A DNA stretch of 40,270 bases, taken from positions 1 to 40,270 of the forward strand of contig CALGNN010000046.1 in assembly GCA_937961455.1 (NCBI GenBank). The letters are read 5' to 3'. Made by a program: the position numbers and the translations under genes. Source of the DNA: an uncultured Saprospiraceae bacterium (GTDB taxonomy: Bacteria; Bacteroidota; Bacteroidia; Chitinophagales; Saprospiraceae). How positions within the stretch are numbered: position 1 is the first letter of the stretch; the number at the start of each line of letters is the position of its first letter. Positions 1 through 40,270 of the stretch are shown piece after piece. The notes under the pieces were generated by a model. That model searched no databases. It was not told the origin of the DNA and saw only the letters and a program-made list of their open reading frames with translations.

Positions 1-1
1 C

Positions 2-106
2 AGATACGTTAGAGTGGAATTGGAAAGTCATTTGGTCAATCCTCCTTGGCATCCGAATCCAGGTGGAGGGTGTTGGCTTTTTATTGATGAGGTGGTGGTG
101 AATTAG
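2..106 (+). CDS. C-terminal end of a secreted glycoside-hydrolase-like protein (partial)
   Basis: An open frame enters from the left edge and gives 34 residues before a TAG stop. The peptide has the pattern RYVRVELES, then WHPNPGGGCWLFIDEVVV. This resembles the last strands of the galactose-binding-like (F5/8 type C) module that ends many family 20 beta-N-acetylhexosaminidases, where a WHPGAGGKAWLFVDEI-type motif is common. The body of the gene lies outside the window, so its catalytic class cannot be shown. Two plus-strand hairpin terminators at 319-348 and 434-472 could end its transcript. The resemblance is recalled from the family and rests on a short stretch; the existence of the reading frame is better supported than its function. 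Confidence 0.55.
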   Translation, partial: RYVRVELESHLVNPPWHPNPGGGCWLFIDEVVVN

Positions 107-113
107 GGATTAT

Positions 114-164
114 GGGTTTAGGGTTTAAGGTTTAAGGTTTAAGGTTTAAGGTTTAAGGTTTAAG
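114..164. repeat. Heptamer tandem repeat (GTTTAAG)n
   Basis: Six perfect tandem copies of GTTTAAG occupy 123-164, preceded by a degenerate copy at 114-120. The array starts 7 bp after the stop codon of the partial gene. It is a simple-sequence repeat that can expand or contract by slippage. No coding role is visible. Confidence 0.9.
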
Positions 165-210
165 GGAAGAAATTTATTTATAATTCTTAGCGACTGCAAA
201 GAATCCAAGG

Positions 211-450
211 CTTGACTTTTTTATTTTTTTTATCGCTTTTGAAAGCTCTTTACAAATCAACTTTGTGCTTAAAGGATTGGCTGCGCCCATCCTGAAATGT
301 GGTGGTGACAATACTTTTAAGTTCAAGCCGATGGCTTGACTTTTTTATTGCTTTTGAAAGCTCTTTACAAATCAACTGTTATGCTTTCAGGATTGGCTCC
401 GCCCATCCTGGTCGGTGGTAGTGACAATACTTTAAAGTTCAAGCCGATGG
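211..450 (+). repeat. Two direct copies of a ~120-bp terminator-bearing repeat, with a third partial start
   Basis: Unit 1 (211-334) and unit 2 (335-450) are near-identical. Each begins CTTGACTTTTTTATT, continues GCTTTTGAAAGCTCTTTACAA, carries a hairpin of the form AGGATTGGCT-CGCCCATCCT, then GACAATACTTT, and ends with TTCAAGCCGATGG. A third copy begins at 451 and is lost after about 490. The end of each unit plus the start of the next forms a hairpin followed by a T tract, so the junctions are terminators. The segment GACAATACTTTAAAG (423-437) recurs inverted at 539-553 as the trailer of tRNA-Pro, so the repeat looks related to the tRNA terminator region. Confidence 0.8.
319..348 (+). terminator. 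Rho-independent terminator at first repeat junction
   Basis: TCAAGCC (323-329) pairs with GGCTTGA (333-339) across a GAT loop, followed by C and six T residues. On the plus strand it lies downstream of the partial gene ending at 106. Confidence 0.65.
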
Positions 451-472
451 CTTGAACTTTTTTATTTTTTTT
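434..472 (+). terminator. Strong rho-independent terminator at second repeat junction
   Basis: AAAGTTCAAGCC (434-445) and GGCTTGAACTTT (449-460) form a perfect 12-bp stem with a GAT loop, followed by TTTATTTTTTTT. It has the same design as the hairpin at 319-348 but a longer stem. It would stop any plus-strand transcription before the minus-strand tRNA genes. Confidence 0.8.
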
Positions 473-500
473 ATCGCTTTTGAAAGTTGGCTTTCAACGC

Positions 501-542
501 TATAAAAAATAAAAAAGGTCATTGACTTTGTCAATGACCTTT
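501..542 (-). terminator. Rho-independent terminator of tRNA-Pro
   Basis: AAAGGTCATTGA (514-525) and TCAATGACCTTT (531-542) form a perfect 12-bp stem with a CTTTG loop. On the minus strand the stem is followed by TTTATTTTTTAT. It lies just 3' of the minus-strand tRNA-Pro gene at 552-626 and should end its transcript. Confidence 0.85.
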
Positions 543-551
543 AAAGTATTG

Positions 552-626
552 TCGGGGTAGCAGGATTCGAACCTGCGACCCCCTGCTCCCAAAGCAGGTG
601 CGCTAACCGGACTGCGCTACACCCCG
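552..626 (-). tRNA. tRNA-Pro (anticodon TGG)
   Basis: The reverse complement folds as a cloverleaf. The acceptor stem CGGGGTG pairs with TACCCCG. The D arm is GCGCAGTCCGGTTAGCGC, the anticodon arm CCTGCTTTGGGAGCAGG carries TGG, and the T arm is GCAGGTTCGAATCCTGC. The discriminator base is A. CCA is not encoded, so a CCA-adding enzyme is needed, as is common in Bacteroidota. A terminator follows directly, and tRNA-Ser lies about 100 bp upstream on the same strand, so the two may be co-transcribed. Confidence 0.97.
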
Positions 627-725
627 AATATTAGTCTGAGATTGAGTGTGAGTTTTGAGTTCACATTCTAACCATTAACTATCTCAAAGTAAAGAATGTT
701 CATTTACATTCCTAAATTTCTTTTG

Positions 726-814
726 CGGTGACGGGGGGATTCGAACCCCCGGTACCCATTTCTGAGTACGCTGGTTTAGCAAACCAGTGGTTTCAGCCAC
801 TCACCCACGTCACC
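726..814 (-). tRNA. tRNA-Ser (anticodon GCT)
   Basis: The reverse complement starts GGTGACG and ends CGTCACC plus discriminator G. The anticodon arm CTGGTTTGCTAAACCAG carries GCT, which reads AGC/AGT codons. A long variable arm (about CGTACTCAGAAATGGGTACC) and T arm GGGGGTTCGAATCCCCC fit a class II serine tRNA of 89 nt. CCA is not encoded. It lies upstream of tRNA-Pro on the same strand. Confidence 0.97.
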
Positions 815-907
815 AATGAGTACTGAATTTTTAGGGATTGCAAATATAGATAAATATCTATTTAACAAAAGGCTTTTTGGTGCTCATTTTAATTAAATAA
901 AATATGG

Positions 908-1900
908 CTAATGTCTGATTACGATCTTACCCAATTGATTTCCACTCGCTAATGCTGCAAAAGCCTCTTTAATGTTAAGAAAATCGTAGCTGCTATCTAT
1001 ACTTGGCTTAATATTATTGAGCTCCATAAAATCCAACATAGCTTGAAATTCTCTGGGTGAGCCCATGGCTGTTCCTATGAATTGAATATGTCTAAGGAAG
1101 AATTTGCTAATATTTATGGTAGTTTTTCTTGAGCCTGTAGATCCATAAGCCACGATTTTGCCTCCATATTTCATAAACTTGAAATAATTGTCAAGATTTT
1201 CCGATGGAGAACTGTCTAAGACCATATCAATACCATCAGATCGCTCTTTGAGCTGTAGGTGCCATTCTTCATCTTTATAATTTACTCCAGCTGTAGCTCC
1301 TCTCTCTTTCGCCTGCGCTATTTTATCTTCACTTGAACTGGTTACATATACTTTTGCCTCCATGGCTTTTGCGAATGCCAAACCTGCTTGGGCAACACCA
1401 CCTCCTATTCCTGTAATTAATATACTCTGATCCTTTTGTAATTTGCCATGCTTAGTCAGTGCGCGCCATGCTGTTAAGTATGCTACAGGAAGTGCAGCAG
1501 CCTCCTCCCAACTTAGATAGGAAGGTTTTGCATGAATACTAGAAATGGGCACCTTTATATATTCTGCCATAGTGCCGGGATCAGGCATGCCCAAAACTCT
1601 AAAACTTTTCTTGGGTGCATCCTCATTTTCTCCCCAATCATAGGCTGGATAAATGATAACTTCTTTATCCATAAATGACGCTTCAACTTCACTCCCAATT
1701 TTTGTGATGATACCAGCGCCATCCGCACCCAGAATACACGGTAGTTGCATACCTGGATACATGCCTTTTGCGATCCACAATTCTCGATGATTTAGTGCAG
1801 ATGCTTTGATGGACACCAAGACTTCCTGAGCATTCAGTTGAGGAATATCTTGTTCGATTACTTCTAAAGATTTATCATTTTGTAATACAAGTGCTTTCAT
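908..1900 (-). CDS. Zinc-free medium-chain dehydrogenase/reductase (quinone oxidoreductase-like)
   Basis: The 330-residue protein has the length and layout of the quinone oxidoreductase branch of the MDR superfamily. Residues 1-120 form the GroES-like fold with LPCILGADGAGIITKIGSEV. The Rossmann domain follows with ITGIGGGVAQAGLAFAKA as the nucleotide-binding turn and VYVTSSSEDKIAQAKERGA typical of NAD(P)H binding. The cysteine that binds catalytic zinc in alcohol dehydrogenases is absent near residues 36-46 (ALNHRELWIAKG), and no structural-zinc cysteine cluster is seen, so it should be zinc-independent. The family reduces quinones, enones or aldehydes with NADPH; the substrate cannot be told. 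It is a single gene with ATG start and no partner, transcribed toward the tRNAs. Confidence 0.88.
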   Translation of the reverse strand: MKALVLQNDKSLEVIEQDIPQLNAQEVLVSIKASALNHRELWIAKGMYPGMQLPCILGADGAGIITKIGSEVEASFMDKEVIIYPAYDWGENEDAPKKSFRVLGMPDPGTMAEYIKVPISSIHAKPSYLSWEEAAALPVAYLTAWRALTKHGKLQKDQSILITGIGGGVAQAGLAFAKAMEAKVYVTSSSEDKIAQAKERGATAGVNYKDEEWHLQLKERSDGIDMVLDSSPSENLDNYFKFMKYGGKIVAYGSTGSRKTTINISKFFLRHIQFIGTAMGSPREFQAMLDFMELNNIKPSIDSSYDFLNIKEAFAALASGNQLGKIVIRH

Positions 1901-1959
1901 GAAGTGATGCTTTTGAACTTAATAAAGATAAGGTGATTCTACACTAATACATGTAAAAA

Positions 1960-1992
1960 ATAAAAGAGTCCTATGATTGTATCATAGGACTC
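1960..1992 (-). terminator. Terminator hairpin with minus-strand T tract
   Basis: GAGTCCTATGAT (1966-1977) and ATCATAGGACTC (1981-1992) form a perfect 12-bp stem with a TGT loop. On the minus strand it is followed by TTTTATTTTTTA. It stands 377 bp beyond the sulfatase stop and 66 bp before the MDR gene start. It ends either a long 3' UTR of the sulfatase operon or a short non-coding transcript made within 1993-2368. Confidence 0.75.
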
Positions 1993-2368
1993 GATAAACC
2001 CCAAAATTAATTGAAACGCCAACATAATAAGAAACAATCGTTTCCTACATGTATATCTACATCACTTGCATTTTTTAGCTGCGGTCTAAACCGGTTGATA
2101 TTTATATTCTATAAAGTGTCGATATTCAATCTAAGCTGATTGAACGTCCTTTCTATAAGTTACATCCTTTTGTTTGTGAATGCTATTATATGAGATATTA
2201 AATGATGGAAAGCTTGAAAAATAGGGAAAATGACCTATACTTTTAAGAGGATAAAATAAGATTCATTTTCTTTCATCCTAAGTTTATTGCCTGAAACAAC
2301 AAAAGAGGACCATCTATGGCTTCACTATTAATTGTAAATGTTATAAAGCTTAGGCATTTAAAAATTGC
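1993..2368. other. Intergenic stretch without a recognisable gene
   Basis: No reading frame with coding character was found on either strand. It contains a small inverted repeat GAAAC-AATC-GTTTC (2031-2044). Because a strong minus-strand terminator closes it at 1960-1992, an unannotated small RNA or a long 3' UTR of the sulfatase gene is possible. Confidence 0.5.
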
Positions 2369-3877
2369 TCAGTTATCTAAAAGAGGAATTTTGAATTTTT
2401 CTATTTGTGGAGTTGTTCTTTCAGCTTTCATTATTGCTGCAATTTCTTGAACGATGTCAGGATGTTTATGAGCTACATTATTCAATTCTTGAATGTCAGT
2501 CGGAAGATGATACAATTCAATTTCAGCTTCTGTTTTACGGAGCTCCTTTTTAATTCCTTTCCAATCCCCCATCCTGACTGCTTGTTGATAGCCATATTCT
2601 GGATAATCCCAAAATAAGTATTTGTGTGCTTTCTGTGTCTGTTGTAAAAGCGTTGGGGCAAAACTAATTCCATCAGGAGCATAAATCTCGCTACCTATTA
2701 ATTCCAACAAGGTCGGCATCACATCTTGGAAAGCGCAGATATGATCGGAACTGCTGCCTGCTTTTATTTTATTTGGCCATGAGCTTATGAAAGGAACCCT
2801 TATTCCACCTTCATGCAAAAATCCCTTTGCCCATCCATACGTTGTTTTAAAGGGTTTAGCAGAATCAAAAAAAGGTGTGTCTGCGCCACCAGCATAACTC
2901 GGTCCATTGTCGCTAGAAAACATAATAATGGTGTTATTATATATACCCTTTTCTTTCAGCAGTCGGACGAGATCACCTACTTGCTCATCTAAGTAAGAGA
3001 TCATAGCTGCATAAGTGGCTCTAGGTGTTAAGGCGGGAAAATATCCCTTTCCAGTGTAAGCTTCTTCTGCCCCCAATTTCTTTCGATAATAATCTTCCCA
3101 TTTCTTAGGTGCCTGCAGTGGCACATGTGGAAGTGGACTAGCATAGTATAAAAAGAATGGACCATCTTGAGCTTCGACAAATTTCATTGCAGCATCATGC
3201 ATCAGAGCTGGTGCATAATCATTCAGATTGTAATCATCATAACTTTTAGGATCATTTGGGTCTGCATCTTCAGCTAAGTTCGAATGAGGTGGGATCATCT
3301 TGTTTTGCAATATCACCTTCTTTTCATTTTCCCATAAGTGCATGGGATAAAGCGTATGAGCCTGCCTTTGGCAATTATATCCCATAAAATAATCAAAGCC
3401 TCGTTTATTGGGAACGCTATTCGTTAAGGGTGCACCTAAACCCCATTTTCCGACCATTCCAGTTGTATACCCAGCTTGCTTTATTAATTCCGAGAGTAGT
3501 GCAATTGAATCTGGCAAAGGTCTCTGCCCTTCTAAATTAGGATCTTTAAACATTGCCTCATAACTCCATACCTCTCCACGCTCTTTCCATTCATCGTTTC
3601 CTCTGATATACGCATGGCCACTATGTTGACCTGTCAATAAAACGCATCTTGCTGGTGCACAAACAGGAGCACCAGAATAATGCTGGGTAAATTTCATACC
3701 CTCGCTTGCAAGCTTATCAATATTAGGTGTCTCAATGATTTCTTGACCGTAACATCCTAACTCTCCATAACCTAAGTCATCAGCAAGAATGTAAATGATA
3801 TTTGGTAATTCATTTTCTTGTTTATCGCAAGAAGAAAATAGAAAGAGCAATAGGGCAAACGAAACGAAGCTTCGCAT
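2369..3877 (-). CDS. Secreted sulfatase (lipoprotein), formylglycine-dependent
   Basis: This 502-residue protein is a type I sulfatase. Residues 1-17 are a lipoprotein signal (LLLFLFSSC, lipid anchor at C17). The metal-binding start IIYILADDLGYGELGCYG (Asp33/Asp34) is followed by CAPAR at 73-77, the C-x-P-x-R signature whose cysteine is converted to formylglycine. Further family motifs are GKWGLGAP, MFSSDNGPS and GGIRVPFISSWP. It should hydrolyse sulfate esters, probably on glycans, at the cell envelope. I chose the ATG at 3877, which overlaps the upstream stop by one base (TAATG). A longer frame to 3907 would put ten residues before the signal peptide. It is the last gene of a minus-strand operon with the DUF1080 lipoprotein. 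No sulfatase-maturing enzyme is in the window. Confidence 0.93.
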   Translation of the reverse strand: MRSFVSFALLLFLFSSCDKQENELPNIIYILADDLGYGELGCYGQEIIETPNIDKLASEGMKFTQHYSGAPVCAPARCVLLTGQHSGHAYIRGNDEWKERGEVWSYEAMFKDPNLEGQRPLPDSIALLSELIKQAGYTTGMVGKWGLGAPLTNSVPNKRGFDYFMGYNCQRQAHTLYPMHLWENEKKVILQNKMIPPHSNLAEDADPNDPKSYDDYNLNDYAPALMHDAAMKFVEAQDGPFFLYYASPLPHVPLQAPKKWEDYYRKKLGAEEAYTGKGYFPALTPRATYAAMISYLDEQVGDLVRLLKEKGIYNNTIIMFSSDNGPSYAGGADTPFFDSAKPFKTTYGWAKGFLHEGGIRVPFISSWPNKIKAGSSSDHICAFQDVMPTLLELIGSEIYAPDGISFAPTLLQQTQKAHKYLFWDYPEYGYQQAVRMGDWKGIKKELRKTEAEIELYHLPTDIQELNNVAHKHPDIVQEIAAIMKAERTTPQIEKFKIPLLDN

Positions 3878-4533
3878 TACAACTCTTTGATATCGATGTT
3901 TTTCCATTTAACCTTTATCCCTCCACCATCGTGAATTTGTAAAGCGATTTGTCCGACAGCTGCACCAATCTTCTCATCTGTGATATTAATCATTTCCTGG
4001 CCATTTAACCAAGTAGTTACATTATCCCCTACCGCTTTAATTCGCATTTTATTCCATTCTCCCATTTTCAAGGCTTTATCTTTTTCAGGGTCAGGCTTGA
4101 TTAACCATCCTCTTCCGTAAGATTCGTAAATACCGCCAGAATTACTTCCAGGAGGAGCGACCTCTGCCTGCCATCCTGAAATTTTTGTTCCTTCGATTGA
4201 GGACCTAAAAAATATTCCACTATTGCCATCAGCCTCTTGCTTAAATTCTACAAAAAGATCAAAGTCTTTAAACTTTTTATTTGTGCCTAGATATCCATAC
4301 TCCTTATCTGGACCAGATTCACAAATTAAAATTCCATTTTCTACGTACCATTTTTCAGTACCATATATCGTCCAACCATCTAAATCTTTTCCATTAAAAA
4401 GACTTTGGGTCTTAGGATCTTTTAGATCCGTTCTGCTTTGCTCTTCAAAAGGTGGTGTCTGTGTTTTGTTTTCTTCTTGTTTACAAGAAATCAATAGAAA
4501 GAGTACAAGAAAACAACTTAGGATATTTTTCAT
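3877..4533 (-). CDS. DUF1080 lipoprotein (3-keto-disaccharide hydrolase family)
   Basis: The protein has 218 residues with a lipoprotein signal (LFLLISC, C17) and a single DUF1080 jelly-roll domain from about residue 40 to the end. Hallmarks are SLFNGKDLDGWTIYG, WYVENGILIC, YGYLGTNKKFKDFDLFVEFK, GNSGIFFRS, and WNKMRIKAVGDNVTTWLNGQ with the final GGGIKVKWKNIDIKEL. The Pfam family is named 3-keto-disaccharide hydrolase, and Bacteroidota members act on 3-oxidised glycosides at the envelope. It ends with a TAATG overlap with the sulfatase, so the two are translationally coupled, and it starts 9 bp after the YdeI-like gene. The pairing suggests processing of sulfated or oxidised glycosides; the exact substrate is unknown. 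Confidence 0.9.
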   Translation of the reverse strand: MKNILSCFLVLFLLISCKQEENKTQTPPFEEQSRTDLKDPKTQSLFNGKDLDGWTIYGTEKWYVENGILICESGPDKEYGYLGTNKKFKDFDLFVEFKQEADGNSGIFFRSSIEGTKISGWQAEVAPPGSNSGGIYESYGRGWLIKPDPEKDKALKMGEWNKMRIKAVGDNVTTWLNGQEMINITDEKIGAAVGQIALQIHDGGGIKVKWKNIDIKEL

Positions 4534-4542
4534 AGTGTGCTT

Positions 4543-5130
4543 TTAATAAATTCTTTTTCTTTGTTCAATGAGTGGAATGATTTTTTTAAGTCTCTTAAGT
4601 TTTGTTTCCGCTCTTTTTGCATCAGTAATATAATTACAATATTCTTTTTTCATACCTTCTGTACAAAGTTCATATTTCGCTTTCAGTCCAGGAGTGTCAT
4701 GAAATGCCTGTTTTAAAAGATCAGGAATTTCTACAGGACCTGTTTTCTTTCGTTGGGGTTTAATCTCCAACCCTTCTCGTGAATTACTTATCGCCTCTTC
4801 AATATATGAACGAAGTTGATTGAGAGGAATATCTTCTCCTTCTAATATTCTCCATTGGCGCATGCCAGCTGTAACTCCCTCCTGCGCATTTATAAGTTTT
4901 TTAGCTGGGTCAGATAAAAATACGCCCTGATGAAACCAAATGGACACCCATTTTTTAAAGGCTCCTAAACCTATTATATTCTTACCATCACATAAATATG
5001 CAGGCATATACCATTTTATGGTTTCTTCTAAGTCACAAGATATTAGGACATCACGTACCTTTGTTAAGACCTCCTTTTGGAAACCTTCGGTTTCGTCAAA
5101 ATAATCCTGAGGTTTTGCATACTTCTTCAT
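4543..5130 (-). CDS. YdeI/OmpD-associated family protein with DUF1801 domain
   Basis: The 195-residue cytosolic protein has two parts. Residues 1-115 match the DUF1801 (YdhG-like) fold: VLISCDLEETIKWYMPAYLCDGKNI, then GAFKKWVSIWFHQG. The C-terminal part holds the YdeI helices with IPDLLKQAF, GMKKEYCNYITDAKRAETKLKRLKKII. The biochemical role of the family is not known. It is the first gene of the apparent operon with DUF1080 and the sulfatase (9-bp gap), although nothing in it indicates glycan work, so co-transcription may be incidental. It starts divergently from the secreted protein at 5215 with 84 bp between. Confidence 0.85.
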   Translation of the reverse strand: MKKYAKPQDYFDETEGFQKEVLTKVRDVLISCDLEETIKWYMPAYLCDGKNIIGLGAFKKWVSIWFHQGVFLSDPAKKLINAQEGVTAGMRQWRILEGEDIPLNQLRSYIEEAISNSREGLEIKPQRKKTGPVEIPDLLKQAFHDTPGLKAKYELCTEGMKKEYCNYITDAKRAETKLKRLKKIIPLIEQRKRIY

Positions 5131-5214
5131 AAAGTAGTTATAAATATTTGTTAAGATATTTAATACCGTTGATGGTAGAAAGAAATTGTAATAAATTGTT
5201 TATAAATCAAGTAA

Positions 5215-5883
5215 ATGAAATTAATACAAACCATAGCGTTCGTTCTTATTAGCATTTCAGCATTCACTCAGGATAATATAAAATTTTCAAATGCACTGCC
5301 TATTGAGGAAAATAGGTACCCAGAAATTAAAGGAAGCCCCTATTACTACGAGGATTGGGTAGCAGCAAATATTCAGTTAAAAGATGGCAGCGTTGTAGAA
5401 AAAATATTAATGAATTTTAATGCTTATGAAAATGCTCTGGAATTAAAAAAGGATGATAAATACATTGAATTCGACGTGCGCAAAATTGCCAAAATGGTCG
5501 TTCAGAATGCTCCTCAAAGCAAAAATCAAAAAGGCTGGATGGATACTCAAAGCTTCGTTTACAGTCCTCATGAAAAACTATCCAATCAACTGGTCCAGTT
5601 ATTATATGAAGGAAGTACATACCGCTTATTTAAAAAGATTGATTGTACTATAGCGAAACATGAAAAAAACGTACCAGGAGAAACAGTAACTATTCAAAGA
5701 TTTAATTTAAAAGAGACTTATTACCTCGAACAAGATGGGAAGCTGAATGCTTTTTTCCTCAACAAAAAAGGCTTGAAAAATAATTTCAAAACTGATGAAG
5801 ACATTTTCAAGTGGGCTAAATCTTCAAAAATCAACTTGTATACGGACTCCGGTATTGTATCACTACTTGAACATTTAGATTAA
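5215..5883 (+). CDS. Secreted protein of unknown function
   Basis: The 222-residue product starts with a Sec signal peptide (MKLIQTIAFVLISISAFTQ, probable cleavage after TQ near residue 19). No lipobox is present, so a soluble periplasmic or secreted protein is expected. The mature part is lysine-rich and looks like an all-beta fold with a short helical end (DEDIFKWAKSSKINLYTDSGIVSLLEHLD). Residues such as YEDWVAANIQLKDGSVVEKILMN suggest a repeated beta-hairpin architecture. I recognise no family. It stands alone between the YdeI-like gene (divergent) and the ABC-F gene about 100 bp downstream, which has its own promoter-like element. Confidence 0.75.
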   Translation: MKLIQTIAFVLISISAFTQDNIKFSNALPIEENRYPEIKGSPYYYEDWVAANIQLKDGSVVEKILMNFNAYENALELKKDDKYIEFDVRKIAKMVVQNAPQSKNQKGWMDTQSFVYSPHEKLSNQLVQLLYEGSTYRLFKKIDCTIAKHEKNVPGETVTIQRFNLKETYYLEQDGKLNAFFLNKKGLKNNFKTDEDIFKWAKSSKINLYTDSGIVSLLEHLD

Positions 5884-5977
5884 ACATGGTGCGATCAAAA
5901 AACATTTCTTTATCCATTAAGTAGAAGAGTTTTATAATTAATCTTCTCAATTTATTCTAATAAGGATTCAAACTCCT

Positions 5978-5985
5978 TAGTTTTG
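5978..5985 (+). promoter_or_regulatory. Bacteroidota -7 element of the ABC-F gene
   Basis: TAGTTTTG fits TAnnTTTG and ends 4 bp before the ATG at 5990. Transcription would then begin at or a few bases from the start codon, giving a leaderless or nearly leaderless mRNA. No clear TTTG is seen at the expected upstream spacing, so the call rests on the -7 element alone. Confidence 0.4.
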
Positions 5986-5989
5986 CCTT

Positions 5990-7849
5990 ATGCAATATTT
6001 AAGTATAGAAAATGCGTCAAAGTCATTTGGCGAAAAAATAATATTGGATGGAATTACACTCTCCATTTCAAAGGGAGATAAGATTGGACTTGTAGCTAAA
6101 AATGGTACAGGTAAAAGCACACTCATAAAAATTATCGCAGGGCAAGAAGATATTGAAGGAGAACAGGCCAAAATTCAAATTGCAAAAGATTTAAGGATAT
6201 CTTTTCTTTGGCAAGAGCCTGAACTAAATCCTCAAGCCTCCATCATCGAAGAAATTTTTTCGATGGATAATCCACAAATAGAAGCGATTAAATCTTACGA
6301 GATGGCGCTGCATATTGGCTCAGATAAAGAAATAGAATCTAGCAGTTTGGCGATGGAATCTTTGAAAGCTTGGGATATGGAAGCCCGAGTTAAAGAGCTT
6401 CTCTTCAGATTGAAAATTTCCAACATTCATCAAAAAATACACATCCTATCAGGTGGACAAAAGAAGCGAGTGGCCATGGCCAAAATCTTAATAGAGGAGC
6501 CTGATTTTCTTATACTAGATGAGCCAACCAATCACCTAGACATTGAAATGATAGAATGGCTGGAAGCGTTTTTACAGAAGTCTAAGCTCACCTTATTTAT
6601 GGTAACGCACGATCGATATTTCTTAGAGCGTATCTGTAATGAAATTGTAGAATTGGATCAAGGTAAAATGTATTCTTACCAAGGAAATTATTCTGATTTT
6701 TTAGAAAAACGATCTTCTAGATTGCTTAATGAAGCAGCTGTATTAGAAAAAACCAAAAAGCTCTTTAAGAAAGAATTGGAATGGATGCGGAGACAGCCTA
6801 AAGCAAGAGGGACCAAAGCTAAATCCAGAATTGATCATTTTTACGGAGTAAAAGAGCGGGCGCATGTAAAGCGAGATGATGGTGAGGTACAACTGATGAT
6901 AAAGTCTGAAAGACTGGGAGGCAAGATTTTAGAATGCAGAGATATTTCGATGGCTTATGATGATTTGGTTCTTATTAAAAACTTCAGTTACAAATTTAAA
7001 AAGGGTGAAAGGGTTGGTATTGTTGGCAAAAATGGAAGCGGAAAAAGTACACTATTAAAACTCATGACTCAAGAGTTGAAGCCCGACACCGGCAGAGTGA
7101 TAATTGGTGAGACTGTCCAATTTGGTCATTATCGTCAAGATGGACTTGATCTGGCAAATGACAAAACCATCATTGATGTGGTCAGAGAAATAGCTGAATA
7201 TATTCCTTTAGAGAAAGGAAAGAAAATGACAGCAGAATCATTATTAGAAAGATTCTTATTTCCACGTTCTCAACAACGCGTATATGTAAGTAAGTTATCA
7301 GGAGGAGAAAAAAGGCGTTTACATCTTCTGACTATATTGATGCAAAATCCAAACTTTCTTATCCTAGATGAGCCAACAAATGATTTGGATATAATGACAC
7401 TCAATATTTTGGAAGAATTCCTTCTTCAATTTACTGGATGTTTAATCATAGTATCACATGATCGTTTTTTTATGGATAAGTTGGTTGATCATCTTTTTAT
7501 CTTAGAAGGTAATGGTAAGGTAAAAGATTACAATGGCAATTATAATTCCTATCGCCTTCAAAAAGAGCATGAGAAAAAAGTACAAAACAAACCAACTAAA
7601 CCCAAAGAGAAAAAAGAGGAATTAGTAGAGCCTGTAAGAAAGCTGAGCTACTTAGAGAAAAAAGAATTGCAGGATATTGAAAAAAGAATTGATCAATTAG
7701 AAAAAAGGAAAACAGCGATTAATCAGATGTTTGTAGCGCAAGATATTGAAGGAACAGATATTGAAAAACTGTCAATAGAACTTGGAGAAATTAATAACGA
7801 AATCAACACTAAAGAAGAACGATGGTTAGAGCTTTCTGAATTTTTATAA
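5990..7849 (+). CDS. uup: ABC-F family ATPase, Uup type
   Basis: The 619-residue protein has two ABC ATPase domains and no membrane segment, as in ABC-F proteins that act on ribosomes or DNA intermediates rather than in transport. Domain 1 has Walker A AKNGTGKST (36-44), signature LSGGQKKRVAMAKIL and Walker B FLILDEPTNHLD. The interdomain linker is charged. Domain 2 has GKNGSGKST (about 345), LSGGEKRRLHLLTIL and FLILDEPTNDLD. The C-terminal 80 residues form a lysine/glutamate-rich coiled coil, the ABC_tran_CTD domain that marks Uup among ABC-F subfamilies. E. coli Uup affects precise transposon excision and ribosome function. It ends 5 bp before the convergent gene at 7855. Assignment to ABC-F is firm; Uup versus another subfamily rests on the C-terminal domain. 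Confidence 0.92.
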   Translation: MQYLSIENASKSFGEKIILDGITLSISKGDKIGLVAKNGTGKSTLIKIIAGQEDIEGEQAKIQIAKDLRISFLWQEPELNPQASIIEEIFSMDNPQIEAIKSYEMALHIGSDKEIESSSLAMESLKAWDMEARVKELLFRLKISNIHQKIHILSGGQKKRVAMAKILIEEPDFLILDEPTNHLDIEMIEWLEAFLQKSKLTLFMVTHDRYFLERICNEIVELDQGKMYSYQGNYSDFLEKRSSRLLNEAAVLEKTKKLFKKELEWMRRQPKARGTKAKSRIDHFYGVKERAHVKRDDGEVQLMIKSERLGGKILECRDISMAYDDLVLIKNFSYKFKKGERVGIVGKNGSGKSTLLKLMTQELKPDTGRVIIGETVQFGHYRQDGLDLANDKTIIDVVREIAEYIPLEKGKKMTAESLLERFLFPRSQQRVYVSKLSGGEKRRLHLLTILMQNPNFLILDEPTNDLDIMTLNILEEFLLQFTGCLIIVSHDRFFMDKLVDHLFILEGNGKVKDYNGNYNSYRLQKEHEKKVQNKPTKPKEKKEELVEPVRKLSYLEKKELQDIEKRIDQLEKRKTAINQMFVAQDIEGTDIEKLSIELGEINNEINTKEERWLELSEFL

Positions 7850-7854
7850 AAAAA

Positions 7855-8931
7855 TTAAAAGCGCAATTTAAATTTCACAATTCTCGAAAAGCTTGAAACC
7901 TTTGCTTTAAAATTATCTTGATTTTGTAAATAGTATTTAATCTTCTTTGGAGACTCAGACCAATTTCCAATTAAAGTACCTTTCAATATTTCTTTGCTAA
8001 AATTCAATGTTTTATTGTCAATAGCTTCTGCTTTATTAGATAAGAAGAAACGCATTATTTGAAGACCACGTTTGTAAGATTTACCAATGCCATTCTGTTC
8101 TGCAAGACTTGCTAAAACTATTTTTTCTTTGGCGTTCATCTTACTATGAATCATGGCCAAATCAACAAAATGTTTCAACTTATCCCAACAATCAACATGT
8201 CCGTGATGGACCATGCTTACCAGTGCATGTTCAATTTTTGGAAACATTCTAATCTGATTTCCTTGCCAATTAAAGTCTTGTAGTTTATGAAACAATTGCT
8301 TAAACGCTAAAGGTGTATGCAATACTTCATGTGAGGGTTGCCAATGAAATTCGGTATTGTATTTCAATTTTCCATCGTGGTATAAATTCCATGGATAGTC
8401 CAGATAAAAATTCCTATTTTTCTTTGCATCATCTTCATTCCAAGAGCCTTTAGATTCTTCATAATTTAATTGAGGCATTATTCTTTTAACTGCGGCATAG
8501 TGTTTTAAATCAATTGCAAAATCTAAATCTGAAGCAATTCGTTGACTTAAATTTTTGTAAAACTGAGCGGTAAGACAAGCCCCTTTATAAGGAACAATCA
8601 AAATATTTTCTTCTGCGAAACGAGCTTGTACTCTCGACGTTTCATTTAATAAATCTCGATTTCTATTTAAAAAGAATTCCCTTCTTTTTTTAATCCCTTT
8701 TAATCTATTCGGGCCAACTGAATTAATATCATTAAATAAAAAGCTTTGCAAAATAGGCAGGACAGAATGCTTTTTAGTTTCTTCTAGAAGCTTCTCCCAA
8801 TTAAATCCACTCTTAAGGATTTCATTGATTTCCTTAGCCCTGTTTCTATACACAAAATGAGAAATGCATTGTAGCAGGAGATATTGCTCGACTGAACAAT
8901 GATCCTTTATATTGCGGTGATGTATTTTCAA
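7855..8931 (-). CDS. Nucleotidyltransferase-fold family protein (PF14907 type)
   Basis: The 358-residue protein resembles the uncharacterised nucleotidyltransferase family NTP_transf_5. The region VPYKGACLTAQFYKNLSQRIASDLDFAI (about residues 115-142) carries the key KG and the R-x-x-SDxDF acidic pair of the family. The C-terminal half is helical with HGHVDCWDKLKHFVDLAMI, typical of these proteins. In many genomes the family occurs near polysaccharide or capsule genes, but no such genes are next to it here. The start codon is TTG at 8931; there is no in-frame ATG close by that keeps the N-terminal helices. It is convergent with the ABC-F gene (5-bp gap) and divergent from the DUF885 gene. Its substrate is unknown. 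Confidence 0.8.
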   Translation of the reverse strand: MKIHHRNIKDHCSVEQYLLLQCISHFVYRNRAKEINEILKSGFNWEKLLEETKKHSVLPILQSFLFNDINSVGPNRLKGIKKRREFFLNRNRDLLNETSRVQARFAEENILIVPYKGACLTAQFYKNLSQRIASDLDFAIDLKHYAAVKRIMPQLNYEESKGSWNEDDAKKNRNFYLDYPWNLYHDGKLKYNTEFHWQPSHEVLHTPLAFKQLFHKLQDFNWQGNQIRMFPKIEHALVSMVHHGHVDCWDKLKHFVDLAMIHSKMNAKEKIVLASLAEQNGIGKSYKRGLQIMRFFLSNKAEAIDNKTLNFSKEILKGTLIGNWSESPKKIKYYLQNQDNFKAKVSSFSRIVKFKLRF

Positions 8932-9042
8932 AATGTATGTCCTAAAAGATGTTGAATGACAAGATAGTATTATTTTACATTATCCTTATTTAGCTATAAT
9001 TGGGCTTATCATGTCCTTCAATTGTACCTTAAAATATTAATT

Positions 9043-10815
9043 ATGACCAAGATCATTAAATCCCTAATTATTCTCACTAGCATGACTTTCATTATTTCTT
9101 GTGACGATGGGGCAAAAAATATCGACATCAAAAGAAGCTTTCAAAATCAGCTAATCGATTACCATGAAAGTTATTTACAAATGAATCCCATAGCGGCTAC
9201 ATCCTCTGGTGATGATCGCTACAATGATTTATTTGTCAATAACATTTCAAATGAAAATAGATCGGATACCAAAACTTATTATCAAAGTATTCTCGATCAG
9301 TTAAATGAATCAGACAGATCAGTCTTAGATGAAGAAGATCAATTAAGCTGGGATGTTTTGCACTGGGAAGCAAGTATTGCTTTAGACGAACTAAAATATC
9401 CCATGCACTTAAGTCCTATCGATCAAATGTGGTCTGTTAATTTATATATGGGACAATTGGCTAGTGGAGCTTCATCACAACCTTTTAAAAATGAAAAAGA
9501 TTATCGTGACTGGCTCAAAAGAGTTGACGGATATTTGGATTGGTGCAATTCGGCAGTAGAAAATATGAAAGAAGGAATGTCAAGAGGAATTGTACTGCCA
9601 AAACCTTTAATTGAAAAAGTCATTCCACAGTTTAGTTCTTTGAGTGGAGGTTCTGTAGAAGACCATTTATTTTATCGTCCCATAAAAAATATGCCTGCTG
9701 ATATTCCTGAAAATGTGAGCATGGAATTGCGTTCTCAATATGAGGATATGGTACAAAATAAAATCATGCCTGTCTATGATAAAATAGCTCAATTTATGGA
9801 GGAAGAATATTTACCTAAAGGAAGGACAAGTTCTGGAATTGGTAGCTATGAGAACGGAGCAGAATGGTATCAACACATGATCAAGAAATACACAACAACA
9901 GATATGACTGCAGATGAAATTCATCAACTGGGCTTATCTGAAGTTGCACGACTTCGATCTGAAATGGAAAAAATTAAAGCGCAAATAGGCTTTGAAGGTG
10001 ACTTAAAATCCTTTTTCGATCATGTCAGGAATAAGAAGAGTTTAATGCCATTTACAGACCCACAAGAGGTTATTGACAATTTCAATAAGATTCATGAGAA
10101 AATGATTCCACAATTGGATCGCCTTTTTGATCTTAGGCCGAAAGCAGATTTTGAAGTTAGAAGAACTGAAAAATTTAGAGAAAGTTCAGCAAGTGCAGAA
10201 TACAATCCAGGTTCTTTAGATGGCTCTCGACCTGGCATTTTTTATGTACCTATTCCTGATGTACGTAAGTATAATATTTATAGTGATGAAGATTTATTTT
10301 TACATGAAGCCATTCCAGGACATCACTATCAGATTTCTCTACAACAAGAAAATACTTCCCTACCTGATTTTAGGAAAACCTTATGGTATAGTGCCTATGG
10401 TGAAGGATGGGCTTTGTATTGTGAATCCCTAGGGAAAGAATTGGGACTTTATGAAGATCCCTATCAATATTTTGGAATGCTAGGAGCTGAAATGCATAGA
10501 GCCATTCGACTAGTTGTCGATACGGGAATTCATTCGAAGGGCTGGTCAAGAGAAAAAGCCATCCAATATTCTTTAGATAACGAAGCAGAGTCTGAAGCCA
10601 GCATTATTTCCGAAATTGAAAGATACATGGCCATGCCAGGACAAGCCTTGTCCTATAAAATTGGGCAATTAAAATTGTTAGAACTCAGAGCTCGGGCAGA
10701 AAAAACTTTAGGGGATGGATTTGATATTAAGCAGTTTCATAATATCATTTTAGAATCAGGATGTGTTCCTTTAAAGATACTTGAAGATCGAATTAATCAT
10801 TGGATAAAAAAATAG
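9043..10815 (+). CDS. DUF885 family lipoprotein, zinc metallopeptidase-like
   Basis: The 590-residue protein has a lipoprotein signal (LTSMTFIISC, C20) and the DUF885 domain over most of its length. The metal-site motif HEAIPGHH begins at residue 421 and is followed about 40 residues later by YGEGWALYCESLG, whose glutamate completes the gluzincin-like site. Other family stretches are RPGIFYVPIPD and MHRAIRLVVDTGIHSKGWSREKA. Members are predicted envelope metallopeptidases; few have been tested. I chose ATG 9043, which places the signal peptide at the N-terminus, over a TTG at 9022. It stands alone and is followed at once by a hairpin terminator. Confidence 0.9.
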   Translation: MTKIIKSLIILTSMTFIISCDDGAKNIDIKRSFQNQLIDYHESYLQMNPIAATSSGDDRYNDLFVNNISNENRSDTKTYYQSILDQLNESDRSVLDEEDQLSWDVLHWEASIALDELKYPMHLSPIDQMWSVNLYMGQLASGASSQPFKNEKDYRDWLKRVDGYLDWCNSAVENMKEGMSRGIVLPKPLIEKVIPQFSSLSGGSVEDHLFYRPIKNMPADIPENVSMELRSQYEDMVQNKIMPVYDKIAQFMEEEYLPKGRTSSGIGSYENGAEWYQHMIKKYTTTDMTADEIHQLGLSEVARLRSEMEKIKAQIGFEGDLKSFFDHVRNKKSLMPFTDPQEVIDNFNKIHEKMIPQLDRLFDLRPKADFEVRRTEKFRESSASAEYNPGSLDGSRPGIFYVPIPDVRKYNIYSDEDLFLHEAIPGHHYQISLQQENTSLPDFRKTLWYSAYGEGWALYCESLGKELGLYEDPYQYFGMLGAEMHRAIRLVVDTGIHSKGWSREKAIQYSLDNEAESEASIISEIERYMAMPGQALSYKIGQLKLLELRARAEKTLGDGFDIKQFHNIILESGCVPLKILEDRINHWIKK

Positions 10816-10848
10816 TAGCAAGGCACATTATAGAAAAGTGCCTTGCTA
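10816..10848. terminator. Bidirectional terminator between convergent genes
   Basis: TAGCAAGGCAC (10816-10826) and GTGCCTTGCTA (10838-10848) form a perfect 11-bp stem starting at the base after the DUF885 stop codon. On the minus strand it is followed by CTATTTTTTTAT, a good U tract for the lipoprotein gene at 10857. On the plus strand the tail is weaker. Confidence 0.8.
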
Positions 10849-10856
10849 TATAAACT

Positions 10857-11402
10857 TTATCTTAGTTCTGCTCTAATATTCCAATTGATGCTATCAGTGG
10901 AGCGATCAAGGAAACTCAGCCAATCGTTATCAGAATCTTCGAAAAGCCAATCTCCTCCTCTAGAATCTCTTGGACCTGCGTCGCAACCCATGATTTGCTT
11001 TGTTTCATCATTTTCTATGCTAATGCCAATTACAAGGCTATTCCCATCAATCACTAAACCCTCACTCAGTACATGAACATTCCATGCGCCTGGTTGAAGT
11101 GAACTATAAGATCCTCTATAAATTTCCGTACCGGGAAAGTCTCCTTGGTCACTATTATATATAACGACTTCTGCACTTACAGGAGCTTCATACATGTAAA
11201 ATTTGACTGCACGAATTTCTTCACCTGAATAATCATTAAGAAAACTTGAGGGGAATTCGACTGCTGGAACAAATAATCCGGCATCAAAATTTGGAGCATT
11301 GGAATTGGCTCCATCGTAGTATAGTTCATCTTCTAAGATGGGATCTTTATCACATGATGTGATGGTTGCGCTTAAAAAAAGCAACAGTATTAAATATCTC
11401 AT
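10857..11402 (-). CDS. Lipoprotein with a Bacteroidota extracellular beta-sandwich domain
   Basis: The 181-residue protein has a lipoprotein signal (LLFLSATITSC, C17) followed by one domain. Its pattern is ELYYDGANSNAPNFDAGLF, FPSSFLNDYSGEEIRAVKFYM, VVIYNSDQGDFPGTEIYRG, GAWNVHVLSEGLVIDGNSLV, ENDETKQIMGCDAGPRDSRG, and it ends INWNIRAELR. I recall the same order (xAPxFDxG, PGxxIY, WNxxxL, CDAGPxxxGxGDW, NWNI) in repeated modules of many T9SS-exported Bacteroidota proteins, where it is an adhesin-like sandwich. Here it occurs alone on a lipid anchor. The function is unknown; binding or a structural role is inferred. It is convergent with DUF885 and divergent from the methyltransferase. Confidence 0.8.
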   Translation of the reverse strand: MRYLILLLFLSATITSCDKDPILEDELYYDGANSNAPNFDAGLFVPAVEFPSSFLNDYSGEEIRAVKFYMYEAPVSAEVVIYNSDQGDFPGTEIYRGSYSSLQPGAWNVHVLSEGLVIDGNSLVIGISIENDETKQIMGCDAGPRDSRGGDWLFEDSDNDWLSFLDRSTDSINWNIRAELR

Positions 11403-11503
11403 AAGCTATTTGGTTAGATTTGATATAAATATGCTAAATGCAAGGGTATTTAGTTATTATAGATATGTTAAAAATACTTTTCATTTTCTTAAAATAGGCA
11501 ATA

Positions 11504-12622
11504 TTGAGAATAATAGTAAAAACGATGCAAGGTCTTGAGGAGGTTCTCGCAGAAGAATTAAAAGACTTAGGAGGCAAAGACATCCAAATATTAAGAAGGG
11601 CTGTGAGTTGCGATGGAGATTATGAATTGGTTTATAAAATTAATTATCTCTCAAGAGTCGCTATCAGAGTCTTAATTCCTATTGTAAAATTTTACGCTAG
11701 AAATGAAAAAGATTTTTATTATCGAGCGATGGATTATAAATGGGTGCAACATCTAAGCAGCTCAAATACTTTTGCCATTTCTTCAACGGTTAACTCGAGT
11801 TATTTTACACATTCTCATTATGTAGCATTAAAATTGAAAGATGCCATTTGTGATCATTTTAGAAAAAAGATGGGCAGGAGACCATCTATTGACACTGAGC
11901 AACCAGACTTGAAATTTGATCTTCAAATTAGTGGTGACAATGTAAATATATCGATTGATAGTACGGGTGATTCTTTACATCAAAGAGGATATCGAATTCA
12001 AGGACACCAAGCGCCACTCAATGAGGTGCTTGCTGCAGGCATGGTCTTGTTGTCGGGATGGAACAAAAAAAGTCCTTTTGTAGACTTCATGTGTGGTTCT
12101 GGGACTCTTCCATTAGAGGCCAGCATGATTGCAAATAATATTCCAGCTGGAATCAGAAGAACCAATTACGCTTTTAAGCATTGGCCAAATTTTGATAATG
12201 GTCTATGGAGAAGAATCCAAAAAGAAGCCAAAAGCAAGATTATAGAAAATGATATTCAAATAATGGCAAATGATATCGACCCAGAAGCTAAAGAAATTGC
12301 TAGACAAACTTTTCTCAGCTTCAATTTTGCTAGAAATATCGAACTATCAAATGTAGACTTCAAGGAGTTGGAAGGCATTCCAGAAGGTTCTACCATTGTG
12401 ATTAATCCGCCTTATGGTGAAAGAATAGGAGAAGAAGATGATATGGATCTTTTATATCAAGAAATAGGAGATTATCTCAAACAAAATTGCAAAGGATCGA
12501 CTGCATGGATCATCAGTTCGAATTTTGAAGCTATGAAAAAAATAGGTCTTAAAGCATCAAAAAAATTGGTTCTTTTTAATGGACCACTTGAATGCAAGTT
12601 TCACAGGATTGATTTGTTTTAA
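11504..12622 (+). CDS. THUMP-domain class I RNA methyltransferase (RlmL N-domain type)
   Basis: The 372-residue protein combines an N-terminal THUMP domain (about 1-165) with a UPF0020/RlmL-type methyltransferase domain. The SAM site is FVDFMCGSGTLPLEASMIA, followed by NDIDPEA and the catalytic TIVINPPYGERIG. This layout matches the 23S rRNA guanine-N2 methyltransferase half of E. coli RlmL and Bacillus YpsC. The start must be TTG at 11504: an in-frame stop lies three codons upstream, and the next ATG (11525) would remove the first conserved beta-strand (RIIVKTMQGLEEVLAEEL). About 350 bp of non-coding DNA follows. Target nucleotide not shown by sequence; 23S rRNA is the likely one. Confidence 0.9.
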   Translation: MRIIVKTMQGLEEVLAEELKDLGGKDIQILRRAVSCDGDYELVYKINYLSRVAIRVLIPIVKFYARNEKDFYYRAMDYKWVQHLSSSNTFAISSTVNSSYFTHSHYVALKLKDAICDHFRKKMGRRPSIDTEQPDLKFDLQISGDNVNISIDSTGDSLHQRGYRIQGHQAPLNEVLAAGMVLLSGWNKKSPFVDFMCGSGTLPLEASMIANNIPAGIRRTNYAFKHWPNFDNGLWRRIQKEAKSKIIENDIQIMANDIDPEAKEIARQTFLSFNFARNIELSNVDFKELEGIPEGSTIVINPPYGERIGEEDDMDLLYQEIGDYLKQNCKGSTAWIISSNFEAMKKIGLKASKKLVLFNGPLECKFHRIDLF

Positions 12623-12972
12623 ACAAAAAATTCTCTGTTTTTAGAAAAAAGCGTTAAAGCCCATCATCCTTTGGGGTGATATTTGGTAACTAAGCTTTAA
12701 TTTTCAAGTAATTATTTATAGTTTAAGTAATGAGATGAGTGATGCATCTATAAAAAAATCACATAAAAGAATACGTCCAAATTCTTAAACCAATAAATCT
12801 TTGAAAATGAATTTACCTTCAAATCTTACTGACATCTAATTTTCGCACTGATCATATTACATCAATGTGATCAGTGCGAAAAAACTGATACCCCATTATT
12901 ATTTTTTAATACTTAACTGGTCCCTGAAACAAGGATCAAGAGTATATTTTATTATCTATTTAAAAACTCAAT
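12623..12972. other. Intergenic stretch with two hairpins
   Basis: No coding frame is seen. A short hairpin, ATCATCC (12663-12669) with GGGTGAT (12674-12680), may end the methyltransferase transcript but lacks a T tract. A much longer hairpin at 12840-12882 is listed separately. The last 90 bp before 12973 are very AT-rich and should hold the promoter of the secreted-protein pair. Confidence 0.5.
12840..12882. repeat. Long perfect inverted repeat upstream of the secreted-protein pair
   Basis: TTTTCGCACTGATCA (12840-12854) and TGATCAGTGCGAAAA (12868-12882) are perfect 15-bp arms. The inner TATT and AATG can extend the stem to 19 pairs with a five-base loop ACATC. Neither strand has a T tract after the stem (A residues follow), so it does not look like an intrinsic terminator. 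It could be an operator, an mRNA structure or a mobile-element relic. Confidence 0.85.
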
Positions 12973-15003
12973 ATGAACAAATTGAAAATGATGTTTATGT
13001 TCATTTCAGTTCTTTCCATGTTTCATTCTGAATTGAATGCACAAACAGAAGTCTCTTTGAAAGCAGACTACAATGAAAAGGCTAGCCCTTTTCTTTCGCA
13101 GCCACTGCTTACACACACACCTTCTGCTATTACTGGAAAGGATAGAAATACTGTAGACAGAACAGGATACCATCCTAAGAAGGATTGGAAACTGAATAGT
13201 TTTACAAACCCAAATGCATTACCTGTTGGTGATGATCCATTTTGGCAAAAAAAGTACAATAATGAAAATGAAAGAAGTCATGGTTCTATTTTAGGTGGCT
13301 GGAATGGAATAGCCTCAGACGGCAATTTTTACCCAGGTGACCCTTCACTAGATGTTGGACCCAATCATGTAATTCAGATGACAAATGATGGTGCAGGTGT
13401 TGGAGGCCAAGTAGCCATATGGGACAAATCTGGAACGGTTTTAATTGGCGAAACCTTATTAGAATCATTGACGGGTATAAATGGATCAGGAGATCCTATC
13501 GTTTTGTATGACCAATTGGCACAACGATGGTTACTTACTGAGTTTAAACCCAATATAGCAGGAAATCAAGGGATGATCTTTGCTATATCTCAGACCAGTG
13601 ATCCATTGGGATCTTATTGGATTTACGAATTTGATTTTACCGCTTTCCCGGATTATCCAAAAATTGGAGTATGGGGAGATAGTTATGTTTTAACAACCAA
13701 TCAAGGAGGAGTCGCTTTTGTTTATGCTTTTGATAAACAAGCGATGCTTACTGGAGCAACTGCTAATTTTCAAGCTTGGAACTTAACAAATTTTCCTTCT
13801 TTAGCCTTTGAGCCAGCAACACCTGTAGATGCTCAAGGCACGAGTATTCCAGCAGACCAGGATCCTATGATCATGAGGATGGCTGACGATGCTTGGGGAG
13901 CGGCCATTACAAATGACAGACTAGAATATTTCACGATTGATGTTGATTGGACCAATCCACCAGGAGCGATTCTTACAGGTCCTACATTTCTTAATACAGC
14001 TGCTTTCGACACCGAACTTTGTGGCTTTGTTGCTTTTAGTTGTATTGACCAACCAGGGTCGGCAACGGATTTGGATCCATTAAGAGAAGTTTTAATGAAT
14101 AAGATTGAGTATAGAGATTTTGGCACATATGCTAGTATCGTTTGCAATCATACTGTTGATGTCAACAATACAGATCGAGCGGGTATTCGTTGGTATGAAC
14201 TTAGAAGACCCAGTGGGGGATCATGGGCCATACATCAACAAGGGACCTATTCTCCAAATGCAACAAACAGGTGGATGGGATCCATCACGCAAAATGCTTA
14301 TGGAGAGATTCTTTTGGCATATAATGTCTCAGATGCAAGTGTCTTCCCTGGCTTGAGATTTACTGGTCGCGAATCAGGTGATGCCTTAGGAACCATGACC
14401 ATTGCAGAAACAACTATAGTTAACGGAACAACGGCAAATGGCAGCAATCGTTATGGTGATTATAATACAGCGGTTGTTGATCCAGTGGACGAATCTTTTT
14501 GGTTTACAGGACAATACAATCCAACTACACAATGGGCGAGTTATGTTAGTCACATTTCTTCAGGTGGTCCAGGATGCTCTGATGCACTTGTACTTACTGG
14601 AACACTTGACGGGGATTATTTTTCAAGCGGGACCATTATGACAGATGGAACAGTCCCTAATGGAAATGAAGTGGGTTTATATGCGCCTGGCATTACAACT
14701 TTATCTTCTGGGTTTACATCAGCTTTTGGTGGAGATTTAGAAGTAAACTTTGGTGATTGTTCCATTTTTGCACCTCCCAGTGAAGTAGATGAAAGTGCAT
14801 TGATGATTGAAAGAGATCGGAAAACGGATCCTCAAAATCAAGCTCCTAATATTGGACATTCTAACCCAAATCCAGAAATGGTAGAAAAAGATCGGAGTCC
14901 AAATACATTAACGCCAGTACCTTTAGTACGAGAATTAAGCTCAGAGGAAAAGGCTGCTGTTGAAAAACAAATACTTCTTGACAGAAAATCAAATAACAAT
15001 TAA
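12973..15003 (+). CDS. Large secreted protein, propeller-like, function unknown
   Basis: The 676-residue product has a Sec signal peptide (cleavage after LNAQ, residue 24). Residues 105-510 contain repeated sheet-like elements: GDPSLDVGPNHVIQMTNDG, GDPIVLYDQLAQRWLLTEF, GMIFAISQTSDPLGSYWIY, DYPKIGVWGDSYVLTTNQGG and later RWMGSITQNAYGEILLAYN. This fits a beta-propeller of the kind often found on T9SS-exported proteins. The last 80 residues are charged and proline-rich (EMVEKDRSPNTLTPVPLVR, then LSSEEKAAVEKQILLDRK) and contain no recognisable T9SS sorting domain, which is odd for its size class. It lies 45 bp before the S74-domain gene at 15049 and is probably co-transcribed with it. No enzymatic motif is seen. 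Confidence 0.8.
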   Translation: MNKLKMMFMFISVLSMFHSELNAQTEVSLKADYNEKASPFLSQPLLTHTPSAITGKDRNTVDRTGYHPKKDWKLNSFTNPNALPVGDDPFWQKKYNNENERSHGSILGGWNGIASDGNFYPGDPSLDVGPNHVIQMTNDGAGVGGQVAIWDKSGTVLIGETLLESLTGINGSGDPIVLYDQLAQRWLLTEFKPNIAGNQGMIFAISQTSDPLGSYWIYEFDFTAFPDYPKIGVWGDSYVLTTNQGGVAFVYAFDKQAMLTGATANFQAWNLTNFPSLAFEPATPVDAQGTSIPADQDPMIMRMADDAWGAAITNDRLEYFTIDVDWTNPPGAILTGPTFLNTAAFDTELCGFVAFSCIDQPGSATDLDPLREVLMNKIEYRDFGTYASIVCNHTVDVNNTDRAGIRWYELRRPSGGSWAIHQQGTYSPNATNRWMGSITQNAYGEILLAYNVSDASVFPGLRFTGRESGDALGTMTIAETTIVNGTTANGSNRYGDYNTAVVDPVDESFWFTGQYNPTTQWASYVSHISSGGPGCSDALVLTGTLDGDYFSSGTIMTDGTVPNGNEVGLYAPGITTLSSGFTSAFGGDLEVNFGDCSIFAPPSEVDESALMIERDRKTDPQNQAPNIGHSNPNPEMVEKDRSPNTLTPVPLVRELSSEEKAAVEKQILLDRKSNNN

Positions 15004-15048
15004 TAAATCATTGAAAATAATTCAGAAATGAATCTAAATAATATAATT

Positions 15049-16071
15049 ATGAAAAAGATATTCATATTCATAGCACTAGTAGGATTCTGCTTTAGTGCTG
15101 ATGCACAACTTTATGTTGATAATACAACCGGGAATGTTGGTGTTAAGGATAATAGCCCTGAAAAACCATTTACCATAGCAGGAAATACCACGCTTACCAA
15201 TTTTGGTACAAGATATTTGGACTTTGACAACCTATATAGCGGAACGTTTTCAAACACTATTGATAAAAATGGAATTAGATGGATAGCAGAAAATCAAAAT
15301 TTTGGTACTCCAGATTCTCTTAGATTTCATATGCTTTACAATTATGGACTTGACAAACTTTTGTTTGATGTCAATGATAATTATTTAGATGGAGTAGCCA
15401 TGTCGATAGACCGAGCTACAGAGTATGTTGGAATTGGTACGGATACAGCATTAACTACTTTACATGTAGCGGGAGATAGTTATGTATCAGGTAATAGATA
15501 TATGTTTACAAGTGGAACCTCAAATCCTAATAAGATGATCATTTCTCATTCTCCTAGTTTTCCAACTTGGGGTTTAGAATATCATGATATTAATGACGCA
15601 TTTGCCTTTAGGAGTTCTTCTGGTACTTCTTTATATATTTCATCATATGCTGGTGCTATTGGAGTAGGAACAGAAACTCTTACTTATGCAGTAAATATTT
15701 CTGGTGATATTGGTATGACAGGTACCATATACGGTGTATCAGATAGAAGAGCTAAGAGAAATTTCTTACCTCTTGAAAGTGCATTAGATAAAATCAATCA
15801 ACTGAACCCTGTCTCGTATGAATTTAATACAGAAGCATATCCTGATTTAAAATTACCTGAAAATCGTCACATGGGATTAATTGCTCAAGAAGTTCAGACA
15901 GTATTTCCTGAGTTGGTTAGTACTCCAGAATCCGAAGAAGAAATGATGTCACTAAATTACATGGAGCTCATCCCAGCATTGGTAAAATCAGTGCAGGAAT
16001 TGAATGAAAAATTGGATGAAAAAGATGCTGAAATTAAAGCATTACAAGAACAAATAGATAAGTTGAAATAA
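15049..16071 (+). CDS. Secreted tail-fibre-like protein with S74 intramolecular chaperone domain
   Basis: The 340-residue protein starts with a signal peptide (MKKIFIFIALVGFCFSADAQ). Residues 21-220 are glycine- and asparagine-rich beta repeats (NTTGNVGVKDNSPEKPFTIA, VGIGTDTALTTLHVAG, GVGTETLTYAVNISGDIG), as in trimeric fibre stalks. The C-terminal 110 residues are a peptidase S74 / endosialidase chaperone domain: SDRRAKRNFLPLESALDKI holds the catalytic serine region, then PVSYEFN, HMGLIAQEVQTVFPELV, MSLNYMELIPALVKSVQEL and a coiled-coil tail. In phage fibres this domain trimerises the stalk and then cleaves itself off. ATG 15049 is preferred over ATG 15028 because the signal peptide begins there. 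It follows the propeller-like gene and ends in a strong terminator. Confidence 0.88.
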   Translation: MKKIFIFIALVGFCFSADAQLYVDNTTGNVGVKDNSPEKPFTIAGNTTLTNFGTRYLDFDNLYSGTFSNTIDKNGIRWIAENQNFGTPDSLRFHMLYNYGLDKLLFDVNDNYLDGVAMSIDRATEYVGIGTDTALTTLHVAGDSYVSGNRYMFTSGTSNPNKMIISHSPSFPTWGLEYHDINDAFAFRSSSGTSLYISSYAGAIGVGTETLTYAVNISGDIGMTGTIYGVSDRRAKRNFLPLESALDKINQLNPVSYEFNTEAYPDLKLPENRHMGLIAQEVQTVFPELVSTPESEEEMMSLNYMELIPALVKSVQELNEKLDEKDAEIKALQEQIDKLK

Positions 16072-16097
16072 GGTTTAAATTTCCATTAAACTTGAAG

Positions 16098-16128
16098 CGA
16101 GGTCAATGTAATTTGGCCTCGTTTTTTT
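16098..16128 (+). terminator. Rho-independent terminator after the S74-domain gene
   Basis: CGAGGTCAA (16098-16106) pairs with TTGGCCTCG (16113-16121; one G-U pair) across a six-base loop, followed by seven T residues. It lies 26 bp after the stop codon at 16071. Confidence 0.9.
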
Positions 16129-16500
16129 ATCACCTGGACTTAGGAATTATTAGAATCTAAGAGCTCGAAAGGAGCTTTCATTATTCTACTATTCAAAGCT
16201 GAAAACTTTTTTAAAACATAAAAGAACACTTAAGTTACTCATAAGCTTTTTATAGAAAACAAGAATGTTGACTAAGTCTTTTATGTCTTTTGTACCCCTT
16301 TATGCCTTTTGTGTTTCAAAAATTGAAAAGCAATAAGTCTAGCAATTTTGTACAGGCATTTGTTACGAATAGATTTCTATGGACCAAATTAATCTTTGTT
16401 TAAATATTTTTTGAATACAAAAGACACTTATGGCACAATAACTTATAGTAGCAAACATATTTCTAAAGTAAAGCACCTCAGTACTCACACTCATAATCCA
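16129..16500. other. Intergenic stretch with a short imperfect repeat
   Basis: No coding frame is found. CTTTTATGTCTTTTGT (16279-16294) is followed by CCTTTATGCCTTTTGT, two imperfect 16-base copies about 20 bp apart. This type of phrase recurs in intergenic DNA of many bacteria. There is no clear terminator for dnaA, which ends at 16501 on the minus strand. Confidence 0.45.
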
Positions 16501-17910
16501 CTAAGCTGACATACTCATCTCAAGACGCTTTTCCAATTCTACGACGGAGTCTTTGAAAAAATCATCTGTGTCCATCATATTTTGAACCTGGGTACAAGAA
16601 TACAACACCGTACTGTGATCTCTTCCACCAAATTTATCACCAATGGTTTTTAAGGTTTCATTGGTTAATTTTTTAGCGAGATACATGGAGAGTTGACGAG
16701 CAATGACAAACTGCCTTTTTCGTGATTGCTTTTCCAGCATATCCACAGGAATATCGTAATAGTCTGCCACCAATTTCATGATGTACTCTATAGTGATTTC
16801 CTTATTGATATTGCTGATAAAACTCTGTATCACTTCTCTAGCTAGTGATATATCTATGTCCTGTTGATTGAGGCTAGAATGTGCAATTAGCGAAATCATG
16901 ACACCTTCTAATTCACGAATATTATGCTTGATATTATAACATATAAATTCAATCACATTATTTGGGATGTCAATACCTTTGGTATCCATCTTGGATTCTG
17001 CGATGGCAATACGTGTCTCTAAATCTGGTGCTTGAATATCTGCTGATAATCCCCATTTAAATCTGGAGATTAATCGCTCTTCCATTCCATTTAGATCTTT
17101 GGGTGCACAATCAGAAGTAAGAATGATCTGCTTCCCGTCTTGGTGTAATTGATTAAAAATGTGGAAGAATATTTCTTGCGTTTTAGTTCTGTTTGCTAAA
17201 AATTGAATATCATCCACAATCAATACATCGACTAATTGATAAAAATTCACAAAATCATTTACTGCATTATTTTTAATGGCTTCAATGATTTGATTGGTAA
17301 ATTTTTCTGAAGATACATACAGCACTGATTTGCTTGGAAATTTTTGAATCACTTCATTTCCGATTGCCTGTGCTAAATGTGTTTTACCCAACCCAACATC
17401 TCCGAAAACAACAAAAGGGTTGAATCCAGTATTTCCAGGATTGTTAGCTATGGCAATTCCTGCGGATCTAGCCAATCGATTACAATCACCTTCAATAAAG
17501 CTATCGAAGTTGTATGTGTTTTTTAGTTGAGGATCAATCTTAACTCTTTTAATTCCTGGAATCACAAAAGGATTCTTAATGGTATCAGCTGCAAAGCCAC
17601 CAGGAATAGCATGCTTATCTGGTTTTGGAAAATTATTCTTCTTTACTTCGAAGTGATTTTCAATTTTATATTGATATTCTAAGCGAGCGTGTTCTCCTAA
17701 TTCTTTGGTGATTGCTGTCCTAAGTACTTTCACAAAGTTATCCTCAAGCCACTCACAAAAGAACTTATTAGGGACATTCAAAGTCAATACATTTGCGTCA
17801 AGTTTAACTGCTCTGATTGGATCAAACCATGTTTTGAAATCTTGTTCTGTCAACTGTGACCGAAGGTATTGCAGACAGTTGTTCCACACAACGGTGAAGT
17901 CGTTTGACAT
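16501..17910 (-). CDS. dnaA: Chromosomal replication initiator protein DnaA
   Basis: The 469-residue protein has the four-domain DnaA layout. Domain I (1-85) includes WFDPIRAVKL and the interaction helices; domain II is a short linker. The AAA+ domain starts near residue 130 with NTYNFDSFIEGDCNRLARSA, Walker A GDVGLGKTH (170-178), Walker B VLIVDDIQFL, and sensor LISRFKWGLSADIQ. Domain IV ends with IGDKFGGRDHSTVLYSC, the DnaA signature that reads DnaA boxes. It opens the double helix at oriC. It is transcribed alone, with about 320 bp upstream before the nucleotidase gene and no dnaN neighbour, as is usual in Bacteroidota. No consensus DnaA boxes (TTATCCACA) are visible nearby, so the origin is not shown to be here. 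Confidence 0.98.
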   Translation of the reverse strand: MSNDFTVVWNNCLQYLRSQLTEQDFKTWFDPIRAVKLDANVLTLNVPNKFFCEWLEDNFVKVLRTAITKELGEHARLEYQYKIENHFEVKKNNFPKPDKHAIPGGFAADTIKNPFVIPGIKRVKIDPQLKNTYNFDSFIEGDCNRLARSAGIAIANNPGNTGFNPFVVFGDVGLGKTHLAQAIGNEVIQKFPSKSVLYVSSEKFTNQIIEAIKNNAVNDFVNFYQLVDVLIVDDIQFLANRTKTQEIFFHIFNQLHQDGKQIILTSDCAPKDLNGMEERLISRFKWGLSADIQAPDLETRIAIAESKMDTKGIDIPNNVIEFICYNIKHNIRELEGVMISLIAHSSLNQQDIDISLAREVIQSFISNINKEITIEYIMKLVADYYDIPVDMLEKQSRKRQFVIARQLSMYLAKKLTNETLKTIGDKFGGRDHSTVLYSCTQVQNMMDTDDFFKDSVVELEKRLEMSMSA

Positions 17911-18231
17911 ACTCTTGAAAAATACTAAAGGTTAATAAACTTGTTAATATAATTTCTTGCGCAATTGTGAGTGATAAGAATCTTGCCTACTTTTCATTTT
18001 CATTTTTCGCACAAAAAATGTAGAATCTGTACCGTAATTTGGTACTGACAAAATTGGAAAAAATATCATAGAACAAGAAAAAATATGAAGATAATTTTAA
18101 TAAATTTTCTTGTTGTAAGTATTTGACTTCCAATTTAGTACAAATAAATACTTATTATAATTTGAATAGGAAAACGTATTAGATAAATCTTATATATATA
18201 ATTCTCTCATATATAAGATACTTTAATATTT
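17911..18231. other. AT-rich region upstream of dnaA with inverted repeats
   Basis: The region contains GTACC-N7-GGTAC (18029-18045) and AACAAGAAAA (18072-18081) with TTTTCTTGTT (18105-18114), both perfect inverted repeats, within very AT-rich DNA. It should hold the dnaA promoter on the minus strand. No TTATCCACA-like DnaA box and no convincing TAnnTTTG element were found. A role in dnaA control or origin function is possible but not shown. Confidence 0.5.
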
Positions 18232-19152
18232 TCATTTAACCAATTGATTGTTACATCTCAAGCATTTTGCTTTAGTATTTCTTTCGAAGTACACATCTAT
18301 TCTACCTAAATAGATGCCTCCAAAACCCACTTGGTGAATATGGATTTCTTTGCCGATAGCATTTTCTTGCACATCTGGTTTCCGCATAAATGTGTGGGTG
18401 TGTCCACCTAAAATCAAATCTATATCCTTGCTAGATTTAGCGAGATCAATATCTGATAAACGATTTGACTCCCGATATTTATAACCGAGATGTGATAAGC
18501 AAATTACGTAGTCACATTTCAAATCATTTTTTAAAATGCTTGCTGTTTCATTTCCTTTTTGAATCGGATCTAAATATTCCGTGTCTAAATACCAATGTTT
18601 AGGCACGAGACCTTCCAGCTGAATGCCCAATCCGAACACACCAATTTTTAAATCTCCTTTATCAAAAATCTTATAATTTAAAGCCTTCCCTTTCATAGGG
18701 GTATCCTTAAATTCATAATTAGAATTTACAATAGGGAAATTTGCATGGGCATCTAACTGACTTCTTAGTGATTCGATTCCAGCATCAAAATCATGATTCC
18801 CAATGCAAGCAGCATCATAACCCATTTGAGACATCAACTTTAATTCTATCTCACCACTAAAATAATTGAAGTAAGGCGTCCCTTGAAAAATATCACCACT
18901 ATCAAGTAATAATACATGATCTTCAAGAGATCGGATTTCATTAATTAAGCTAGCACGTCTGGCTGCTCCACCCAATCCTTCATTTCTGCCACCATCCATT
19001 GGAAACGGATCTATCCTACTATGAACATCATTGGTGTGCAGGATGCATAATTTGAGCATATCATTCTTAAGCAATGCTTCGTAAGGAAAGCTACCCAAGC
19101 TTGTAAGCGCTGAACCGACTCCTAAGCGTGTAATAAAATCTCTTCTTCTCAT
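18232..19152 (-). CDS. Metallophosphatase half of a split 5'-nucleotidase (Tat-exported)
   Basis: The 306-residue protein begins MRRRDFITRLGVGSAL, a twin-arginine signal, so it is exported folded. The rest is a calcineurin-like metallophosphatase domain with all family blocks: LHTNDVHSR (D42, H44), LLLDSGDIFQGTPYFN, CIGNHDFDAG, then LSHLGYK and LILGGHTHTFM. This is the catalytic N-terminal domain of UshA-type 5'-nucleotidases. The substrate-binding C-terminal domain is missing and is encoded by the gene just upstream (19149-19895), with a 4-bp ATGA overlap. The two should form one periplasmic enzyme that dephosphorylates nucleotides or related phosphate esters. Confidence 0.92.
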   Translation of the reverse strand: MRRRDFITRLGVGSALTSLGSFPYEALLKNDMLKLCILHTNDVHSRIDPFPMDGGRNEGLGGAARRASLINEIRSLEDHVLLLDSGDIFQGTPYFNYFSGEIELKLMSQMGYDAACIGNHDFDAGIESLRSQLDAHANFPIVNSNYEFKDTPMKGKALNYKIFDKGDLKIGVFGLGIQLEGLVPKHWYLDTEYLDPIQKGNETASILKNDLKCDYVICLSHLGYKYRESNRLSDIDLAKSSKDIDLILGGHTHTFMRKPDVQENAIGKEIHIHQVGFGGIYLGRIDVYFERNTKAKCLRCNNQLVK

Positions 19153-19895
19153 GGCTTAACGATTATTCTTTGATCATCAATAGGATTTATATTTTCTCCT
19201 TTTGCTGTATGGTATTTTACATTACTTATGATTACTTCACGAATCGGAATTTCAAAGTCTTTCTTTGGTAGATCAAGCAAAAAGTAACATCGATTTCCAC
19301 CATTCGCTACATAATCTGGCATAACAATTCTATAAATTTTATCAGATGCGATTTCCTCTCCATCAATCAAAATATCAAAAGCATCTCCATCAGAAAGGGT
19401 ATATCTTAGTTCTTTACTTTGGGGCCATCCATTGGCATTTGCCATATGCTGTACAAATACTTGCAAAGTATCTCCAGGTACATCAACCACTACCAAATTA
19501 TTATCAAAAGGCATGATTTCAAATGCATCTTTAACTTGAAATGCACCTTTAGCTTTGAGATTTTTTCTTACTCCTCCAGAATTGTGAATGGCTAAATCAT
19601 ATTTTTCTCCGGACATTCTTTCTGCCTCTTCGAGTAATAAATCACCTAACCAATATCCCATTGATCCATTAGGAGACTGCTTAACCAAATCAACCTCCAG
19701 TTGACCAATGACTTCATTCATTTCTTTATCTACCTCAACCTTGTAAGGGAATATTAAGCTTTCAACTTTCTGATCCTCCTCAGTAGATTGTATTTCATAT
19801 TTATGAATATGAGTTCCAACATAATGGTTGGTATTCTTACATGATATAAAAAGAAGTAATAAGAATAGACTTAAAATAAAATTGTTTCTCTTCAT
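19149..19895 (-). CDS. 5'-nucleotidase C-terminal domain lipoprotein (partner of the split enzyme)
   Basis: The 248-residue protein has a lipoprotein signal (LLLLFISC, C19) and a 5_nucleotid_C domain. Family blocks are MGYWLGDLLLEEAERM, YDLAIHNSGGVRKNL, IMPFDNNLVVVDVPGD and YRIVMPDYVANGGNRCYFLL. In UshA this domain follows the metallophosphatase domain in one chain; here it is a separate gene placed before it. The stop overlaps the start of the catalytic-half gene (ATGA), so translation is coupled. The lipid anchor would hold the complex at the membrane. The gene starts one base after the end of the small membrane protein upstream, which suggests a three-gene operon. Confidence 0.92.
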   Translation of the reverse strand: MKRNNFILSLFLLLLFISCKNTNHYVGTHIHKYEIQSTEEDQKVESLIFPYKVEVDKEMNEVIGQLEVDLVKQSPNGSMGYWLGDLLLEEAERMSGEKYDLAIHNSGGVRKNLKAKGAFQVKDAFEIMPFDNNLVVVDVPGDTLQVFVQHMANANGWPQSKELRYTLSDGDAFDILIDGEEIASDKIYRIVMPDYVANGGNRCYFLLDLPKKDFEIPIREVIISNVKYHTAKGENINPIDDQRIIVKP

Positions 19896-20417
19896 CTAAA
19901 ATAGTAGGCCTGCTTCAATTTTGATGGCCTTTTTTGCTGTTTCTAATGGATCTGATTTTTGTAGTTTAAGTTCTTCCATTAAAGCTTTCTTGAATTGATC
20001 AATACTAGAATCTTTTTCTAATTTATCATAAGATCGTGATACCAGTGAAACCATTTCATTCCTTGCAAAAGCAATAATTTGCCACAATTTATCAGATACA
20101 TATAATTGCTGTGTCACATTGTGTTCAAATTCTTGTTGGATTGCCAATAATAAGGTAGCGTTCATGGTTTCAGCATTTGCTCCCAAATTGTTTAATCTCC
20201 ACAATAAGTTTGGAATCGATAATCTTTCGCACAGAAGCGTCAAACGTTCATAAGCTTGCAATCGATTTTGCAAGGCCTGTCCTTTGTTTGCAGTTTTCGC
20301 TTCCAGTGCTTTTTCTTGCAATTGAGTTTCTAAATAATTTTTCAAAAGAAAATATGCAGTCGCAAAAACAATGAGTCCTGGAATGGTAATCTTAAGTATC
20401 TCTAACAAGCTTTCCAT
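19896..20417 (-). CDS. Conserved Bacteroidota membrane protein (DUF7935-like)
   Basis: The 173-residue protein has one N-terminal membrane segment (about 9-26, ITIPGLIVFATAYFLLKN) and a helical cytoplasmic part with QEKALEAKTANKGQALQNR, LQAYERLTLLCERL and FEHNVTQQLYVSDKLWQII. I recall this pattern from a conserved family of Bacteroidota listed as DUF7935; the name is from memory. Function unknown. Its stop abuts the start of the nucleotidase C-domain gene with no gap, so it is probably the first gene of that operon. A plus-strand Fe-S carrier gene starts divergently 200 bp away. Confidence 0.75.
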   Translation of the reverse strand: MESLLEILKITIPGLIVFATAYFLLKNYLETQLQEKALEAKTANKGQALQNRLQAYERLTLLCERLSIPNLLWRLNNLGANAETMNATLLLAIQQEFEHNVTQQLYVSDKLWQIIAFARNEMVSLVSRSYDKLEKDSSIDQFKKALMEELKLQKSDPLETAKKAIKIEAGLLF

Positions 20418-20476
20418 AATAAGTCACAAAATAGGAATTTGATCATTAAATCAATATTATAATTTTATACATAAAG

Positions 20477-20495
20477 ATGGTATGATAAATACCAT
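20477..20495. promoter_or_regulatory. Inverted repeat in the divergent region before the Fe-S carrier gene
   Basis: ATGGTAT (20477-20483) and ATACCAT (20489-20495) are perfect 7-bp arms around GATAA, in the 200-bp region between divergent genes. It could be an operator for either direction, or a weak terminator-like hairpin (GGTTTTT follows). The identity of any regulator is unknown. Confidence 0.35.
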
Positions 20496-20618
20496 GGTTT
20501 TTGATTGAGTCCACCACGAACTCCTTATTTAGGAATTGTTTTTAAAAAGTCAGAACCAAACACATTATTATGATGTTTATAAAGCATTGCCTAAATTCAC
20601 AACATAAAATTTATCCAG

Positions 20619-20975
20619 ATGGCAGAGATTAAAGAAAAAACAGCGATTCAACCCATTATCTTGACTGATGGTGCAGTTAAACAATTGCTTCGTATAAAAG
20701 AGGAACAGGGTATTGATGCCACTCACGGTTTACGCGTTGGTGTAAAAGGTGGAGGTTGTTCTGGATTTTCATACATCCTTGGTTTTGATAACAAAAACGA
20801 AAAGGATGATGAGTATGAGATCAATGGACTAAAAGTCTATATGGAAAAAGCTCATGCGATCTATTTATTGGGAATCGAAATTGATTGGGTAGAAGGATTA
20901 AACAACAGAGGATTTACTTTTAATAATCCTAATGCAACTGAATCTTGCGGCTGTGGTACAAGTTTCTCCGCTTAG
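20619..20975 (+). CDS. A-type iron-sulfur carrier (IscA/ErpA/SufA family)
   Basis: The 118-residue protein is a HesB/IscA family member. The three conserved cysteines are present: C47 in GGGCSGFSY, and C110 and C112 in ESCGCGTSF. It carries iron or 2Fe-2S/4Fe-4S clusters between the assembly scaffold and target proteins in the cytoplasm. It stands alone here; hscB is about 11 kb away and no scaffold or desulfurase gene is in the window. Its stop codon directly abuts the stop of the convergent TPR gene at 20976. IscA, SufA and ErpA cannot be separated by these motifs alone. Confidence 0.93.
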   Translation: MAEIKEKTAIQPIILTDGAVKQLLRIKEEQGIDATHGLRVGVKGGGCSGFSYILGFDNKNEKDDEYEINGLKVYMEKAHAIYLLGIEIDWVEGLNNRGFTFNNPNATESCGCGTSFSA

Positions 20976-22544
20976 TTAATCCTTAAATGTTTTAATTATA
21001 TCCACCATTTCAACATCATCTTTTAGATAAACATAAGGCTCGTCTTCTATAAAATTTTGCAATTGAAAACCGCTCTCAACTGCAATACGAAGGTATTTAT
21101 AGAAGTTTCTCAAATTTCCTTTATAATAATAAGCTTCCGCTAAAGTAGAATAAGGATAACCTATAGCAGGGTCTTCATTAATTGCCAAATTAGCATAAAT
21201 GATGGATGAGTCTAATTCATTATTCTTATAGTGACTCATCGCAATTATGTTATATATTCCTTGTAAGCCATCGCCATCCCATTTTTTATAAATGTTGGCC
21301 ATCTTATGATAATATTTATTTGCTTCAGTAAAGTTTTCTTTGTGCGTGTAATAAAAATCAGCATAAGTACCAATAGCTGTTAAATTATTGGGTTCGATCT
21401 CTAAGATTCTATCTGCGTAATATAAAGCGCTATCATATTGTTCCATTTTAGTATGTAAATCACCCATGGCCGCTAATCCTGTCAAAGACTCTCTATTCAA
21501 GGAAATGGCTTTTCGCATGATATCAAAAGATTCCGTGGTGTCTTTTTTAAACTGTAGAACAAATCTTGAAAGATGGGCATAAGTTTGATAATTAGCAGGA
21601 TTATGTTTAACATTTAATCTCAAGTACTTCTCTGTCTCTTCATAATCATTGAGATTCATATTAGCATAAGCCAAACCATTAATGGTTTGGAGACTGTTTA
21701 GTCCGTCGTATGGGCACTTAGCAAAATGGTATATGGATTTTTTATAATCTTTTTGTTGAAAGGCCAACCAACCTAATTGCATATTCGCCAAGGCAAAATT
21801 TGTATCAGTTCTAAAGCTATTGCGATACATGTCTTCTGCTAGATCCAATTCTTCTTCAGCACGGTAGATATGTCCCCATGCTAAATAGGCCCACTTTTTT
21901 TCATGCGGTTTTTCCTCAATGATTCGTTGAAGTAATTTCTTAGCTTCAGCATTTCGACCATTATGATACAAATAGATAGCTAATCGATAAGGATCCGTAT
22001 CTGAAATTATTTTTTCTGCAGCTCTTTGAATGATGGTATCCAAGCCATTTTTAGCCGAATTATTAGCATATGAATATTCAACAATGTATTGTTCATGATC
22101 AGGAAGTCGAAGGGATAATTTTAATTCTTTATCTAAGTCTGTTAATTCTCCCGTGATGATTTGGGATTGATACCCTAGGAGGTCTTTTATATAATAACTC
22201 AGACTATTCGATGACAGGCCAAATCCCAATACATCCATTTGGAGGTCTGGTCGATCATTGGCATTAAATTGCACAGAATCGGTTTTTTGTGACCTAGCAT
22301 CTTTTTTAATGGATTCAATTTCATCAAATATTCTCTTAGCAAAGACGCCCCCATCAAAGCCACTATCCTCAAACTTTTTAGGCATTTCGAATGGATGAAA
22401 AACGATGCCTTCTTTCTTGACATCTTTCCATACAACGATAATTAAAAATATCAGTAATAAGAATACTCCTACCCGCCAAAGTATATTGAATACATGACTG
22501 ATTTTTTCTTCAATTGATGAAAGTCGGTTCTTTGTTTTTTCCAT
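20976..22544 (-). CDS. Single-pass membrane protein with TPR repeats
   Basis: From the ATG at 22544 the protein has 522 residues. Residues 20-38 are a membrane segment (WRVGVFLLLIFLIIVVW). A region of about 100 residues follows, then tandem TPR units from about residue 180 to the end, for example EKKWAYLAWGHIYRAEEELD, FALANMQLGWLAFQQKDYKK and YDSALYYADRILEIEPNN. The repeats would lie outside the cytoplasmic membrane. An upstream TTG (22583) would add 13 polar residues and is less likely. The TPRs suggest protein binding; no catalytic domain is seen. It ends next to the Fe-S carrier gene and starts 88 bp after the isocitrate dehydrogenase stop. Confidence 0.82.
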   Translation of the reverse strand: MEKTKNRLSSIEEKISHVFNILWRVGVFLLLIFLIIVVWKDVKKEGIVFHPFEMPKKFEDSGFDGGVFAKRIFDEIESIKKDARSQKTDSVQFNANDRPDLQMDVLGFGLSSNSLSYYIKDLLGYQSQIITGELTDLDKELKLSLRLPDHEQYIVEYSYANNSAKNGLDTIIQRAAEKIISDTDPYRLAIYLYHNGRNAEAKKLLQRIIEEKPHEKKWAYLAWGHIYRAEEELDLAEDMYRNSFRTDTNFALANMQLGWLAFQQKDYKKSIYHFAKCPYDGLNSLQTINGLAYANMNLNDYEETEKYLRLNVKHNPANYQTYAHLSRFVLQFKKDTTESFDIMRKAISLNRESLTGLAAMGDLHTKMEQYDSALYYADRILEIEPNNLTAIGTYADFYYTHKENFTEANKYYHKMANIYKKWDGDGLQGIYNIIAMSHYKNNELDSSIIYANLAINEDPAIGYPYSTLAEAYYYKGNLRNFYKYLRIAVESGFQLQNFIEDEPYVYLKDDVEMVDIIKTFKD

Positions 22545-22631
22545 GGTGTTTTCGCCTGAGCTTCTAAGATAATCAACAGACAAAAAATTCCAAGATAATT
22601 TCGACTAAGTACTTATAGAATTAGATTCAAA

Positions 22632-24913
<2,282 letters not shown>

Positions 24914-25004
24914 CTAAGCTGTGTAATTTTTATGTACTTCTGTCTTTTCATCTTCGAATACAGAAAAAACAAATTTTAATTATTTTTAATATTTAAATTG
25001 CAGT

Positions 25005-26030
25005 GTGAACGAACATCTAGATCCATCAGGAACAAATTTTTCAGAAGAAGAAAGACATTTTGAAAACAGTCTAAGGCCAGACTCTTTACAAAATTTCAGC
25101 GGTCAAGAAAAGGTCGTAGAAAATTTAAAGGTATTTATTCAGGCGGCAAAGTTAAGATCTGAGGCTTTAGACCATGTATTGCTTCACGGTCCTCCTGGAT
25201 TAGGGAAGACTACGCTTTCCCATATTATCTCCAATGAATTGGGTTCGAACATGGTAATGTCATCTGGACCTGTCTTAGAAAAACCAGGAGACTTAGCAGG
25301 CTTGTTAACCAAGCTCGGAGAAGGAGATGTTCTCTTTATTGATGAAATTCATCGTCTAAATAATGTTATAGAAGAATATCTGTATTCAGCCATGGAAGAC
25401 TACCGCATTGATATCATGATCGATAGTGGTCCGAATGCGCGTAGTATACAATTGAGTCTCCATCCTTTTACCCTAATTGGGGCGACTACTCGAATGGGAT
25501 TAATGACTGCCCCTATGAGAGCTCGTTTTGGTATTAGTTGTTTATTAAACTACTATGACTATCCCACCCTTGAAGGAATTATTAAGCGCTCAGCTGGAAT
25601 TTTGGAAGTTCCGATTCATGATGAAGGTGCAGCAGAGATTGCCAGAAGAAGCAGAGGTACTCCTAGGATTGCCAATGCCCTTTTGAGAAGGGTGCGAGAT
25701 TTTGCACAAATCAAGGGAAATGGGACCATTGATTTAGCAATCGCTCAATACGGTTTGGAAGCTTTGAATGTGGATGACAATGGCTTAGATGAAATGGACA
25801 ATCGAATCTTACAAGCCATCATCCATAAATTTAACGGAGGTCCTGTAGGGCTAAGTACTATTGCGACTGCTGTTGGAGAAGAATCAGGTACGATCGAGGA
25901 AGTTCATGAACCTTACCTGATCATGCAAGGTTTTATCCAAAGGACAGCCAGAGGAAGAGAAGCAACTCCTAAAGCTTTTAGACATTTAGGAAAGGTACCT
26001 CCTCCTAGTGATTCCAATTTATTTACTTAG
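25005..26030 (+). CDS. ruvB: Holliday junction branch-migration ATPase RuvB
   Basis: The 341-residue AAA+ protein has the RuvB blocks: [20 protein letters not shown], Walker [16 protein letters not shown], Walker [20 protein letters not shown], the RuvA-contacting beta-hairpin region, sensor [20 protein letters not shown], and the C-terminal winged helix [20 protein letters not shown]. It drives branch migration with RuvA during recombination and repair. The start is GTG at 25005; the family's usual first residues (MNEHLDP) match that choice. ruvA and ruvC are not adjacent, as is common in Bacteroidota. It is divergent from icd and convergent with the DUF3467 gene (10-bp gap). Confidence 0.97.
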
Positions 26031-26040
26031 TGATTTGAAG

Positions 26041-26355
26041 TTAAGCTTGTGCCTTTGGCGTATTAAAATTCATCGGTGGTAGATTAGGGATGCTACTCTC
26101 AGTAACGGTTCCAAACTGCTCCTCGTATTTTTTTAAATTTTCCGTTAAGGCTCTATGCAATCGCTTCGCATGACCGGGTGTAAGTATTACTCGTGATTTT
26201 ACTTTTGCTTTAGGTACATTAGGTACCAAGCGAACAAAATCTACTACAAACTCAGATTGCGAATGAGAGATAATCGCAAGATTTGAATAAACACCTTCTG
26301 CAATTTCTTCTGGTAATTCTATATTGATTTGACCCTGTTTCTTTTTCTCTGCCAT
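26041..26355 (-). CDS. DUF3467 family protein
   Basis: The 104-residue protein is a typical DUF3467 member: INIELPEEIAEGVYSNLAII, HSQSEFVVDFVRLVPNVPKA, then VILTPGHAKRLHRALTENLK. It is cytoplasmic and small. The family is found widely in bacteria; its role is not established. The gene starts divergently only 45 bp from the methyltransferase at 26401, so they share a short promoter region. Confidence 0.9.
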   Translation of the reverse strand: MAEKKKQGQINIELPEEIAEGVYSNLAIISHSQSEFVVDFVRLVPNVPKAKVKSRVILTPGHAKRLHRALTENLKKYEEQFGTVTESSIPNLPPMNFNTPKAQA

Positions 26356-26400
26356 GTTATTGTTAATTTAGCTATAATATTACTTATTATCCTTTAACAA

Positions 26401-27195
26401 ATGAAATCGTATATAGTTACAAATCGTAAATCCTGGGACGATAGAGTCCAAAAACATTATGAATCTGAATTTTATGATGTCGAAGGATTTCTTGCTGGCA
26501 AAAGTTCGCTTAATGATATTGAATTGGAGGCCATAGGCAATGTCAAAGGAAAAAGACTTTTACATCTGCAATGTCATTTTGGACAAGATACACTCAGTTG
26601 GGCAAGAGAAGGAGCGAACGTAACAGGAGTAGATTTATCTACGGAATCTATTAAACTGGCCAATCAATTGAAAACCAAAACAGGACTCGAAGCCCGCTTT
26701 ATTGAAAGCGATATCTATTCACTACCTGAACACTTAAATGAAAAATTTGATATCGTATTCACCTCTTATGGCTCTATTGTATGGCTTCCAGATTTAGATA
26801 AATGGGCTCAAACCATTCAACATTATTTAAAATCAGGAGGGATCTTTTGTATTGCAGATTTCCATCCTTTTCTAAATATGTATGATCATGAAAAAAATAC
26901 TTTAGCATTTAAATACTTTGCACACAAAGACGAACCTTATATCGAGGTGGCAGATAGCAGTTATACAGAGAACACTCAAAATGAAAGTTTAGAGGAGGTT
27001 TTTTGGTCGCACCCACTCTCCGAAATATTACAAGCTTTGACAGATTGTGGATTGAAATTGCAATCATTCAAAGAGTATGATTATTCGCCCTACAACTGTT
27101 TTGCGAATATGAAAGAAATAGAAGCAGGGAAGTATGTTTATGGAGATTTCCCTGTAGCTATTCCTCATGTATATTCAATCGTGGTGCAAAAGTAA
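26401..27195 (+). CDS. Class I SAM-dependent methyltransferase
   Basis: The 264-residue protein has a Rossmann methyltransferase domain. Motif I is LLHLQCHFGQDTLSWAREGA followed by VTGVDLSTESIKLANQLK (acidic residue binding the SAM ribose), and the later motif FDIVFTSYGSIVWLPDLDKW corresponds to motif IV. The C-terminal 90 residues form a substrate-side cap. The substrate is unknown; small-molecule methylation is likely from the fold. It is followed by about 230 bp of non-coding DNA and then the FAD monooxygenase, which may be functionally separate. Confidence 0.87.
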   Translation: MKSYIVTNRKSWDDRVQKHYESEFYDVEGFLAGKSSLNDIELEAIGNVKGKRLLHLQCHFGQDTLSWAREGANVTGVDLSTESIKLANQLKTKTGLEARFIESDIYSLPEHLNEKFDIVFTSYGSIVWLPDLDKWAQTIQHYLKSGGIFCIADFHPFLNMYDHEKNTLAFKYFAHKDEPYIEVADSSYTENTQNESLEEVFWSHPLSEILQALTDCGLKLQSFKEYDYSPYNCFANMKEIEAGKYVYGDFPVAIPHVYSIVVQK

Positions 27196-27362
27196 GGCAA
27201 GTCAAGCATTTAAGTATTTGTAAATTATCTGCCAAGTGTGATGATTACTTAGGTGCAAATGTTTGTGAAAATACAATCGTTTTGTGTTGGCTTCTTTCTG
27301 AGAAAGTTATTGCCGTTTTATTTTAAATTCTTATTTATCAGCAGTGTAATAAAATCCACATA

Positions 27363-27437
27363 ATGAAAAAGACCATCGTAATATCAAACCAACCGTATTT
27401 GGACATTTTATTAACCAGATCCCATGAAGAAAAATAA
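27363..27437 (+). CDS. Possible 24-residue leader peptide upstream of the monooxygenase
   Basis: An ATG frame (MKKTIVISNQPYLDILLTR and five more residues) overlaps the first 14 bases of the monooxygenase gene in another frame. Its overlap could couple translation. It has no known family and may be chance; it is listed because it fills part of a 228-bp gap with a proper start and stop. Confidence 0.2.
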   Translation: MKKTIVISNQPYLDILLTRSHEEK

Positions 27438-28506
27438 GGAGATCGTAATTGTTGGTGCTGGACCCTCAGGATTGTCTATGGCATTGTTTCTTAGTGAACT
27501 TGGATATACTCCGAGAATATTTGACAAGAAGGAAGCCATAAATAAACACTCCAAAGCTCTAGGAGTAAACCCAAGAACCTTAGAGCTAATGAAAGCTTAT
27601 GGCATTACAGATAGATTTTTAGCAAATGGTCGAAAAATGCATGCTGTCAATATTTGGAAAGCAGACAAGCATATTTTTAAAAATGATTTTAGTAAAGTCA
27701 ATGGTGAATATCCATTCATGTTAATTCAAGCGCAAAAGGAGTCTGAAGAAATATTACTTGAGGAAATTGAAGCTAGAAAAATACCCATTCAATATCAGTC
27801 CGAATTCACCCAATTTTCTGGAACAAAAAATAATTATACTATTACTATTAAACAAGAACATTCTTTTCAAATAGACTGTGATTTTATAATCGGAGCAGAT
27901 GGCGCTAAGAGCAAGATTAGAGAACAATTAAATATTGGATATCAAGGTTTTCGCTATGATGAAGAATGGGAACTGTTTGATATCGAACTTGACATGGACT
28001 TGAATCCAGAAGAAGGACACATAAGACTCTTTCCTGAAGGTGGTATGATCATGATAAGATTAAAAAATAATGTGTGGAGAGTTGCGGGTAATTTAAAATC
28101 CATCTTAAACTATCTGCCAAAGAAAACTTCTATTGGAGAAATATATTGGGAGTCAAAATTTAGCATCAATCATAAGGTTGCTAAAAATTTAGTGCGTGAT
28201 AATATTGTTTTGATTGGAGATGCGGCCCATTTGCATTCTCCTGTAGGAGCAAGAGGAATGAACTTAGGAATTGAAGATGCATTCATAAGTAGTCGTCTCA
28301 TACATGAAAATAGATTGCATGAATATAATGCATTGAGAAGACCGTATATAGAGACGACCGTGAATAGAATTAATAACATAACAATGGGAATGGCGGGCAA
28401 TGCGACTTTTTCGAGGATAATAAGAAATCAAATAGGCAGTATGAAAATGCTCTTCCCCATCATAATGCCTAGGGTTAGAAATTTTGTTTTGGGACTAGAC
28501 AAATGA
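27424..28506 (+). CDS. FAD-dependent aromatic-type monooxygenase
   Basis: The 360-residue protein is a group A flavoprotein monooxygenase (FAD_binding_3). The dinucleotide fold is VIVGAGPSGLSMALFLSELG, followed by PRIFDKKEAI with the ribose-binding acid. The DG motif is CDFIIGADGAKSKIREQL, and the GD motif is IVLIGDAAHLHSPVGARGMN. The FAD and NAD(P)H functions are thus intact. Such enzymes hydroxylate or epoxidise aromatic or polyketide-like substrates; the substrate here is unknown. The chain lacks the long C-terminal thioredoxin-like domain of phenol hydroxylases. A cupin gene follows after 66 bp and may be co-transcribed. Confidence 0.9.
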   Translation: MKKNKEIVIVGAGPSGLSMALFLSELGYTPRIFDKKEAINKHSKALGVNPRTLELMKAYGITDRFLANGRKMHAVNIWKADKHIFKNDFSKVNGEYPFMLIQAQKESEEILLEEIEARKIPIQYQSEFTQFSGTKNNYTITIKQEHSFQIDCDFIIGADGAKSKIREQLNIGYQGFRYDEEWELFDIELDMDLNPEEGHIRLFPEGGMIMIRLKNNVWRVAGNLKSILNYLPKKTSIGEIYWESKFSINHKVAKNLVRDNIVLIGDAAHLHSPVGARGMNLGIEDAFISSRLIHENRLHEYNALRRPYIETTVNRINNITMGMAGNATFSRIIRNQIGSMKMLFPIIMPRVRNFVLGLDK

Positions 28507-28572
28507 AACCTGTGCCTTACATTTGATAGACTTAACTCGCAGTTTATTCCTCATTGATAGAAAACCCAAATT

Positions 28573-28932
28573 ATGGAAGTAGTTAACATAAAAGAAAAAT
28601 TTAATCTCTTTGACGATCAATGGAGTCCAAAAATTATCGGACAACTAAATGGGCAGGATGTGAAAATTGCCAAGGTCCAGGGAGAATTTGTCTGGCATGA
28701 TCACAAGGGAGAGGATGAAATGTTTTACATCATTAAGGGCAGTCTAAAAATAGTATTCAGAGACAAAACGCTTGTACTTAATGAAGGTGATATGCTTATT
28801 ATTCCTAGAGGTGTTGAACACAAACCTATCGCCGAAAAAGAGGTGTGGCTTATGCTCTTCGAACCTGCGAATACTAAACACACAGGAGATGTCATCCATG
28901 AGAAAACCGTAGACAAATTTGACTTCATATAA
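28573..28932 (+). CDS. Small cupin-domain protein
   Basis: The 119-residue protein is a single conserved-barrel cupin. Motif 1 is WHDHKGEDEMFYIIKG (metal ligands H, H, E in the usual order) and motif 2 is GDMLIIPRGVEHKP with the fourth histidine. The fold can bind metal and act as isomerase, dioxygenase or sugar epimerase, or only bind a ligand; nothing in the sequence decides. It follows the FAD monooxygenase and is the last gene before the palindrome at 28960. Confidence 0.88.
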   Translation: MEVVNIKEKFNLFDDQWSPKIIGQLNGQDVKIAKVQGEFVWHDHKGEDEMFYIIKGSLKIVFRDKTLVLNEGDMLIIPRGVEHKPIAEKEVWLMLFEPANTKHTGDVIHEKTVDKFDFI

Positions 28933-28959
28933 TCAATAGCCTGTTTATCAATATTTTTT

Positions 28960-29002
28960 ATATTACAAATATTTGTAATATGTAAAATTATATTTATCTT
29001 CG
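28960..29002 (+). promoter_or_regulatory. Promoter with a perfect 22-bp palindromic operator
   Basis: ATATTACAAAT (28960-28970) is followed directly by its reverse complement ATTTGTAATAT (28971-28981). The right half contains TTTG (28972-28975), and exactly 19 bp later lies TATCTTCG (28995-29002), one mismatch from TAnnTTTG. Together they fit a Bacteroidota -33/-7 promoter with a repressor site covering the -33 box. The gene served is at 29086, giving a 5' UTR of about 75 bases. The TTACA-N6-TGTAA core resembles sites of winged-helix repressors; no such gene is adjacent. Confidence 0.65.
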
Positions 29003-29085
29003 TTAGTAGAATTGATTGCAGTTTTGACGAAATCCCTTTGTTTAAACTGAAGCAATTCAAACGAAACGACTATAAATTCTAGCCC

Positions 29086-29625
29086 ATGATCGATTCTTCA
29101 GATAACTCTGTAGGAATGGTAGACTTTGATGAATATCATCAAGACAACTCCAAGGTATCTTTTACCGTAAATTTAACTCAATGGTGTTTAGTACTTGCTG
29201 TTGCCATGTTAGGCATTGCTGGTTCCATTTTTAGTTTTGATGGTAAATCAGAAGTGTACGCCAGTTTTTTAGATGACTATTTGAACACAAATGATTCTTA
29301 CCAGAACACCCCTATTCTTGCGGATTATCCCAGCAACGAAAAAAGTGTATTATTAAATTCAGATCTTAAAATTGAAGGTGTAGCTAAAACCAATTACACA
29401 TTAACCTTTTCATTTTTACAATTTGATCGCAAAGAACAATTAGAAATAGATTTTGGCAATGGAGCTACTGCAAAGGTGCGCCAAAGAGAAATGCACTATG
29501 CTTATTCCGATCCAGGCAATTATGTAGTAAAGTTGCATCGATATGATGAAGCAAAAAAGAAGTCTTCCATCGTCGGCACCCTAAATATTAAGGAGTCGAT
29601 TCCTTTATATGGACAAATTAGATAA
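29086..29625 (+). CDS. Membrane-anchored protein with PKD-like domain, function unknown
   Basis: The 179-residue protein has a cytoplasmic N-terminus of about 30 residues and one membrane segment (WCLVLAVAMLGIAGSIFSF, about 34-52). The outside part is about 125 residues and ends in a PKD-like sandwich: LEIDFGNGATAKVRQREMHY and AYSDPGNYVVKLHRYDEA, the pattern in which xDFGxG and YxxPGxYxVxL mark PKD folds. No enzyme motif is seen. It is the only gene behind the palindrome-bearing promoter at 28960-29002 and is convergent with the DUF4159 gene 2 bp away. Function is unknown; regulated expression is inferred from the promoter. Confidence 0.8.
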   Translation: MIDSSDNSVGMVDFDEYHQDNSKVSFTVNLTQWCLVLAVAMLGIAGSIFSFDGKSEVYASFLDDYLNTNDSYQNTPILADYPSNEKSVLLNSDLKIEGVAKTNYTLTFSFLQFDRKEQLEIDFGNGATAKVRQREMHYAYSDPGNYVVKLHRYDEAKKKSSIVGTLNIKESIPLYGQIR

Positions 29626-29627
29626 GC

Positions 29628-30281
29628 CTATTGATCAAAAGCGAATTGGACAATGTTCGCCCCCATTTGTAAGGCCTTTTGTCTAAGCTCGTCGGGATCA
29701 CCATGCACTTCTTGATCTTCCCATCCATCTCCAAGATCACATTCATAGGTATAAAAGCAAATGACTCTACCTTCCCATATCAATGCAAAACCTTGAGGAG
29801 GCTTTTCATCATGTTTGTGAATTTTAGGCAAACCTGTTTTGAATGGATATTTCTGATTATAAATAGGATGTGTAAATGGTAGTTCAATTAATTCTAGTTC
29901 CGGAAATACTTTCTTCATGGCAGATCTCACATAAGGATCCATTCCATAATTATCATCAATATGCAGAAATCCTCCTGCTAACAAATAGGTCCTGAGATTT
30001 TCAGCCTCTGTATCTGAGAAGACCACATTCCCATGTCCCGTCATATGTAAAAAAGGAAAATTAAAAATATCTGCATTACCTACCTCTACAGTTTCATAGT
30101 CTTCATCAAAATTAGTCCCTAAATTATCATTGCAATAATTGGATAAGTTTTTCAAAGACGTAGGATTTGCATACCAATCTCCTCCCCCACTATATTTCAA
30201 AAGCGCCAGTTTTAAGGTTGGCTCAGATTGAAAGCCTGATAGAAAAAAAACCAACAATAGTAATCCTAATAATTTTTTCAT
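29628..30281 (-). CDS. Exported DUF4159 family protein
   Basis: The 217-residue protein has a signal peptide (MKKLLGLLLLVFFLSGFQS). The DUF4159 domain has LKLALLKYSGGGDWYANP, FPFLHMTGHGNVVFSDTEAE, LRTYLLAGGFLHIDDNYGMD and a conserved end with DPDELRQKALQMGANIVQFA. The fold is a class I glutamine amidotransferase-like (ThuA-related) sandwich; activity is not established. ATG 30281 is chosen because its four-base ATGA overlap with the rsmE stop implies coupled translation; a longer frame begins at 30308 inside rsmE. Confidence 0.88.
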   Translation of the reverse strand: MKKLLGLLLLVFFLSGFQSEPTLKLALLKYSGGGDWYANPTSLKNLSNYCNDNLGTNFDEDYETVEVGNADIFNFPFLHMTGHGNVVFSDTEAENLRTYLLAGGFLHIDDNYGMDPYVRSAMKKVFPELELIELPFTHPIYNQKYPFKTGLPKIHKHDEKPPQGFALIWEGRVICFYTYECDLGDGWEDQEVHGDPDELRQKALQMGANIVQFAFDQ

Positions 30282-30979
30282 TGTGCTTTTGCATTTAATA
30301 CAGAACAAATATATATCGCGGCGGTTTCAACACGCAATCTGCTTGAACCCAGATGAACACCCGTCCATCCATTTGACAGTGCGTCTTCGATTTCAGTAGA
30401 AGAAAAATCACCTTCAGGACCAACCATAATGATAACGGATTCTGATGGATTGTATTGATCCTTGATATGATTTTTTCCATCAAAAATCGCAATTAACTTT
30501 TGATCAATATGATCCCAGTTCTTTTTCAACAAATCCTTATAGCTTATTAGTTCACCAAGCTCGGGCATTCTCGTTTGAAAACTTTGTTTCATGGCTGTAG
30601 CTATAATCTTAGCAGATCTATTATGGTTCATTTTTTTCCTTTCTGAGTGGTGGCTGTAAAAAGGAATGATCTGCTTGATTCCCAATTCTGTTGCTTTTTC
30701 TAGAAACCACTCAAAGCGCTGTGATTGTTTGGTTAAGGCTACTGCTAAAACAACATCTTGTTTGAACGTATTCTGATCTAGTTCTTTTGTAAGAATCTTT
30801 GCTTCGAAAGACTTCTTTGAAGCACTTAAGATTCTAGCCTCGTATCTGTGCCCTTGACCGTCCGTAAAATAGATCTGATCTCCAATATTTTTTCTCAAAA
30901 CTTTTAAGCAATGACGTGCTTCATTCTCATCGAATGTAGCGATGTCATCATTAATACTTTCTGACAAAAAACAATACAT
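30278..30979 (-). CDS. rsmE: 16S rRNA (uracil-1498 N3)-methyltransferase RsmE
   Basis: The 233-residue SPOUT-class protein has the PUA-like N-terminus (ENEARHCLKVLRKNIGDQIY, TDGQGHRYEARI) and the knotted C-terminal domain with SQRFEWFLEKATELGIKQII, SVIIMVGPEGDFSSTEIED and LGSSRLRVETAAIYICSVL. It methylates U1498 of 16S rRNA in the decoding centre. Its stop codon overlaps the start of the DUF4159 gene (ATGA). It is divergent from rseP, with 144 bp between. Confidence 0.96.
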   Translation of the reverse strand: MYCFLSESINDDIATFDENEARHCLKVLRKNIGDQIYFTDGQGHRYEARILSASKKSFEAKILTKELDQNTFKQDVVLAVALTKQSQRFEWFLEKATELGIKQIIPFYSHHSERKKMNHNRSAKIIATAMKQSFQTRMPELGELISYKDLLKKNWDHIDQKLIAIFDGKNHIKDQYNPSESVIIMVGPEGDFSSTEIEDALSNGWTGVHLGSSRLRVETAAIYICSVLNAKAQ

Positions 30980-31053
30980 AGGCTATATAAAAAGACTTAA
31001 AATATAAAGGTAAGTGAATCTCTATTAAAATAGCACAGCACGTATATAAATAC

Positions 31054-31061
31054 TACCTTTG
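31054..31061 (+). promoter_or_regulatory. Bacteroidota -7 element of the rseP-hscB operon
   Basis: TACCTTTG matches TAnnTTTG, 62 bp before the rseP start and in the right orientation. No clear TTTG lies 19 bp upstream. Confidence 0.4.
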
Positions 31062-31123
31062 CCGCCTATTTAAAAACTTTTTTCTTAAACATACCGTTTC
31101 AGATAAAGTATTAAACTTAGTAT

Positions 31124-32455
31124 ATGTTAGTAATTATTGCTCAGTTCTTTTTGAGCTTGTCCATATTAGTAGTCCTGCACGAGTTAGGTCATTTTTTACC
31201 AGCAAAATGGTTTGGAACCAAGGTGGAAAAATTTTACCTATTTTTTGATCCATGGTTTTCACTTTTCAAGTATAAAAAAGGAGAAACAGAGTATGGTGTT
31301 GGTTGGCTTCCTTTGGGAGGATATGTCAAAATTGCTGGAATGGTTGATGAAAGCTTTGACATGGATCAAATGCAAGGAGAACCTCAAGAGTGGGAATTCA
31401 GATCCAAGCCAGCTTGGCAAAGACTTATAATTATGTTGGGCGGAGTCACGGTGAATTTCTTATTAGGCTTTTTCATTTTCGCCATGTTACTATTCAAGTT
31501 TGGGGATAAATATTTGCCTAGTCAAAATGCGACTTATGGTATCGCAGTTGATTCTATCGGATATGATTTGGGCTTAAGAGATGGAGACCAAATATTGAAG
31601 GTAGGCTCAAAAGACTTTGATAAGTTTAGCGCAGGAGCACTCAAACAAGAGATCATTTTCAATGAAGCAAAAACCATCTTGGTCAATAGAGGTGGACTAG
31701 AGGTAACACTGCCTGTCGCAGAAGATTACGGTAAAAAATTGGCTAGTTATGATTATAGTGAATACCGGGTATTTGCACCAAGAATGCCTTTTGTCATAAG
31801 TGAATTCAATAAAAATTCGCCTGCTGAAAAAAGTGGTGCAAAAGTCAATGATAAAATTGTAGGTGTTAATGGTCAAAGAACAGATTATTTCAATGAGTTT
31901 GCCAAGTATGTAAAAGGTCTTGATGATCGCAATATCAAATTGATGGTACAAAGGGATGGAGACATCAAAGAACTGGATGTTGAAATGACTGAGAATAATT
32001 TGATCGGCGCAATTGCTAAGCCTGCATTTGATTTATTTGAAACAGAAACGCAAGACTTCACTTTTGCAGAATCATTTCCTGCTGGATACAAAAAAGGAAT
32101 GGATTTCATTAAATCTCAATTGAAGGCTTATGGCCTTATGGCAAGAGGTAAGTTGAGTATTAATGACAGTTTGGGTGGCTTTGGTTCTATCGCCAAATTA
32201 TTTCCACGAGTTTGGGATTGGCAGATATTTTGGAGAATGACAGCGATTCTATCATTAATACTAGGTTTCATGAATTTGCTTCCTATTCCAGCACTTGATG
32301 GTGGACATGTAATGTTCTTAATGTGGGAAATGCTAACTGGTAAAAAACCAAGTGACTCTTTCATGGAAAAGGCCACCTTAGTTGGATTTATATTAATTAT
32401 AGCACTTGTCCTTTATGCAAATGGATTGGATGTTTGGCGAGGTTGGTTTAAATAA
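31124..32455 (+). CDS. rseP: Site-2 intramembrane metalloprotease RseP
   Basis: The 443-residue protein is an S2P protease. The zinc motif HELGH is at residues 19-23 in the first membrane segment, and the second active-site motif NLLPIPALDGGH is near residue 385 in the last third. Between them lie membrane segments and two PDZ-like regions, the clearer being SPAEKSGAKVNDKIVGVNGQ. RseP-type enzymes cut membrane-bound anti-sigma factors and signal-peptide remnants. It lies 8 bp before hscB and shares its operon. It is about 7 kb from the sigma factor/membrane-TPR pair at 37984-39277; a functional link is conceivable but not shown. Confidence 0.95.
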   Translation: MLVIIAQFFLSLSILVVLHELGHFLPAKWFGTKVEKFYLFFDPWFSLFKYKKGETEYGVGWLPLGGYVKIAGMVDESFDMDQMQGEPQEWEFRSKPAWQRLIIMLGGVTVNFLLGFFIFAMLLFKFGDKYLPSQNATYGIAVDSIGYDLGLRDGDQILKVGSKDFDKFSAGALKQEIIFNEAKTILVNRGGLEVTLPVAEDYGKKLASYDYSEYRVFAPRMPFVISEFNKNSPAEKSGAKVNDKIVGVNGQRTDYFNEFAKYVKGLDDRNIKLMVQRDGDIKELDVEMTENNLIGAIAKPAFDLFETETQDFTFAESFPAGYKKGMDFIKSQLKAYGLMARGKLSINDSLGGFGSIAKLFPRVWDWQIFWRMTAILSLILGFMNLLPIPALDGGHVMFLMWEMLTGKKPSDSFMEKATLVGFILIIALVLYANGLDVWRGWFK

Positions 32456-32463
32456 AAAGTAGC

Positions 32464-32976
32464 TTGGAAAATTTCTTTGCCTTTTATGATCTTCCTTTTA
32501 GTCTACATGTAGATCAAGGACATTTACGCAAAAAATTCTATGAATTCAGCCGTAAGTATCATCCAGATTTTCATACGCAAGCCTCAGGTGATGTTCAGGC
32601 TGAAATCCTCCACAAATCAAGCTTGAATAACAAGGCATTCGAAACTTTAGCTGATCAAAATAAAAGAATCAAGTACATTCTTGAATACAAGAATCTACTG
32701 GTAGAAGGGAAAAATGCCATCCCTCAAGATTTCTTGATGGAAATGATGGATTTCAATGAAACGCTTATGGAATTGGAGATGGATTTTGATCTCGAAGCTA
32801 AAAGCTTATTACATCAGAATCTCACAAAACTTTCTGAAGAATTATTTCAATCCATAAGGGAACTAGACGAGCCCAATATAATCCTTGATGATGCTTCGCT
32901 AGAAAAACTAAAGGACTATTATTTAAAAAATCAATATCTAAAGAATCTATTCGGAAAGCTCGAGGAACTGTCTTAA
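32464..32976 (+). CDS. hscB: Fe-S assembly co-chaperone HscB
   Basis: The 170-residue protein has an N-terminal J domain with the HPD motif at 33-35 (SRKYHPDFH) and a C-terminal HscB oligomerisation domain of helical hairpins (KRIKYILEYKNLLVEG, PQDFLMEMMDFNETLMELEM). It hands the Fe-S scaffold to the Hsp70 HscA. The start is TTG at 32464, 8 bp after rseP, giving the family's usual beginning (xNFFAFYDLP). The A-type carrier gene is about 11.5 kb away and no scaffold is present in the window. Confidence 0.93.
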   Translation: MENFFAFYDLPFSLHVDQGHLRKKFYEFSRKYHPDFHTQASGDVQAEILHKSSLNNKAFETLADQNKRIKYILEYKNLLVEGKNAIPQDFLMEMMDFNETLMELEMDFDLEAKSLLHQNLTKLSEELFQSIRELDEPNIILDDASLEKLKDYYLKNQYLKNLFGKLEELS

Positions 32977-33000
32977 TTCAAATCCAATACTAGTGGAATT

Positions 33001-35892
33001 TTAATTTTTATTTGAGCGTTTACGAAAGGCTAAAAAAGACAGCAGCGCAAAAAGGCATAAAATCACATATCGCCAAATACTTGGCAAACCAGACTTTACA
33101 TTATACGCTGATTGGTCTCCTATCACCGTCCATGCTGCCCAATAGACGGGCTTGCGAAATGCAGGACTGCTTAGTTTATCATTGCTTAGATATTCCAATT
33201 GTGCCAATTGCATAGCGCGGTCTTTGGTAAATCCTTTTTTCAAAAATCGATAATACTCCAACATGATTTTTTTACTGGATTCATCAGATATACTCCAGAG
33301 GCTTGCTACAACGCTCGGCACACCCGAATAAAAAACCGCTCTTGCAAGACTGTTTAAACCTTCACTGATTCGAAAAGGTCCAAGTGCTGTATTGCAAGCA
33401 CTCATTACAAACATTTTTGCTTTCAATTTCATTTGATACAACTCATGTAAATGAAGAAAATTATCAAGTGTATCTCTCGTTTTGGTAAATAACAAAGATG
33501 ATTTATTTTTCTGATCATAATCCACAATGGAGTGTGTCGCAATATGGATAAAATCCGCTTGAGTAATTTCATTCAAAAAATTCGCTCTTGTTGCTTGTTC
33601 ATTCAACCAAGCTTTCCCATCCATCATTTCTGCAATTTCTTTTGCCTCATCATCAGAGAAAGGAAGGTTGGTCAATTTACCTCCTCGAACGATTTCGTTT
33701 ACTGAGGCATTCTCAATGCTATCTTGACTCAATTGATCCAAATAATCCAAAGTATATTTATCGAATTCTAGTCCAAAACTTACAAAGTTGTTATTCCAAT
33801 TATTTTGAAGTTCTTCATCTAAAATCATCCCAGCATAAAATGCATAACTTATAGAATAGTCGGTGATTAAATAATTATCTATTTGATCCCAAGTGCTTGT
33901 TTCACTTCTAAGAAAGGCTTGAAAAGGAATGGTATGTAAGGGACCATCTGGAATAATTCTTATACGAATTAAGCTTGAATCATTATAATGACTTATAGTT
34001 GATCCCAATAAAAATTTATAAAGTTCATGTGAACTATTCACAAACTGAGCTTCAGCAATTGCAGTAGAATCATTTACAAAATCCAGATCCGTAAGAGATT
34101 TTCTAAAATCTTTAATCCATGAATTAATTAAGGGAGGAATGGGCTTTTGTTCAACAAAAAATGAGTCTTGAGTCAAACTAAAAATGTAACAATCTTTTTC
34201 CCCAAGAAAGTATTTAATCAATAGCGTATTTGCATCTAAATTGCTTTGAAGCTCATCGACTGAAGCAATATTAATTTCATCTTCTAGCTGCGAATACAAA
34301 GGATAATTCTCCCTAATAAATTGCTCCTTCCCTGCTATTTCTTTTTTCAAATCAAAAAGCTTTGCCCGCTCTTCACTAACTGTATCCACAGAAAGTCCCG
34401 CCACTAAAGTTTCTTGATAATTTATTTCTTTTTGGATTTGATTGACTTCATCAATTAAACTATCCGGTACTTCAGCTGCTATCAAGGCATCCTCTTGAGC
34501 AACCATCTCCCTTAAAACAAATGCATTAGCTTTTTGACTTGCCTCAAAAGCTTGTACTTTCAAACTACTGTTATTGGTATTTGTCCCAGCAACTAAATTG
34601 GAAGAAATCAAGTCTTCAAAAAATGGATGTGTATAAGAGCCAGACACTAATTTAGATTCTGTCCCATCATAATTTTGCTTTATTATTTCGATAAGATCCA
34701 CTGAAGCTTGGTAATGGTCTCTGGCTAAATTGAGATCTGAAACATCTTGGCTAAGTCTGTACTTTTCTAAAAAAATATGCGCCTTCTCTCTAAACACTTC
34801 CATCAACCAGATTTCCTTCGTCCATAAATTTTTTGAAGGAATAACAATAGGATCTGCATTATCAAAAGCATCTAAAAAATTTATTAGAGCCTCTTGGATA
34901 TAGGATAATGCCAGGTCAAGATTGCCATTTTTACTTTCCGCTAATCCTTTCAAATAAACAAATTTAGCATACTCCCTTTTACTCCCTAAAGCTTCAAAAT
35001 CATTTTGAATTTCTTGTAATAGCAATAATGCCTCAGTGGGATTGTTTTGCTTCAATAATATTTCTGCCTTGTGTTTTTTAAAATAATAACATGGATTATC
35101 AACACCAGAAGATTCACATAAGTTGATAGCTTGATTATTTAAGGCCAGTGCATTAAGTAACTGATCTCTAGCTAAAGCATATCGGGCACGCGTCATTTCA
35201 ACGGAGCCATCTTTTGGATCATAGATCGCGACTTGTTTATTTGTAATAGCTTCTGCATCATCAATTGCTCCCTTATAAAAATAAGCATCAGACAAATTTT
35301 GATAGTTACCGTAAACGCTTCCAGTGTTATTCATTGATTGGTATAAGAACACACTTTCAGAGCAGTAGTCAATGGCTTTTTCATAATCACCTAGCATGAT
35401 GTAGTTGATGCCTAGATTGCCGAACAAGTATGCCATCCATGCAGTATCATTTTCTTGAACAAAAGATGATAGTGCTGATTCGTAATTGTTCAAAGAAGGA
35501 AAGAGCTCACCAATTTCATTATATGAAAATCCTAAAAGACTTTGCATTCGACCAAATAGTCCTTGCTCAGATTCAGGAAATATTAACAATGAACTGTCAA
35601 TCAAATTAATGGCAGCATTATGATTGGAACTAGCAGCTTCATAATCATACCATACTCGCACAGCTTTATAAAAAAACAACCAATAATTATCAGCTTCAAA
35701 AGAAGCCATTAGCGTTTTAGCTTTTTGTTTTGCCAGAGGAATATCTGCTCCTTGAAATAATAATTCCAGACTATCAATACTTGCTTCTGCTAAAATGCTA
35801 TCCTGGGTTGATTGAGCATAAATATATCTTGGGCAGGCTGACAGTACAATCAGAAAAACAATACTTGCAATAGCTTTAGTTAGATAGCTCAT
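33001..35892 (-). CDS. Exported TPR-CHAT (caspase-like) protein with C-terminal membrane anchor
   Basis: From ATG 35892 the protein has 963 residues. Residues 1-27 are an export signal; LSAC could be a lipobox, or cleavage may follow YAQ. Residues about 60-420 are TPR-like helical repeats (for example YLFGNLGINYIMLGDYEKAI). A coiled linker follows. The C-terminal third is a CHAT domain: the histidine block IHIATHSIV (H787), then MFVMSACNTALG (C833), and the closing VASLWSISDESSKKIMLEYY. H and C form the presumed caspase-type dyad and are both intact. The end carries a membrane segment (about 939-957) and a basic tail. The signal and stop-transfer tail imply that TPR and CHAT face the periplasm. 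A frame to 35976 would hide the signal. It lies in a module with a T9SS protein, a sigma factor and a membrane TPR protein. Confidence 0.9.
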   Translation of the reverse strand: MSYLTKAIASIVFLIVLSACPRYIYAQSTQDSILAEASIDSLELLFQGADIPLAKQKAKTLMASFEADNYWLFFYKAVRVWYDYEAASSNHNAAINLIDSSLLIFPESEQGLFGRMQSLLGFSYNEIGELFPSLNNYESALSSFVQENDTAWMAYLFGNLGINYIMLGDYEKAIDYCSESVFLYQSMNNTGSVYGNYQNLSDAYFYKGAIDDAEAITNKQVAIYDPKDGSVEMTRARYALARDQLLNALALNNQAINLCESSGVDNPCYYFKKHKAEILLKQNNPTEALLLLQEIQNDFEALGSKREYAKFVYLKGLAESKNGNLDLALSYIQEALINFLDAFDNADPIVIPSKNLWTKEIWLMEVFREKAHIFLEKYRLSQDVSDLNLARDHYQASVDLIEIIKQNYDGTESKLVSGSYTHPFFEDLISSNLVAGTNTNNSSLKVQAFEASQKANAFVLREMVAQEDALIAAEVPDSLIDEVNQIQKEINYQETLVAGLSVDTVSEERAKLFDLKKEIAGKEQFIRENYPLYSQLEDEINIASVDELQSNLDANTLLIKYFLGEKDCYIFSLTQDSFFVEQKPIPPLINSWIKDFRKSLTDLDFVNDSTAIAEAQFVNSSHELYKFLLGSTISHYNDSSLIRIRIIPDGPLHTIPFQAFLRSETSTWDQIDNYLITDYSISYAFYAGMILDEELQNNWNNNFVSFGLEFDKYTLDYLDQLSQDSIENASVNEIVRGGKLTNLPFSDDEAKEIAEMMDGKAWLNEQATRANFLNEITQADFIHIATHSIVDYDQKNKSSLLFTKTRDTLDNFLHLHELYQMKLKAKMFVMSACNTALGPFRISEGLNSLARAVFYSGVPSVVASLWSISDESSKKIMLEYYRFLKKGFTKDRAMQLAQLEYLSNDKLSSPAFRKPVYWAAWTVIGDQSAYNVKSGLPSIWRYVILCLFALLSFLAFRKRSNKN

Positions 35893-36129
35893 TGCATCAT
35901 GATAATTTATATATCCTAATACAATTGATTGAAATGGAATCTGGTGACAATCTATGTTGACTGCTTGTAAGAGCAATTAGTGGCAAAATTGGCCGAAGAA
36001 ATTCAACTATAATTTTTGTCATAAATCTAAATCAAGGGATTAATAGTAACTATATAAAGCTCAAAGTCTTGAAATGTGACATTGTAGTAAAGGAATAAAT
36101 ATTCAGATCAGCCTATTGCAATAGAACGC

Positions 36130-37659
36130 TTATATTTTCATAAACTTTTCTACTTGAATTCCATCTGCTGATTCAACTTTAATTATATACATACCTTCTG
36201 GTAACTCATTCAACAAATAAGTATTTCTAAACTTGCCTGAATAGTTTGAGTTATCAAATAATACTTTCATGATTTGGCCAGAGCTATTCAATAAACTTAC
36301 CGTCAATCCTCTATGGCTTTTGTTGTCCTGATTAAATTCTATTGAGATCATTTCTTCAACAGGATTCGGGAATATTTGCAGCGCTACTTGCTCAACTTGA
36401 GCAGTTACTGAAACTGCATTAATATTTGCAGCAGCATTACTCATATTATTATCAATTGTAAATGCATCATTATTATTTCCTCTAGGCTTGCATGATTCAG
36501 ACTTGCAAACGGTAGCAACTGGTGTAACGATCGGTGGCAAATTATCAAAATAAATGCCGGCTACATTATCCACACAATCACCCGGAGATAAAGGCTCTGT
36601 TTTAATTTTAAACTTTATCCAAGATGTACATTCTTCTAATGAAAAAGCATGTGGTATTTCTTGATTGGTTCCAGGTAATTTGATACCAGGCAATTCTACA
36701 TTTAACACATTCCCATTCAATGAAACATTCGCTGGATATTCTGAATCTATGAAGGTAAATGTGCTTAAATCGAATTGTGATGACAATGCATCTTTTATCA
36801 ATACATCTGTTGCATAAGTTTCACCATCATTGAAAAAACTTATGGTGTAGGTCACTTCATGTGCACTTTGACTCAGATCAAAACATGGAGGTTCTGGTCT
36901 TTTAACATTTGGGTCATGAGGAAATAGGGCTACTTCAAATTCGGAACTTTCCTCGAATACTTGATCTGAGCACCCAGGTCGCATAACCGTGTTGAAAATT
37001 ATAGGCTCTGGAGCCTCTACAGTTGTTAGTGTAGGAATGTAAACATATCTAACTTCCCCAAAAGCCAAATCTTCAAATTCCCAATTGAAAGATCTATTAA
37101 GTCCCTGATAAGGAGAACCATTTCTAATTCTGTTAAAAACCCAATTGTTATATTCTAATATTTGGTTAGCAATAGGTCTTGTTTTTCTTGAAAAATAATG
37201 GAATTCCACGCATCCATCTATCGCTGTTTGCGAAAAGTTATTTTGAAAAGCTAATATGTAAAAATTTGTTGTTCTGAATGAGGGAGACCAGGAGGTAAAG
37301 ATCTTTGTTTTTTCATCGAACATGGGCACAGGATTTATATAACTAGCACCTGTCCCAGTTGCTCCAGTTGAAACAGAAAGTTTAGGAGGATTATTGGGTT
37401 TGTAAGGTTTTACGAAATAAGTTGTAGTGGTAAAACCATCATTATCTTGAACAAATTTATGTTTAGGGTTTTCTATGGTAGAATAGTATCCGTCACCAAA
37501 TAAAGTAAAGAATAAAGTACCTGGATCGGTGGATGTTGTAGTATAATTTACTAGACCACCACTGTTACTTTCTATGATTAAATCATCAACCTGTCCAAAA
37601 AGTGATAGGTGAGATATGCAGATAAAAATGATTACAAAATTCGGCCAAAACTTTCCCAT
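36130..37659 (-). CDS. T9SS-exported surface protein with DUF11/DUF7619-like domain
   Basis: From ATG 37659 the protein has 509 residues. It has a signal peptide (IIFICISHLSLFGQ), then about 230 residues without known domain, then a DUF11/DUF7619-like region: EVTYTISFFNDGETYATDVL, IKDALSSQFDLSTF and CTSWIKFKIKTEPLSPGDCV. The last 83 residues (427-509) are a type A T9SS sorting domain: LQIFPNPVEEMISIEF, SLLNSSGQIMKVLFD and NELPEGMYIIKVESADG. The protein should be exported through the outer membrane and anchored at the surface. It lies 237 bp before the CHAT gene on the same strand. A hairpin with a T tract stands in its leader. ATG 37659 gives a normal signal peptide; the frame runs further to 37749. 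Confidence 0.88.
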   Translation of the reverse strand: MGKFWPNFVIIFICISHLSLFGQVDDLIIESNSGGLVNYTTTSTDPGTLFFTLFGDGYYSTIENPKHKFVQDNDGFTTTTYFVKPYKPNNPPKLSVSTGATGTGASYINPVPMFDEKTKIFTSWSPSFRTTNFYILAFQNNFSQTAIDGCVEFHYFSRKTRPIANQILEYNNWVFNRIRNGSPYQGLNRSFNWEFEDLAFGEVRYVYIPTLTTVEAPEPIIFNTVMRPGCSDQVFEESSEFEVALFPHDPNVKRPEPPCFDLSQSAHEVTYTISFFNDGETYATDVLIKDALSSQFDLSTFTFIDSEYPANVSLNGNVLNVELPGIKLPGTNQEIPHAFSLEECTSWIKFKIKTEPLSPGDCVDNVAGIYFDNLPPIVTPVATVCKSESCKPRGNNNDAFTIDNNMSNAAANINAVSVTAQVEQVALQIFPNPVEEMISIEFNQDNKSHRGLTVSLLNSSGQIMKVLFDNSNYSGKFRNTYLLNELPEGMYIIKVESADGIQVEKFMKI

Positions 37660-37983
37660 AGTTGAGTACTTAAACTTTACGCAATAAAATATAATAATAG
37701 TGAAATTTAAGTGAAAAGGGGTACCCAAGGTAAAAATTAGTGACAACAAAAGTTGCCACTAACCATTGGGAAAGTAAATGACCGATCAACAACGATCATT
37801 TCTTTTGCAGTCATGTTCTCAGCTTTCTCAAAGACATGATTTATTTCTCAAATCTGCACTATATAGGGTATAAGGATAAAATGAATGAAATGTGACAGGA
37901 ATAATGTAAATTAATTTTTCATCATACAAATTTGTCACGTTTGCATGATTTAAAACTTATACAGTGAATTCAATTGGGAGTAA
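37660..37983. other. Divergent regulatory region of the CHAT/T9SS and sigma/TPR gene pairs
   Basis: No coding frame is evident. The region contains a hairpin with a T tract (37731-37761), an inner repeat CGATC-AACAA-CGATC (37783-37797) and a short palindrome ACAAATTTGT (37926-37935) next to TTTG elements. No full -33/-7 pair with 19-bp spacing could be fixed for either direction, which is compatible with promoters read by an alternative sigma factor. Confidence 0.5.
37731..37761 (-). terminator. Terminator-like hairpin in the leader of the T9SS gene
   Basis: TAGTGACAAC (37738-37747) pairs with GTTGCCACTA (37752-37761) with one mismatch. On the minus strand it is followed by ATTTTTA, as in an intrinsic terminator. 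It lies about 80 bp before the start codon at 37659. It could be a leader attenuator, or a stop for transcripts running from the sigma-factor side. Confidence 0.5.
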
Positions 37984-38577
37984 ATGAATATCCGCAAAGC
38001 AACAATCACTCAACTATCAACAAGTGAGAAAAAGAACTTTGGTTTGGAAGAATCAGAATTCAATACCATGCTTGCTCATATGCAAGCAGGTGATGATCGA
38101 TTATTTGAGAAAGTTTTTTTAAGTCATTTTAAAGATTGCATGAATTATCTGAAAAATTCTTACAAGAGTTCACAATCAGAAGCTTATGATGCAAGTATGG
38201 ATGCCTTATTAGCATTTCGTAAAAGGATGCTAGAAGGTAAGGTCAAGTATGGAAATATGCGATTCCTTTTTACAAAAATGGCTTCTCAATACTTAATGGC
38301 TTCAAAAAAGAAAAGTACATCAGAATATCTTGAAATAAAAGACTTGCGGCTTGATGATCAAGAGCTCGATAACGATGTCATGAAGGCTTTTGACAAAGCA
38401 TGGGAAAAACTACCACATGAGAATAAAAATGTTTTGGAACAATTTTATTACAAAAAAACACCGCTTAAAATGATTGCCGCTACAAAAAATATTACAGAAG
38501 CTGCAATGAGAAAGCAAAAACAGCGCAGTATGGAAAAATTAAAAAAATACTTATTGGAACATTTACCAAGCGCCTAA
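37984..38577 (+). CDS. Sigma-70 family (ECF-type) RNA polymerase sigma factor
   Basis: The 197-residue protein has region 2 at about 20-105 (FNTMLAHMQAGDDRLFEKVF, then SEAYDASMDALLAFRKRM and NMRFLFTKMASQYLM) and region 4 at about 140-193 (AWEKLPHENKNVLEQFYYKK, TPLKMIAATKNITEAAMRKQ, then KQRSMEKLKKYL with the helix-turn-helix). There is no region 1 or 3, so it is of the extracytoplasmic-function kind. The gene for a single-pass membrane TPR protein begins 19 bp after its stop, the usual place for an anti-sigma factor. It is divergent from the T9SS and CHAT genes. The promoter it reads is not known. Confidence 0.9.
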   Translation: MNIRKATITQLSTSEKKNFGLEESEFNTMLAHMQAGDDRLFEKVFLSHFKDCMNYLKNSYKSSQSEAYDASMDALLAFRKRMLEGKVKYGNMRFLFTKMASQYLMASKKKSTSEYLEIKDLRLDDQELDNDVMKAFDKAWEKLPHENKNVLEQFYYKKTPLKMIAATKNITEAAMRKQKQRSMEKLKKYLLEHLPSA

Positions 38578-38596
38578 TCAATTGAAAGCAATAGAC

Positions 38597-39277
38597 ATGA
38601 CAACTTTTAAAGATTTTTTATCATCAAATTCAGAGGACCCAATAATGGAATCTTATAGTGAAAAAATTATAAGCAACAAACTTGATCGTGATAGGAGAAA
38701 AAAATATGAACAAATTCTTAAAGAAGAATACAATGTAAGCAAGGAAGAACAAAAAGCTGAATCCTTTTCTTTAAAAAAATGGATGTCTATTGCTGCTTCG
38801 GTCATTGTGTTAGCTGGTTCATTTTATTTTTTAAATCAACCTACTAAGACAAGTCCTAAAGAATTAGCACAGGCAGAAATAGCTGAATTGCATATCATGG
38901 CTGATCAATCTGTGATGCGAAAAGGCGCAGCAGATTTTGAGGAAATCCGAAAACAAGCCAATCATTTTTATGTAAACGGAGATTATCAAAATGCGCTTGA
39001 ACAATGGCAACTACTAGAAGCTGACCAGAAAACCAATGAGCGCGATTATTTGTATAAAGGGATCTGTTATTTAAAGTTAGGTGATTCAACACGCGCACTT
39101 GAGGTGCTTGAAAAAATTGAATCTGCAAAAGGTTTTGAACTAGAGTGGAATTGGGTAATTGCATTAGCTCACCTTGATACAAACTCAACCGATAAAGCAC
39201 ATATTCATCTATCAAAGCTAATCAGTGAAGGAAAATATAAAGTAGCGGAAGCGAAGCAATTGATAGAGGCGATATAA
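38597..39277 (+). CDS. Single-pass membrane TPR protein, anti-sigma-like position
   Basis: The 226-residue protein has a charged cytoplasmic N-terminus of 61 residues (DRDRRKKYEQILKEEYNVSK), one membrane segment at about 62-79 (WMSIAASVIVLAGSFYFL) and an outside TPR region from about 115 (EIRKQANHFYVNGDYQNALE, YLYKGICYLKLGDSTRALEV, AHLDTNSTDKAHIHLSKLI). The topology is that of single-pass anti-sigma factors, with the cytoplasmic piece free to hold the sigma factor encoded just upstream. No sequence match to a known anti-sigma domain is seen, so this is inference from topology and position. ATG 38597 is preferred to TTG 38582. A strong terminator follows at 39371. Confidence 0.85.
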   Translation: MTTFKDFLSSNSEDPIMESYSEKIISNKLDRDRRKKYEQILKEEYNVSKEEQKAESFSLKKWMSIAASVIVLAGSFYFLNQPTKTSPKELAQAEIAELHIMADQSVMRKGAADFEEIRKQANHFYVNGDYQNALEQWQLLEADQKTNERDYLYKGICYLKLGDSTRALEVLEKIESAKGFELEWNWVIALAHLDTNSTDKAHIHLSKLISEGKYKVAEAKQLIEAI

Positions 39278-39370
39278 TACTTTATTTTGTATTTAATAAG
39301 TGACTCAGATCAAAAATTGAAATTTAAAATCGAGCTAATTAGCTTCTAAAGGATTAAACAATATGGATAC

Positions 39371-39405
39371 AAAAAAGACCCAAGTTATTCACTTGAGTCT
39401 TTTTT
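39371..39405 (+). terminator. Rho-independent terminator of the sigma/TPR operon
   Basis: AAAAAAGAC plus CAAGT pairs with ACTTG plus GTCTTTTTT with one internal C-A mismatch and a TATTC loop, ending in a T tract. It lies 94 bp after the TPR gene. The 93 bp between hold no gene. Confidence 0.9.
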
Positions 39406-39410
39406 CTTTC

Positions 39411-39427
39411 GTACCCCCGGGGGGAAC
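39411..39427. repeat. C5G6 palindromic block in AT-rich DNA
   Basis: GTA-CCCCC-GGGGGG-AAC is the most GC-rich run seen in the window and is almost palindromic. It lies directly after the terminator at 39371 and before the three minus-strand genes of unknown origin. The 57 bp that follow contain further G-rich pieces (AAAGGGAACAAATAGGGGGA). It may mark a junction or a recombination site; this is inference. Confidence 0.6.
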
Positions 39428-39484
39428 ATTATATCTATTGATTATCAACTACTTGCAACTAAAAGGGAACAAATAGGGGGAGAA

Positions 39485-39628
39485 TTAGAAGGATTTTGAA
39501 TACCCTTTGATCTTTGTAGGCTTCACAGTCTCCAAAGACTTGACGTATTTGTCAACATTACTTTGTGATAAATTCGTCCTTTTTTTAGGTTTTGCTCCTT
39601 TATCAGTCTTGTGTGAATATTGTGACAT
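39485..39628 (-). CDS. Small basic protein, unknown function
   Basis: This 47-residue frame starts with ATG at 39628 inside the end of the 172-residue gene (26-bp overlap, other frame) and stops at TAA 39485. The product is strongly lysine- and serine-rich: MSQYSHKTDKGAKPKKRTNL at the start and KPTKIKGYSKSF at the end. It has no hydrophobic core or signal, so it may bind nucleic acid or another protein. Its overlap with the gene before it and its lysine-rich style, shared with the partial gene at 40121, argue for a real operon member. Too short to assign to a family. Confidence 0.5.
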   Translation of the reverse strand: MSQYSHKTDKGAKPKKRTNLSQSNVDKYVKSLETVKPTKIKGYSKSF

Positions 39629-40121
39629 ACTGCAATATTATATCATTTTTATCATTAAGCCTAGAATTTGGTATAATAAAGATCAAATTTCTAACTGGAT
39701 CAGCATATATTTCATTTGTATCTAAATCTAACTTTCTAGCAAATACTTTTTTATATACATTGTAACGCTTATTACCTGTCAAAAGTTCTTCTTCCTCTAA
39801 TTTATCAGCACATAGGATTCCAAATGTATTACATTGACTACGCACTTGTATATCTCTCATAATGTCTAATATTGTTGCTCCGAGAGGTCCAAACTTAAAC
39901 ATATTAATTACAATACGATACTTATTATCACTTTTTACCTTTGGGTAAAAATCCACTTTTAAAAGATCATTAGGAAATTTAAACACATTGACTAAGTACT
40001 TAATTTTACCATTTGGATTTGAAACAAAAAATTTATAAACATAGCATTCAATTGCAAGTGGATACTTTAATTTTTGTGTATCACATTGCACAAACTGATA
40101 GCTAAGTATGGTATCAAACAT
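39603..40121 (-). CDS. Hypothetical protein, possibly of mobile-element origin
   Basis: The 172-residue protein has no signal peptide and no membrane segment. It starts MFDTILSYQFVQCDTQKLKY and contains INMFKFGPLGATILDIMRDI, NTFGILCADKLEEEELLTGN and KRYNVYKKVFARKL. The last two stretches vaguely resemble the end of GNAT acyltransferases (a residue run before RYxxYKK), but no SAM- or CoA-site glycine motif is seen, so this is a weak idea. The ATG overlaps the stop of the gene before it by one base (TAATG), so the two are coupled. Codon use is very AT-rich. I do not recognise a family. Confidence 0.65.
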   Translation of the reverse strand: MFDTILSYQFVQCDTQKLKYPLAIECYVYKFFVSNPNGKIKYLVNVFKFPNDLLKVDFYPKVKSDNKYRIVINMFKFGPLGATILDIMRDIQVRSQCNTFGILCADKLEEEELLTGNKRYNVYKKVFARKLDLDTNEIYADPVRNLIFIIPNSRLNDKNDIILQYVTIFTQD

Positions 40122-40270
40122 TAAAATACCTGATATATGGTTCTTGAACTTAGTAACCTCTCCTTAGAAGTATACCTACTATTCTGAGGAGCTTTACCTT
40201 TATTCTTACCCAATTTGACAGCTTGAATCTTTTTAGGCTTTTTTGAAAACTTTAGTATGTACTTATTCGT
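40121..40270 (-). CDS. C-terminal end of a lysine-rich protein (partial)
   Basis: The minus-strand frame is open to the right edge and gives 49 residues before TAA, which shares a base with the ATG of the next gene. The peptide is rich in lysine and includes KYILKFSKKPKKIQAVKLGK, then NKGKAPQNSRYTSKERLL and the end SSRTIYQVF. It has no recognisable domain. It is the first visible member of a three-gene unit with the genes at 39603 and 39485. Confidence 0.6.
   Translation of the reverse strand, partial: TNKYILKFSKKPKKIQAVKLGKNKGKAPQNSRYTSKERLLSSRTIYQVF

Follow-up and report, generated by a model that had tools for sequence, protein, structure and literature searches.

A gene set encoding a TPR-CHAT protein, a T9SS-exported protein, an ECF-like sigma factor and a single-pass TPR protein recurs in Bacteroidota in an arrangement that is beyond chance by a wide margin, and we are nearly certain that it is a real functional module. 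Its best reading, which we hold with slightly less than even confidence, is that proteolysis in the periplasm sets off a sigma/anti-sigma switch, CHAT being the likeliest trigger at the locus described here.

The locus and its recurrence

The window is the whole stretch of DNA that was analyzed, 40,270 nucleotides from an uncultured Saprospiraceae bacterium, and all four open reading frames of the set are present at 33001-39277. The features are as follows, with strand in brackets.

33001..35892 (-): TPR-CHAT protein, 963 aa from ATG (PF12770, 178.7 bits; hydropathy; alignment with 4 paralogues)
33115..34035 (-): CHAT domain
33394..33396 (-): catalytic Cys codon, C833
33532..33534 (-): catalytic His codon, H787, invariant in 5 paralogues
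36052..36081 (-): candidate sigma-dependent promoter facing the CHAT gene, TGTCAC-N18-TTATA, two mismatches to the first pattern
36130..37659 (-): T9SS-exported protein, DUF7619 and type A sorting tail (PF24595 1.7e-20, PF18962 6e-10, TIGR04183 1.2e-10)
37868..37897 (-): candidate sigma-dependent promoter facing the T9SS gene, TGTCAC-N17-CTTATAC
37933..37962 (+): candidate sigma-dependent promoter directed toward the sigma gene, TGTCAC-N17-CTTATAC, with 21 bp between its end and the ATG
37984..38577 (+): ECF-like sigma factor (TIGR02937, 46.1 bits)
38597..39277 (+): single-pass TPR protein, putative anti-sigma factor (cytoplasmic N-terminus, TM segment, periplasmic TPR)
38918..38920 (+): conserved basic residue R108 (from ATG, ..SVM-R-KG..), candidate cleavage site in the periplasmic linker

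The likely ATG starts (CHAT 35892 and T9SS 37659 on the minus strand, sigma 37984 and TPR 38597 on the plus strand) give both the 324-bp divergent intergenic region (37660-37983) and the 19-bp sigma-TPR gap that the original prediction had described. It had also paired the CHAT and T9SS genes; they do lie side by side on the minus strand, 237 bp apart, and a single transcript is not obvious. The sigma factor passes the TIGR02937 cut-off of 42.9 bits, with Pfam region 4 falling under its own cut-off.

The adjacency is conserved beyond the window. In the same genome, four of the five CHAT genes adjoin a sigma-TPR pair. Among 14 genomes, 39 of 70 TPR-partner matches (rows with E above 1e-6 omitted, split matches merged) lie within 7.5 kb of a CHAT gene, and a sigma-TPR pair is found within four genes of 40 of the 97 counted CHATs, as it is for 31/87 in a second set. 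The other 57 of the 97 have no such pair within that distance, and two genomes with 14 CHATs each, G021 and G056 (14 and 13 fetched), have no linked CHAT at all. Each set counts identical proteins a single time, two CHATs belong to both sets, and the weakest 22 of the 122 CHAT matches in relatives were not fetched. Three of the 100 fetched regions (L085, L089 and L092) hold no counted CHAT and seven repeat others, and L181 holds none among the 80 named loci. When 247 genomes from across the phylum were compared with the N-terminal part of the TPR protein, a CHAT gene lay no more than 8 kb away from 36 of the 50 best listed matches, against 0.66 expected. The rows of set A9 came mostly from CHAT loci, which may favor the linked subfamily. 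CHAT is present in all 28 genomes with the strongest TPR matches and in 95 of the 219 others (Fisher 6e-10, a value that ignores kinship, with 9 of the 28 belonging to one genus).

Among paralogues within genomes, CHAT, the TPR protein and the sigma factor co-diverge (r 0.65-0.70, p 0.0005), and the signal stays significant after removing close duplicates; this and the motif work described below used 66 modules, with one CHAT kept per pair. That these genes are chance neighbors from abundant families is very hard to believe: the window's genome does have 45 sigma-like genes over the cut-off by hand count, and CHATs are common in the family, but the linkage counts, the co-divergence, the excess in the 247 genomes and the subfamily motif argue otherwise.

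The putative protease and the putative anti-sigma factor

The CHAT protein scores far above the curated PF12770 cut-off of 24 bits and also carries TPRs; its phmmer search gave 13 matches, every one a TPR protein. H787 and C833 are present as first described, and among the linked CHATs the His is kept in 71/71 and the Cys in 69/71, the remaining two rows lying outside the alignment coverage. It is a putative protease with an intact His/Cys dyad. Two of the outcomes that had been named beforehand as refuting the original prediction, missing linkage in relatives and an unconserved dyad, were therefore looked for and not found. Hydropathy gives two segments only, one signal-like at the N-terminus and one at the C-terminus with a basic tail after it, and both are found in 55 of 67 linked full-length CHATs. 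Judged by this pattern, the window protein appears to be exported and membrane-anchored, which corrects the earlier picture of a free periplasmic protein to one with a C-terminal anchor. A lipobox-like LSAC was seen by eye at its N-terminus. The CHAT encoded on an Emticicia plasmid is, as annotated, without a signal-like N-terminus.

The TPR protein of the window matches TPR family profiles (ANAPC3 marginally above its cut-off) and has one hydropathy segment, with a modelled helix at 64-84. By the same measure, 77 of 78 TPR partners have one TM segment, with the positive side inside. The TPR gene lies directly 3' of the sigma gene in the window and for 80 of 97 sigma matches, found with a profile seeded with such pairs. 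For the N-terminal domain of a paralogue, the first six Foldseek rows were RsiW, RsiW, MucA, RslA, ChrR and MucA, all with E above 1, and the comparison with RsiW gave Z 7.5. The anti-sigma fold match is the paralogue's; the N-terminus of the window protein is shorter and was modelled at pLDDT 61-84. zf-HC2 is matched in 11/78 TPR partners, and when the whole TPR model was compared with the PDB, all of the 50 rows listed appear to be TPR proteins except one named BamD. Because of the family fold and the gene coupling, we consider that the TPR protein is very probably an anti-sigma factor. One short TPR partner, at L139, was considered as a natural truncation and rejected, its gene being cut by the locus end.

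Candidate promoter motif, surface protein and candidate cutters

The sigma, CHAT and T9SS genes of the window each have the motif TGTCAC-N18-TTATA ahead of them. Similar sites are found in 7 of the 8 modules with the nearest sigma factors and in 0 of 57 others; the motif was first noticed by eye, and the subfamily cut (sigma distance 0.73) was set after the first comparison. Promoter sharing across modules in general was rejected by two null results obtained without the window motif, in 28 modules (mean 9.93 vs 9.82 mismatched) and in 24 divergent modules (Fisher p 0.97; window p 0.02), and it holds only in the window-type sigma subfamily. The first pattern was not enriched genome-wide (23 vs 25 controls).

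The window's surface protein carries a T9SS cargo sorting domain, matched by both PF18962 and TIGR04183. A T9SS tail is present in the gene directly upstream of 20/42 linked CHATs against 4/60 in the background, for which 60 of 110 sampled genes were scanned; the unlinked scan covered 49 of 53 genes, four open-ended genes being omitted. The recurrence and the shared motif support the T9SS gene as a module member, as had been proposed. Among the first 25 Pfam families listed, these upstream genes include DUF7619 proteins (7/42), subtilases (10/42) and thiol-cytolysin domains (2/42).

The latter two classes bring to mind an envelope conflict or cell-death module, in which CHAT would activate an effector that is co-encoded and secreted (a subtilase, a cytolysin-like protein or a repeat protein) and the sigma factor would just raise the dose. 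One module lies on a plasmid near DUF262 and Fic genes, and published caspase-ECF-DUF1822 neighborhoods are read as conflict systems in the available text of their description (PMC8195603). We consider this quite improbable: the frequency of T9SS tails and of DUF7619, which is not a known toxin domain, speaks against it, as does the defense-system search with PADLOC, which returned a weak match of the sigma factor to DpdE (E 0.011) and nothing more.

A basic residue is found in the periplasmic linker of 83/88 TPR proteins, followed by S/G in 66/88; its conservation is 0.93, and shuffles reach 0.36. This near-invariant Arg/Lys is a plausible candidate cleavage site. A non-proteolytic scaffold, in which the sigma factor is freed when the TPRs of CHAT and of the anti-sigma factor associate with one another or with the T9SS cargo, would suit two proteins that both have TPRs outside the cytoplasm; the strongly conserved linker residue and the kept dyad make it improbable. 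In the TPR partner on the Emticicia plasmid, the basic site is absent by eye.

The basic site is similarly frequent where CHAT is distant: R[GS] occurs in 12/23 pairs far from any CHAT vs 35/66 linked pairs, and [RK][GS] in 15/23 vs 53/66. A cleavage motif specific to CHAT is therefore not supported. At five distinct sigma-TPR pairs the next gene is trypsin-like; four of these pairs are in one genome (G003), where their loci carry CHAT as well and a serine protease may thus do the cutting, so that CHAT is not the sole candidate. After the single CHAT-less pair of the window's own genome, the next gene encodes a trypsin-PDZ protease, in keeping with control of this TPR family by proteases. The original prediction had CHAT cutting the TPR protein and so freeing the sigma factor. 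A candidate site in the linker is in place for this, its lack of CHAT specificity and the trypsin-like genes at some modules count against it, and these genes lowered our estimate a little from near even: cleavage by CHAT is possible, in our view somewhat short of an even prospect.

Alternatively, CHAT may be an output, with another protease (HtrA/DegS- or trypsin-like) switching the pair and CHAT, as a regulon member, processing or policing the T9SS protein. The motif common to the sigma, CHAT and T9SS genes suits this, as do the linker site in CHAT-less pairs and the trypsin-like genes, including the trypsin-PDZ gene of the same genome. The gaps between CHAT and T9SS genes in the eight nearest modules (-4, -4, 8, 37 and 52; -79, 165 and 362 in the others) also place the two genes close together in 5/8. 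We think this explanation unlikely, though to be taken seriously, since the window pair is not followed by a trypsin-like gene and CHAT co-diverges with the pair when all layouts are pooled.

A proposed switch and comparable systems

In the favored reading, with CHAT as trigger, the N-terminal helical domain of the TPR protein, on the cytoplasmic side, would keep the sigma factor at the inner membrane. The TPR domain of this protein would face the periplasm, as would the tail-anchored TPR-CHAT protein, to judge from topology predicted from sequence. The CHAT protease would be activated by a signal, perhaps the state of the T9SS surface protein or its export, and would then cut at the conserved Arg/Lys-Gly/Ser, in the linker that the TPR protein exposes. 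A site-2 protease would next free the sigma factor, by analogy with RseA. The released sigma factor would use TGTCAC-N18-TTATA promoters to transcribe the CHAT and T9SS genes along with its own operon, as the motif suggests for the window-type subfamily alone, and perhaps also genes for a few other exported proteins.

RseA of the DegS/RseP-sigmaE pathway, RsiW and MucA are single-pass anti-sigma factors subject to two-step proteolysis; the RseA route is also covered in PMC10028731. The TPR protein resembles them in its single membrane pass, in a cytoplasmic domain of similar fold (in the paralogue, with weak scores), in the two-step proteolysis expected and in the trypsin-PDZ gene that follows one pair of its own genome. 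It differs in its periplasmic TPR domain and in having CHAT in place of a PDZ serine protease at the window locus.

The Craspase of type III-E CRISPR systems, as covered in the accessible text, consists of Csx29 (TPR-CHAT), Csx30 and CASP-sigma (PMC10028731). The likeness is one of parts and proposed roles: an ECF-like sigma factor and its inhibitor beside a TPR-CHAT protein that has a His/Cys dyad, with sigma-binding motifs within the system's own locus and an inhibitor cut in a flexible loop (PMC10028731), the corresponding sites here being candidates. Craspase is activated by target RNA via Cas7-11 (PMC10028731), whereas here the protease appears to be exported and membrane-anchored, with a T9SS partner; Cas7-11/gRAMP was absent among the seven window ORFs near the locus that were scanned in Pfam. 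EACC2-caspase neighborhoods encode an ECF sigma factor and a DUF1822 TPR protein (PMC8195603), so a caspase-like protease, an ECF sigma factor and a TPR-containing protein are likewise encoded together. They differ in a constant EACC2 domain with the caspase domain and DUF1822, and the available part of that paper does not mention T9SS cargo (PMC8195603). DUF1822 is absent among the first 25 of 166 Pfam families of our TPR partners. On cyanobacterial plasmids, CHAT is convergent with DUF1822 in Stanieria, with no sigma factor annotated there. PorXY-SigP regulates T9SS in Porphyromonas gingivalis and so also ties an ECF sigma factor to T9SS function, but its input is a two-component system, and CHAT or a TPR anti-sigma factor is not mentioned in the accessible text (PMC7712824). 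No description of the Bacteroidota CHAT-sigma-TPR module was found in literature titles and the beginnings of abstracts, in which subscription journals are thinly covered.

Taken more broadly, and as a tentative proposal, these modules may be widespread multi-copy envelope relays of Bacteroidota, with an inner-membrane CHAT as the site-1 protease that cuts a TPR anti-sigma factor at Arg/Lys-Gly/Ser. Each paralogous module would have its own sigma factor, inhibitor, protease, surface protein and promoter code, and CHAT and trypsin-like proteases would be interchangeable inputs. With conserved linkage and candidates for both the cleavage residue and the promoter, each step is directly testable. 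The gene set recurring in many Bacteroidota has the look of a switch that puts surface genes under protease control, often with a secreted surface protein included. It connects ECF sigma factors with caspase-like proteases and with surface display by T9SS, suggests that the Csx29-Csx30-sigma logic has a counterpart independent of CRISPR and offers a testable role for many periplasmic CHAT proteins of Bacteroidota.

Composition and recurrence of the module

The genome to which the window belongs is a 4.62-Mb draft in 250 contigs. Our check of the open reading frames found the four genes where the original prediction had placed them (33001-39277), and their likely ATG starts reproduce both the 324-bp divergent region and the 19-bp gap between the sigma factor and TPR genes.

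Likely starts, strands and content of the four genes
35892, minus strand: CHAT gene, with CHAT and TPR domains
37659, minus strand: T9SS gene, with DUF7619 and a T9SS sorting tail
37984, plus strand: sigma gene, ECF-like, slightly over the NCBIfam cut-off
38597, plus strand: TPR gene, with TPR and one membrane segment

Four of the five CHAT genes in this genome, that of the window included, adjoin a pair made of a sigma gene and a TPR partner, as we call the membrane TPR protein encoded beside it; in all, 45 sigma-like genes of the genome pass the cut-off. CHAT is divergent from the pair on contig C64 and convergent with it, with overlapping gene ends, on C68 and C140, and no such pair adjoins the CHAT gene of C142.

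CHAT was present in 56/61 genomes of the family sample. Linkage was assessed in this genome and 13 relatives chosen for assembly quality (127 CHAT matches), where 39 of the 70 TPR-partner genes compared (E up to 1e-6) lie no more than 7.5 kb from a CHAT domain. In a first set of 100 regions around CHATs, 40/97 unique CHATs had a sigma gene and, after it, a TPR partner within four genes, a count that takes in this genome's other four, three of them linked; in a second set of 80 named loci the figure was 31/87. The predicted adjacency of sigma, TPR and CHAT genes is thus conserved in relatives, in divergent, convergent and co-directional layouts. Relative to CHAT, the sigma gene of the first set occupies slot -3 in 14/90 and +2 in 9/90, and each slot five to eight genes away holds it for at most three CHATs. 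The TPR partner comes directly after 80 of the 97 sigma matches with a downstream neighbour, mostly overlapping or within 50 bp, as counted with a profile seeded with such pairs. No linked pair was found in two relatives that each have 14 CHATs, of which 14 and 13 were fetched.

A profile of the first 145 residues of the TPR partner (A9) and the CHAT family were both searched in the same 247 genomes. CHAT is present in every one of the 28 genomes whose A9 match was strongest (E up to 7.1e-14), vs 95/219 others (Fisher 6e-10, which ignores kinship, 9 of the 28 being of one genus). Among the best 50 A9 matches, 36 have a CHAT within 8 kb, where 0.66 are expected; outside the window's genome the count is 33/46. 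Linked loci also occur in MAGs labelled, in their record titles, as Pyrinomonadaceae (Acidobacteriota; L191) and Aliifodinibius (Balneolota; L177). On a plasmid of Emticicia oligotrophica (NC_018743.1 11987-31417), a hypothetical protein and a sigma factor are divergent from three hypothetical proteins and CHAT, and profiles confirm the sigma, TPR-partner and CHAT families there. This plasmid module lies beside DUF262, recombinase, Fic and IS1 genes.

Co-divergence was measured on 66 modules, using only the 109 comparisons between paralogous modules of the same genome, in five genomes. Distances correlate between sigma and TPR (0.70), sigma and CHAT (0.65) and TPR and CHAT (0.70; permutation p 0.0005), and still do when pairs with a sigma distance below 0.6 (r 0.44-0.55) or 0.7 (r 0.29-0.38) are dropped (all p <=0.013). 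The three genes therefore tend to be duplicated, and to diverge, together.

The TPR partner, the CHAT protein and candidate proteases

Exactly one hydrophobic segment, near residue 85, is found in 77/78 TPR partners, with a mean net charge of +2.9 in the 15 residues before it and -0.9 after. TPR families predominate among their Pfam matches, and zf-HC2, a zinc-finger family of many anti-sigma factors, matches 11/78 at E up to 0.5 (best 2.8e-5). The cytoplasmic residues 1-77 of the C68 paralogue are predicted to form three helices (pLDDT 93), for which Foldseek ranked RsiW, RsiW, MucA, RslA, ChrR and MucA first among 350,542 PDB chains (E 1.2-4.1, probability 0.93 to 0.38). Alignment to RsiW with VIA-align gave Z 7.5 over 69 residues (rmsd 3.9), below the decisive level for helical bundles. 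The N-terminus is shorter in the window TPR protein and its nearest relatives, and that of the window protein is modelled at a pLDDT of 61-84. We accordingly regard the window protein as a putative anti-sigma factor.

The CHAT protein was predicted to be periplasmic with an intact catalytic dyad. H787 and C833 are indeed in place, and homologues keep the dyad: His in 71/71 linked and 112/113 unlinked CHATs, Cys in 69/71 and 111/113, the other two of each group lying outside alignment cover. The periplasmic location stands in modified form, as a hydrophobic C-terminal segment with a basic tail, found by hydropathy and apparently shared by the four paralogues in the alignment, indicates an anchored rather than soluble protein. 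By our hydropathy rule, 55/67 linked and 82/106 unlinked full-length CHATs combine a signal-like N-terminus with a C-terminal segment. The Emticicia oligotrophica plasmid CHAT, as annotated, is without a signal-like N-terminus.

One column of the linker between membrane segment and TPR is Arg in 63/88 and Lys in 20/88 partners, followed by Ser or Gly in 66/88; all other columns are at most 15% basic. The observed basic fraction is 0.93, vs 0.31-0.36 for the best column in 15 shuffles of the linkers. Its window counterpart is R108 (SVM-R-KGAAD), in a loop of the predicted model. By eye, the basic residue was not seen in the Emticicia oligotrophica plasmid partner. This column looks as a protease site would, and we consider it a candidate cleavage site. 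The Csx30 cut is also in a flexible loop, where the sections of the report cited here found no essential residue (PMC10028731). The motif R[GS] is about equally common in partners far from any CHAT (12/23) and in linked ones (35/66); for [RK][GS] the counts are 15/23 and 53/66.

On the same strand, a gene for a protein with trypsin-like and PDZ domains comes after a fifth sigma-TPR pair of the window's genome (C140, far from CHAT; L206:8568-11098). Across all fetched loci there are nine genes like it, eight of which directly follow a sigma-TPR pair; once overlapping regions are merged, five distinct genes remain, of which this genome has one and the relative G003 four, the latter all at loci with CHAT (L028:5029-6324, L036:5248-6579, L046:12742-14040 and L066:5527-6846). 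In 31 CHAT-distant regions with 24 pairs, such a gene occurs only after the pair of this genome. These genes support the view that proteases control the TPR family, and they make the trypsin-like proteases another candidate for the cut. They would also supply a cutter for the main rival reading, in which CHAT itself belongs to the output and acts on surface proteins and another protease does the cutting.

Next to the window CHAT gene (at 31124-32976) lie a gene for an RseP-like M50 protease that has PDZ domains and a gene that is HscB-like. A site-2 protease at this place would fit the proposed relay.

Surface-protein genes and a candidate promoter motif

We compared the co-directional gene directly upstream of CHAT in 42 linked loci (window included) and 49 unlinked ones with 60 background genes. 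A T9SS tail was found in 20/42, 5/49 and 4/60, respectively (Fisher for 19/41 linked: 4.7e-6 vs 4/60, 2e-4 vs 5/49). Subtilase was found in 10/42 linked and 3/49 unlinked cases and DUF7619 in 7/42 and 3/49; neither was among the 25 of 91 families listed for background genes. In all eight modules with the nearest sigma factors (28-47% identity, five from the relative G016), CHAT is preceded by a same-strand gene with a T9SS tail, in five cases with DUF7619 and in three with a subtilase domain, at gaps of -4, -4, 8, 37, 52, -79, 165 and 362.

Genes of the thiol-activated cytolysin family (about 125 bits) lie directly upstream of two linked CHATs (L037:6446-8269, L063:10883-12742). Five sigma-TPR pairs without a nearby CHAT (L220, L221, L222, L225, L232) have a lipoprotein gene directly upstream, of one family by eye, presumably DUF4837, which suggests a second conserved context.

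The divergent region carries TGTCAC-N17-CTTATAC on both strands, once before the sigma gene and once before the T9SS gene, and a third copy with two mismatches precedes CHAT. The window thus has three matches vs 0.52 expected, a number reached by 2/100 shuffles, two of the three having themselves defined this first pattern. A refined pattern, fitted partly to window sites, matches perfectly at four places in the genome, of which three lie in the window module; at one mismatch it has 11 matches vs 5 controls. In the eight nearest-sigma modules, TGTCAC and TTAT separated by 16-19 bases precede the sigma gene in 5/8 and CHAT-side genes in 5/8; at least one site occurs in 7/8, vs 0/57 other modules (Fisher 6.8e-6 for each side, the modules not being independent). 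Eight permuted hexamers yield 0-1 sites, vs 11 for TGTCAC. Two promoter-sharing tests over all modules, not steered by the window motif, were null. Computational evidence supports the module together with its co-divergence and the motif.

Of eight further refined-pattern sites, four precede genes whose starts look signal-like by eye (one of these genes is a weak outer-membrane-barrel match below cut-off), three fall inside open reading frames and one lies at the end of a contig, where no open reading frame follows. One further perfect first-pattern site precedes a T9SS LRR protein gene. The sites outside the window are at most a candidate regulon. At L263:514-5901, a one-mismatch site precedes genes for an exported-looking 578-aa protein, without a Pfam match, and an exported-looking protein of over 1148 aa.

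Relation to known systems and proposed mechanism

Our literature searches, judged by titles and the beginnings of abstracts, turned up no description of a Bacteroidota CHAT-sigma-TPR module. The module would work like Csx29-Csx30-CASP-sigma; however, its protease looks exported and no CRISPR effector was found among the window genes scanned, and for these reasons we do not class it with that system. It also parallels the caspase-ECF-DUF1822 neighbourhoods, as described in the sections cited here (PMC8195603). On a Stanieria cyanosphaera plasmid (L240:6157-11498), a CHAT gene and a DUF1822 gene converge and overlap, in an arrangement that resembles the convergent Bacteroidota modules.

We infer binding of sigma factor and TPR protein, cleavage and a signal. 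In the most likely reading, the sigma factor would be restrained by the TPR protein and a periplasmic protease, here CHAT, would relieve that restraint. The freed sigma factor would then feed back on its own operon and on the CHAT and surface-protein genes.
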